DNA of 64,000 nt from Tetmemena sp. SeJ-2015 (Eukaryota; Ciliophora; Spirotrichea; Sporadotrichida; Oxytrichidae): contig JAJKFJ010022179.1 in NCBI GenBank assembly GCA_027382625.1, positions 1-64,000 on the forward strand, written 5' to 3'. Position numbers and translations under genes: made by a program. The stretch's first letter is position 1. Every line of letters starts with the position of its first letter. Below are positions 1 through 64,000 of the stretch, piece by piece. The notes under the pieces are model-generated. The model saw nothing but the letters and a program-made list of their open reading frames with translations, did no database searches and was not told the origin of the DNA.

Positions 1-211
1 CTCGAAGTCTAAAAATGTATCTTCAAGCATAAACTCCTCAACATTATTGAGATGCCTATATAATATGCAAATGGCATTGTTTATGTCCTATTCTCATCTG
101 AATTCTCATTATTTAAATCTCAATAAAATGCATGCACCATAGATAATTAGAGTAAAAAAATAAATAAAATAAAATTATCATTTCAGAGCAAAAATATCCA
201 TTTTCTATATA
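1..211. other. Left window edge, no confident gene
   Basis: AT-rich sequence. On the minus strand bases 1-60 are open and protein-like (Asn/Glu/Leu-rich), so the 3' part of a minus-strand coding segment may continue beyond the window. Nothing recognisable is seen between about 60 and 211. Confidence 0.3.
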
Positions 212-300
212 ATGGCTGATAAACGCTATTCTTCCCTCGAGCATTTGCCAGCAGCCAATGCCAAGTAATATACCTTTATGAGCATAGGGAAAGACATTTT

Positions 301-970
301 AATATAGGAAGTATACGAATAGATGATCGTTGACGTAAATAAATACAAATTGAATTATGTGAGCTATTTGAAGCTGAACTCCTTTTGAAACTTATTTCTT
401 CAGGTTTATATTTTGTTTTTTGAATAGTTTAAGCAATTGTTGTTTGACACTGTAACCATCTGCTAGTGTTTTATCTTTCAACACAGCTTTCCTTTTGGCC
501 CTAAGTTGATCATTAACTCCTGAACAAATGTCTTACTATATTTCAGAGGCATTCATTCTCCGCTTTAATAAAGTTTGCACCCTTGTACTCATTTTCAAAG
601 CGTGGAGGAGATTTTTATGTAGCATCGAGCAGTCCCCATTTCACATTGTAGCGTCCTAATAAGATCAGATTATTATCATTTACCTTATTAAAATTAGTGA
701 TATTTATGGCTAAACTTTTATAATAAATCCAAAATAAGATAAAAAGCGAAAAGGTTTACTTACCTCTCTGTCTCCAGTATGAAGAAGCGTAGAAACAGTT
801 CAGAGGTAAAAGAGATTTGGGATTACACATTCTGTCATTAGGTATTTTTATTTAAAAATAATGAAATTAATCTAATTCTAATCAAATAAACTACTGTTGA
901 TCAACTATTTAAAAAGTAGCACATATTTTTCATTTATTTGATTATCATCTATTCGTATACTTCCTATATT
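301..970. repeat. 27-bp inverted repeats bounding a 670-bp cassette
   Basis: Bases 301-327 (aatataggaagtatacgaat plus agatgat) recur as an exact reverse complement at 944-970. The repeats bracket 616 bp that contain most of a small intron-bearing minus-strand gene. They could be terminal inverted repeats of a miniature element or an inverted pointer of a scrambled gene. No target-site duplication is obvious. Confidence 0.75.
330..830 (-). CDS. Small unrecognised gene inside the inverted-repeat cassette
   Basis: Reading leftward from ATG at 830, the first exon ends in Tyr-Trp-Arg-Gln-Arg. A clear GTAAGT...TTAG intron (763 down to 656, 108 nt) rejoins the frame at Arg-Tyr-Asn-Val-Lys-Trp-Gly-Leu-Leu-Asp. 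A 4-bp tandem duplication (AATG twice) then shifts the frame. Beyond it a Lys/Gln-rich segment (QLRAKRKAVLKDKTLADG) reads open to about 400 using TAA/TAG as Gln. I recognise no family. The 3' end is uncertain and is given approximately. The 4-bp shift may be a decay indel or a minimal eliminated segment. Confidence 0.45.
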
Positions 971-3472
971 TATCATTTATAAATTTGGGAAAAAATTGAA
1001 ATAAAATTTTCTTTGAGAACTAATTATTATTTGGTACCCTTCTAATGACTAAACGAAGATGGAAGGGAATGACTCAGAAAAGTTTTCTGAAATCTTTTTC
1101 CCAAGCACTTATTTCAAGTGCTGGAGTGATCTTATTTCATCATTATTTACAACCGATTGCTGGAGTGCCTCTATAAGTATCTTAGTGTTCCTTTTCTTGT
1201 AAACTACTTCGAGTAGTTTCTCTACATCGAATAGTTCCTGCATCGAGAGTTTCTTCATTCCTTGGATGATCTAACTCTTCGACTAGTTGCTCACTGCCAT
1301 GTACACTGATTGGAGGATACCTCTTTTCTGGAGCTTCTGCCTCTCATCTATTAATACTGACTCTCAGAGTTTATGTTACATGAGATTATTACTTTTGCAT
1401 CTTGTCTGAATCTCGTATTGTAACCACAGCTTTCTTCCGGGCTGAGCATCAATACACCCGAATGCCATTACTAAATTTCATCTAAGTTTTCTATAGTTAT
1501 TCCCCTCTTGAAGTTAGTCACACCTATCTACCGAATTATTTTTTCATACTTGTCATGTGTGTCCTTCTCGCAAAAGATAATGAGAGGAGTATGCTTCGCG
1601 TGCTTTTCTATATACCTGATAGTGCTGTCTACTCTCTCTGATTGCTTTTTGAAAATTTCTATGTCTCCTCCAAGGTCTTGTTGAATCCCTGATACAAATT
1701 CTACTTCACTTTGGAAACTGAGAATTTTTGTTTATCCAAGAGTTTTTTGAATGATTCTCTAAATTCCAGGATCGCAAGTTGCGCTGAATAGATAACATTG
1801 AGTTAGAGTCAAGTCCCATATTCCAAATACTTTTCCTTAAATGACTTTGAATGGGTGTGTAGTGATTATCTAGTCATACTCGTCTACTATTACAATTTCA
1901 TGAGTGTTCTTTTATCCATAAAAATGTTCTATGGTTTCAATGCTTAAATTGATTCCAAGTGGAAGAAGTTATCGCTGCGCTTATGTTTTCAATATATCGT
2001 TGAGCACCAAGATGAGGACTTTCTTCCCTCGTTACTTCCAGTACTCAGCTATCATCTTTTTACCCAAATTTTTTTCCGATGCTTTTGGGAAAGATGACAC
2101 TAATGTACTGTTTGAACAACTAAGTACTATAGCAGCAATAGTTGCTTGATATTAGTTGTGTTTGTATTCATCACAAACATTTTCAACTTTTTCCGATATT
2201 TGCATTAATTCTTCCAATTCCACTTCTCTTTTATTTTCAAATTCATTGATTTCATCTTCAAATATTATTTTGTTTTCTTCTCTATTCTAACATTCTTCCA
2301 ACTTCTTTGACGAACTCTATGAAGTACGCTTGGTGATTTCCCTCATCCAGTTTTATTCATCCAATTCGAATACATTAACAATATCTTGTTTTGAGAAGTC
2401 CTTGATAGATTGAAGGATAAGCAGACATCGCTCTAGTGGAAGCTTTATTTTATCCTTCTTGTTTATAAGAGAAAAGAGTATGTCTCTGCATCTTAGCAGT
2501 TCAAGTAGTTCATCGAATATAACATAAGGGTCTGAAAGCACTTATACTTTTGAAATGAATTCAATAAGAACCTGCTTAGATTTCTGAGAGCAATCCATAA
2601 GTTTTTTTATGAAACCAGGCCAGAAGAAATTTTTAGGGTTCTACGAAATTTAACTCAGACTCTATCGCATTAAAGCCAAGCTCTTTAATGTATTGCTCTA
2701 TAGAACAGAGTTTTGTTCAAGTTTAGTATTTTCTCTAAGAATCAGAGGTTAAAAACTCTACGAGAAGACCAAAAGAAGTGTGGTTGTACAGAACATCATT
2801 ATCTTGCAAGTATCTGTTAAGAGTGAGTATCATTTACTTAAAAATTTCTTGTTGAGCATCACCTATCTTTTATGAAATTTAAATAGAGCTCAGAAATGGA
2901 TAGAGAGTATAGTATAAAGTTTATCCTTCGTGTGGTAGAGTTGTCAATGTCTTCGACATTCGGAAGTGAATGTTGAGTACTTAATTAAAGTTCAACTTTT
3001 TCAGTTCGAAACTTAATTAGTCTAACTCTCTATTCTTGAAAAGCTTGTCCAACTTTTCTTACTCGAGGCTGATTTGGTATTCTTGACAGTGAAGCATGAG
3101 TTGAGGGTTCTCATTGAATTTTTCAATGATTTATTTTTGAACTTGAAGTTTAAGTTCCATCTCTAGGTCATTGTAGTTTTCCAAGATAAATTTAGAGACT
3201 TTAATCTACTGGAGTTACATTTCAGGGTTTTGAATAGAAGATGCGTCGAGAGTTGACTTATCTAGTTTATCTTTTTAGCCATCCTCTTTTTATTACTCCT
3301 GGTAGAAATTGGAGAGATAGTTAATGAGCTCATCATCATCCTCTTACATCAAGCTGAAGGAATGACCTTTTCTATTATTCTAAAAATCAGGGAAGTGATC
3401 AAAATTTACATCTAATAATCCGTATAACTCAAAAATTTAGTTCTCAGGCTGTATTGCGCAGAGAGGTCGCAT
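800..3472 (-). pseudogene. SecA-like DEAD/SF2 helicase, frame-disrupted
   Basis: The ATG at 3472 lies inside the left palindrome arm and begins MRPLCAIQPENQIFELYG. A long Gln/Glu/Lys-rich N-terminal half follows. The motor half (about 2150-1280) has an Asp-Glu box in IVIVDEYDQIITTHPF, a Ser-Ala-Thr box in CYLFSATCD and a C-terminal helicase box in QQMRGRSSR, the order seen in SecA-type and related superfamily-2 motors. A textbook Walker A is not clear. The frame breaks near 2.75 kb (an in-frame TGA), near 2.63 kb, and at an A-run just after the GRSSR box. It then reads on through a basic C-terminus (ELFDVEKLLEVVYKKRN) to TGA at about 800. The breaks could be decay, undetected IESs or indels. 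Ciliate genomes often carry families of such SecA-like ATPases. Cellular role unknown. Confidence 0.55.
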
Positions 3473-5624
3473 TTCTTAGGCTTACTTTATTTATATATTT
3501 TATTATTATTGAGAATCGGGGTTTGAAATGTATTCCCCCTCTATGTAAAAAGGAACGTGATGCTATGTAAAATATGCATAAGACCTCTCATAGCGTCTTC
3601 TCTCACACAGTTGATTCTGGATGCCACTCATCTCATGGCAATTTCTTTCTTCAATTTTAGATAGGCTTAAAAGTTTCAAATGAAACGTTTTATTTTGCAA
3701 TTTGCTTTATTATTATTTATATACTTCTCAAGCTGTATGATTTTTATTTGGTGCTTGAAATTGAGAGCAACTGCTTTAAATCGAGATGCTGTCCTCATAA
3801 TAATTTCCTCTTCAAGATAAATATCCTTGCTGCAAGTACAAATGTGGTTCCAATACCCACCAAACTTATTCAAAGTCATCGAACTTGTTATTTTCCAATT
3901 ATTAGTTGCTGTAGCAAATAAATCATCCTCTCTGTAGACTACTTAATATCCTCTCTTCATTTAATCTCATTTCAAATATCAGATCCTTCAAGCAGAGCTA
4001 TACAGATTCAAAGAGCTAGCCCTAGTTTTCATGCCAATTCATATTTTACTATGAGAGATAGGCAAGCTAAGTTCTTCTCTTCATATCTATTGCCAAGAGT
4101 ATAAAGATACACTCAAGTAGACATTTCAATGTTAGCTCATGGCGCAGGAAAAATTTAAACAAGTAGATTCTTGGAGAAGAGAGCGCCCCATTCCTTGAGC
4201 TAATCTACAGCAAGGTCGTAGTATCTGTTAACACGCTGATCTTCTATAGATCCATCTAAAGACAGCGTGCCATTGTCAAAACAAATTCTAAAAATGAATC
4301 TGTGAAGGAATTCGAGATTAGCTCGTAAAGAGGAGAGATATCTCCAAATCCTTTCTTAAACTTAAGCTCGACGAATCATTGCCGAGGAAGATGATATTTT
4401 GCAGTTCTCCCTGCTTTGAATTTGCATACAGAGTGTGACATGTATTAAAGCCTACTTTCCTCTTGGCCTCACAGTCATGAGTAGTGAATGCTTAAAATCA
4501 GCTCTAAATTAAAAATGTTGATATATGATTAATGCATTATTTATTTATTTTAGGACTTACCATTTAAGGCTGAAAATAATCAATATGAGGTTCCTTTATC
4601 TTTGGATGGAAAAGTCTCACTGAAACCAATCATTTCTCCTTTCAATTCTTGCAAAGGCTCTAGCGTTTAAGCTGGCCTCGCTCCACAAAATGCCTATGCC
4701 TGCTGTAAAATGATCTCGCTCTGGTCAGCATATTCAAATCTTTATTCGGAGAGCCGCTCAATTGTCATTTAAGGACTGGCCATTGGCATTATCAAAGTGT
4801 TTTTCCCCACAATAGAAAATGAACACAACTCCCTCAAATATCAGCTTCATTGATAAAAATTATTTTCTAGGCGCTTGCCAAAATATGTTGCTTCATTGTG
4901 ATTAAAACCCCAAACTATCCTCACCAATAAGTTCAGCCGCTTTGCTTGAGTTCAAGATTGCATCTGATAAAAGAATTCACTTCATCCAACAATTTCTATC
5001 CTCATAATTGCTTTCAACTCGACTCTTTCTTTGAAATTCACAAAGGACGCATCTAAATGAGAGAATTCCGGTCGTTTCAAAAAATCCAATCTCATTCAGC
5101 CTCCACTCACTGCTGCTAGAATTATAAGAGAGTGCAATCATTTGTTACACCTTCATTCCTTTTGCCAGTCTAGTTCCATTGCCCCTACTCATTGCTTTAT
5201 AAATAGCTTTTAGCTCTTAAATCTTCGGTAGCTTCTTCTTTGCGTGGAAATAAATTTTGAATCATGCTGGAAAACTCTTTTTAATTTGGGTCTGGCTTCA
5301 TAGCTGAGCAAGTCCCTATTTATTATGAGCGCTTTCTAGTGCTAAAGTGAGCACCTTCAAGCTTGTGCACTCACTCAGGGCTGCTTTCTTAGTATTCGAT
5401 AGGATTTTATAACCCACAAAAGATAGTGACAGTCATTCAGCTCTCTTCTATCATATCTATTTAAAATTATTAGTATATTAATTGATAAATTATTAAATAA
5501 TTTTTAACTTACTCCTGACTTCGAATTGTAAATTGAATTAGATTCTTAATTGAGATTTGGACTAGTCTGTTTAAATAAAACTGACTTTTATTATTAATAA
5601 AGTTCAAAAATGCTGACAGACCAG

Positions 5625-5995
5625 TCTTCATATAAAATTTCTTTACAGTAATTCTACAGCTTGTTCATTTCTATTCGTTCCATTCCCAAACTAAAATACT
5701 TAAATAAAGAGAAAATAATTTACCTTTTTACTCTGAGCTAATTTTTGATCTAACTTCTTTGAGATAAATACAAAACATCTTTTCACATAATTTCATTTGC
5801 CATTTCATAAACTATTCAAGATGGATTACAGTTGCTCTATAAAATTATCAAAATCATTTGTAAATTTATATATATAACTTTGGCATTAAGATTCTTAACT
5901 TATGTTCTTTGAAGTGATCTGAAATTCATAAATTATAATTCTAGAACAAAAAAGAAGTTTTACTTTTGAAAATCACATATTATCATCATCTTTCT
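5625..5995. other. Palindrome spacer, no gene seen
   Basis: A 371-bp unique AT-rich centre between the arms. No ORF, intron or repeat is recognised. It is long enough to prevent tight cruciform formation at the very centre. Confidence 0.6.
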
Positions 5996-6319
5996 CTGGT
6001 CTGTCAGCATTTTTGAACTTTATTAATAATAAAAGTCAGTTTTATTTAAACAGACTAGTCCAAATCTCAATTAAGAATCTAATTCAATTTACAATTCGAA
6101 GTCAGGAGTAAGTTAAAAATTATTTAATAATTTATCAATTAATATACTAATAATTTTAAATAGATGTGATAGAAGAGAGCTGAATGACTGTCACTATCTT
6201 TTGTGGGTTATAAAATCCTATCGAATACTAAGAAAGCAGCCCTGAGTGAGTGCACAAGCTTGAAGGTGCTCACTTTAGCACTAGAAAGCGCTCATAATAA
6301 ATAGGGACTTGCTCAGCTA

Positions 6320-7945
6320 TGAAGCCAGACCCAAATTAAAAAGAGTTTTCCAGCATGATTCAAAATTTATTTCTACGCAAAGAAGAAGCTACCGAAGATT
6401 TAAGAGCTAAAAGCTATTTATAAAGCAATGAGTAGGGGCAATGGAACTAGACTGGCAAAAGGAATGAAGGTGTAACAAATGATTGCACTCTCTTATAATT
6501 CTAGCAGCAGTGAGAGGAGGCTGAATGAGATTGGATTTTTTGAAACGACCGGAATTCTCTCATTTAGATGCGTCCTTTGTGAATTTCAAAGAAAGAGTCG
6601 AGTTGAAAGCAATTATGAGGATAGAAATTGTTGGATGAAGCGAATTCTTTTATCAGATGCAATCTTGAACTCAAGCAAAGCGGCTGAACTTATTGGTGAG
6701 GATAGTTTGGGGTTTTAATCACAATGAAGCAACATATTTTGGCAAGCGCCTAGAAAATAATTTTTATCAATGAAGCTGATATTTGAGGGAGTTGTGTTCA
6801 TTTTCTATTGTGGGGAAAAACACTTTGATAATGCCAATGGCCAGTCCTTAAATGACAATTGAGCGGCTCTCCGAATAAAGATTTGAATATGCTGACCAGA
6901 GCGAGATCATTTTACAGCAGGCATAGGCATTTTGTGGAGCGAGGCCAGCTTAAACGCTAGAGCCTTTGCAAGAATTGAAAGGAGAAATGATTGGTTTCAG
7001 TGAGACTTTTCCATCCAAAGATAAAGGAACCTCATATTGATTATTTTCAGCCTTAAATGGTAAGTCCTAAAATAAATAAATAATGCATTAATCATATATC
7101 AACATTTTTAATTTAGAGCTGATTTTAAGCATTCACTACTCATGACTGTGAGGCCAAGAGGAAAGTAGGCTTTAATACATGTCACACTCTGTATGCAAAT
7201 TCAAAGCAGGGAGAACTGCAAAATATCATCTTCCTCGGCAATGATTCGTCGAGCTTAAGTTTAAGAAAGGATTTGGAGATATCTCTCCTCTTTACGAGCT
7301 AATCTCGAATTCCTTCACAGATTCATTTTTAGAATTTGTTTTGACAATGGCACGCTGTCTTTAGATGGATCTATAGAAGATCAGCGTGTTAACAGATACT
7401 ACGACCTTGCTGTAGATTAGCTCAAGGAATGGGGCGCTCTCTTCTCCAAGAATCTACTTGTTTAAATTTTTCCTGCGCCATGAGCTAACATTGAAATGTC
7501 TACTTGAGTGTATCTTTATACTCTTGGCAATAGATATGAAGAGAAGAACTTAGCTTGCCTATCTCTCATAGTAAAATATGAATTGGCATGAAAACTAGGG
7601 CTAGCTCTTTGAATCTGTATAGCTCTGCTTGAAGGATCTGATATTTGAAATGAGATTAAATGAAGAGAGGATATTAAGTAGTCTACAGAGAGGATGATTT
7701 ATTTGCTACAGCAACTAATAATTGGAAAATAACAAGTTCGATGACTTTGAATAAGTTTGGTGGGTATTGGAACCACATTTGTACTTGCAGCAAGGATATT
7801 TATCTTGAAGAGGAAATTATTATGAGGACAGCATCTCGATTTAAAGCAGTTGCTCTCAATTTCAAGCACCAAATAAAAATCATACAGCTTGAGAAGTATA
7901 TAAATAATAATAAAGCAAATTGCAAAATAAAACGTTTCATTTGAA
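6320..7945 (+). other. Palindrome-arm coding remnants (right arm; mirrored at 5300-3676 minus)
   Basis: With TAA/TAG as Gln the arm contains stretches that look coding in changing frames. One runs about 6784-7056 and contains RFEYADQSEIILQQAQAFCG. It is followed by a GTAAGT...TTTAG intron-like segment at about 7058-7116. Further pieces include GELQNIIFLGNDSS (about 7205-7245) and NRYEEKNLACLSLIVKYELA (about 7530-7590). Single-frame continuity is lost several times and two TGAs fall in otherwise good frames. I recognise no family. This may be a decayed gene or one cut by several IESs. The mirrored arm carries the same remnants. Confidence 0.35.
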
Positions 7946-8145
7946 ACTTTTAAGCCTATCTAAAATTGAAGAAAGAAATTGCCATGAGATGAGTGGCATC
8001 CAGAATCAACTGTGTGAGAGAAGACGCTATGAGAGGTCTTATGCATATTTTACATAGCATCGCGTTCCTTTTTACATAGAGGGGGAATACATTTCAAACC
8101 CCGATTCTCAATAATAATAAAATATATAAATAAAGTAAGCCTAAG

Positions 8146-8249
8146 AAATGCGACCTCTCTGCGCAATACAGCCTGAGAACTAAATTTTTGAGTTATACGG
8201 ATTATTAGATGTAAATTTTGATCACTTCCCTGATTGATTTTTAGAATAA
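8146..8249 (+). pseudogene. Duplicated, truncated helicase start
   Basis: The right arm repeats the first 35 or so codons of the helicase at 3472 (ATG at about 8148, MRPLCAIQPENQIFELYG). The copy ends where a 4-bp insertion creates a TGA and the palindrome stops. It shows that the palindrome breakpoint lies inside the helicase coding sequence. Confidence 0.75.
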
Positions 8250-8617
8250 GTTTTTACCTTTTGACTCTGATGAACTCCCTAATCTCATCAGACTCGTATT
8301 GAGAGAGAGGTAATTTTTTTAGAGAGGTGTGATGTTGAATCTCCTTCATGGTCAGCTTGAAACCCTTTGTGATTTTTTTTAGAACAGATGTTGCTTCATC
8401 ATCCATCGCCAATCCATAGAACTCTTTAGTCTCTAAAAATAATTCGTAAATTTATGAGATACTTACTTCGCTTCCCAAGCAATTGAGTTTTTGATTGCTT
8501 GGATGCAACTTGCTTACTAGTTTTAGTAGTTACTGTTTTGTCTTCATCCTCGCTGCATGATTCATCTTCATATCGAGAGTCATCGCTGTCGAAGATTTCG
8601 TTCCCTTGTTCAGTCAT
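8250..8617 (-). CDS. Acidic N-terminal fragment of a third mobile-element gene
   Basis: The ATG at 8617 begins MTEQGNEIFDSDDSRYEDES, a strongly acidic segment followed by a Ser/Lys/Gln-rich stretch. A 34-nt intron (8466-8433, GTAAGT...TTTTAG) joins in frame to TKEFYGLAMDDEATSVLKKI. A second donor follows at about 8257, exactly at the palindrome edge, so the gene is probably truncated there. It is divergent from the plus-strand gene at 8988, with a 370-bp shared upstream region. By position it could be the remnant of the largest of the three ORFs typical of TBE-type ciliate transposons. That is inference, since its own domains are not visible. Confidence 0.5.
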
Positions 8618-8987
8618 TATTAAATATAAGTTATTATTAAATACTCTTATCAATTAATCTACAACTATCATTAAAGTCACTGTGATTAAATAATCACAGA
8701 CCCAAACTATCAATTTTCTAAGATCAGAAATCAAGATAAAAAAGGCCTCTCAGATCAGAAAAAATCACAAAAAATCACAAATAATCACAAATAATCACAA
8801 AATTTGATAAAAAAATCACAAAGTCCTAATAAAAAATCACAAGCTCAAATTTTTCAATTTTCATTCTAATAAAAGCAAGTCTATCATCACTATTTAGGAA
8901 TTAAGTAAATCAAAGTCATTTACTATATGAACTCTGCTGGGTTACAATAATAATCTCATTCAATAAATAAACTTCAGATTTAACAAT
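8618..8987. promoter_or_regulatory. Bidirectional upstream region with AATCACAAA-type repeats
   Basis: The gap between the divergent genes at 8617 and 8988. It contains five to seven closely spaced copies of atcacaaa/atcacaaat between about 8760 and 8845. By position it should serve as the promoter of both genes. No TATA box or factor site can be named. Confidence 0.4.
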
Positions 8988-9846
8988 ATGGAATCTTCGA
9001 AAAGAAAATGGACAGAGTTCGAGCAATCTCATGAGGACGACTTTGACGAGAGCTTAATGAGAGTGGTACCTCAAGAACTCTCTGGTCGCTTTAGATCGAA
9101 GCATGATCTCTATACATACTTCACCGAAATACGTAAACAAATATATTGGTTTTTCTAACTTTAATTTTTAGTGAGTTACTACATGCCACCAATCGATGGT
9201 GTGAACCGAGACTACTTCAGGCAGATACTCAAGGGTGACAAACGTCTCTTAAAGATGTCAGAGGTCAAGATGACCAAGGTTCCTAAATATGATGAACTCT
9301 CAGTCCGTCAAGTATTCAAGGGAATTAGAGACGATGGAGGACTGCTGAGGTTCCTACCAGATATGGATGAGAAGTAGAAACCAATCGATAGGTAATACTT
9401 CTTCAATGTCGTCAACACCCTCCAGCCAGACTACCTCATACACATTGTTAAGAGCACTTAAGAAAAAAGGAATGCAGCCTCCAGTGATGCTGCGAAGAGT
9501 GATTTCATTCTAATTTCAGATGAATGGCTTTCTCAACTCACAAGTCATCCTTTCATCTCAAGTAAAATTATACTTAATTACTTAAACATATTTTACAGAG
9601 AAAAACGGCAGAGCCCTCTAGCTCATGAAACAATCAGCTAAGGTGTTCAAAGCCAGACGATAGAAGCAGAACCCACCTCCAGTTACTTCACTGAAGAAAT
9701 TCAAGAATGCTGATGGCCCTGGCTCAGCTTTGAAGAACTTTCATTAATCCAATGTTCTAATGATTGATGCAACAGCTCACAACGCTCTGAATTAAAATTA
9801 GGAAGGCCTAAATTAAAATCTTTCCAAAATGAGATTTAATATTTGA
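8988..9846 (+). CDS. Mobile-element accessory protein (TBE 22-kDa-like by position)
   Basis: The ATG at 8988 begins MESSKRKWTEFEQSHEDDF. Two tidy introns (9133-9171, 39 nt; 9562-9598, 37 nt) keep the frame, giving about 260 residues ending at TGA 9846. The middle is conserved-looking (YYMPPIDGVNRDYFRQILKG, then RQVFKGIRDDGGLLRFLP). The C-terminal third is basic and Gln-rich. TAA/TAG are used as Gln at least ten times. No enzyme motif is seen. Its place beside the DDE transposase and in convergent order suggests the small accessory ORF of a TBE-type element. The intact frame argues that it is still maintained. Confidence 0.6.
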
Positions 9847-9853
9847 ATTAATT

Positions 9854-10855
9854 TCACTTAAGAGTTATTCCTAACTTAATTAACTTATTCACACATAACT
9901 ATCGAACAACTCTTTCATCTATCGAAGTGAATGACTGTTGTACGAGCTTCCTTGCATTTATCTTCTCATTCTTGAGAGATGCCTTTAACTTAATCCTTTT
10001 GTATTAATTCTTTAGCAATGAGAAGAAATTCTCTATTGGATTATACTGAGGAGAGTAGGGTGGCGTAAAAATTAGTTCGATTGAGAAATCACTGCAGAGT
10101 TCTTTAATTCGCTTACTGTGATGGACTCTTAGGTTGTCAAGCATGATAGTTAATTTTCTATCTTTGAAGATCTCTTGCACCCCAAGGATAAAGTCGTAAA
10201 ATTTCTCAGTGTCAATGGATCTGTCATGAATGTAAAACATTTCAACTCCTTTAGATGCCGAGATTCCACAAACTACTGCTAAGCTTTACTAAGACTAGAG
10301 CTTATCTTTAATTTTTATATTAGTATTTCTGTTGCTATAATCTAGTCTTAGTCTTGTTGCTATTGTGAACATCACTTCATCAACATACAGGAGTTCTCAT
10401 TTATTTTCAATAGCACTCTGTATTTTCTAAAGCATTTCTTGTTCAAGGAACTTAATCTTTTCTTGTTGAGTAGGAGTTGAATACTTTAGAGTGACAATTG
10501 ATTTTCTCTTGATATTATTACGTTGATAGATTTATCTAAGGCATGAAGGTGAGATGAAAAGATTAGGAAATTATCTGTGGAACATCACACATCTCTCAGC
10601 TATACTCATTCCACATTGCTATTCAAGGGTTTCTTGAGAAATTAGATACTCCTTGTGCTCGTCTTTAATTTTATTCCTTACTGAATTCTCAAGAGCCATT
10701 TAATTTATTGAACGATAGTTTTATATTGCTTCAAGACATTTTCTTCTCACAATTTAGGGGTTAATTCCAGTTAGCTTGCCTATCAAGCTGTAGCTAAGAA
10801 ATTAATAACTCTCTTTTTAAGGAGTCAAAGTTTTATATCTTAGCATTAGGATCAT
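9854..10855 (-). CDS. DDE transposase, IS630/Tc1-mariner superfamily (TBE 42-kDa type)
   Basis: Read leftward, the N-terminal part is a helix-turn-helix-like region (QFLSYSLIGKLTGINPQIVR). The catalytic core follows: ELLYVDEVMFT supplies the first Asp, LTIMLDNLRVHH the second Asp, and FTPPYSPQYNPIENFFS the third acidic residue in the classical PPYSPxxNPIE context. The ATG chosen at 10855 gives 333 residues. The frame is open about 20 codons further upstream, matching the roughly 350 residues of TBE transposases. One in-frame TGA sits just before ELLYVDE, where Trp would fit, so the copy is either slightly decayed or TGA is read through. Expected to act in germline DNA excision or transposition. 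Confidence 0.85.
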
Positions 10856-10915
10856 CTCGCTTGCAGTTTTAATATCAGAAAAAAGAGAAACTGAGGACTT
10901 GGCAGATATCTACTG

Positions 10916-11980
10916 ATTACCTGAAACTTAAATAAGCAAATTACAAAGAAGGAAACAAGTAAAAATTTCTAGGAACTTTTATAGCAAAGGATTGAGAATA
11001 TAATTACAAATTTAAAAGAGTAAGCTTGTTTATCTAAAGGAAGATAATTGATATCTAAAACTCTTATTAAAAATTGCCACTGATATATTTTAGACAAATT
11101 ATTTTTACTTTAATGGAAGCTAAGCTTTATAAAGACTCAAGTCAAATATTTTCCTTAATAGCTTAGCTTTAATTATTTCTATATGTTTAAAGAAAAAATT
11201 AATAATGAACTAGACTATTCTTTTATCGCTAGCTTAAAAATATATTTGTTTGATTAAAGTAAGGTAAATTTAAATCAAAAATTTAAGGAGGACTTTAAAG
11301 TCTAAACTAGGAATTAATTTCTTTGTTTAAAAATATATATTTTAAATAAACTTTACTTTTTATAAGTAGATAGTATTATAAGAATGAAAAAAGATTTTAA
11401 TCCTGATTTATTTGTTACATTTAAATATTATTCCGCATATGCGGAAAATTTGATTTATATAAAAAGTGCTGATTCCGCATATGCGGAATGCAACAATTTA
11501 AAACTTTTTCTAGTTCTATAATACTATGAAATGAGAATAACTATATTTCTTATAAAAAAAAGTGCGGATTCCGCATATGCGGAATGCGATTTTTATATTT
11601 ATATATCTATAAAACTTAGGAATAGAATGTTTTATATTTCAAAAAACATAAATTAATAAATAAATAATTATGCTCTTTTTCATTGTAATACTAAACTAAG
11701 TGACCACATATAAATGAAGAAAAAAAAACATTATGAAAATATATTACATTTAAGTTTTATACTGTTAATTAGAAAATTATTACACGATATATTTTTGAGT
11801 TAGAAGTCTATTGCTTGAGAAATAATTGATAAACATAGAATTCATAAAATATATTATCTTACCTTAAAGGAGACAGGGCGCTAAATTGCTAGTCATAGAA
11901 ATAACTTGTTTGAGAAAAAATTTAATGTAATTATTTAATTTATTCATTCATCAGATCAAGAAATCATTTCAGTTTATATT
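10916..11980. other. AT-rich intergenic DNA
   Basis: No supported gene. It holds the three 16-bp palindromes described separately and otherwise low-complexity AT-rich sequence with many TAA runs. It probably includes the far end of the transposon and the 5' flank of the next gene. Confidence 0.5.
11431..11584. repeat. Three identical 16-bp palindromes
   Basis: The perfect palindrome ttccgcatatgcggaa occurs at 11431-11446, 11473-11488 and 11569-11584, in GC-richer islands within very AT-rich DNA. The last two are followed by the same tgc, and both are preceded by agtgc a few bases upstream. Spacing is 42 and 96 bp. This looks like binding sites for a dimeric protein or transposon subterminal repeats. 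Confidence 0.9.
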
Positions 11981-11984
11981 AAAA

Positions 11985-13927
11985 ATATTTAATCTCCCAA
12001 ATTCTTACAATTTTTACTAATTCCAACTCTGAATCCAAGAAACAGAAATGACGATGCTCACAAAGTTTAGACCAAGACTTCGCTATACAACAAAATTGAA
12101 CCTGTTGTGAGGCTTTAAGAAAGCAGAGCTTCCTTTTTACCTAATTAAGGTGGCAACTAAAGAAATATATACTAAGGATAATTATTCAAACCAAATATCA
12201 AAGAAGAAAGACCTAACATATATATTCCATTTATTACTACTCATTTTAAGCTAACCAAGTAAGAGAAAGCATAAATGAGAGCAAATAGTAGATAGAGCAG
12301 CTAATCAACAGGCAGAAAAGAGGATAATTTGATTCTGATTCATATTAGCTATTCATATATTTGTTGATCTCAACCTTGGCACCCAATAGAATAAAATATA
12401 GCAAAAGCGATTTAAAGATAGGAATCAGATCAGTTTACTTAAGTCCAATAAAGGATCCAACTAAAACAATTACATCAACTTGAGTTTAGCTGATGACTAG
12501 TACAGAAGGATCAGCTAAATTGGCTCTTAATAAAGTGGAAAGTTGAATTCCATTTAAAAAGATGAACAAAGAGTTCTGCTTCATGACCTCTCCAGTTTGG
12601 AACCAGGGGTCAGGTAAAGAAGAATGTACCTGAGAAATGATTTCTTAGGATAGCAACTCAAGTAAGCTACTACAGAATCAGGCTATCTATTACTTTATAA
12701 TAAAATTATGCTCCACACTACCTCAAATCGAGAGGCAAGAGAGTCCAATCATTCACTTATATTTTTTTCAAAGGAGCTTGCCAGCAATTTAAAAACTAGG
12801 TGAGTCAATAATAGAGTCTTAAACTCCCACTAAAAAGATGTTATCTTATACTCCTTACATTGATCAACTCAAAATTTTAGTCTTTGAGTTTTTTATTTTA
12901 AAGAAACAACTGAACAAATCTTTTCTTCCTTAAGGGGATAATTTTCCCAAAGATCCCTACTCTTCAGTTGCCCACAGAAGGATTTTAAGCGAATCTAAAA
13001 TGGACTAAACTTCCATTCCTGAGGCTATCAAATAGAGAAATTAGCAAGCCATTCAAGAATATTTACAACAGCAGGATTCTGGATTTGTTGGAAATGACTA
13101 ACTATTTTCCGACTAGATAAAAATCCACAAGCGTCAAAGATCTTCATTTGAACCGATCAACCTTGATAAAGGCTCCGCAGGCTTCATTCCTAATATAAAT
13201 TAAAACAATCCATCGCTAGTCTCTTGGCTATAGAGCAGCTCAGTTTCGAATCAAGCTACTTCATTAAGTACCTAATAGTTTAAAAGTCACTATTATTTTT
13301 TGAAAAGATAAATTAGTAGACTCCTTACAGAGAGAATCTATTTGATAGAATTATGAAGTAGAAATACATAAGCAACGAAGACCCTCCTAAGCCTTTCAAA
13401 AGCAAGCACCACTCTATAGATTTTTCTGCTCCTAAGATAACTATGAGCAAAGATAATTTACTTGAACCTTTTTAAACTTAATCTCAACAAGTTCTACCTA
13501 AAAATGATGCTGCTGCACAAATTAAACTTCCTATTGAATTCGGGTTAAGGTCAGATCCGTTAATTCCAAATTTAAATGCAAGAAATGAGATAAACTATTC
13601 TGCAGTCAAGGAGTATTCACAATCACATGCAAAGCTACCCTCACGAGAAAGGGAGAAGAAGAGCGCTTAATTTCTCAGATGTTGAGAGAACACATGACAA
13701 ATCTGTTGAAAGAGCAAAGAATTAGCATATATACAGTGAAAACTTTCAAAAAATTAGAGCACTTATTGATTAAAACTTGTGATGCTTTTTTATATTCTAG
13801 TATTTTTATTGAGATTATATTATTTCTTGACTTATTTTTTTCTTCTGATTGGTTTATAGCTGTTTATGTGCGGATTATATTTGAGAGTTTCAGTGCCGGC
13901 ATTATCGTAGGTATACCACTCACTTGA
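11985..13927 (+). CDS. Unrecognised Gln/Asn/Ser-rich gene (duplicated as a remnant at 20.2-20.8 kb)
   Basis: Long open stretches appear when TAA/TAG mean Gln: about 12000-12370 (includes FLPNQGGNQRNIYQGQ), about 12370-12830 (FKDRNQISLLKSNKG), about 12905-13340 (PYSSVAHRRILSESKMDQ) and about 13340-13680 (YISNEDPPKPFKSKHHSIDF). The piece after 13670 shifts frame (ISQMLREHMTNLLKEQR). Frame changes between pieces point to IESs or introns. There are no recognised domains, and the composition suggests a disordered regulatory or scaffold protein. Ends are approximate. A diverged copy lies upstream of the second DOMON gene, so the gene and its neighbour were duplicated together. Confidence 0.5.
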
Positions 13928-13990
13928 AAAGCTGTTAGTATAGTTGGAATGTCTGACCATTGACTTGCAGCTCAATAAGGCTAAGTTTAA
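13882..13990 (-). CDS. DOMON gene A, inverted first coding segment
   Basis: The reverse strand reads LALLSCKSMVRHSNYTNS then SSEWYTYDNAGTETL, a signal-peptide-like end and the start of a secreted domain. It stops in the pointer GAAACTCTCA (minus strand of 13882-13891), which recurs on the plus strand at 14993-15002. Joining through the pointer gives NAGTETLRMTFRIKGLP in one frame. The upstream limit, and whether a further N-terminal segment lies elsewhere, are unknown. Confidence 0.7.
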
Positions 13991-14992
13991 AGTATTATAA
14001 TCAATAATATAAAATTAAAAAAAAATATTAATAAGATAGGATATTGAGAATAAAATGCACTTTCAAAATGTCAACTTTTATTGAAAGCAAATCACTTTAT
14101 GTGTTTTTGCATAATAAGTTTAAAAGCCTCATTTCAGAAAAAAACTAATTCCTACAAAGAGAAGGTAATGTATTTTCAAGAAATATCTGGAGAACAATAT
14201 TATCAAATAAAAGCCTATATATCCCTTTTTTTTAAAATAGAACTCACATTTAAAACAGCTTAAGAACTTTTTTTTTTTTAAAAAAATTTTGGACAAAAAT
14301 TTTGTTTAGAAATTTCTAAAATAAAAATAAAACTTTTTTGAAATATTTTTTTTAAAAAACTTTTTTAAATCACTATAAAATGACTAGTATTTATCATAAA
14401 ATAGCTCAGTTTTTTTTTTAATTATGCTGTTTTCAGAATTTATTTCCTTAGGTTATCACATTTCATTTAGCTCCATTGAAACTTTTTTTGAGGAGCAGTT
14501 AGAATCTCTAAAATCTAAATATTTCCTTTATCAGAGTTAGAAACCTTAACTCTTATAATTTAATTTTAAAGAATTGAAGGTTTTGAAAATTTTTTTCCTT
14601 TAAAAAAACCCTTATAAAATTAAACTTGAGGCCTTTTTTGATAAAGATAATATTTTTTAATTTTTCCCTTTTAATTTTTTATATTTCTTAAATTTTTTGG
14701 TGTCCTCCAAAACTTCTTCTTGGAAAAAATTTAGTAAAACAAAGTAATTTTTAAATTTTTCCTTAATTTAGCCATCTATTTTAAATTAGCCAAGTTTGCG
14801 AATCCTAGTAGTACTATAACTGTTTTTTTCAGGTGCATGAGAATATAAGATCTAATTATAGTTTGATTAATAAAGTTCAAAGCTAATTACGTTAATTATC
14901 TCAGAGCCTTCCAGTTTTATTTTTAACCTTTAATCTCGAGCTCTATTTTGACCAAACTTTATCCTTTAATTTTAAGCACATTTTTTGCAAGA
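13991..14992. other. Intervening germline DNA between inverted DOMON segments (copy A)
   Basis: About 1 kb of AT-rich sequence with long A/T homopolymer runs (about 14230-14420). The last 200 bp align with the equivalent interval of copy B (21060-21275), but some 800 bp (about 14030-14790) have no counterpart there. No gene is supported. A 60-codon ORF at 14081 is not convincing. Confidence 0.5.
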
Positions 14993-15682
14993 GAAACTCT
15001 CAGAATGACATTTAGAATTAAAGGTCTTCCAATGATCAATTGGGGTAAGAGCGGAACAGATGGCTTCTATATGGGAGTAGGCTACAATTATATAATTAAA
15101 GAATAAGCTGCGGTATTCTACAATATAGATTAAATGTCTACGATATGCAAGAAGGAGATTCTACATATTGCACTCTATATTACACAAGTCCTTCTGATAC
15201 AGTACCCTGCTCCGATTCCTAAACTATTTATAAGCTACTATTCATTTTCTCTTTGCAAATTTATTATACTTTGTTGGTGACTCCCAACCCGTATTAGACG
15301 ACACTCAAAATTTGAATATGGTTGACTCAGCCATCAAAGTTTATAAGGACCCAACAACAGGCATTTAAGTAAAATATAATCTTATAAGAAAGTTTAGTCT
15401 CACGATATATTTTGTTTATTAGATGCCTTTTCTACTTTTGAGCGCCCATTATAAACATCTGACACCAACGCTGGTCAAGATTCAGATTTGAAAGCAAACT
15501 TTGGAAACTCTCTGACCTGGGCTTATGGGAAAATTAGTGGTGGAGTTGCTAAAGAGCACTCTCTAAATTTCGGCTAAGCAAGCTTCTACATAGGGGATGC
15601 CTCCTTTGCCTTCACAGACTTTGCTTCACAATTTATTATTGCACTTTGTGGAATTTACTCTGCCTCAATTATTCTGATTTGA
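14993..15682 (+). CDS. DOMON-domain surface protein A, main segment
   Basis: Follows the inverted first segment through the 10-bp pointer. It reads GLPMINWGKSGTDGFYMG and, after a 20-bp IES-like insert (pointer TCTAC at 15117/15137), DMQEGDSTYCTLYYTSPSDT. It continues to YFVGDSQPVLDDTQ and the DOMON signature STFERPL...LKANFGNSLTWAYGK. A hydrophobic C-terminus (FASQFIIALCGIYSASI) ends at TGA 15682, as in a GPI-anchor signal. The intron before AFSTFERPL begins GC rather than GT. DOMON domains bind haem or sugars in secreted proteins. Copy B at 21.3 kb has the same inverted layout. Confidence 0.7.
15117..15136. other. Candidate IES, 20 bp, pointer TCTAC
   Basis: TCTAC occurs at 15117-15121 and 15137-15141. 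Removing one copy plus the 15 bp between restores the frame from KEQAAVFY into DMQEGD, matching the paralog. No GT-AG borders fit. Confidence 0.6.
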
Positions 15683-16390
15683 GGCTTTGTTATTATCTGA
15701 AGTATATCATATAAACACCGAATTTAACTGGAAAGATTCACTATGGTTAGATATAACTCTATATAGAAAATTATTTTTAAAATCCTCAATATTATTGTTA
15801 TCTGACGGGAATAACTTTTTTTTATTTAAATAGAGGTATATTGTATTTTATAACCAAATTTGTTTTATTTATAGACTCTTAAATTTCATAGTAAAAGTAT
15901 TTCTAGATAGTTAAGGTCTCAAAGTCGTGGAGTTAATGAGATTAGAACTTAGAGGTCCACTTTTTATTATACCTAATTAAAATTGTTTTATTTAAAAAAA
16001 TGTAATACCTGCCCATTTAAGTTTTTAAAATATAAAAAATTTCAGATTAAGATTGACCTTTAATATTTAATAAAGAAGAAGCAAATTAAAATTTATTTAA
16101 TAACTAAGCATTATTTTAATTAAATTATATGAAAAGTTCAATGATTTAAGTAAAAATTTAAAATAAAATAATTAAATTAAGATCAACATAGATCATACTT
16201 TCTTATAACTTATATCATAAAGTTAGAAATGATTTTTCAAAACTAGAAAAAAAGAAATTTATTCGTTAAAGAGAGTTGTCCTCCCTTTTTATAAAATATA
16301 TTTTAGATATATGTTGGTACTAATGTGCCGCTGACTTTTTTAACTTTCTTTCCGATTGATTGATTTATTAGTTAAATGGTTTGAAGTGTA
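15683..16390. other. AT-rich intergenic, nothing recognised
   Basis: No supported ORF, repeat or RNA gene. Dominated by TTTAAA-type sequence. Confidence 0.5.
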
Positions 16391-16394
16391 AATT

Positions 16395-16664
16395 ATGGCT
16401 CACATTTAAGAGCAGTCACAGCTATTCCCCTCCCCTTTGACAGCCCCTTCATTAGCACTATTTAATCAGATGACCTTCACATACACTGCCTCCGATCCTC
16501 AGTTGGGTCTCATTTTCGAGTTCTTGGCCTGACCATATGAACCATTCATGCTCAAAAACATCTCTAAAATCTGAGGACATAAACAAACTTCATAGAGAAG
16601 AGATATGGTGATAGAATCAACAAGACACACAATTACTCACGTGATTGTGAAAATAAAGCAAAGG
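16395..16664 (+). CDS. Possible short coding segment of unknown function
   Basis: The ATG near 16395 starts MAHIQEQSQLFPSPLTAPSL and continues FTYTASDPQLGLIFEFLA. Two TGAs then fall in an otherwise plausible frame (after FEFLA and after ISKI) before a GTAAAT donor at about 16664. The GC-richer composition than its flanks supports coding. It could be a lone macronuclear-destined segment of a gene whose other segments lie elsewhere, or a decayed exon. No family is recognised. Confidence 0.3.
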
Positions 16665-16670
16665 TAAATT

Positions 16671-17633
16671 GTTAAGTCTTTAAAAAAAAGATCTGGAAAC
16701 AAATTTATTGAAAGTGAAAACTGATTGATGGGTTTTAATTTTAAACTACATACTTTTTTTTACTCTTATACATCTTATCTTTGCTATCATATATTTAATT
16801 CAGACAAATAGGCTATTAAATTTATTCGAATTAATTATATATGGCGACTTTTTTAGTAACAGAAATTGATTTTTATATATTTTTTACTTATGAATAACAG
16901 TATTTTTAATTTTACCTTGAAAAACTAATTGATTAATTTTCAGATTAATGATTTAAAGCAAGATCCTTAATTTTTTATATTAAATCGTTCTAATGTCGTT
17001 TTGGGAACTCAACTTCTTTAAATCTGCGATAATATCATAGCTAAAATAGTTTTTCTCTTCTGTAAATTTAAGGTTCAAACTCAAGTTTTTTTATGAGGGT
17101 TTTATGAACTCTTAAAGTCTTATTTAAGGACAAATTAATATCCTCAAGCAATTTAAGTCAGCAAACCAATTCAAATACTGCCAATATTCAGTAAAAATTA
17201 GCAATAAAGATCAACTAATCCTTAAATTAATCAGAAAGAAGAGAATGCAGAATAGTGCAGCCAAACTATTAAAAAAAAGCCTTGATTGAATCTCTTTTAT
17301 TAAGAATGCCTTATAACTTGGCTTGAAAAACAAACTGCTGCACCTAATGCAGATTTGAGCTGTAAAACGATTGCTAAAATCTTGAAAACAGGTAGTTAAA
17401 AAGACTAAAGACAGACTAAAATAATTCTTAATTTTGAAATAATAATTAAAATTAGATTAGCTACCCCATCCTAACTAAAGATAAGTAGGGTTTGATGAGG
17501 AGATCCTTAATGATTTAATTTTTCAATTCTTTTAATTGGCGCTTTACTTTGCTTATTTTTAAAGAATATTTGAAGATCTAGAATGTTAATCAAATTCAAA
17601 TATTTAAGATTTTTATATGGCACATACAGTTAT
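16671..17633. other. AT-rich interval with a weak plus-strand open stretch
   Basis: No firm gene. Between about 17100 and 17330 two plus frames are open and Ser/Asn/Gln-rich (for example LSQQTNSNTANIQQKLAI), but neither connects to introns or a start. The rest shows nothing. Confidence 0.4.
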
Positions 17634-19869
17634 TCAAATTTCTCTTGCATTGCGAGAGTCCGATAAATCCTTTTCTTGCTCAATAATAGACTGCAAAGTG
17701 GCCTTGGCTTCAATATATCTCTTCAAAAGAGCCTTGATGGCTGCAATTTGAATTTGGATACTCTCAACAATTTAGTTTGCAACTTTATCAGCCTCTTTTG
17801 ATTTCTCTATATCGTTGAGCAACTTCTTGACATCTTCATCAAGCACAGGTTCAACAACCTCTATTATCGCTACACGCTCAATTTGCTTGTGGAGAAGACT
17901 TTTGAGATGCGAGATGAGGTTCTTCAATACAAGTGAAGTTGACCCTTGAGTTGGGGTAAGAATTGCAAGTGACTTAACAGCCTACTAGTCAATTCCCTTC
18001 ATAATTGCTTTCAAATCTTGGATGTTGAAATTCCTGACAGATCTTGGGCCTTCTTTCTCATATTGATATATCAGAATCTCATACAGGCCTATCAAAATAT
18101 TATCACAATCTACTCTTATTTTTAGTAAGAGTAAATGCAATAAATAAATTAAATATCTATTTCTTCTTGTTCTTGATTCATTCTCTTCTTTAAAAACAAC
18201 ATTTAAATTCGCTCAGCGATTTCAAGCCATGATTAAAATAAAGTTATTTATTTCTTCTATCTGTTGATATAACTACTATAAAGAAGAATCTATAGCGAAA
18301 GGAAAACATAATCTTGTTAACTAATAATATTTAAATCAATTTCATTGTTTGAGATGAATTCTGAAAACGAAATGAATTTATCATTTAATGAAATACCTTT
18401 TAAATTGATTTAAAATTCTATTTTGATAATGTTGAAGAAATTTGAAGAGATGATGCCTTAGTTTTTGATAATCTTAGAAAGAGTTCCAAAATAGGTGTGA
18501 ATGGTCTCCGTCTCAAGCGCTGCTGCCACCTCTAGTTATTAAAATAGCTTTCACTCATTAAATTAATGAGTTCGTTCTAAATTTGAGCGGCAATTTATTC
18601 CGAACGAGCATATGTAGCCTTAAGTCTTTAGGTGGCCTCCTCAATAGTCGAGATCTACACTGGATAATACTTATCTTAGAAAAATTATTAGAATTAATAA
18701 ATTATCTTACTTTAATTATCAAATTTCACTTAGGTTAAAGTTTAAATTTTGTAAGTCAAATAATATTAGAAATTTTCAGATAGACTTATGCTTAATTAAA
18801 GAAGTTTTAAATCATCAGATTATATAGTTTTAAGCCTTAATAAATTGGGAATTGCTTTTGATAATTTAATTTCAAATTCCTATAAATTACCGATATACCG
18901 ATATATTTATTTTTACAAAAAAATTAAAATTCAAGTAATCAAAATTAATACAACTAATCATCAAACAAAGTTATTTTTCATTATGCTTATTTACAATAAT
19001 TAACAAATAGTTTTATCTTGGTACCGATAATTGCTCATGATCTCGTTTCTGCGGTTGATGTCAATGGGATAAGTGACATTGTTATCAGGAGTCCTGACAA
19101 AAATAGCCTAGTTTGACTATGCGATGATGTCATCTCTTTCTTTTTAGGTTGCTGATGAAGGTATTCTATTCAAGAGGATGTCCTTGAACAGGTTCTCTTG
19201 GCAAGTGGGAGAGCACATCATCATCTATCTCTCCAGCGCATGCTTAATTTCTTGCTCGTGCTCTTGCAACTTACTAAAAATATAAGTTATGCTATCGAAG
19301 TTCAGAGCCCCTCCCTATGCGTTTTGAGATTACTGATTATTCCTTCCAAAGCTTTGGAAGTTGCCTCCAGTGGTGTTCGATGACTACACAAACTTGAAAC
19401 CAAATCCTTAAATCAAAAATTAATAAATTATTAAACCAGATGTTGAAGAGTTGCTGGCATTAGGCTGGTTGTTGTTACTTGTTGATTAGGAGTTGTTGCC
19501 GAAGTTGGTCTGAGGATTGGAGCTTGTTGTCGCAGGATTGAATTATTGCTATCCATTTGAGTTGCTCTGAGTATTTTGAGAGGCAAAGGTTGGCTTGAAC
19601 GAACTCTACTGTTGGCCTGTGTTGCCACTATTGTTCCCAAAATTAGAGTTTGAGTTGCCAAAGTTGTTGTTGCCTGCAAAAGTAGGCTTGAAAAATTGTG
19701 AGCCCGAGGTATTGTTAGAAGAGTTCTAGCCGAACCCATTGTTGTTGCTTGAATTAGCATTGGCTTGAAAGTTTGATTAGAATCCGTTCTAATTGCTGCC
19801 TGAATTTGGAGTAAACTTGAAGCCCGTTCCAGCTCCATTGTTGTTCTGATTGGTCTGATTATTCTGCAT
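17634..19869 (-). CDS. FG-repeat nucleoporin with coiled-coil C-terminus
   Basis: The ATG at 19869 opens an Asn/Ser/Gly-rich region with FG-type repeats (GFGQNSSNN, NFGNSNSNFGNNSG, FGNNSQSTS, QSFGRNNQQ) down to about 19300, with a GTTTAA...TTAAG intron near 19438-19410. A helical part follows (SKLQEHEQEIKHALERQM, then NRIPSSATQKERDD). Further exons at about 18660-18440 (RLKATYARSEQIAAQIQNEL) and about 18095-17634 (SLLHKQIERVAIIEVVEPV, YIEAKATLQSIIEQEKDLSD) are coiled coil, ending at TGA 17634. FG repeats followed by coiled coil is the plan of central-channel nucleoporins (Nsp1/Nup62, Nup54, Nup58). I cannot say which one. Segments are collinear, separated by introns or IESs. Confidence 0.7.
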
Positions 19870-19961
19870 TCTACAATAAAATTTAGATAATGAGTAATTA
19901 TAGAATGATTGAGTCTATTTTGAATTTTAATGTAAAAATGTGCGATGGAGTCCTTACCCAA

Positions 19962-20160
19962 AGTTCTCTCTCTTTAATTTTGCTTTTATATAAATTCAAA
20001 TTCAAAATTTAATATTTTAATGATACATTTTGCTTAATCTATTTGTATAAAGTTATGCAAAGCAGATAAATTGACCGATTAAAAATATTGAAGTTAGTAA
20101 ATTGCAATTGAATGTTAAACTTAATTTTACATACAATTTAAAGATTTTAGATATGTACTT
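19962..20160. other. Intergenic, nothing recognised
   Basis: AT-rich flank between the nucleoporin promoter side and the duplicated block. Confidence 0.5.
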
Positions 20161-20835
20161 AAAAATTTAACAAAAAAATCTTTACTTCCTTAAGAGTATA
20201 ATTTCCTCTCCTACTCTTTAATTCGCCAGGGTCTTAAGTGAATCTAAAATGGACAAAACCTCTATTCCCGAAGTTATCATCCATTCAGGGAAATTAAAAT
20301 CAGCATGAGGATTAGGCTATTTAGGAAATGGCTATTTTTATTTCAAACTGATAAAAATCCAAAACTTCTTAGATCTTCATTTTAACTTAGCAAACTAGAT
20401 TAGGATACTGCTTGCAGACTTCATTCTAAACATAATTTAAAACATTCATCTTAATCTATTGGTTTAAAAAAGTTTAGTGTATAATTTTGATATTTCTTTA
20501 AGTACCAAACAGCTTTATAAATTTCATGCATTCTTTGCAAATAAAATATTGTTGATTACATACTGAAAAATCCTTACAACAATTCTTTTAGATAGCTTTA
20601 TTAACAGAAAAATATCATTAACGAAGATATTCTTAAGAGTTTCAAAAGTATCAAAAGCAAGCATCACTCTTTAGATTTTCAGAGGCAAAAATAATTTTAA
20701 TTAAGGGAAGTACTACTTCAAAAAACCCTGATACTAAAGTCTTCCATCGAATACAAAATGAGGTCAGATCCTTTAATTTCATATTTTTAATATACGAAAT
20801 TAACTCATCTGCAGTCAAAAAAAACATTTAAAAAA
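20160..20835 (+). pseudogene. Decayed second copy of the Q/N-rich gene
   Basis: It aligns with 12890-13610 (the stretch tctaaaatgga at 20247 and the AGCAAGCA...CTCTTTAGATTTT segment near 20660) but has many small deletions and stops. Only short fragments of the frame remain, so this duplicate looks dead, unlike the DOMON gene next to it. Confidence 0.55.
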
Positions 20836-20947
20836 TCATATACCTTATTTATTAAAACTTATTATTCTTTTGTAATGAGTTTTCCTTAATTCTTAATTTA
20901 TTTGCCTTCATAGTTAAACTATAAGCTGCATCAGAAATAATTATATT

Positions 20948-21055
20948 TGAGAGTTTCAGTGCCGGCATTATCGTAGGTATACCACTCACTTGAATAGCTG
21001 TTAGTGAAATTGGCATGTCTGACCATAGAATTGCAACTCACTAAGGCTAAATTAA
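20948..21055 (-). CDS. DOMON gene B, inverted first coding segment
   Basis: The reverse strand reads LALVSCNSMVRHANFTNS then SSEWYTYDNAGTETL. It ends in TGAAACTCTCA (minus strand of 20948-20958), repeated on the plus strand at 21276-21286. Joining there gives GTETLRMTLRIRGLPMINW. The layout is the same as in copy A, with only about 220 bp between the two segments. Confidence 0.75.
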
Positions 21056-21275
21056 ATTTCAAATTTAGAATTTATTTATTAATTTGCGAGTCCAAGAAGT
21101 GCTAACACTTTTTTGTTAAAGTTCATGAGAATCTAAGATTTATTTATAGTTTGATTAATAAAGCGAGAGCTAAATACGTTAATTATCTCAGATCCTTCAG
21201 CAGTTTATTTTGACTACTAATTTCGCTCTTTATTTTGACCAAACCCTTTTCATCAAATTCAATTTAATTTTTAAG

Positions 21276-21970
21276 TGAAACTCTCAGAATGACTTTGAGA
21301 ATTAGAGGCCTTCCCATGATCAATTGGGATAAGAGCGGAACAGACGGCTTCTATATGGGAATCGGCTATAATTCAATATTTAAAAATATGTGAGTAATAA
21401 AATTTACTTAAGAATAGTGAATACTAACGATATGGATGACGGAGATGCCGTTTTCTGCACCCTCTACTACACTTCTCCCTCAGATACAGTGACTTGCGCC
21501 GACTCCCAAACTATTTATCAATAATGGGAGGTTTTACATTTAGAATAAAATGTATACTTTGTTGGTGAACAGCAACCTGTTATTGACGACACAGATAACT
21601 TGAATATGGTTGGATCCGCCATAAATGTTTATAAGGATCCAACAACTGGTATTTAGGTAGACTTTAATCCATTAAGTATATTTTGGACCACTTTTATTTT
21701 TGTTTACTAGATGCATATTCTACTTTTGAGCGCCCATTATAAACAACTGACTCAAACGCTGGTCAAGACTCAGTATTGAAGGCAAACTTCGGAAACTCAC
21801 TGATTTATGCTTACGGCAAAATTAGCGGTGGCGCTGCTAAGGAGCACTTCCTGAATTTCGGTCACGCAAGTTTTTACATAGGTGATGCCTCTTTTGCCTT
21901 CACAAACTTTGCTTCTCAGTTTATATTTGCCCTCTGTGGACTTTATGCTGCCACAATTCTTCTAATTTGA
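21276..21970 (+). CDS. DOMON-domain surface protein B, main segment
   Basis: Follows the inverted segment: GLPMINWDKSGTDGFYMG. After a 35-bp IES (pointer AATA) it reads NDMDDGDAVFCTLYYTSPSD. After a 24-bp IES (pointer AATAA) it reads VYFVGEQQPVIDDTDNLNM. A 62-nt intron (21649-21710, GTATTT...ACTAG) joins in frame to DAYSTFERPLQTTDSNAGQD. The DOMON tail LKANFGNSLIYAYGK follows, then a hydrophobic end (FASQFIFALCGLYAAT) ending at TGA 21970. With the inverted N-terminal segment the protein is about 230 residues, consistent with one secreted DOMON domain plus a GPI-anchor signal. Confidence 0.8.
21385..21419. other. Candidate IES, 35 bp, pointer AATA
   Basis: AATA at 21385-21388 and 21420-21423. 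Excision of 35 bp changes a stop-containing frame into NSIFKNTNDMDDGDAVF, aligned with paralog A. Confidence 0.65.
21520..21543. other. Candidate IES, 24 bp, pointer AATAA
   Basis: AATAA at 21520-21524 and 21544-21548. The length is a multiple of three, so it is open either way. Removal shortens the loop to match the paralog better. Weaker than the others. Confidence 0.4.
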
Positions 21971-22606
21971 AGTTTCTTCAGTAAATCACATTATCATTCT
22001 ACTTTAATGCAAGGGCTTACTATGGCTAGATATTCTATTTATAAGAAAAATATTATTCAAATCCTCTCTCTTATTGTAATCTGACAATAGCTTATTTTTT
22101 AATTGATTTATAGTTCTTTCTTAACTACTCAACGATTTCTAAAGACTTTTTCCCTCAAACTTTAGTGAGGTTATTCGTCCTGGATAGTTTAAATTTAAGA
22201 CAAGTATAGTTAAGAAAATAGAGAATCATAGAATTTGAATTAATTATGTCCGACTTTTACTTCCTTCTATTGTATAATATTTTCTTTTGTAATAAATATA
22301 GAATTAAAGCTATCAAATTGATAAAACTATAAATTGCATCTTTTAATGAAGATCCATATTTATGTTAAGAATGAAATATTAAAGAGCAAAAGATTATCAA
22401 TTAAGAGAAATTATTGAGAATAATTAATTCAAAGAACAAAAATATCAAATTGTCTTATAAATAGTATTAAAGAAATTCAAATATTTTTAAAAAAATATTT
22501 CATTTTTTAAGTAAAGAAGAAAATTTTGAAAGATTTAATTTAAGAAAATTAAAATAAAAAATATTCAGCATTTTAAATTCATGCAATATTATAAATACGA
22601 ATATTA
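21971..22606. other. AT-rich intergenic, nothing recognised
   Basis: 3' flank of DOMON B and upstream DNA of the tetraspanin array. No gene seen. Confidence 0.5.
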
Positions 22607-25011
22607 ATGTCGATGATCTCTTCTAAAGGCTGCAAATACTTTTTTGCGTTACTTTCTCTTTTGATACTGGTAAGTGTAACCATAAAAGTCCTCGTTAAAA
22701 TTAAATAAAAATATTTGTTAACTAGGGGTTTTACATTCTATTCCTGAATCAGAATTATAGGGTAGAATTATTTTAAAAAGGTGATAATTTAAAATATAAG
22801 TAAGTGGTTTAAGAGGATGGCAGATAGTGCTTAAGATTGATTTTCTTCGTTACGAAATAAATAATTTCTTATTTAATAATCCCAAAGCTGTCGTAACAGC
22901 CAAAAATCATACCATCAAAATACTCTACTTTAATATATTTTTAATTAATCCTTTTTAAGATTATAAGAGAGACTTTAGTGTTTTATTAAAATGTTTAAAT
23001 GATCTAGACCATTTCTTAAAATATTTTTCTCTAAAATGCTACAATAATTACTTTAACATAAGAAGTCTTTTCCTTATCAAAATTATTCCAATAGTTATAT
23101 TTTTGGATAAATTATTAATCCTATAAATTATCAATTTATAATGGAACTTAAATCGAAAAGCAGTCAAAAATGATAAGTATGCATATAGATAGCAGGAGTA
23201 ATGGTATTAATATTTTCCGCATTGTCAAAACTCTGCCAATTTTTGATGAAAATGGTGACATGCGATACTATGGCAACTTGGCATTTGCAATTACCCTCGC
23301 CATAGGAATAATCACCGCACTTACAGGGATCATTGGGCTAGTCATCAGTAATAAGTTTAGTAAAAAGCTCTCTATTGCAGTAAGTTTTGAAAATATATTT
23401 CCCCATTAAAATAGAAAAAGATATCACCAAATTTCGATAATCCATTTCCAATACTTGCTAAAGCAGTTTAAATCTTTAATAGTTCGCAATATTGATCTTC
23501 TGCATTTGTTGTGGACTACTTACAAGTGGAATTGTTTTTCTAGCAACTTAAGGTATTCCTTAGCAATGATAATTGTGCTTTTATAGCTGAGATAGACAAC
23601 CTTTTGCTAGCAATGTGCAGAGGAGTGAAGATATGGGAGTTCTAAGATAACAAGAACCTTCATTCCACTTAATATTATATTTATTCATAACTGGATGATC
23701 TACTCTGCAAACTATGATGTGCTTTTATAAAGCTTGGCAGCTGAGAAGATGTGTACTGACAGATGCTTATGTGACTACACAATCTATAATCCCTCTCAGT
23801 GGTCAGAAAAAACACTAAACCAGTTTGGAAGAACGCAGCAAACTATATACGTCGATGGAAATATTTAGTCTTCAGGCATCAATGATCAAGAATCTAATAC
23901 TCGGGAGCCTTTGAGATTCACAACTAAAGATGGTTACACTAACTTTTACAAGTGCTATCAGTCTCTATTGCAAGAAAATTAAATTAAATACGATATCAAC
24001 CCCGAAAGCTTCAAGATAGCACAGAGTTTGGAAATGACACTGGGATGTAATAGCTTCTGCGAAAATTCGGCTTTCTATATATTTGAAAGTATAGACTAAG
24101 GTATGCCTCAAGACTAATGCAACCTAAAAGTAAAGCGAATTTTTACTCTGATTTATGAAAGCTCAGCTGCTATAATGATCTGTGCCTTTGTTTTCAGCTT
24201 CATCACAATTTTCGTCTACATCTTTATCTACAAGACTAAACTTATAATTGAACTTAATAAATTTTTATCTTTGTAATATTTTCTTCTCTTGAATGAATTG
24301 CATGGATATACATTTTATTTCCTCTTTCACATGATTAATTGCAATGTATTGATTAAAGTTTAGAGAATATGAGCTCTACAAAAAGCTAAATAACTCATCG
24401 GGGAGCCATCATTCTATGAATGTTGAAAACCTCGAAGATGGAGATATTGGAAGGGGCTAATAGGAACCAAGCTTCAAAAGAATTGACAAAGTTACCTCCA
24501 CTTCCCCTTCACCAGTCAAGAGTGCACATGATTCTATGAAATACGGTAAACAAAGACAGAGAGAAGAATTCAAAGCGGAAAATGATGATACACAAGAAGC
24601 TGAAAATATATACAATATTTTTGGATGTTTTAATTATCTTAAAATGAAATGGAAATGGAAGAAGCTGATCACCAGTCCAAATTAGGTTCAATCAGTTGTT
24701 TGAGAATGGATCTGATCAGTTTAATGACCACAAGCAAATGAAAATAAGCGTTTTAGCTCATAAAATTTGGAAGACACTTTATAAATATTATTTAATTCTT
24801 ATAAATAAAGTATGTCCATTAACTATTCTATAAAAAAAGAGAACTTAACTAAAACATTCATAAGAAGTCTTAAATTTTTATTTAGTTAAATATAGATTTT
24901 TAATATAATGCAACTTTTATTTTTAAATTTAAAGATGATGATCAGCTTAGAGTTGCAGCTTAGTCTGACGAGACACCAGGATCAGCGAAGTAGTTAGTTA
25001 ATCAAATTTGA
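22607..25011 (+). CDS. Tetraspanin-like protein 1
   Basis: Exon 1 (22607) encodes MSMISSKGCKYFFALLSLLI up to a GTAAGTG donor. A second membrane segment is at 23280-23350 (ITLAIGIITALTGIIGL) and a third at 23485-23545 (ILIFCICCGLLTSGIVFL). The large outer loop (23690-24160) has a paired Cys motif (CTDRCLCDY), the family element TLNQFGRT, and a second Cys pair (GCNSFCENSAF). A fourth membrane segment ends the domain (IMICAFVFSFITIFVYI), then a charged tail runs to TGA 25011. It has four membrane spans and a Cys-rich loop between the last two, as in tetraspanins, though without a clear CCG. Frames shift between pieces, so introns and IESs interrupt it. It is first in an array of five relatives. 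Confidence 0.65.
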
Positions 25012-25117
25012 CACTCAAGAGAAATTTAATTTATTTCTTTTATCATTTATTTTGTTTGACATTTTTTTAAAAAAATTATATTTGCAGTAAGTTAGTGACT
25101 AATCTCATCGTCAATTA

Positions 25118-26199
25118 ATGCGCCTGATAATATCATTGCTATTTATATCTTAAATTTGTGACTTATTTGTTGGTGCATAGTTCACATTCCTTGTCTTTAA
25201 TAAATATAATTTATTTACGTTGTGTGGAGTAATCCTGGCAAGTGGCTACTATTGGTATTCTATTTCTTATGTATCACTTTATGAATCAATTAATTATTTG
25301 GAATAGTTGATGAAGATTTAAAGTAAGTTAGGATAGCTGCTTTAATAAGACAATGAATTTTTCAGAATATCTTTTTATCTTTATTTGCTAGCTATAGACT
25401 ATATTTCACTAATTTTATGTCCAACTTTAATTCAAATTTAAAACTCAAATCTTACCTTTTACAATAGTTAGCGCTGATAAGATGCTAGATTAGATGTGCT
25501 TAATTTTATCTCCACCTACAAAACAACCATTGAAGATTATGCAAAATCTGCTCGAGTATAGCAAATATTACTCTCATGATCATATTAAAAATGTTACTTT
25601 GAAACATTAAATCTGGCTTTGATGAGCAAAGACTACATGTGCACATAAACTTGCCCCTGCGATGCAAAAACTTTCTCGATAGCTCTAGATAACAATCTCT
25701 GGAATGATACAGTGCTTAATGGCCATGATAGAGAAATGCCCAGCTATTCTAATCAACAGCAGATCGAAGGATCTCAAAGAGGCAAATATGACCCACTAGT
25801 CTTTGGCGATTAGAACACTGAGATCAGCTACAAATAATTCATAGATTGCTATCATAAGATTGCTGAAGAGGAGCCTATGATGTTTATTTTATTAGAGCCA
25901 TAGAGTTTTGAAGTTTCTTCAGAGCACATAGAGCTATCTAGGATCTTGGAGACCTACTTCGACTGCAACAACTTTTGCCAGCTGCCTTTGTTTTACGTTT
26001 ATAAGGATCTGTCTCACGGGCCCTAGACTCACTCTTGCAAGCCTAAGTTTAAGCATCTAGTGGATCTCTCTTCAAAACTGCTGGAAACTTTCTTGATAGG
26101 CTGCTTTAAAATATAATGTAGTAATGCTGCTTCTCATTTGCATTCTTTGTGCTATTTGTTCAGTTGTGCATGTGCTTCTCTCGAGTTTCAAAAGATTGA
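25118..26199 (+). CDS. Tetraspanin-like protein 2
   Basis: The ATG at 25118 opens a frame that runs about 330 codons with only two TGAs (after YNSQR and after QQILLS). Hydrophobic segments come early (LFTLCGVILASGYYWYS). The outer loop has MCTQTCPCDAKT and a second Cys pair CNNFCQLPLFYVYKDLSHGP. Near the end GCTGCTT occurs at 26100 and 26126. Removing 26 bp joins ETFLIGC to FSFAFFVLFVQLCMCF, a good fourth span, ending at TGA 26199. An alternative frame beyond it gives an acidic tail (EEQEIEMAQRGAQEVQAY, to about 26340), so the true end is uncertain. The TGAs may be decay, tiny IESs (TCATGATCAT surrounds the second) or readthrough. Confidence 0.55.
26100..26125. other. Candidate IES, 26 bp, pointer GCTGCTT
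   Basis: A seven-base direct repeat at 26100-26106 and 26126-26132 flanks AT-rich filler. Excision yields a continuous transmembrane helix. The competing frame downstream keeps this uncertain. Confidence 0.5.
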
Positions 26200-27010
26200 A
26201 TTATATGGTAAAATAAGATGTAGCTGAGGAGTAGGAGATTGAGATGGCATAGAGAGGGGCGTAAGAAGTGCAAGCTTATACTTTAACTGATTAGGACTCG
26301 ACTATAGATGGAGTCACTGATAGGTCAACAGATTAAAATATATTATAAATTATTCTACTAGATAATATTGTTTAAAAAATTAGATAATTCAGTGAAAATT
26401 TTATTTCTATAATAAGCTTTTTGCGTTATACTTGTGATTTTTAAACTCATTGAACAAAGAAGATTTCTCTTTCCTTTGTTTATGATTATAAAATCAATTT
26501 TTAAAAGAGGATATTAGTAATATCGAAGAATTTAAAAATAACCGTATGAAATAATTAAAAACAGATGAGGAGTATAATAGAGACAACTTGTAAAGGAGTA
26601 AATAGAGTAAGCAGCAGTCATATAAGCAAGTTAATCGTGATAATGATGCTGACAGATCAACAGCCAGCAATTGAGATGAAAAGCTTAATAAATCATGCTA
26701 ATTTCATTAAGTTATATTCATTTAAAGGATTTAATTCAGAAAGCAAACTTGACTCTCTATATTCTAAATTAATATTTAAATGACCAAGTCTAAAAGATAA
26801 ATAACTAAATTAATAGCCTCCAATTAATCTAATCTTGATTTCTAAAATGTATAATTTATCAATTACAATATTTTCATTTAATAAATTTAGCTTTCGTGTA
26901 AATGTTAAAATATAATTTTCAGAAATGGAAATTTTGCAAATGAAATATAGAAATAATAAATAATAGCAGTTAATTATTGAATAATCAGGAAGCTAAAATA
27001 GAAAAGTAAA
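26200..27010. other. Intergenic with a short ORF
   Basis: Contains the possible acidic tail of the previous gene (to about 26340) and a 72-codon ORF at 26565-26783 with no recognisable domain or context. Otherwise AT-rich. Confidence 0.4.
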
Positions 27011-29407
27011 ATGTGTTGTTGCTCAGCAAAGTGCCTACGCATCTATTTCTTTGCTCTTTCTGCCGCAGTTATTGTAAGAAGCTCAAAATGATCAATCTTA
27101 AATCATTTACTGGATTCAACAAATTTCCTTATTCAATTTTTTTGTAACAAAAATGGAATCACTGCAGGTCTATTATGAGTATCTGCATGGATCATTATTT
27201 TATTTAAAATATACCAAGCGTTACAAATAGGCGATAGGAATTGTAGTTTGCATCTTTGCAGGTCTTGTTAAACTCTTTATATAATTTTCTTAATAATTTT
27301 AACCTTAGTTATATTTAAATTAATTTTCACTTTTTTATTTTTAATTAATTTATAAAGAGTTTAAGATGGAGGATGTCTTAAGAGTATTATAATTTTTGAG
27401 TTGAAATATAATTTTCACTTTAATTGGTATGAATTGATAAAATTGTAATATCCATTATAAAAATGAATAAAATAAGAAGTGAATTGCTGCGCTATGCTTC
27501 ATTAGCCACTTTCCTTATTTTGATGGTAAGAAGGAGTATATTGAGTAAATTTAGATTTCAGGCATGATTTTGCTAGCTGTTTCTGCCTCCATTTTCAAGG
27601 AATCCATCTTCTCTGCCAATCACAAATTAATAAAATAGTAAGATGAAATACTTTAAAACTATTCTTGAATGCGTATATGAATAGGAAGAAACTTAACTTG
27701 ATTTATATAATGCTTGCGATAGGACTACTAGAGATTCTAAGTAAGAATTAAGATACAAAGCGTAAATTATCTTATAGTTGGTTTAATGAGTGGTTTCTCT
27801 GGGGCAATCAGAATATTTGAGAACTCAAAGTTGTTTCAAATTTCAGTAAGTTCTATCAAATTAGAAGATTTACAAAATACTCTTTCTCTCTCAATCAAGT
27901 TTTAAATTACAAAAATATATATGTATAGTAAAATTACACTATTCTTATAAATTATAAATTATGTTTATGGACTTAATTTTATATAGAGAGCAGCCTTGAT
28001 TTTGCTTTGTTTAGTAGGTTCGGCAGTTGGCTTTGTATTCTTGCGCTAGGAATCTAGTAAGGCAAATCCTTTTAAAATAATTGGCTTTAGTATACTACGA
28101 TAATTACCTCAGCTAGATATTTATTATCAATAAATAGCAAATTATTTTAAGATATGCAAGAACTCAGTCGATTAAAGCTTATTAGCGATAGATAAAATAA
28201 ACTATGCATTAATAAGATAATTTATTTTTAGATGGTGGCGAGAACAGTTTATTCGATTTAACGAGTTACTATGAGCTTAAACTTATTGATTGGGGTAGAT
28301 AATTTATGTGCACTTAAATTATTTATATTATTTTATATGAAAAATATTGAATATGCACAAGAGAGTGTCCTTGCTCTGCAAATTTAGACGAGAACCATTT
28401 CAGTGAGATGCTCCTCAATTACTATGGAAGAACCAAACGAGAGGACAATTTGTCCTACAACCATAAAATAGTTTATAATTAAAGAATCAACCCTCTTTAT
28501 ACTGAGCTGAATGGATTTCAATATTTCTCTCAATGTCTGACCAACTATTTAGAGAATTATATTCAATTGTAATATTCTAGTAGAGAAGCAAAATGAGAAC
28601 ATGTATAACGTCCAAGATGATGTAATGAGTTTCATTCTATAATAGATTTAAATTGTACAAAATAATTCGAATCCTTGAGCAAGACTACGGATGTAGCGGC
28701 ATTTGCTAAACCGGCTTATTTGGATTATACAGGCCATTGAGCGATGGGCCTCCAACTGGTGGTTGCCTACTAGTACTTAACCAAGTAAATGATAGAACAT
28801 TAAGGCGGAGTGCAAAGGTGATGATTGTTTCAATGTTCTTCACCTTCAGCGCAATTTCTTTACAAATAGCAGCTGCTGTCAAAGCTAAATTATTTCTCAA
28901 TCAGGACTTTTTAAATTAATAAAAGTTGTCTTTATCTACTTTAGCAAGGAAGATGAATTACGGTTTTTATTGTGAAATATTTTGTTGTAAGAATTAGACA
29001 GATCATCAATATCTTAAAATATGGATTTGAGCCGATAGAAAGCACTCCAGCATGATTTTTCAATGAACGATCCCTCTGCGCTTTCATCTCCACATCGCAT
29101 AGGATTCGAAAATCACCTTGCTTAAACAGGTGACAAATTTTACCATCATAGGCAAGATGATATAGGCGATAATGATAATAGATCTAGTCAAATTGCTTTT
29201 GGAAATAGCAGAAAGACATATCAACCTTCCAGAATGATTATAAAGCCAAATCTATGTAAACTAAAATGGTATGAAGTTATAATTTAATCTAATTTGGGAA
29301 TCTAAAACCAGCATATCAGCAAACAAGCACATCATAGCAAGCATAATATTGGAAAATCTGGTGGAAGGCAACAATAATCTTAGATTATGAATATTTTATA
29401 TTGTTGA
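27011..29407 (+). CDS. Tetraspanin-like protein 3
   Basis: Exon 1 (27011) encodes MCCCSAKCLRIYFFALSAAV to a GTAAG donor. Membrane segments follow at about 27565 (GMILLAVSASIF), 27780 (VGLMSGFSGAIRIFENSKLF, ending in GTAAGT) and 27990 (AALILLCLVGSAVGFVFL). The outer loop has ECPCSANLDEN, the LLNYYGRTK element, and GCSGICQTGLFGLYRPLSDG with a downstream Cys. The fourth span is MIVSMFFTFSAISLQIAAAV. The tail contains FSMNDPSALSSPHRIGF and ends at TGA 29407. A second start-like exon (MNKIRSELLRYASLATFL at 27464) with its own GTAAG donor sits inside the gene and may be a duplicated or alternative first segment. Confidence 0.6.
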
Positions 29408-29782
29408 AGCAAGAGATATATAAACAGGCAGAGGAAATTTCATCTGCTCGAGGAGAAAAGATACCTAAGCAATAGAATCATAGCTAGTCGTACCCAACTG
29501 AAGTTTATAAGAACTCAAACACATCAAGATCTTGAGGAAGTCGAACTTTGAAATTTCTTAGAATACCATAATTATTCAACATATTTTATCAAACCATATT
29601 CATTTTTCATTATGGAATAATAAAAGAAAAAAAATTTATTATATCATATATAAATGCACTATTTCTTATTCATTCAGCATCTACACCATTGGTATATATA
29701 AACAATTTTAAGTAATTAAGGGTGTTGAAATAATACTTGTAAAATAATTTAGTCTTTGAAGTGGTAATTAAAGTTAAGAAAT

Positions 29783-31698
29783 ATGCTGTGCTTTAACTCT
29801 AAGAGATGCAGGACCTTTCATCTATTCATGGCTTTACTTATATTTGTAGGAATTTTAAATTTTAGTGTTTTAATGACTGCTGAGTATAGGTTTTTGGAAT
29901 AGGATTGCTGATATTTGCTGGATTTATTAAGAATGCAAAGATTTTGTGCAGCTAAAGCTAGATTTGTGAATACAGAGACATGGGCTTTGGATTCACTCTT
30001 TCTCTAGGTTTCTTCTCGCTATTTTAATATTATAATATATTTGTAGGGATAGTGGGATTCTTAAAAAGTAGATCAGAGCAAAGGCCTATTATGCGAATAA
30101 CGGTACACCATTTAAGCTGATTGAATTTTGAATTTAAGATATTAAAAAATAAAGATGAATTTCTGAATTCACCTATTATTCTAACTTATTTGATTTAATG
30201 TTTAGATGCTTTAAAAATTTAGGGTTTTTATTGTTTGCCAATTAATTTATTTTATAGTATGGGATTTTACTGTTAGGAATGGGTACAACTTCTTTAAATG
30301 GAGGTATAATCACTCTTAACTTAAAAAGTAAGACTTTCACCTTGAACAACAATAATAGATCGCTATTCATCTGCCCTGAACCAAGTCTGCAACTTATTCA
30401 GTTGATTTAATTATATTTTGGAATATTTTAATTAAACTCTAGTCAGAAATCTGAGTAACTTGGAGAATTGAGTTTCCTATCGCTTTTGGCTTCAACCTAT
30501 GATGAATAACTAAACTAATGGAGTGCTCGCTACATGTGTTCTGAAGATTGTCCTTGTGAAAATAGTGCGCAAATCAACCTGTATAACGAAACAACTTTAA
30601 ATTTATTTGGAAGAACCAAGAATCCCTCTGCAAGATTCATCCCCAACAATACTTTCTCTATAATCAAAAATAAAATTTAATCACTTATAATCGTTCAAGA
30701 CAAAAGTGGTTTTGCAAACTTTGAGAAATGCATGAGCTAAGTGCTCAGCAAAAGAGAAACTCAATTTTAAGTCATTTTATCATTTTTGAATTTTTACTCT
30801 CAGTCTGTGATCCCTGAATCCATTCAACTCCTCATTAATAATTCATTATTTTTTAATTCAATAAAAATTAATGCTCTTGATGTGAATTACCAGTGTGCGG
30901 GTGTCTGCAAAAATGGATTGTTTCCAATTTATGCACCAGTATCAAGAGGTCCCCCTCTGAGCACTTGCTTTGACTCTCTGCAAGCTATTATGAGAAACTA
31001 CTTGACATTTCTTTTATCTTAAACTAATATTGTAATTTGAATGTTGACAAATTTAGCTATCTTTCTACTGATGGATTTCTGTGTCTACCTAATAACTTTA
31101 ATTGCTTCATTTCTCAGGCTCTTTGTTATTCTATATTACTGAGAAGTTAACTTATTGCTATTATTTTATAGTTTATGGATTTCAGCAAAGAAAAGACCCT
31201 AGAGGGTACGATGCTTGCAAAGAACTTAGATTTATTTAAATTCCATGCAAATTTATAGATTTGAGTGGGAGCATAGGTGGCAGGTTTGCATAAGCATTGG
31301 ACTTTGAGGATTCAATAATCGGACCTGACACTCCTGGCAAAATAGGTGAGGACACTGCCTCTTCTGACATTTTTGCAATGCAGAATAGAATATCTTCAAT
31401 CTACGCAAATGTACCAAATGACTCGTTCAGAGACCCGAACGACATCAGTATAAGCTTGGATCAAAGATCAGAAGCCATAGGAGAATTTACAGAAAGAGAC
31501 ATCCCTCAAAGAATAGAACAAGTATATGTATAATCAACTTATTTAAGTCCATCTAGAGATTAGGAAAAAGAAGTCTTAGTTTTCAAGGGAATAGAAATAA
31601 GAGCTTAGCGAATAAGACTGAAAAAGTAAGATTTAAAGATAATAAAGCACAATTTTCAAATTTATTTTGCAAAAAACTATACCAATTCTAATTTATGA
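29783..31698 (+). CDS. Tetraspanin-like protein 4
   Basis: The ATG at 29783 gives MLCFNSKRCRTFHLFMALLI, the Cys-containing start shared by the family, followed by a membrane segment. A second segment is near 30260 (GILLLGMGTTSLNGG). The outer loop has CSEDCPCENSAQINLYNETT with the element TLNLFGRTK, then QCAGVCKNGLFPIYAPVSRG and a downstream Cys. A fourth span lies near 31050 (LAIFLLMDFCVYLITLI). The cytoplasmic tail is long, acidic and Ser/Asp-rich (DFEDSIIGPDTPGKIGED) and becomes basic before TGA 31698. Several frame changes imply introns or IESs. Confidence 0.6.
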
Positions 31699-31735
31699 TT
31701 ATATTAAGAATTGATATTTCATACTTAAGAGGAGG

Positions 31736-33221
31736 ATGTCTTCAAATCGGGCAGTAATTTTCTCCTTTTTTACTAATTTGAATAGATGATATCGAGAAAG
31801 TTGGAACTGGACTCTTTGGATTGATTTTGGGTCTAGGATTGATGACTATAGTCCTTGGAGCATTTAAAATTATTTTTACTTACATTAAATATTGATTTGG
31901 TTTCTTAATGGCAAAATGCTTTAAGAGATGTTGTTCTTGCTGTGTAAGTCTTTATAGAAAATATAGGTGCATTTAATAGAACTTACAAAAACATTGTTAA
32001 ATCCTCTTCACTATTATAATTATTAAGCGCACTTTGTATAGTATGGATTTTGGGTTTTAATTTGGGCTTTGATCTTTGGAGCAATCGGAGTTATTTTGCT
32101 TATCCTCGGAGGTGCCCAATGATAGGATTTAATTTAAGTTTTGAATTATTTTTTGCCTCAAACGACATTTTAGACACTGTGTGTAGTAGCTCATCTAATT
32201 CCTACTCAGACAATAAGTTGCTGAAGGATATTAAGAACTCAATTACTGACTTTGACTCAAGCATCAATAAGTGGAGCGCCCAACGCTTCTGCACAAGTTC
32301 ATGTCCTTGCTTCACTGGAAGCTACAACGCTACTCAGTGGAATGAAACAACCCTAAATAAATTCAACCGCACAAAGCTTGCAAATTACACTGCAGGTGGA
32401 GTAAGCTACGTCAGTATAGTGACTTCGACAAGCAGCTCAGCCAGCTTTAAAAACTTCAGAGATTGCTTCAACAACGTGCTTTCAAAGCAGGACTCAAACA
32501 CCTATTCCATTTCTTCCTTCACTGATGACTTCATCAAGAATGTGGAAGACATATTTGACTGCAATGGAGTTTGCAAACCAGGTCTCTTCTATTATGCTCT
32601 GGATTTAAACTAAGGACCTCCAGTCAAGAATTGCATGAACTCCCTCAAAGACACTTTCAAGAATGTGACTCTCAAATCAGGCATAGCGCTCGTTATATCT
32701 TTTGGACTTTGCTTTATCGCATTCGTAACAACTTATTGGTTCTGCAAAAAGAAGGATGACCATAGTGATCATAGTGCCCTTTATTTTAAAATTATGTCAT
32801 AGTGAGAGTAAAAAGTACGGTGGAGGAGTTACTCAAGTAAAGCCTATTGAGTCTTTTCCAGTGTACACTAATAACACACCACAAGGTGTCTCACTTAATT
32901 ATCTTATCTTTTAAGGTCCTTACCAGCCTGTTAACTCAATTTAAAACTTTAATTTTTCAAATTTGCTCAACGATGCACACTAACTCTGTGGATCTTTCGT
33001 ATATAGGCGGTGGCATGGCGACGCCTGTTGACATGTAGTAAAACTAGTACCCTACCTACATAGGCTAAGGCTACAACGAAAACTTAAAGCAAGATAAAAA
33101 TGACTTCCATGATAAGAATGACAAGCATGACAAACACGGTAAACATGATAAGCAAGGGGACAGAGATAAGAAGATATCTTCTTACGACGCTAAGAAGACC
33201 AATTACAAAAACAAGCACTGA
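31736..33221 (+). CDS. Tetraspanin-like protein 5 with His/Asp/Lys-rich tail
   Basis: A membrane segment GTGLFGLILGLGLMTIVLGA (about 31800) is followed by a TGA and then by MAKCFKRCCSC (ATG 31908) ending at a GTAAGT donor. After the intron comes a span LIFGAIGVILLILGGA. A 41-bp IES (pointer TGCC) joins it in frame to SNDILDTVCSSSSNS. The outer loop has TSSCPCFTGSY, TLNKFNRT and CNGVCKPGLFYYALDLNQGP with a downstream Cys. The last span is GIALVISFGLCFIAFVTTYW. The tail ends with repeats of Lys-His-Asp and TGA at 33221. The span upstream of the Cys-rich start may mean that segments are out of order. Confidence 0.65.
32113..32153. other. Candidate IES, 41 bp, pointer TGCC
   Basis: TGCC at 32113-32116 and 32154-32157. 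The insert contains TGA and TAG and shifts the frame (41 is not a multiple of 3). Removal joins LILGGA to SNDILDTVCSS exactly. The borders are not GT-AG. Confidence 0.7.
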
Positions 33222-33640
33222 AGTACATTAACTCGCAGCTATGAGAGGTACACCTTTTCAAATCCACATCCATATCTCTAAAGCAAAAAGACCAAGGCAA
33301 TATCAAGTTAAGTTAGCTCCACCAATATCAACTTTAGCTTTGCTGCATAAGACTCTTAGAGAAGCTTCTTTTGAATCAATTAGTTTGAGATAGAGAGAAT
33401 CTATTTCTATAAATCATAGTATCTATTTTATATTGCTTTGCTTCATAACTCAAATAGAATTTTCAAAAAGAGTTAACAAATTATTTCTTGCCAATATAGG
33501 ATTTAAAATATAGAAATCATCTTAGAACAGCTCTCTTTTTTAAATATCCTTACCTAATTAGTAAAATTGGCATCAATTGATTTCATAAAACTCGGGAATT
33601 TAGTTTATAATTATTAACAAACTTAGAGAGAGGGTCAAAA
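33222..33640. other. Intergenic, little seen
   Basis: The first 130 bp are still moderately GC-rich with an open Ser/Lys-rich stretch that may be read from another frame of the tetraspanin 5 tail. The rest is AT-rich flank. Confidence 0.4.
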
Positions 33641-36600
33641 ATGTCTAATTTTTAATAATATTTCATTAATAGCCAAAGCAAGATACCTGAATTTTACAAC
33701 CACCATTAATCTGCCCTCACTTCATCGACTTAGCCAAATGAGAGCTAGATGAATTCACTAAAAGCCTCCATGAAGATATAATTTCATCTTTTAATTAGAC
33801 TTTAAAGTAAGGCGAAGGCCAGAGCTCGAAGTTCATGGATTGAAGGATAAAGTAAAGGTCTTCTCAGCGCTTGTAGGATGCTATAGAGTCACAAACTTCG
33901 TCCCTCCCTCAAGGTTAAACAAATATTTCATTTTTATATGGTATGACAAGCTCAATGAGCAACACTGGTTTATTTCAGGGAGTAAATTAAAAAACAGCAA
34001 ACAGCATTCAAAGCATGCAGCTGAATTCAGAGAAAGCCATCCGCTAGATATATACATCACAGAATGTCCGCCCACGAAACCATCTCCTCCAATCCTAGAA
34101 CCTTAATTAGAATCTATTTTATAAATATTAGCATGATGAATGAATCACCAATAACCGGGGTCTTTATCTCCTTAGTCTCAACACAGCAGCTATTTAAGTG
34201 AACCAAATAAATAGCTCCTAAACTAGCGATCTCAACCTTAGCTAAGTGGCTAGTACCTGCAACTTAAAAAAGCTATCAATAGTTAGATCCCAACTACTGC
34301 TAATTATGGAAATGAATAAATAAGCACAAATCCAATCAAAATTCAAAATTAAAAGCACGATCCTGATATCAATCGATATGGAGCCTAGAGTTTCTTACTT
34401 AGTAAGATGCAGGCATCTTAAAGCCTTACTTCCCTTCAATAAAAAATTAGAATTTTTTGTTTTGACATTTTTAATAAAACAGTTTCTAAAGATAGTAAAC
34501 TTAAGTTGTCCATTAGGAAAGCTTATCAGTTATCAAAAAATAAACAAAAGATCCTTTAATAAATTTAATGAAAGCAAACAAATCTGTCTTCAATCTCAAG
34601 TGGAATGCCTTCAATCAGATTCACTGCAAGAGAAATAAACCAAAAGAATACTAAAAAGGTAGAAGAAGTCAAACCAATATGGCCCGTTAAATAATTTAAT
34701 TGTATATAGCTAAGTTAAAGAAAGAGAAATTAAATTCTAAAATTTACAAGAGTAGTACAAGCAACTCAAAGTTCAAGAGGAAGAAGATGCCAAAAAAATG
34801 AAGCTAGTAGAAAAGCAAAATAGAATTCTGGCCAGAGCAGCTGCTGAGAAAGAAAAGAACACCGTAAAGGCACCTCAATAATTTAATTTGTCTTCAAATC
34901 GTAAAATAAGTTGAAAGATTCGATGCTCCATTTTTCTATTTAGGTAATAGGGATTAAGTGAGTTCAGCAGGCTCTTTAATACCTTATTAAATTATATTTA
35001 GAAAACGATATATTTATTTGGATTTATCTATATTTATGATGTATTTTACCTGGAGGCAACAGTAGAATTCGGACTTTCACATAGAATAACAATTTCGTGC
35101 AAAATCTGATAATCTAGCCAGAAGATCTAGCTCATAAACTCAAGATAATATTTGATGAATTTAAATTTATTTAAGATCCTAGATCTGATAATCAGATAGA
35201 CACCATAATGCAAAAAGTTGAAGATCTTATTGCCTAGAAGCAAAGTAAGTCCTATTTAAATGTTGCGTTTTTTAAGTTAATTTTATTTTATATAGGCGAG
35301 CACATTTATAATCTTAAGACTACTTTAAGGAGCTCAAATAATTCTAAACCAAATCTAAATTAAGAAGGTCCAGCTTCAAACCTCAAATAAGATCATGAGT
35401 AATAGGTCCATAATTAAATTGAGAATGAGCTTAAATAGAAACAAACTCCAAAATTTGTTCCTGATTTAGAATAAAATGGAGCCATGAAGGCCACTAATGA
35501 ATAGATTTCGCCAACAAATTAACGGAAGTAACAACTAAAGAATTTATTTTACTTTAAATTTTAACCTCAAACCAATAATGGGAACTATGAATCCTCTCAA
35601 ATACAATTGTGCGCTTACTTCTTACTTTACTATTTTCTTAAATATAACAGTCTCCCTCTGTGCTTACTATCTGATAGCGATGTGAGTGTTTCTCTGGAAA
35701 ATCCAATCAAAGGTATTTTAGCAGATTAAAATCAATAAGAGAAGTAAAGATAGACTTAGACCATCAAAAATAATTATTTCTATAATTTATAATTCATCAA
35801 GAAAAAAGTGACTATTAATCCCAAGAAAGAGATAATGGTTAGTAAACTAGAAACTCTTAAATTTAAAAGAATAGTTCTACTCCTCATCAGAGTAAAGGAG
35901 AGGTTGAGAGGCAGCCAAATGGCAGTGAACGGCTTAATCTAAACTTAATAAGCATGGCTTACTCTGATATCATGATCCAAATCATGAAAACTCTTTATAT
36001 TTAAATTTACTCCTTACAGCCGAAAACTTTTAGATAAGACCTTTATCTAGTTTTAAATTGTCCAAAAATACTCTTAAAACGGTGTAGCTTAATCTTGAAA
36101 GAAAAAAACTAAAAAGAGATCAATGAAATTTTAGTTATTATAGAATTTGAATATGTGTATTTTAATTTCTTGAAGATTCTAATGCATCATCGTTGCCTTC
36201 TCTAATCCATAGTCTAATTAAGGAATCTAAAAAGTCCTTAAAGCAGACCAAAGCTCTCTGCCTCGAAGGAAGGGAGCCAACGAGACTTTAAGTTAAAGTC
36301 ATTAAGCGATAATTTTCGCATATAATATAAAGATCACCTTCAAGGAGAGCAACTTTTAGAGAAAACATGCTTCACTATTATTATTCATTTTCTATGCTAA
36401 AGTAGACTCTTCGAAGTGGAACTAGAGATTTTAGTAAGTTAATTGGAAGGAGAACTCTTTAAGAAAGAGATAGTTTAAACCTTGATGCAGATGATGAGAC
36501 AGAGGAGTACTCAAATAATTCAAAACAAACTTAAAATTTATTAAGGAATTAGTACGTGCAATTTATTCAGGTTAAAAATATAGTGAAGCCTTAAATATCT

Positions 36601-39512
36601 TCGCGAGAGGATTTTTCTTTGAAGTTAGAAGTTGCTAGGAGAGACGGAAGTGAAGCTCCTTATTAATTTTTCAATCAGAGGGAGTTACTATAAAGTAGAC
36701 CTTACAATTCATCCAAGAGCAAAAACATCTTGATTAAGACTTAAAAAGAAGGCTTTAAATACTCTCATACTTCTCGATCTGCAAAGAAGAAGCTAATGAA
36801 GTTTGGGTCTAATGTGCTTTCAAATGATAATTAGAATCCTTATAATGACTCATTCAGTGATAACAGATCTGATATAAACTCAAATGGAGACTTTACTCTC
36901 AAAGTTTCGAACAACTCTAACTATGGCTATCAAGATGATATTCAAAGCGTTGATATTAGAAGTCCTCTTTAACCATCTAGAAATTTAAATGGACCAAAAG
37001 AGCTTGACAAGGAAAGAATAACTTAGAATACTGCATTAGTCGCCACTAACTCAAATTAATCGAATTCGTCTTATCAGCAGCTCCTCTCTATGCCTTTGAG
37101 AGAGGATCCGTCTCTAGTTAAGTAATTCTAAGGATCAAAGAATAAGCAGCACTTTAAGTTTGCACATCATTATTATATTAAATACATAATGCATTTTTAT
37201 CAAGCGGCTCGCCATTTACTCTCTCAAGTAGTCTTAGATATTACCATCTACAGCATTAGCATAAAAAGCAAAGAAGTATTTAAGAATGTATAGACTCTTA
37301 TATTTTACTTGCTTTTAAGAAGTAAAGCACATGCAGATTATAAAATAAGAGCAACTAAAATCTTACGAGAACGTAATAATGCAAGAGTACTTTAAGAAGA
37401 GAGATGTGTAGAAGTCCTTGCTTCGATCATTAACAGGCCTTTTATTTATTTGCCAGGTGAACTAGAGGACACTTAAATAAGGAGCTATGATAGAGGAGTC
37501 ATAGCTTGCAGATAGCATCCTCTACATATACTGGCAAAAGAAAATCAATAAGGTCTACTACATTTTCAGCAAAGGGGACATCCTTGATAAGATAGAATGC
37601 TAATTCGAAGAGGAAAGAGTTGAGGATTAGATAGTAAATTTAAATTTGCAAGTCTTCTTTTAAAAAATATCTGATAGCGAATTTCAGAATCGAGCTCAAG
37701 TATCAAATAAAAGAAGAGGACTCAGAAGAAAAGAAATAGCATATTCAATCTTTTAAGAATGATTAATCTCTTTTATTTAGCAAGACTCTGAAGTTAATAA
37801 AATGATAAATGATTTGGAGAAATTAGTTCAAAACTTTTGCGAAGAACATTAAAATAACCACGGTTAAGAGTACTAAAGCGAGAGTAATTCAGCTCAGGGT
37901 TTGACTAAAAGAAAAACATTGGGAACTAATTCTCGAATAATGAATCTTGATATCCAAGTTCTCCATAATAAAATATACTCTTTTATTTATTCTCACCCAT
38001 TTCTTCAGAGACAACTTCTTTTACTTCTACTCATAGAAGGGAACTATCGACCTAGGTATTTAATTCAAAGAAATTTTGAGAGGACTCTCTCCAAAGGTGC
38101 AAGACTAACTTACCAAAAATCTCTTTGAAAACAGATTTGAGAGAATCTAGTCACATCTCAAGTTTTCAGTCCGTCTCTCTGAAAATAAAAGAATATATCT
38201 TCTATTAGTATTATACGATATAGAGAAGATGGAGAAAGGAGTGCGAGAAAGTTTGACAAAAGAGGATGCAATTCTTCAAATAGGAGGTGGGAGATTCACT
38301 CTTTGGTAAAGGACTATCTATTCCGTCGACACTCTCGCGTGCCTGCAGCTGATATCGTCAAGATCCTTTTCCAGTCTCACTAAGATAACATATTCAACTT
38401 GCTTTATGATTACGATGAGGACTATGAGCTGACTCTAACTCTAGATACTATTCTTATAATTGCTCAGTTACAGAAGTAAAAGAAACTTATACCTGCCTAT
38501 CAGAACCTATCCTAAATGATAAGAAAACAGACCATTAACGTTCTGAAGTAAAAGAACAAGCTCATAGACTTCAAGAAACAGGAAAAAAGCAACCACTTAT
38601 TTGTGAGGAGAGACACATAGCATGAACGCAAAGCATTTGAAATCATCATAGATGAAACACGCAAGACTATTGAGGAAATGAAAGGAGGTATCAAGGGAGA
38701 GTAAAATTTCAGTAGTGCTACTCTCAACCTAAGAAAGAACTAAGTCTATAAAGCAATGGATAGCAAAGAAACTCAGAATTGAGAATGGACTTATCTCCAC
38801 CACTAGTTCCCATTTAAGATCTCAAAGGCACTCCAAAATCTAAAAGTTCCTCTCCTTTATTAGCAAGTCAACTTGATTAGAATGACTTCCTTCCCTTATT
38901 GAGGAAAAATGCACTCAGAAGAAATCTTGAAGTTAAAATCACAAGGAAAATTTAAATTATCTATTTAATATAATCTCTTATGGTAAAATGTTCAAGCAGC
39001 AAACCTTTAAGCAGAATTCTTAGATTCTTCAAACTAAGATGTACAAGCGATATGAGTCTTGTGTTTCTCATAGAAAAGAATCCTACTTCTCACCTAACTT
39101 AGTAACCAAGCTTCCACCTCAGCCTCATTCTGGGCTTCCTAAGAGCAGCAAGTTCAATAAACTTGGAGCTGGAAGATAAAATCAAATCAAGATTAAAGTT
39201 GTAGAGATAAATGAGAAAATATAAGGGTATGAGGAGAGTGACTCAGAGGATGATGTCGAGAGTCTTGACAGTTAATGCATCTTTAAAATATATTCAGATA
39301 GATATTTAATTATCTCTGAGGAATCTAATGAAAGAGCTTCAAACCACTCTAAGCGATCAAAGAACGACATATCAAACTATAAGAAAATAAGGAAATATCG
39401 CAGAAGCTTGAAGTAGCCACAGTCCAAAAAGTAGTCTTTGCCCATCGTGTAACCTAGAAGCAGTATTACTCATCTGAATAATCTTTTAGAAAATTAATAT
39501 TTTAAATTATGA
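33641..39512 (+). CDS. Very large hydrophilic protein gene(s), unknown function
   Basis: The ATG at 33641 opens Ser/Gln/His-rich sequence (SQSKIPEFYNHHQSALTSS). Downstream are coiled-coil pieces (about 34750: QEEEDAKKMKLVEKQNRILA), an acidic helix before a 52-nt intron (SDNQIDTIMQKVEDLIAQKQ, donor GTAAGT at about 35247), an uninterrupted plus frame of more than 1 kb from about 36190, and a folded-looking part (about 38320: DYLFRRHSRVPAADIVKILF). A basic, Ser-rich end reads to TGA 39512. Frame changes occur at least six times, so this may be one gene of well over 1500 residues or two adjacent genes. The boundary would fall near 36.1 kb. No named domain is recognised. Confidence 0.5.
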
Positions 39513-39997
39513 ATGATGCTGATCGTCTGATGGCTAAGTTTGGATACGAATGTGTGGTCTAGTAGTGTCCTACCTAGCTTTTCATGTTTGAGTTGTTTCT
39601 GCCTGTTGAGTTAAAGAATCTGAACTAAATTGACCAAGAGTTGGAGAGTGAGCAGCCAGGAGGAGACTTAAATGACTCCTTGACTACTAACCAATCGCTT
39701 AAGGACTTCAAGGATGATAAGTTCCTAGACTTTGACATCAACATTCAGAGGTAAAATCTGAAGAAGTTCTTTTAACAGCAGAAGATTAAAAAGACCTCTA
39801 TAAATCAGCAACCAGGAGCCATAAATTCATAACAGTCATTCTTTGGAAGCAGAAGTGGAGACTACCAGACACTGGGCATAAATCAAAGATAAAAATCCAG
39901 AAAGATCACATAGAGCTTGCTTGTGTAAAACTACTAGACTATTGGAAATTACTAAACCATTTGTTAAAATTAATATTCATAAATAGCTAATCAGTGA
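39509..39997 (+). CDS. Unrecognised 162-residue ORF
   Basis: The ATG at 39509 overlaps the preceding TGA by four bases. It reads MNDADRLMAKFGYECVVQQC, then an acidic stretch and a Gln-rich basic end (NYQTIGNYQTICQNQYSQI), with TGA at 39997. The immediate overlap suggests that it may be the last segment of the large preceding gene after a frame-changing IES, rather than a separate gene. The AT-rich DNA to 40060 could be an intron leading into the next coding piece. Confidence 0.45.
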
Positions 39998-40059
39998 TAT
40001 TCTTAGATCTTGTTTCGAATATATTTGTGATTTAGACATATATAAAATAATATTTGAGC

Positions 40060-40548
40060 TAAGTTTACAAGAATTTGACTAAGAAGCGGAAAGAAGAGAA
40101 CAAAGATGAGTTTGTGGATGTACTAGAAGACCTGAATGCGGCAGAAGTGATTTCACTAGAGGAATTAGAAGAAGAGAACGACCAAGATAATTTCTATCTT
40201 CAAATGCAGAACAATGTCCACATTCTTCAGTTGCTAAAGATGTTGGGATGGATGACAGTAAGAAAGCAAAGAAAAGAAGCTCCCTCAAGAAAGAGGGGAA
40301 GTATAACTCTCTCAGGCCTTTCAGGCTTAATCTCAAAGAAATGGAGCCATCAGGATTCGATCCGCTCAAGAGTATGGGAGATTTTGAAAAACACAGTGAG
40401 CTTGACAGTTTCTTCAATAGTAGTGAGATGTTCTATGTATTTATTTTAGTAAATGTTTGAGATATGGAATGAGTAGTATTCTTCCTAGTCTCCTAGAAAA
40501 CTACTAGACTTGAATTTACTAAATATTAGATAAATAAAATAAAGTTGA
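40060..40548 (+). CDS. Small charged nuclear-type protein, unknown
   Basis: Reads KKRKEENKDEFVDVLEDLNA then an acidic run. A frame change near 40210 leads into VAKDVGMDDSKKAKKRSSLK and GFDPLKSMGDFEKHSELDSF. At 40428 a 25-bp insert (pointer ATGTT) interrupts SSEM. Removing it continues FEIWNEQYSSQSPRKLLDL to TGA 40548. No ATG is evident before the first piece, and the upstream segment may be the previous ORF. Lys-rich clusters could be nuclear localisation signals. Confidence 0.45.
40428..40452. other. Candidate IES, 25 bp, pointer ATGTT
   Basis: ATGTT at 40428-40432 and 40453-40457. Excision restores SSEMFEIWNEQYSS. Without it the frame ends within a few codons. Confidence 0.6.
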
Positions 40549-40846
40549 AATTAATAATGAAATTTAAGATGAGAGTATTTATCCTTTATAGATTGAAAAG
40601 TTAAACCATTAACTATCAAATCAGCCTTATTTATTTTATAAAAAAGTTATACAGTTGGGAAACTAAAATCATTAACGAAATTTTAAAAACTAAAACATTA
40701 AATAGTGTGCTTATTAAAAAATACAAATTCGAAAACTATAATTTTAAAACACATGACTTGAACTTTTTCAAACTGAAAATTGATTTTAATTTTATAGTAA
40801 TTTTAAGAACTCTCCAAAGACGGAGCGAGTAAAGAGAGCAGAGAAA

Positions 40847-41607
40847 ATGCAATTAATTGGAGGCAAGGAAGGACAAATAAAACTCCCACTCTATAATAAA
40901 AATCAAGAGAGGGCAATTAAGAAGCTCCAAGGATTCAAAAGAAGAAGCAGCGTTACAAATATACCACCCTTCAAACCATCAATCATGAGTCACGAGTATC
41001 GAGTAAACATCGTAGACAACTTCTCTAAAACTTAGTAGCAGCTTACATTTAAGACCTCCAAGTTCCATCAAAGCCAAGAGCTAATTAAGGTAAGCCATAT
41101 AGTTTAGTGTCCTTTATATTTTTTGTAGAAAAATATTTATCTGAAAGACTAAACTAAGATTGAAGCAAGGCTCATTAAGGCTGTGCTGTCTAGAAATAGT
41201 CTTGCTCTGAAGGAATATATGCCCTAGTATGAACTTTCTCTGGATACGTTTTAAGATCAAATGGGTAATACTTTACTGAGTGTGGCTGCTTAATTAGGTG
41301 CCTACGATATTGTAAAGCAGCTCTTGATGAATGGCTGCGATCCTAATATCAATAACGTAAGACTTCTTTTAAACTATCATAATATATTATACATTTATAC
41401 TAAAATTCTTTACTTATGTGTGATATACCTGTTTTTAGAAAGACGGGAACGTGCCTCTCCATTTCTCAATTAAATATGGATTCTAAAACGTCACAGATCT
41501 TCTCATTTCATTTGGTGCTAAGGAAAATTATTTTTCAAATCTTCATTTATATTATAAAATTTGACAAATAGATTTAACAAGACACCTTGGGAAGATTATA
41601 ACCTATG
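40847..41607 (+). CDS. Ankyrin-repeat protein
   Basis: The ATG at 40847 begins MQLIGGKEGQIKLPLYNKNQ. A GTAAGC...GTAG intron (about 41092-41130) and a GTAAGA...TTTTAG intron (about 41358-41440) keep the frame. The C-terminal half carries two ankyrin repeats: MGNTLLSVAAQLGAYDIVKQ LL followed by NGCDPNIN, and DGNVPLHFSIKYGFQN followed by LLISFGAKEN, with the usual T/PLH, helix and Gly positions. After GAKEN an AT-rich insert with a TGA (about 41530-41575) precedes KTPWEDYNL and TGA 41607, so an IES probably lies there. About 190 residues. Ankyrin repeats mediate protein binding; the partner is unknown. Confidence 0.75.
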
Positions 41608-41958
41608 AGCTGCACTATTTTCTTCACAGTTAGGAACTTAATTTTCAGTAGTAGTAACGTACATTATTATAACTAAAAATATATGAGAGAAACTAATTAA
41701 ACTCACTATAACTTGATTTCTATTAAATTTACCTAGATAAATTTTTGATTTCATCATATAAAGCAATATATGGTTAGGAATAATAGAGTGCAATATATTT
41801 TATCGTGTTTAGCAAAATCCTTTGAGGGAATTAAGCTATCTTTCCTTAGTGATAAAGATTTGCACTATCCTTATATCAATTAATTTATTACTATTTTAAA
41901 TTTAAATGCAAGTGAGTTCTCTAAATTATTATTTGAGAATATTAGATATTGAAAATAA
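41608..41958. other. Intergenic spacer
   Basis: AT-rich 350 bp between the ankyrin gene and threonine dehydrogenase. Nothing recognised. Confidence 0.6.
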
Positions 41959-43362
41959 ATGAAAATTATATCTCGAACTGCTTCCCTCATTCAGCTCAAT
42001 AAAAGAGGCTTTGCACATGCTCTTGTAAGTAATCTACTGCATTTTTAGCTTTTAAATTATTCAGCAAACTATCGGGAAACAGATTGACTCCTCAATATAT
42101 ACTTTAGAATGAGAGTTTTCCCTTAAGCCTGAGAATTTATCTCTGCATTATAAGTTTTATTTGATAAAAATACTTAATGATGATTTTAGACTGGAGCTAG
42201 AGTGCTTGTGGCTGGCTGCAAAGGCCAAATCGGTCTCCCTTTGGTGCGTGCACTCTGTAAGGAAGTAGGAGCAGATAACGTGATTGCAGCAGATATCTCA
42301 GACAAGAAAGCAGATCTCCCCTGCAGATAGGAACAGCTAGATGTCGCAGATTTTAACAAATATGAGCAGTTAGTTAAGGAGAACAAGGATTAATTTAATA
42401 TCGCGCACATATATAAGTTTTAGGTTACTTACATCATCCATCTCGCTGCCATTCTCTCGGCTCTTGGAGAGCGTTTCCCTGACCGCGCATATTAAGTGAA
42501 CGTGACTGGCTTCTTAAATGCAATAAACTTGGCTAGAGATCACAAGTGCAAGATCTATTGCCCTTCTTCAATCGCAGTCTTCGGAGGAGAGAACTTCCCC
42601 AAGGATAAAACTCCTGATGATGTGATTCTGCAGCCAGAAACCATCTATGGTGTTACCAAGGTCTTTAACGAAATGATGGGGACCTACTACCACAATAAGT
42701 TCGGAGTGGACTTTAGAGCAATCAGATACCCTGGTATTATCAGCAGTGAGAAGTACGAGTTCAATGGAACTACTGACTACTCCACTTGTAAGTTACCTTT
42801 GTGACTAATTGACTGAGTAGAGATCTTCTTTGAGGCCCTGGAGAAGGGATCCTACAAATGCTTCCTAGGACCCAAGTCTGAGCTGCCCATGATGTACATC
42901 GACGATTGCATCAGTGGCACTATTGATTTCTTGAAAGCTGACTCAACCAAGTTAAAGCGCAGAATTTACAACATGGCAGGAATATCCTTCAACCCAGAAC
43001 AGCTCGCAGTCGCTTTGAAAAAGTAAATATCCCCCTTACCTAACTTAAATATAAGTTCATAAAGTGAATATTATAATGAGAAACTATTTTTAGGATCATG
43101 CCTAATTTCGAGATGAAGTACGAACCCGATTTCAGACAAAAAATTGCAGATGCTTGGCCCAAGTCTATTGACGACTCTAATGCTAGAAGCGATTGGGGCT
43201 GGAAATACGACATATCTGTGGAAGACCTAGCTTAAAAGATATTCGATGGTAAACTACTTACTATCTATTTTTAACTTTAATTTTCATGCTAAATAACTTT
43301 ATTGACCCAAAATACAAGCAGAGAAAATGAACCCTAGTTGGGACTTATCTTAGCAAACGTGA
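41959..43362 (+). CDS. TDH: L-threonine 3-dehydrogenase (short-chain/epimerase type)
   Basis: The ATG at 41959 gives a basic, Ser-containing leader (MKIISRTASLIQLNKRGFAH), probably mitochondrial. After a 165-nt intron comes the Rossmann nucleotide loop VLVAGCKGQIG, then HLAAILSALGE, the catalytic Tyr/Lys motif ETIYGVTKVFNE, RYPGIISSEKYEFNGTTDY, LPMMYIDDC and SIDDSNARSDWGW, all matching the animal enzyme in order. Four introns (42025-42189, 42788-42820, 43023-43093, 43249-43318) keep phase. A 36-bp AGG-bounded insert at 42386 is an IES. The enzyme oxidises L-threonine with NAD+ to 2-amino-3-ketobutyrate in mitochondria. TGA 43362 ends it after about 340 residues. Confidence 0.92.
42386..42421. 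other. IES, 36 bp, pointer AGG, in threonine dehydrogenase
   Basis: AGG at 42386-42388 and 42422-42424. The insert adds 12 residues absent from homologs between VKENK and VTYIIHLAA. It has no GT at its left edge, so it is not a spliceosomal intron. Removal gives ENKVTYIIHLAAIL, collinear with the family. Confidence 0.8.
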
Positions 43363-43601
43363 TATTAAATATTAATAGAAGTCCAGTTACTGGATTCCAA
43401 TTTAATCGAAGTTTTATCAAAGACGTTAAATCAATCCCATTAATTAAGTTTATACTCTCATAACTAGAAATATTAAATTTATAAGTTTCAGTCTGATAAA
43501 AGTGTGCCTTCAAAATTTAATAAAGCAGCAACGTTAACTTGACTTATTCTTTTTCCTCATTTGTTCTTCACTTATCTCAGGTAACCCAAGAGGCATTTAA
43601 T
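43363..43601. other. Convergent 3' spacer
   Basis: AT-rich region between the 3' ends of threonine dehydrogenase (plus) and the DHHC gene (minus). No gene seen. Confidence 0.5.
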
Positions 43602-46600
43602 TCAATAGAAATATAAATGCATTTTCCAGTTGTAGAAATAAAAAGACTACCTGTACTTGCCAGCAGGGCAGAAGTACATAGCTAGGTTTTGAATTTTGTT
43701 TCTGCCTTGTCCAAACGGAGAGCCGTATCTCTTTGGCCATATCTTCATGTAGGAAATCTTATCCCAAGATAAGAATTCCCAAGTAGTCATGTTTTTGCTA
43801 GCGAGGAGTAGGTGTATAACAACAATTACTCACTTCTATTAATTGTTGATCATTATTATTTCAACAAGACTGCCAACCATGAAGATGAAGAAGAGAGTCA
43901 TTAAACTTGCCAAGAATATTATATAGTTGTTGCTCAGCCAATCTCCTACACTTCCCTCGCTTTCTTTGTACTCCCCAAGAGAATAGCCAAAGCCCCATAC
44001 TGCTTCAACAAGCTAAAGTATCAGAAAGTAGAAAAAGAAGCGGCGATTTTTCTCTCCAATGCAATTTCCAATCCAAGGGCAGTGATGGTCATAGGTTGCA
44101 ACGCAACGGTTGCAGTATTTATCCATCAAAATTTATAATTAGAAATCGAAACATTCTAAATTAAGTACAGGTTTTTATTTTTCTATTCATTTCTTTTATG
44201 GTCTATGAGAATACAGCGATACCTTCCTTATTTAATCTTAACAATTTTAGATTTAAAATTATATTTAGGTAATTTTTGAATTCTCTATATTCTTATTATA
44301 ATTGCAATGTTTGGTTCTTAGGGGCAATTCAATATTGCATTTGGTGCATATCTTTTTTTCTATGTAGAACATGGACTCTTGCTGCTCTCTGAAAATATAA
44401 AATTTTCCCTTTTAATTCTGGCGTTTGACTTATCAACTGGGGAGGATATCTTAGTGTTGAGATCATTAATCTTCTTGGTGCCATTGAACTCACTAGTTAT
44501 TTACTGCTATCCATCTTCTTCATAAATCTCCTCTTAGATTGCGTCAAACTCTCCATTTTTGTAGGAGTCGTTCTGATTCTCAAAATTCTAAAACTCATTT
44601 GGCTCGATATCCAGCTGCAGATTCCTTCTCCCCAGAGAGTTGGAGCCTTAAACTACACCATATATGGAATAAAGAGAAACAAATTTCTTCAAACTATGAT
44701 TTCTTTATCGCCTACTATAAAGCCAACTAGATTATCTTCTTGGCTTTAGAAATCACTTCTCGCCATATTTTTATCTATCAGTTGCTGCTTCCCAGAGTGA
44801 GTGGCAGCTGTTGTAGGCTTGCCAGAGAGGTCTCCATCGCTCATAAAACTGGGGGATTAACTTGCTTCTCCTGAACTACTCTTGGTCTGCTTGTTACTAT
44901 TTTGAGCTGCAATTTTTCTCTAGATCATCTCAAGAGGATTCATCTTCTGCTGCTCTCTTAATTCAATAATCATTTACTAAATTGATAATAACTATTAAAT
45001 ATCAATAAAAGTAAATAGAAATTATGAAACTATGATGCTGGTATTAAAAAGAAAGAATTATGCTTTTCTCCCTTCACTACTCATTTTAAAATTGAAAATT
45101 TTAAGTAATTCCTTGGGTTTTGCACTATTCATGTCCTCAATAAAGCTTTAATTGTCCGAGTTCTGATTGAACCCATCAATTGTACTCATTCTGCTAGTAC
45201 TTTTTTAAATCTGAGCAATTACTTTCACTTTCTTGTCCTTCTTCCCTGCTCCATAGGATTAACCTCCTTACCCACCGCTACTTTACTGATAGTACAGATT
45301 AATATAAACTTTATAAATATACATATGAACACATAAGTAGCTTAAGTTGCTGTAGTTAAGTTGAGTTTCATCCAGATTTGAAACTGTCTCGTTTATTCCA
45401 TTTGCTACACCATAGGCATTTGATCCACTCATATCGCAGTTCTGAGTTGTAAGATTCGAAAACACGAAACGATTTATTAAATTAATTTCAAATGAATGAT
45501 TATGGGAGGCATTGAGTTTATTGCTGCTTTAGGAATTAGTAGGAGTGACTCTTTAGCTTTAGTCATTGACTTGCTAGTATTTAAGATTGCCACTGTTTGA
45601 TGGAGTGGCGCTGCTGACCAGTGACATATGATTGTGACTTTGGCTTTGCAGTCTTTCCTTCCTGCTCATTTTCTAAGCAGCTTGAATTAAGATGCTTTGC
45701 TAAAAAAATTTTAAAGATTATTCTTTCTCTTACTTTCTATTTCTTGTGGCCTCTCTTACGATAATCATTTTAAGCTCCCTCTGATTCATCCTCCTTATTT
45801 TTGTGAGAATGGAGCTCATCAAAGTCATCTTCTTGTTCGTCGCCTCTTAACACATAACTAGTCACGTACCCAGGATTCGAAAACGCAACGTAAAAATAGG
45901 TAAGGAAAGTTATTGCCACCACTATCATATTCAAATTACTCAATATTAGTCATTAAAAATAAATAACAGTAACTATCCTATATCACAAGTCAGTAAGCAT
46001 ATTTAACATTAGGCCAATTAGATAAATGATTTAGTGTGTTGTAAATATACTCACCAAAAAACATCTGAGAATAGGTTCGAATAATCTAGAAGATTAGATT
46101 TTTCATTTAAGGAAAGAGCGGTCAGCGTGTAAGCTTGTAACCCAATAAAAACACTTATCATCAGAAATCCTAAAATGGTTAATTTATAATTTAAACAAAA
46201 TGAAAAGTTCATTTAAATTTAGAGAATATCTTCATGGAAATTCAAGCTCCATCAAGTTAAGAATTAAAACTCTTCCATTTCTTCAAATAATTATCTTTAC
46301 TTGAATGAAGAAAACTTACTTTGTAGTCGATTCCCTTGCTTATGTAATTCATTGAAATTTTTGAGATCTTTGCTTAACTTTTCTATGATCTCATCTCTGT
46401 TAATTTTGTTACTTGCACTCTTATTCTCTTAGCCTTTCTATTATGATATTCGCAATTTTAATTCTTACTTCTTTATTAGACTATTCTCGAGCATTATCTC
46501 GATTTAAATTTAGAATAATTTTAACTCGATTGTTGGATTAAAACTTGGTGGATTTTTCATTTTCCAGGTCTGCACTTTGATTGCGTTGCCTTTTTTGAAT

Positions 46601-46786
46601 TTTGTCGTTTTTACTCTTAGGCTTTTATTGATGAGCTTGATTCTCCTAGTCTGCAATGGAAGTAGCGTCTTGAGTTTACTCTCCTGCCTCTAAATCCGCT
46701 TCTTCCTCTTAAAGCCTCTAATGATTTTGAGTTTTTGGTTTCTTGGTTGGTGATTAGCCTCCATTAGCTGCTGCACTTTACTTCAT
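43602..46786 (-). CDS. DHHC palmitoyltransferase 1
   Basis: The ATG at 46786 starts a long Gln/Asn/Glu-rich cytoplasmic region ([20 protein letters not shown]). A membrane pair near 46.1-45.9 kb ends in [14 protein letters not shown], the usual Asn-Pro-Gly-Tyr after the second span. A large Ser/Asn-rich insert follows. The Cys-rich domain reads [16 protein letters not shown], then [20 protein letters not shown] with the catalytic DHHC at about 44.08 kb, and two more spans. After a GTGAGT...CTAG intron come [12 protein letters not shown] (the TTxE motif) and TGA at 43602. S-acylates cysteines of membrane proteins. Frame shifts in the insert and between the two Cys motifs mark IESs or introns. 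The order is collinear. Confidence 0.85.
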
Positions 46787-46942
46787 TACACTATTTTACA
46801 AAAAGAAATTAAGTTATTGGATTATTTCAAATTCACATCATACTCAAATGAAAGTATTAAGTAATATGGGCGACTGCATAATAATTAATAAGACACTATA
46901 TTTACCTCATATACCCTAATAATATACACAACCAACCACACA
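46787..46942. promoter_or_regulatory. Shared upstream region of divergent DHHC1 and WD40 genes
   Basis: A 156-bp AT-rich gap between two divergent starts (46786 minus, 46943 plus). By position it holds both promoters. No motif can be named. Confidence 0.5.
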
Positions 46943-48896
46943 ATGGAGAGCAAATCACAGCAAGTCAACTCTAAAAAGAGAAAGCAAGTTCAATATGCAG
47001 AAGATGAAGACATGGGAATGGACGCAGAAAACGTAGAAAACAGAAAAATCATCAAAGTCAAAAAGAGAGCTGCAAATGACACAGGTTTACCATGAGGATG
47101 CATCGATGGTGGCATTGTATATTCGGAGGATGAGTTCGAGGAAGAAATCATACATAACAGAGGCAAGGAGTCTGACGATGAGGGTTGGGAAGATTTCAAC
47201 TCGGAAGATGAAGATGACGAAGACATGGAAGGAGAGGAACAAGATGAAGTTATGGAAGATGTTGGAGGAAACTAGACTGCAAATAAGAGTAAGAGTCAGC
47301 CAAAAGGAAAGAAGAAGGAGTATTGGGATGAAAATAAGCAGCCCCTGCAGGAAGGGGAAGAGCTAGTATTTGATAATAGCGCTTACTAAATGCTTCATAG
47401 AGCAAAGGTGGAATGGCCATGCTTGTCTATCGATGTCCTTTTGAGAGACAGAGTAGGCTAGCATGATAAAGGAGTTGCCACAAGCAGCTTCTACCCTTAG
47501 AATCTACATTCTCTCAATCCAAAGGATTGTGTTAAGGACAGGAAAACTAAGGAAACCAGACATAGGCAAGATAAGTTTCCATACACGGTATATTTCTGCG
47601 CAGGATCTCAAACTTTAAATAAGAAGGACAATAAGATCTACACCATGAAGTGGAGCTAGATGTGCAAGACCCTCAGAGATGACGATGAAATCAATGAAGA
47701 TGAAGATAGTGAAGATGAGAATTAAAGCATTTAGGGTATTTATTTTAGAGAATAACAAGGACCCTGAGATGAGGTTTGAGTGCGTTCCTCATAAGGGTTG
47801 CGTGAACAGAATTAGAAGTATGTATGGAACTGGAATCGTTGCAACATGGAATGATGAAAATGAAGTTGGTATCTATATTGGACTATACTTTATATTCATG
47901 TTAAACAAATCAATTCAATTATTTTAATAATCTCACAACAGCAATTGAAGCACTTGATATAGAGCCATCTAAAGATGGAAAGAAAAAGAAAGATGCAGGA
48001 AAGCCTCATGGTGGAAGTTTAATCGGTCGTTTTAAATTGCCGGATGAAGGTTTCGCTCTCGATTGGTCACCTCTCACTTATGGAAGACTTGCAAGTGGTG
48101 GTTGCAATGCTTAGATTTATCTTTATTCTCCATCTGATGAGAATTGCAGTTCCTTCACTATGGAGAGCAAAGTCGGTTTATAAGGTCATCGTAAATCAGT
48201 TGAGGATGTGTAATTTTCTCCAACATAAGAGCATGTGCTAGCATCTTGCTCTGTCGATCAAACTGTGAAACTTTGGGACTTGAGAGCAACTTCAATGAAG
48301 GCTCAGCTTTCATTTAGAGCTCACGATTGCGATGTGAATGTAATTTCATGGAACACTACAACCAAGTTTAATAAAGTGTATTAATGTTCTTGTTGGCTTC
48401 AGGAGACGACAAGGGAGAGTTCAGAATATGGGATTTAAGAATGCTTAAACCATCAGATGGAGTGGAGCAAAAGGGATTTGACTCAATTACACGCATTAGG
48501 TGGCACACTCAAGCTATTACTAGTATTCAGTTCGAACCAGGTGAAGAGAGTGTGTTGGCAGTAGCATCAGCTGACAATAAGTTAACCCTGTGGGACTTCT
48601 CAGTGGAAGTAGATGAGTCAGGCCAAACCGCAGATGATGACATTCCTCCTCAGCTTATGTTCCTGCATTAAGGCTAAACTAACATGAAAGAACTGCGCTT
48701 CCACCCCTACTACAAAGAAATGATAATAACTACCGCAGAGGATAGCTATAACATTTTTAGACCTAATCTTGAACCTGAAGAAGAAGATCTTGCTGATCCT
48801 GATTCTGAAAATCTCAATCCATATCTTAAGATTATATTATATCAGTTCCTATTCTATTCATAAAATTAGGATTAAAATTATTATAAATATGAATGA
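46943..48896 (+). CDS. GRWD1: GRWD1/RRB1-type glutamate-rich WD40 ribosome-assembly protein
   Basis: The ATG at 46943 begins MESKSQQVNSKKRKQVQYAE. An acidic N-terminus is followed by the family block QPLQEGEELVFDNSAYQMLH and WPCLSIDVLL. WD blades follow: CVPHKGCVNRIRSMYGTGIV, FALDWSPLTYGRLASGG, VLASCSVDQTVKLWDLRA, HDCDVNVISW, FLLASGDDKGEFRIWDLR, VASADNKLTLWDFSVE and ELRFHPYYKEMIITTAED. A 73-nt intron lies at 47869-47941. Three IES-like inserts (12, 16 and 20 bp) interrupt it. The yeast and human relatives chaperone ribosomal protein L3 in the nucleus. The Glu-rich end (LEPEEEDLADPDSENLN) runs to TGA about 48896. The exact C-terminus is uncertain. Confidence 0.9.
47083..47094. other. Candidate IES, 12 bp, pointer AGG
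   Basis: AGG at 47083-47085 and 47095-47097 bracket an in-frame TGA in the acidic N-terminus of the WD40 gene. Removal keeps frame and deletes the stop. Confidence 0.5.
47733..47748. other. Candidate IES, 16 bp, pointer AG
   Basis: A frame change between DEDSEDENQSI and NNKDPEMRFECVPH is repaired by removing 16 bp between AG at 47733 and 47749. A 13-bp removal would also work, so the exact borders are uncertain. Confidence 0.5.
48366..48385. other. IES, 20 bp, pointer GTT, in the WD40 gene
   Basis: GTT at 48366-48368 and 48386-48388. Excision changes a frame-shifted reading into VISWNTTTKFLLASGDD. The spacing between Trp and Phe-Leu-Leu is then exactly that of animal GRWD1. The insert has no AG end, so it is not an intron. 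Confidence 0.8.
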
Positions 48897-49107
48897 CGAG
48901 GAATCTAAAGTTAGTGACACCACTGCAGCTTCAAACCAACCTGCTCAAATTAGAGGAGGGTAAAATTACTATGTAGACTCTGACGAAGAAGAGGAAGAGG
49001 AGAATCGCATGGTCAAGACTGCCAGAAAACTAAATAAACAAAGAAATGATGCAAAGGAGAAGAAAACTAAAGACGGAAAGAGAAGAAAAACTTCCCAGAA
49101 TAATTGA
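48889..49107 (+). CDS. Small acidic/basic ORF after the WD40 gene
   Basis: The ATG at 48889 overlaps the probable WD40 stop. It reads MNDEESKVSDTTAASNQPAQ, then an acidic run and a Lys/Arg-rich end (KEKKTKDGKRRKTSQ), with TGA 49107 (72 codons). The acidic-then-basic composition resembles a nucleolar tail and could be the WD40 protein's own C-terminus reached through an undetected IES. Otherwise it is a small nuclear protein. No family recognised. Confidence 0.4.
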
Positions 49108-49238
49108 AACATTTCCAAATAATTAATTAGTGCTATCCTATAAACCATAAAGTTAATTTAATCTTTATCTAAGATTAGTTACTCTTGCATTAGTTATCAT
49201 TCAATTTTAAAATCATAAGGTTATAATTTAAGAAAGCA

Positions 49239-52200
49239 ATGGGAGAAAGACTATCCAATAAAATTATTATACCAAACACAAAACACAGCAGCCACGCAAC
49301 TTCACGTTCTAATTCAGTATTAAATTATGGCAATAATGGAGGTCTTAAATCCTAGCGAAAGACTGTACGCTTTAAAGTAAAAAGCCTTTAAGTAAATTAT
49401 TATTTGATAAATGAGCATGGACACCCAGCCACTGATAAATAGAATTAAGAGGATGGTGATGATATTCTAGTGAGTTTTACCGAATCAGATGATGACAATA
49501 AGTTACAGTTTAAATATTATTTTTACTAGGACTATTTCTAAGAACGCTGGAGAATCTTCCAATAGCATATAAGTCCAATTTTAGCCCTTAAGCTTACTAA
49601 GAAAGACTTATTTTTAATAATATAAGACTCAGAGAATTCCTTATTGAGTAAATTCCATTCTCTTTAGTCTGCGAAAAATTGAAAACAGCAGGCAAGATCC
49701 AGGACAAGTAGACAACAAAAAACAAAGAAAATGACAAGATAATTTCAGAGATCAAGAAAAAATACCAGAATAAACACAAAAATGAACACTTTTGACAACA
49801 TCAGATCAATTTAAGATAGCAAAGAACTAAAACAACCCTTACCAACTATAACTTTCAAAACCAATCTACTCTACAACTTTAAAAAGAAATATACTAAGAC
49901 TTAAAGATGAAGACTTTCAGCAGAAGTAACTAAACTAAGGGTCTTCACGAAGATTTGCATATTAATGAGTCCACCATTAAAAAATTAAAAACATCATATT
50001 ATTTAAACAGCTATATATTATAAATAACTTTTTTAAAGTTGATCTCTACTAGATCAAGTTCCTACAACCGACTATTTTGCATTAAATTCTCTAGTATAAT
50101 AAGTTACAGTTTAAATATTTTTTTACTAGGACTGATTTCTAAGAACGCTGGAGCAAACTTCCAATAGCATATAAGTCCAATTTTAGCCCTTAAGCTTACT
50201 AAGAAAGACTTATTTTTAATAATATAAGACTCAGAGAGTTCCTTATTGAGTAAATTCCATTCTCTTTAGTCTGCGAAAAACTTGCAACAGCAGCATGAAA
50301 AGTAAATTGGTGAACATAAGCCTTTACATGGCAAGATAACGCAAGCTTTTCTAAGCAAGATACAAAAGTAATAGAATGAAGGCGCCATTACCTAATCCAA
50401 AGACTAATTCTAAAGGCAGTAAACCAAATTCAACATTAATCTCAAGAACGTAACAGCTTAGCAGTAAATTTAAGAACAAAGAGAGAGATTGAAACTTCAA
50501 TCAGCAAGAGAAAGTAATTTCCCTGGAGATTATGAAAATGAGTTAGAAGAAGTTGATAATTTTTCACCTGATAAGCCATTTAATGCAGCAAGAGAGATCT
50601 ATTAGAATAGAGAGCAGTAGAGACCATAGAGTCATGTATAGAGGAATATCAAGCATAAAGAATTTGAAATTGCTAAGACTTTAGGCCACTATACAGGCTT
50701 AAATTTAACCATAATTATCATTCTTTAGATTCTCAAGCGAGCTGCAAATAAGATAAAGCTAGGAATAAAAGAAGAAAAAGATTCTTGAAATCATAAAAAG
50801 GAACAATCAGGAGTATGGATCTTAGCCTAGAGATACGCTCAGAGAATTTTATGACACCTATGAATAAGTTTCAATTGTATTTTTCTTAAAGTCAAGAACT
50901 ATTAGAGTGAAAAGGATTGCGTAAAAAACTTGGAAACATTTGAGATGAAAGTTGCACCAACAGCTCTACAAATCTTTGCTGAAAATCTCAACTCGCGAGT
51001 GAAAAGCTTAATGTTCACAAATACATCTAGCACTAGTTAGTAACCTTTCTCAAAGAAGCTCAAAATTTTAGCCTCTCCAAAATCTTCCACTCAAGCATAA
51101 ATTTAGTTGCCTCCAAGTTCCTAGTCAACCAGAAGTAATTAAGATACATTCAAGCATCCCTCAACTTAATAAAACTTCAGGAGAGAAGCTTCTTAAGCCA
51201 ATGTAAACATGACTAACTTGAATTTGATAATCAGGGATCCTGGACCTTAAGAGCCTGAGAAAGATATGGTATTCGATAGGAAGAGACGGCTTTAAGAGAT
51301 GTAGACTGATAAGTCAAATAGAGAACGGCATTAAAGAGAGATAGAGAAGTACATGAGTATGGATACCAAGGATCTTTACTCTGAAGAAGCGAGAAAGCAA
51401 CTCATTAAGTTTAAGGTTTACAGACTAAGCATTGATTTTTATTTTTAGACCTAAAAGCTTCCTCAAGGGCTAGACTAAGGAGCAATTGCTAAGGCAGCTG
51501 AAGACAACAAATGCAATAGCCTCTGATGAACTCTTTGATGTAAAAATATCGAAAGAGAAGCCAGAGTGCTTGCAGGACGACGAACTCGTGGCAACTCAAA
51601 TGGATCTCTATGTTACTATGAATCATTTTTAGTTTTTTAAATACTCTCATTTAAGTTTGAACCTGAACGAGAATCTTCAAAACGCAAGAGTAAAACGTAA
51701 AAAGGATCGGACTATGGAAGAGATGGCAAGTAAAATGACTAAGATTAAGGGATTTGTGGATGAGACTTTCAAGACTGAGGATATTGCAGAAAGAATTAAG
51801 ATAGAAAGCGAGATACTCCAGGAATATAAATAGGTCCAACAAAAGATAGAGGATTTAAGAATTACCAGGACCAAGTTGTTTGCAGTGAATACTAATTTAC
51901 ACAATCAATTGCAAATGCTGAAACAGTAGAACAAGTAATTCGAGGAGGAGTTGAAACGAACACAGCTTTCTTCTAAAACTAATTTTGAGAGTAAGGTAGC
52001 AAGGATGGGATCTATAGACACTAAAGCTGGAATGATTAAGGATTTCGTAAAGATGAATGCTGAAAGAGAAATGAATGAAAAGATAGTTGAACAGCGCAAG
52101 AAGAAGGAACAAGTCATTTTGAAATCTAGAGATTAGAATCAGGAGCGCATATATTACGTAGAAAGGGAAATGGAAGTGCATAAGAGTCAATTGCAGTTTC

Positions 52201-52934
52201 TAGTGAATGTTTAGAAAGAGCACTATCTCAGGCTGCTGAAGGAAGGTAAAGATACTCGTTAAAAGGGCTTGCTATGGATAATTCAGTGTTTGAAGAGCGA
52301 ACTAGAAGTGTAGTTTATTTAGAAAGACATGATGCCAACTGTAATAGACGATAGAAGCAAGTAATTTATTATGGAGCTAGCAGATAAGGATTTTTAGCTA
52401 GTTCAGTTCTAGCAGAAACTAAATGACCTTAAATAAAGCCACAAGCTATCGATGATAAACGAGCAATTTTCTAGAAGCTAGCAGACCTTCGATTCAACCT
52501 GTGGGTTTTTAACTTCAAGGACTTAAAGATCTGAGAGTAATTATATCGCGAACAGTCTCATTTCTAGCAAAGGGTTCATTCCTATAAGAACAGGTGAAAA
52601 CTTCTAGAAAATAATGGATCTTAAAAATACAACACTCAGAGAAATATGGAAAGTGAAGGAGGAAGGGAAGAGGCCCAACTTAGACAGGCAATAAAAGACT
52701 ATCACACAGATTCTTGAAGAATCTAATAAGAGCCACGCAAAGACTTTTGGGTTCTAGAGCTCAAGAAACTTCGAGTAGAAGTCTTCTACAATTACAGACT
52801 TAAGAGCAAACAAAGATGGAGGGGAATTTAATGAAGAGAAAGAGGAGGGCAATAATCTAATAGGAAGAGCAGTTAAAAGTAAGATCCTAAACAACCTCCA
52901 GAGCAATTCCATAAAGCATAATGCTATAAAGTGA
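49239..52934 (+). CDS. Large coiled-coil protein
   Basis: The ATG at 49239 begins MGERLSNKIIIPNTKHSSHA. A basic, Gln-rich N-terminal third is interrupted by a 195-bp direct repeat. The middle (about 50930-51415) is Ser/Gln-rich (RDPGPQEPEKDMVFDRKRRL). After an intron with a GTTTAC donor (about 51417-51449) one frame runs nearly 1.5 kb to TGA 52934: long coiled coil (MEEMASKMTKIKGFVDETFK, LQNARVKRKKD, ERIYYVEREMEVHKSQLQFL), a block KEGKDTRQKGLLWIIQCLKS, and a basic tail. The coiled-coil content suggests a cytoskeletal or ciliary structural protein, but no named family is certain. Frame changes near 50.80 and 50.92 kb imply IESs. Confidence 0.6.
49497..49692 (+). repeat. 195-bp direct repeat, copy 1
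   Basis: Nearly identical (a few substitutions and 1-3 bp indels) to 50098-50292. Copy 1 keeps the good reading frame (QERWRIFQQHISPILALKLT) but runs into TGA just past the repeat. Confidence 0.85.
50098..50292 (+). repeat. 195-bp direct repeat, copy 2
   Basis: The partner of 49497-49692. Its first half has lost the frame through small indels, but its end continues in the frame set by copy 1 (FHSLQSAKNLQQQHEKQIGE). Recombination between the copies would give one continuous gene and delete about 600 bp. Confidence 0.85.
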
Positions 52935-53394
52935 TGAAATTGTTTCATGATGTTGACCTTTATTGAAAATAGATATAAAATTTAAAATCTTTCATCAGGT
53001 CTTACTAAGGATATTGAAATAGCTCTTTATAATTCAGCAGAAATTAAGAGACTAGTCAAAGACTATCAAAATCATTACAGTGAATTATAAAGTATTTGAA
53101 TTGCAAATACTTTGCGTTGTTTTAATTAAGGAAATGTCTTAAAAGTAAAGAAGATTTGAGGTAGCTGTTCCTTTGTCTTTTTGGAGATTCCTAATTAGAG
53201 TTTGACTTCAAGAAAATGCTTTTGGCTTCAGCATCTGATAAGAAAGTTTATAATTCTTAGAATTTAGTTTTAGAACTATGATTTTCAAAAATGTAATTCA
53301 CTTGTGTAAATATTTTAATACTATTCCTCTATAATTATTGGATTCTTCAAATAATTAAAAACAATCTGTATCTTTCTATCATAAATTATATACT
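52935..53394. other. Convergent intergenic spacer
   Basis: AT-rich 460 bp between two convergent coiled-coil genes. Nothing recognised beyond short open stretches. Confidence 0.5.
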
Positions 53395-56300
53395 TCATTT
53401 GTTATTTTTATTCAAATCTTGTCTATCATAGTTTTATATTTTCAGCCATGAAGCATACTTTCCATTTAATTTAGAAATTCTTTCACTCACTTCAACTCTA
53501 AGAAATGAATAAATCTATTAATTTATCTATCGTATCCATCTGCTCTAAGGTAGTGTCCCATGCTTTAATCCATCTTTCCATATATAAATGTGTGTTTTTC
53601 AAATCTGAAATCTTTAAGAGCATCTCTCTTCTATCCTATTTCTATGACTGTCAAGAACTTCTGCTCTATGTTTTCTTGTAGCTTGTCTAACTTTTTACTT
53701 TCCTTCTTTTGAATCTTATCTATGACTTTCCCATCTTGCCTCAGTGTTCGTCTCTCAGTAACGCACTCTTTGCTAATGGCCTAAAGCTTTTAGAGAATTA
53801 ACTCTTTCTCAGAAGCAGGTATAGCATAGCTCTCACTCTGTTATAAAATGTCTTAATTTAGTTTTAGAGTTGAATGATTCCTCTGTGTATTCATAAGAGG
53901 TTAGGTATAATCTCTTTAAGTTTAGGGTATTGGAAAATTTAGAGGAGAATTGTTTTCTGCGTGAAATCTCTCAGTATTAGGTCCATTGTTTAGCTGGCCA
54001 GGGTCTTATTTTTTATTCATTAAAAATGGAATGCGTCTTTCTGAGTCAATCTTATGTAGCTATTAAGGAGTGTGATTCAAAAGCATGATCGTAGGCCTGC
54101 GAGAACTTGAAGTGCCTGGTCTTGTTGTTTGAGGAAAGTTTTGATGATGAAGTTTAGAGTACGCTTGAATTTGTTTCAGACTCCTCAAATGATTTTTATT
54201 GTTGATTAAGTTCTCAGAAAAAGTCTTCTAGGAAGAGTTGAAAGCTGTATGTGGCCTAGTAGTTGCACTCATTCCTCTCGTGAAGTTAGATAATCTCGCC
54301 GTTGAAATTCTCTCTTTCGCATCTACAGTTTTTTGTGTGGAGGCTATGTTTCCAACCTTCGCAGAAACTAATCTGCTTTGGATTCCTTTAAGCTTTAGGA
54401 AGTTACCTTGAGAGTCCTTCTTAGTAATGTTCTAGCCATTAATATTTTCCTACTCAACTTCTAAGAATTAAATCTTCTTGGCTGAGTGAGGAATAGCACT
54501 TGGGATTCTTGAATTCTTGGCCTTGAAAATTGCCTTGTCATTTCTCAAGTCTACAGTCTATTCGGCTTTCTTTTATTCTTATATCTCACAAAAATAAGCA
54601 TAATATTTTCATTAATATCTTCCCAACCTTTGTCATATCAAATGCTGCTATATTTGGACTTTAGATCTGCAAACTCTTCTATTAGCCATTTATATGTCGG
54701 TTAAACATTTTAATTTCATATGCCTACCTCTCCTTATCTATCTTCCCGATTGAGGAGTCAGTTATCAACTATGAAGGATTAGGATGAGTTGAAATGATAT
54801 TCGTACTAGCGAACTTAGTTTATGGTTTTAGCTAAGCTTTGGCCATCGTCAAATCACTAATGTTGAGGAATTCATCTCCCTCCGCTAAAGCTTACAAGTC
54901 TTAATCAATATACTCTTGATCTTCAGTTTCATCTGGCTCTTGAGATTAGCTCTAGCTATTTGGATTTTGCACCTTCCTTTTGACAAAGATTTGGCGTTCG
55001 AGGTCGATAGGCTCTGATTGTATTTTCTTCTTCTGATTGAGGATATCCTTCTTTCTCATTTCTGGAATGTAAGCTGCGTTTCTCTTTTTGTTCAACTCCA
55101 TCTGTATTATCTTCTCTTTCTTAGCTTCTTTTACTTGCTTTTCTAAAGTCTTCTTTGCTTCCTCTAGTAAGAAATTGGTTGATAGTGGCTGTCTATTATC
55201 ATTTTTAGATACACACTTAACTAAATACACTTTTTAATAATTTTTAGGGTTTTGCGATGAATAAAATTTCTCTAGTTGCTTGCTCTTCCGATTGGTGTTA
55301 TGAAGCAGTCCTAATTTTGCAGTGTCTTAGTTTTCTCTTAGCAATGCAAGAAATTCACTTGGGCCTTTGAAAAGCTTCTTTTCATTTTTGAATTCCCTGA
55401 CAATTTGAGAGTTTCTCTAAACTGAGAGATGTTTGTGGGAGTAGCTAGAGGAGGTGTCATTATGCTTCCTCATAAACTTATTCACATCATCATCTTCTTC
55501 CTGGTTATTATCATCTGAGGCTTTTCTATTTCTATCATAGATTTCCTGAATCAAATCTTATTTCTGTTGTGTCACTGACTCTCGAGGAAGAGAAGAGCTT
55601 CTTGGATACAAACTTGTTCAAAAAAAATTATAGAAATATACAAAATAATATTGAAATAATATTTCTTAATTTTGTTCTGCTACTCCTAGCTGTTTGATTT
55701 TACTAGTTGATTTCAAAATTGACTTTGATGATTTCATGTTCAGGAGAGCACTCTTTTTCAATTTTGCGTTGGAGTTTAAGATCATTTTCAGAGGCTAGAG
55801 ATCTTTAAATATCTTAGTCCACGAATATCAAGCTCCTTTTGTTCTAATAAAAATGTAACTTTTCCATAGTAAAATAATGATGATGAATTATCTTAGGAGG
55901 GCTTTGATTGAAATTGATATGAATCTACTCTATCTGCTCTGGATCGATCTCTTCTCCTTCTTTCGAAGGATGAGTGTAGAAATTAATCTGATTGAGGATG
56001 GATTCTTACGAGTTAGAAGAATACATTTCTTTTCTCTAGTGCTCTGTAAAAGCTTTGAAGCCGCTCAGTTCGATGTGGTTAACTGAATAGTCTGGCACAT
56101 AGTCTTTCAAGTCTATATCTTTCATTAACTTTAGTAGATTCAATAAGATAGAATAACAAATTATACTTGCTTTTGTCAAAGGGGCGAATGTCAAAAGCGT
56201 GAATACTGGCAGTTTTGAAATTCTTTTTGTTGAACAGCTCCCTAGTTGTCTTAGGTCTGTGCTTCTCCTCTTTAATTCTCATAATCTACGATTTAGAAAT

Positions 56301-57202
56301 GACTTATGGTATTTAAGAAAAGCATATAAGAATAATTAGGCTTTCCTAGATTGAGGAACTAAATTAGCATCCTGCAACAAGATCTCTCTATAGAAATTAG
56401 CATCCTTTTTGTGTTAGGCTGAATATGGATCAATTTCTTTGCCAAGATATCGAACAGAGTCATCTAGCTACTCCAATTTTTCATTTTTCATAGCTTCCAA
56501 ATCGTTTTACTTCTGCCCCATGCCAACGCTTTAAATGAAAAGTCTATTCTTGCTCTTAAAAAAAATAAAGTTTGATATTTTATTTTAACTTCTCTTTTAA
56601 CTTTTGAGGCTCTATACAAACCTCCTCCGCTTATTTTTACTGTTTATGCTAATTAAAGGCCCTCTTCGTTCTCCTTCGGGAGGCCTGGACTGTCTCTTGG
56701 CCTCTCCCTTAGTCATACTTGCTTCCTCAGCAATGGTTTCCTTTCTAAGTTTCTGACTCATAATCCACTCTTTGGTGTCTTCTCTCTGGTTAGGCATATG
56801 AATATTGTTGAAGAGGTAGGCCCAAATCTGCCTTATCTTGTTCTTCATAGGTCTGACTTGATCTCTGTATATGTCGCTCACCTCCAAAATTTCTCCCTTT
56901 GGTTTAGGTTGCTTATCAATTGTGCTATTTAGTTTTGCTAGTATGTCGAAGTAGGTGCGCCTCATTCTCCTCCTGAGATCATTAGATTGCTATATCCGTT
57001 GCTCCAAAGCGTAGTGGAAGAGCAGGGGAGAAACCTCAATGGACTTGTAGCCGTGGCAGAGTTTGCGGATCTTCTCTGCCTCTTGCTAAAGAAGGTTATC
57101 TATGTCTTCATCACTCATTTATTCCACCATGTAAGTGTAGTGGATGGCTTGCTTTCGCAGACGCTCCATCATGGCATACATTTCTATCATTTCATCTGCC
57201 AT
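53395..57202 (-). CDS. Large coiled-coil protein, minus strand, unknown function
   Basis: The ATG at 57202 begins MADEMIEMYAMMERLRKQAI and reads MSDEDIDNLLQQEAEKIRKL, MRRTYFDILAKLNSTIDK and IYRDQVRPMKNKIRQIWAYL. Later pieces include FYTHPSKEGEEIDPEQIEQI (about 55.95 kb), NFLLEEAKKTLEKQVKEAKK (about 55.15 kb), a Ser/Asn/Thr-rich centre (about 54.1-54.9 kb) and ERISKLNGKYASWLKIQNYD before TGA 53395. It uses Gln TAA/TAG throughout and is interrupted by several frame changes. Helical, charged and low in hydrophobics, it resembles structural proteins of the cytoskeleton or cilium. No domain is identified with confidence. Boundaries of individual segments are not resolved. Confidence 0.55.
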
Positions 57203-57675
57203 TTAATCTCCTCTTTCTTACTAAAACCACTTCCAAAGCAATAAAATGAAATTTTTAATTATTATATTCCCTCACTCATATCATCATTCTTCGAATATAA
57301 CCTACAAAGATAGAGCAAATTCATAGTATTATTGGCAAACTCAAATACAAATGTAAAGTAACCTCATTACAGGATATCTATTTTTATATTAGAGATAGTT
57401 TCATTTTTTAATTTAAAAGTATACATGTATTTTAATCAAACAAATTTAGTAATTAAAAATGTATTTCATAATTTTGAATTCAATTGCATTTATTTCTCCT
57501 TAAATAATCTAAAATGTAGATTTACTAATTAGAATGACTTTAATTTTCTTTTAAGAACCTTAAATCCTTTTAAAAATTGATTCTAATCAAATGATCACTA
57601 GGATTAATTTAATTTTCAGAATGTTTCTTTTTAAGCGATATTGTTTGAAAGATAAATAATTTTGTAATTAGAGAA
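57203..57675. promoter_or_regulatory. Shared upstream region of two divergent genes
   Basis: About 470 bp of very AT-rich DNA between the divergent starts at 57202 (minus) and 57676 (plus). By position it should contain both promoters. No specific site is recognised. Confidence 0.4.
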
Positions 57676-59323
57676 ATGAATTATAAGAAGCTAGCGTTTG
57701 GATTGCCCTCCATTCTGTCGATATTGCTAACTCTTTTCATAAGTTACATCTTTTACTTTGACTTCTTGCCTCTCTAAGTCAAAAAAGTAAGTATTGAATT
57801 GCTATTGAACGATCTCTCCTTCCCTATAAAGTTTTGATATCGTACTATTTAAGAGTCCTTATTGAATTTTAGCATGGTTCAGTGTCAGCGTTTTTCCTTG
57901 GTGTGATGCATACATTTTTCATGACGATGACTCTCTGGTCTCTTCTGAAGACAATGCTATCCAATCCTGGCTACCTCCCTCCTACTTTCTAAACTAATTC
58001 TAAGTTAATTTCTAATATTTTATTTAAAGCTAAGTTTATGTAAGTAAAATATTATTCCACAATCTTTTTATAGAAAAACCCTCGCAATTCCACTGAAGTT
58101 GTCAAAAAACTTAATAAAAAACACTACGAGAGAAATAACCTCATCACCATTAGACCTAAAAAGCAAAGAGACATCGAATCTAACACATAATGATCTTCTT
58201 ATATTCTATTTATAGATAGCATGTATATTTAAAATAACACTATCTAAGACGGAGAAGAGGATGCATAAAATGTAAACGAAGACTAAAATAATTCCTCATC
58301 TGATGAACTTGACTACAAAGATGTTCCCTCTAGAAGCCATCTCGCTCATGATGAAAGCATAGAGACACAGTCTAATTCCACTGCTACTTCAGTTGAACAA
58401 AGGACAATAAGAAAGAATAACAACTCACCAAGCTATTTATTAAGTTAATCCTAATTTGAATAAATTAATGAGTATAGGATAATAAACAGTATTCTAATTC
58501 GTTAAAACACTCTAATATAAATTAGACCTTCTCAATTTCTTGTCTTTTATATATTTGAAATTGCCAAAGGCAAACTTTAAGCAAAAATTCACTATCGAAA
58601 TTAGAATGCTTTTTAATATAATGATCCTAGTTTTTAATCCAGCATCAAGATCTCTATTAAAGTCTATAAACATTTTCTATATCAGAGCTGCGATTATTTA
58701 ATATAAATGAAGCTAGCAAAGAGATGAGGATTGGGAGTAGGTAGAATCAGAAATAGATGAGCGCTTTCCAGCTGCTTAAAGAAGTTTCATAAGATTTCGC
58801 TACTGCCAGAAATGCAAGCAAGTAAAGCCCCCTCGCACTCATCACTGTTCTGTGTGCAACTAGTGTGTGATGAAGATGGATCATCACTGCCCCTGGGTTG
58901 GTAACTGCGTTGGCGTTAACAATCACAAATTCTTCTTCAACTTCTTGTTCTACGCGTTTCTAGGAACTTCCCATGCCTCCATCGCTTTATTCCTGGCTAA
59001 GAACAGTCTTAACGAGTTTCAAAAAGACATAGCATATATGCTTGCAGGTGTTTTCTCTCTAGCTTTCTCCTTCTCAATAGGAATGCTTTTTTAAATTTTA
59101 AGCACGTTTTATGCTGTTGGCTACTCATGCCTACTTGCTCGCTAGAAATTTCACGACAATAGAAATGGGCGGTCTTATGGGCAAAAATCCCTTTAGTCAA
59201 GGTAGTATAATCAGAAATATCGAATAAACTTTAGGCAAAGACAGACGCTTATGGTTCATACCTGTCGAACCTGTTCAAAGAGCCAATGACGGCATCAATC
59301 ACACTATAATTCCTGTTTATTGA
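57676..59323 (+). CDS. DHHC palmitoyltransferase 2
   Basis: The ATG at 57676 begins [20 protein letters not shown], a first membrane span. A GTAAGT...TTTTAG intron (about 57788-57873) joins to [16 protein letters not shown] and a second span ending in [17 protein letters not shown] Ser/Asn/Asp-rich linker (58.1-58.75 kb) contains in-frame TGAs and frame changes, so introns or IESs lie there. The catalytic domain is intact: [20 protein letters not shown] then [20 protein letters not shown] and [13 protein letters not shown]. Two further spans, the [11 protein letters not shown] (TTxE) motif and [14 protein letters not shown] follow, with TGA 59323. It is a four-span S-acyltransferase of internal membranes, not a close copy of the enzyme at 44-46 kb. 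Confidence 0.88.
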
Positions 59324-60184
59324 TTTTAAAAGCGTTAAAAATGACTTTAAAATTTAAGAAGCCATCTCTACATTCTAATTGATTTTTAATCATTTGCTTA
59401 AAGAATTCATTATATTTAAAATAGAATTTTAAATATTAACTCTAAGTAATTTTATGAGAGGGAATATAAAGTCAGTTTTCTTTAGTAGCAGTTAAGCTTG
59501 TGAGAGCTCTCTTCTTTAGCAAAGCTTATTAAGAGGAAAATTGGCAAAATAAATTGCAACTCTATAATAGCCATATGGTAAGGAGGGTAAGTGTTATCTC
59601 AAGTTAAATATTTTCACTAGGAATCTATTGTAAACTTGCTACAAAAAATGCTATCACTAATGGTAGATATATTCTAGCATTGAATTTTAAAATACTTTAC
59701 CTCAGTCATATTAAATTAAAAAATGAACTTTCCTCTTTTATCTTTCGATATCCTATTTTGAAACTTTCTATTTTAATAAATATCAATTAGGATATTTGGA
59801 TCTTATTCTTACTTTCTTTACTAGCATAAAATAATTGATTTCGTTATTATTTTCCTTTTCTTTATTAACTCTACAAGGTAAATGATAATTTGCAAAGAAT
59901 AATTGTAAAATTAGTTGCTATCATAAATTGCCGATTGAGCATTAATTGCTTTAATTGATCAATACTCATTATATTGCCGACAGAATTAATGGAGCGATCT
60001 CTCTCTCTCTCTCTTTAGTTGTACTTCCTCATTTCTTTGTTTGCTTGGATTATTTATCCATTAACATCTTGTTTATTTCTACTTGCTCCTTCAGCTCTTC
60101 CTTAAGAGCTCTGTTGATTATCCTCCAAATTTATGGGAAAACTTTAAATTAAAAATACTTTTTAAAAATTTAATTCTTTTCCAT
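59324..60184. other. AT-rich intergenic with a (CT)n microsatellite
   Basis: No supported gene. A pure CT run of about 16 bp begins at 59999. Short plus-strand ORFs here have no coding features. Confidence 0.5.
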
Positions 60185-62455
60185 TCATCTTTTTGAAAAT
60201 TAAATTATGTAGAGACTTTTATCTTTCTTATTGAGTTTTGTGGAAATTTCTCTAAGTTTAAATTGTAATTTTTCTCTTTTAAAATTTACGAATGTTAATA
60301 TTCTTAAATAAAAGTCATGAGGAAAATAAATTAGTTTTTGAAATAATGATTGAAGTTGGAAGAGGATCTTGGGTTCCGAATCATGGGCGAGCTCCATGAA
60401 ATCGTTATGGAGATAAAGAAAAGAGATGTTATAAAAAGTAATGAGATAGACTTGCCTATAGTTTGTGTAAACAGTTTGAATTGTGATGTTGGGTAAGTAT
60501 GCCATATCTTTCAAGAACTATTCTACCATTGGAACTTGGCCTTCCAATCTCTTCAGATCAATCACATTATAGTTTAGGTTCATTTGTTCAAAAACAATTA
60601 AGAGATATATTAAAGTTAATTAAATTCATTCGGAAAATATATATCTTTAATCGAATAACTATTTTTAAAGATATTGAAAGAATAATTTAGACTTAATTAC
60701 TAAATAAGTTAATATAACAAATTTGAAGCATAATAAGGCTAAATCAAAATTTGTAACATAGCTAAGAAAATAATTAAGAATAGAACTCATAGAAAGGAAA
60801 TAAAAAGTAAGCAAAACTTTGGCAGTTGTCTTTACAGGCTTAAGATATTTTTTATTTCCTTGCCAGAGAAAGACTTTAAGCTAACATTTAAATATAAATT
60901 AAGTAAAAGGCCCGTTTAGGCACATAATTCAGCTTGACCTTCTAGATGAGAGGACAAGCGTCAGGAATTTGCGTTCCCTAATTAAGGCTTATTATTGCTC
61001 CTCTTTGAATGGTGCAGATATGCAAGAGAGGCTAATAAAAGGATGTAAGTTAACAAAAGATAATACATTCATATAACTATTATTTAAGTTAGCGTACCCT
61101 CTCTTCTTCGGTTGAGGAGAAATAAACATTCATTTTCCATTTGAAAACTTGAAGGTGGAGAAAGATAGATACAATACTATTTTACAGCATTACCTAGCTC
61201 TCGAGAAGAATATTATTTAGGAGTAGTTTATTCACTACCTTTCAAATTTTATAAATTAAAGGCACACTTAATACCACATTGGAAGTTAAATATTAATTAA
61301 AGATTTTTTTTCTTTCTTTCTGTCTCTAATTCTAGCTTAGGTTTTATGAAACTTACTTTATGCATTAGATAAAATAAAGATCATAGATAGCCTAATATAT
61401 CCTTTCGATTGAAGAAATGAAATTGCATGTGATACCCTCCCTTACTCTTTCAATACCAGCATCAAGCTTTTCCTGTTTGTTCCATTCTAAAAATTGAGCC
61501 CAATTTAAATCTTTAAAATTTGATGCCTTCATATTGTAAATTTATAAAATCTCTTATAGTATAAATCCTATTTACGGAAGCTTATAAAAAGGTCAAAAAT
61601 ATAGTAAAGTAAAATAAAGTAAAATTTGAGGAATGTAAATTAATAATCATTTTACAAAACCAGCACTTATCGTACTAGTTAAGAATCACGATATACCATC
61701 CTATGTAAAGGTCAAAAATATAATAATCCTTCACCATATTTCTTGATCTAGAGAACAAAAACTATACTCTCATTTTGTTTCACAATCTCTTACGAAGAGA
61801 TATCAAATTAGATTGACTCTACAGTGTTTTTTCAGAATAATGATATTTAGAAATTAACGATGCATTTAACTTCCTCTATTTATTGTCTTATTTTTAACTT
61901 CTTTTTTTTTACTTAGAATTAAAATAAATTGTATAAGTATTAGCAATTAGAAGATATAATTATTAAAGGAATTACAGAACCTCTCAAATTATAAATTATT
62001 CCACTCTATCTCATCCTTTTTAGTAAATATATTTACTATATAGTATGGATATCTTTTAATAGCTTGATAAGGGGGCTTTACAAATGTTAGAAACAAAGCC
62101 AAAATATAATCTTTTAAAAGATTATTGCTCAGCAGTTAATACTTCAAAACCATAAGGAAAAAGAAAAAATGATCTTATTTGCAAAATATTTTATAATTAC
62201 ATTGAGCGAATAATATGTATATTTGTTCTGCTTAGGCCTTGCTCTCGACTGACATTTCTAGCATCTGATTAATGAGCTTGTAATCCTATTTGAGGTTCTT
62301 TTAGTTAGGTTGTATTTCTAGTTCTAGTCGAACAAGCTCATTCTGAGAGTGATCAATTATTTCTTAAAAGTGAGTAAAGGAATCTTCTACCTTTTAGTAC
62401 ATGTCCTCCACTTTCAAATAAAGAAATTGCTTTTAAAAATAAGTAAAATACATGA
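60185..62455 (-). CDS. Minus-strand gene in pieces, unknown
   Basis: Four coding-like stretches lie on the minus strand in order. About 62455-62235 is coiled coil (KVEDMYQKVEDSFTHFQEII, NELVRLELEIQPNQKNLKQD). 61532-61440 starts MKASNFKDLNWAQFLEWNKQ and ends at a GTAAGG donor. About 61020-60900 reads GAIISLNQGTQIPDACPLIQ. 60583-60185 reads LKRLEGQVPMVEQFLKDMAY and ends in TGA. They may be segments of one gene separated by AT-rich IESs or introns, or independent small ORFs. Plus-strand frames in the 60.9-61.3 kb part are also open, so strand assignment there is not secure. No family recognised. Confidence 0.35.
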
Positions 62456-63076
62456 TGACTTCAAATTATTATAAATAAAGTTCTATAAATTTGGAAATAA
62501 AAATGTAACTAGAAAAATGTTACAATGCCATCTCTTTATAAACGATAAACAATTAATCTCTCACGTCGAGAGATAATAATAGCATCTACAACTCGTATCA
62601 AAACTTTATATGCAAAAGTGGGTGAGGAGATGAGAATCCTGCACATATTAGAAGCATTTTATTTCTCTATATGTTGCTCATTAATATTTGTAATCTTAAA
62701 TTAGAAATTATTGTAACACACTCAAAATAGCATAATATGATAAGAAATTGAAAATAAGTTGTGTATAATTAATTTCTTTATTAATACTTATAATCATGCG
62801 AGTCAAACGCGAAATTACTCAAAAAACTAATGATCCATCCTATCTCAGTTATTTTGACTCTAAGGTATGATGTAGTCACCCTTATCATTTGTAATAGCCA
62901 GTTCTCAACATCAACTCCATCGCAAAAATGTTGAGAGTCCAGCGCGCACTATACTCTCGCATTTGAAAGTTCCCAGATGAAAAAGTTAGGATTTATTTCC
63001 CACTTCTAAGTTTCAAGATTGTGCACATAAATTATTTGATTGATCCTCAAACTCTTCGCACAACCACTTCAGTTTG
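62456..63076. other. Intergenic, nothing recognised
   Basis: AT-rich to about 62.8 kb, then GC content rises toward the next ORF. Confidence 0.4.
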
Positions 63077-63660
63077 GAGTAGCGCGCAAGATCTTCCATA
63101 TATAGTTGATACTTCTGAAGCTGCTCAAAACCATTCGTCGCTGATAACTATTCCTTGCTTCTTGGGTCGTTCTCCTCTACTTAGAATTTTCTTCCTGTGT
63201 GCATTTTTCAATATCTTTTTGAGTACTCTGCACGTACAGTAGCAAGGACCCCAAAAAGAAGAACCTTCGTTCTGGCAACTTGTTTGAGAAGTTTTTCCTT
63301 GTTGGGAAAGGGAATAGAGCAACCTCCGATCTCCCATCCATCGTCATACATATTAGTACTGAGATCTCAGTTAGTTTGGGATCTCCATCTGTTGACATCG
63401 TTTTGTTTTGAGAGCTTTCTTTCTCATCAGCAAGAATTCTTTGAGGAACGAGATCTTTTTTCCATACATTTTTCGGAAGGAACAAACCAACTAAGATTAT
63501 TGTTACCCCATATGAGAGCTTCTTACCTTGCTAATGAGGTACCTGTAGAGTCTTCCTTGCTTCGGAACCTGTTGCCAACTCTTGCCTTCCACTCTTAATC
63601 GCTTAACATTCAAGTTTTCCACCTTTCTTGCTCGAGTACTCGTTGTTCTATTTGAAAATC
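63077..63660 (-). CDS. Possible minus-strand ORF, unknown
   Basis: One minus frame is open for about 195 codons (SGRQELATGSEARKTLQV, ILADEKESSQNKTMSTDG, KLPERRFFFLGSLLLYVQST) and closes at TGA near 63077. The region is GC-richer than its surroundings, which supports coding. Other frames on both strands are also open for 60-130 codons, so the true frame is not certain. A GTAAGA...CTTAG intron-like pair lies inside (about 63538-63503). No domain is recognised. Confidence 0.3.
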
Positions 63661-64000
63661 AAAGTTTTTATTATTGATCTAGATCGAACAAAGCTAAAGT
63701 CTTACTATTTAATAGTGAGATCCTATAGAGGACCAAGCTTAAATAGAAAAGATTTAGAAACTAGCGATCGGGTGCAATTGTAAGATGGAGCCCCTTTTAA
63801 TGTGGTGCTCCATTAAATTAATACTAATTTATTAAAACTTATTATACAATACAAAAAGTTGCTGCAACTAAAGTAGCATTCAATCGCTTGCAATGAAATT
63901 ATCACTTATTTTAAGTTTTCTGACGCGACATTAACTAACAGGGTGCAACGGAAAATTAGTACCCACTACTAAACTGCGTTTTGAATTTAATTGTAGCAAA
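63661..64000. other. Right window edge, nothing recognised
   Basis: AT-rich sequence with no supported gene. The upstream part of the preceding minus-strand ORF could extend into it. Confidence 0.4.

Follow-up and report, generated by a model that had tools for sequence, protein, structure and literature searches.

Structure of gene A at the locus

The window, the whole stretch of 64,000 nucleotides analysed here, corresponded to bases 1-64000 of contig C3033 (70,619 bases) in an assembly of 146 Mb and 5213 contigs. When genetic code tables 1, 6, 10 and 11 were compared, table 6, in which TAA and TAG encode Q, alone yielded long frames. The telomere (C4A4) repeat pattern GGGGTTTTGGGGTTTTGGGG was matched 67 times in the assembly, overlapping matches included, and several of these were at contig ends. 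Taken together, the code and the repeat matches fit a spirotrich ciliate and its germline genome.

Gene A consisted of six segments lying in the germline order MDS2(-), IES, MDS1(-) and MDS3(+) to MDS6(+), the last four being separated by three short IESs (Table 1). Segments of one gene were thus found in different orientations, as in a scrambled gene; that MDS1-2 on the minus strand and MDS3-6 on the plus strand belong to one protein was seen from the match to the protein P0001 and to paralog B, described below. One flip between the two copies of the 10-bp word GAAACTCTCA restores the MDS order, with four ordinary IESs then removed at the pointers AAACTT, AAT, TA and TA, both of the 2-bp TA pointers being chosen to keep the frame. 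The six joined segments gave 230 codons with four in-frame TAA/TAG codons and a final TGA.

Table 1. Positions of the segments, pointers and IESs of gene A and paralog B in the window
Feature	Position	Strand	Basis
Gene A MDS2, N-terminal coding segment including pointers	13882-13988	-	Frame; match to B and P0001
MDS2/MDS3 pointer copy in MDS2, GAAACTCTCA	13882-13891	-	
MDS1/MDS2 pointer copy in MDS2, AAACTT	13983-13988	-	
Ordinary IES between MDS1 and MDS2, 803 bp, inside the inverted block	13989-14791	.	Between two AAACTT copies
Gene A MDS1, 5' region and signal peptide start	14792-14990 (end near 14990 approximate)	-	Conserved with B
AAACTT pointer copy in MDS1	14792-14797	-	
Gene A ATG, in MDS1	14836-14838	-	
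Gene A MDS3, starts with GAAACTCTCA (14993-15002), ends with AAT	14993-15088	+	
Gene A MDS4, starts with AAT, ends with TA	15133-15230	+	
Gene A MDS5, TA at both ends	15267-15371	+	
Gene A MDS6	15420-15827	+	Far end set by end of A/B similarity
Gene A stop TGA, in MDS6	15680-15682	+	
Paralog B MDS2, GAAACTCTCA at 20948-20957 (-), match extends to 11 bp	20948-21053	-	
Paralog B IES between MDS1 and MDS2, 27 bp (803 bp in A)	21054-21080		
Paralog B MDS1, ATG 21124-21126, pointer AATT 21081-21084	21081-21275 (end near 21275 approximate)	-	
Paralog B second GAAACTCTCA copy	21277-21286	+	
Paralog B MDS3 to MDS6, three short IESs, to stop codon	21277-21970	+	

The original prediction had taken the minus-strand stretch 13882-13990 as the first coding segment. 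This assignment was rejected, as the start codon and signal peptide sit on the same strand at 14792-14838, in MDS1, within the presumed spacer. The stretch is instead MDS2, which stops not at 13990 but at 13988, where it ends in the 6-bp pointer AAACTT common to MDS1. On the minus strand, MDS1 of both genes encodes an initiating ATG and the first part of a signal peptide (MHLKKTVIVLLGFA in A, MNFNKKVLALLGLA in B); its pointer to MDS2 is AAACTT in gene A and AATT in paralog B. A long plus-strand frame running into MDS3 (14867-15280) was judged to be a chance frame because in A as well as in B the opposite strand there encodes the start codon and signal peptide just described. Alignment of gene A with paralog B showed that the stretch just upstream of MDS3 is conserved.

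The inverted join and its pointer

The other elements of the prediction, that the same word ends both segments on opposite strands and that the reading is continuous across it, were confirmed. The copies of GAAACTCTCA at 13882-13891 (-) and 14993-15002 (+) form an inverted repeat that is in frame at the scrambled join, and joining through one 10-bp copy under table 6 left an open frame reading ...YTYDNAGTETLRMTFRIKGLP.... The window held five copies of GAAACTCTCA, compared with a mean of 0.24 and a maximum of 2 in 100 shuffles, and four of the five were the junctions of gene A and paralog B. An in-register match as long as the pointer of gene A occurred in 2 of 20000 shuffle pairs and one as long as the 11 bp of paralog B in none of 20000, in windows placed around the pointer post hoc, after it had already been seen. 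The fifth copy, at 55406-55415 (-), was unexplained and is possibly due to chance.

Paralog B and selection on the two blocks

Paralog B showed the same layout as gene A and had its own intact frame, with 80% protein identity to A. Over 230 codons, the comparison of A and B gave dN of 0.113, dS of 0.67 and dN/dS of 0.168. The ratio was 0.286 in the inverted block (46 codons) and 0.150 in the upright block (184 codons); the loosest segment was MDS1 with 0.43 (13 codons), and all six segments stayed below 0.5. The inverted and upright blocks are thus both under purifying selection and constrained as one protein. A second related pair, 12956-13424 and 20210-20679 (66% identity), adjoined A and B; the duplication may therefore have carried more than one gene.

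Joined relatives and nature of the protein

An early join of gene A, containing small errors at MDS4/5 and MDS5/6, was searched against 5.8 billion proteins, and P0001 was the sole match at E <=10. This 220-aa protein, encoded on a contig of 1015 bp, aligned to 97% of the query at 55% identity (E 3.1e-70). P0001 was 60% identical to the final join of A and collinear with it through all five joins. It started 8 residues later and showed length differences of 3 residues at MDS4/5 and 1 residue at MDS5/6, precisely the two joins with 2-bp TA pointers. The size of its contig fits a one-gene nanochromosome, while the source of the contig may be DNA or RNA. Out of 3456 candidates, a profile built from five joined sequences added a single protein, the more distant P0002. 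In the assembly itself, the protein searches (3, 6 and 17 matches) gave no full-length joined gene among their matches, and the joined string had no match at <=1 mismatch.

The relation to the DOMON domain was examined with the Pfam model. P0001 matched it with an E value of 3.8e-5 and 24.3 bits, under the curated cut-off of 32.7, and the joined A gave no match up to E 10, so that neither gave a match over the cut-off, the mark of a DOMON domain. Matches at E <=1 were obtained for three of the five aligned family members, and P0002 carried a precomputed DOMON label. Nine matches were obtained when the model was searched against the genome, none of which was A, B, C, D, F, G or H (the further copies are described below). 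Two tandem, stronger matches over the Pfam cut-off lay on contig C3294 at 18630-18893 and 24677-24934. For P0001 the predicted structure was of low quality (mean pLDDT 42.4), which made the structure search uninformative on the DOMON beta-sandwich fold, and the profile search of solved structures returned no match. "DOMON-like" is the most that these comparisons allow for the putative product. A signal peptide and a hydrophobic C-terminus, both read by eye, suggest that the protein may be secreted or membrane-anchored.

Other copies with the inverted layout

The orientation of the N block and the core was scanned with three small profiles on 12 stretches, of which one lay in the window and contained both A and B, while the other 11 were taken from the genome. 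Both parts scored strongly at seven placements (A, B, C, D, F, G and H), and in 7 of 7 they lay on opposite strands; these represent six distinct sequences and four paralog groups. As four of the five profile sequences derive from these same loci, the finding of the loci is not independent, whereas the strand layout is. The scan gave no match at E <=0.5 on C3294, C3781, C1433 and C616, and on C937 only a weak match with no usable pair of N block and core; none of the five stretches is informative on orientation. Two stretches looked upright. On C3106, the core and a weak N-block match (E 0.07) shared one strand, and on C3221 the upright layout was seen by eye only, the N block not being found by the profile. 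The C3106 locus, about 33860-34400, is a DOMON-like gene with N block and core on one strand, and it is a possible upright relative able to polarise the inversion.

Copy C, at 6496-8518 of contig C3057, had its N segment on one strand and the remainder on the other. Its coding sequence differed from that of A by one nonsynonymous and no synonymous change, and in the surrounding 9 kb 29 of 91 alignment windows had <90% identity; copy C may represent the other haplotype. The window at 12020-20941 had its 9-kb second copy at 1435-10364 of C3057 with 90.8% identity and a mosaic divergence: identity was close to 100% over long stretches and 33-89% per 100 columns in others. The coding sequences of A and C showed zero synonymous differences, yet the DNA at 15846-17669 was mostly near 80% identical. 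The segment 307-12019 of the window (about 11.7 kb) was missing from C3057, where the counterpart of 306 came within a few bases after that of 12020.

Copy D, near 10916-11981 of C3057, had 32% protein identity to A. Its N segment was on the strand opposite to the core, with a likely signal peptide, read by eye, on the N strand. The pointer candidate was the in-frame 8-bp word ATCTCTAC at 11974 (+) and 11639 (-); this pointer is less sure, since a match as long as its 8 bp occurred in 194 of 20000 shuffle pairs. Copies F (C4417) and H (C1997) showed 100% identity across 2000 bases, and copy G (C430) matched F at 92.6%. All three showed the inversion as in A, with the pointer TAGATGGAACT in F and H and AATAGATGGAACT in G. 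No IES interrupted the reading from signal peptide to N segment in F.

Position of the join and origin of the inversion

Gene A, its six-segment model and the relatives were all based on one protein alignment. On protein alignment, the pointer of A and B covers E-T-L(-R), directly after the G-T that closes the pointer of F and G (I-D-G-T), and the pointer of D covers D-L-Y at the site of A. The join thus falls within about four codons across the paralogs, and the pointers, 8-13 bp long, differ between the inverted groups: GAAACTCTCA in A and B, ATCTCTAC in D, TAGATGGAACT in F and H, and AATAGATGGAACT in G.

A tree was drawn from eight core-domain rows and 57 columns; C, H, P0002 and the DOMON matches on C3294 (two), C3781 (two), C1433, C616 and C937 were left out. 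The inverted rows needed two changes in the tree as drawn and one change in 9% of 200 bootstrap trees. None of the five inner branches was starred, and the tree did not settle whether the inversion had a single or a repeated origin. With two upright-looking relatives, C3221 (by eye only) and C3106 (weak match), the change may have run in either direction.

From this material, one old inversion of the 5' block may have been inherited through duplications into at least four paralog groups, with the join staying at a near-constant codon position while the pointer was rewritten, the IES of the block gained or lost and the spacer changed between 803 and 27 bp. We give this proposal an even chance, because of the two upright-looking relatives and the unsettled tree. 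If it is true, the position of the join has been inherited independently of the pointer sequence, and reversal of the scrambled state is difficult even when paralogs have diverged deeply.

Interpretation of the inverted layout

Gene A is very probably the germline form of a scrambled DOMON-like gene with a signal peptide, whose MDS1-2 block would be inverted at GAAACTCTCA in the developing macronucleus and whose IESs would be excised. The predicted developmental flip of an inverted MDS held up as the best reading, on the grounds of the collinear P0001, the purifying selection and the repeated layout; the inverted unit had to be changed to MDS1 plus MDS2. In the proposed course, the ordinary IESs would leave first at the direct-repeat pointers AAACTT, AAT, TA and TA. 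The block between the inverted GAAACTCTCA copies would then flip by recombination at the pointer, with one copy retained at the MDS2/MDS3 join. A nanochromosome about 1 kb long and carrying 230 codons is predicted as the product. The sequence itself shows the segments, the pointers and the frame, together with their conservation in paralogs and the collinearity of P0001. By analogy with other hypotrichs, we infer that the flip takes place during development and that template RNA would guide the joining; timing, guide RNA and enzyme are all presumed.

Other explanations of the layout were considered. The germline frame of gene A is interrupted at several places in the manner of a pseudogene, which is what a broken, unused gene with an accidentally flipped front part would look like. 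Such a gene would not be expected to stay open for 230 codons when joined, to show a dN/dS of 0.168 between A and B with each of the six segments below 0.5, or to have in B a counterpart that is laid out alike and whose frame is intact, and we regard this explanation as very improbable. The assembly is fragmented into 5213 contigs and contains duplicate copies, as seen from the identity of F and H over 2000 bases, and the inversion might on this account have been produced in assembly. An artefact is, however, exceedingly improbable for a layout common to six distinct sequences on several contigs, including the far-diverged B and D with 80% and 32% protein identity to A.

The DNA sequence by itself would also be compatible with separate transcription of the two strands followed by joining as RNA (trans-splicing). 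Against this stand the repeated word at the join, which is the mark of DNA pointers, and the fact that the word differs between paralogs with the join nearly in place. P0001 is moreover encoded on one 1015-bp contig, which may be derived from either DNA or RNA. We attach hardly any probability to trans-splicing.

Comparison with known scrambled genes

In the general scheme, each join is marked by a pointer of which a single copy is retained, and long template RNAs direct the process (PMC9797194). The closest precedent is actin I of Stylonychia lemnae. Inversion of segments 1-2 (or 3-10) is needed there, and MDS1 and MDS2 form an inverted block with an ordinary IES between them, as in gene A; the pointers range from 3 to 19 bp, and permuted molecules are mostly already without ordinary IESs (PMC2394655). 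Actin I additionally requires translocation of MDS9 and of its inverted block, whereas one flip is enough for gene A, and partly processed molecules were sequenced, whereas gene A is known from germline sequence alone (PMC2394655).

A study of orthologs of Oxytricha and Tetmemena reports that the junction position is kept while most pointer sequences differ, and that scrambled genes belong to larger paralog groups, both of which resemble the present family (PMC9797194). Scrambled pointers are described there as positionally more conserved than nonscrambled ones between the two genera. That study concerns orthologs between species, while our comparison concerns paralogs within one germline genome and one inverted join. 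In a further survey, of spirotrichs, the inversion class makes up 69.4% of the scrambled nanochromosomes of Strombidium cf. sulcatum, against 45.0% for Euplotes vannus, 37.7% for Halteria grandinella and 21.4% for Oxytricha trifallax (PMC10901763). These are genome-wide inversion counts in which no gene family is followed, whereas one family was followed here. Inverted scrambled genes are already well known, and the inversion shared by paralogs is the part worth following.

Scrambled genes are usually compared between species. Paralogs with the same inversion and different pointers offer a direct test of what determines the junction, the pointer letters or information from elsewhere, for instance template RNA. 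The shared inversion is relevant, too, to a proposed ratchet whereby scrambling builds up and seldom reverts. Searches of the literature on DOMON in ciliates and on inverted MDSs in gene families gave no matching title among those listed, which is weak evidence of absence. Elsewhere in the window, at about 11170-11640, the short peptide words SAYAE, IPHMRN and FRICGI were seen by eye to be repeated in overlapping frames; as these frames belong to both strands, the repetition points to a possible short palindromic DNA repeat.
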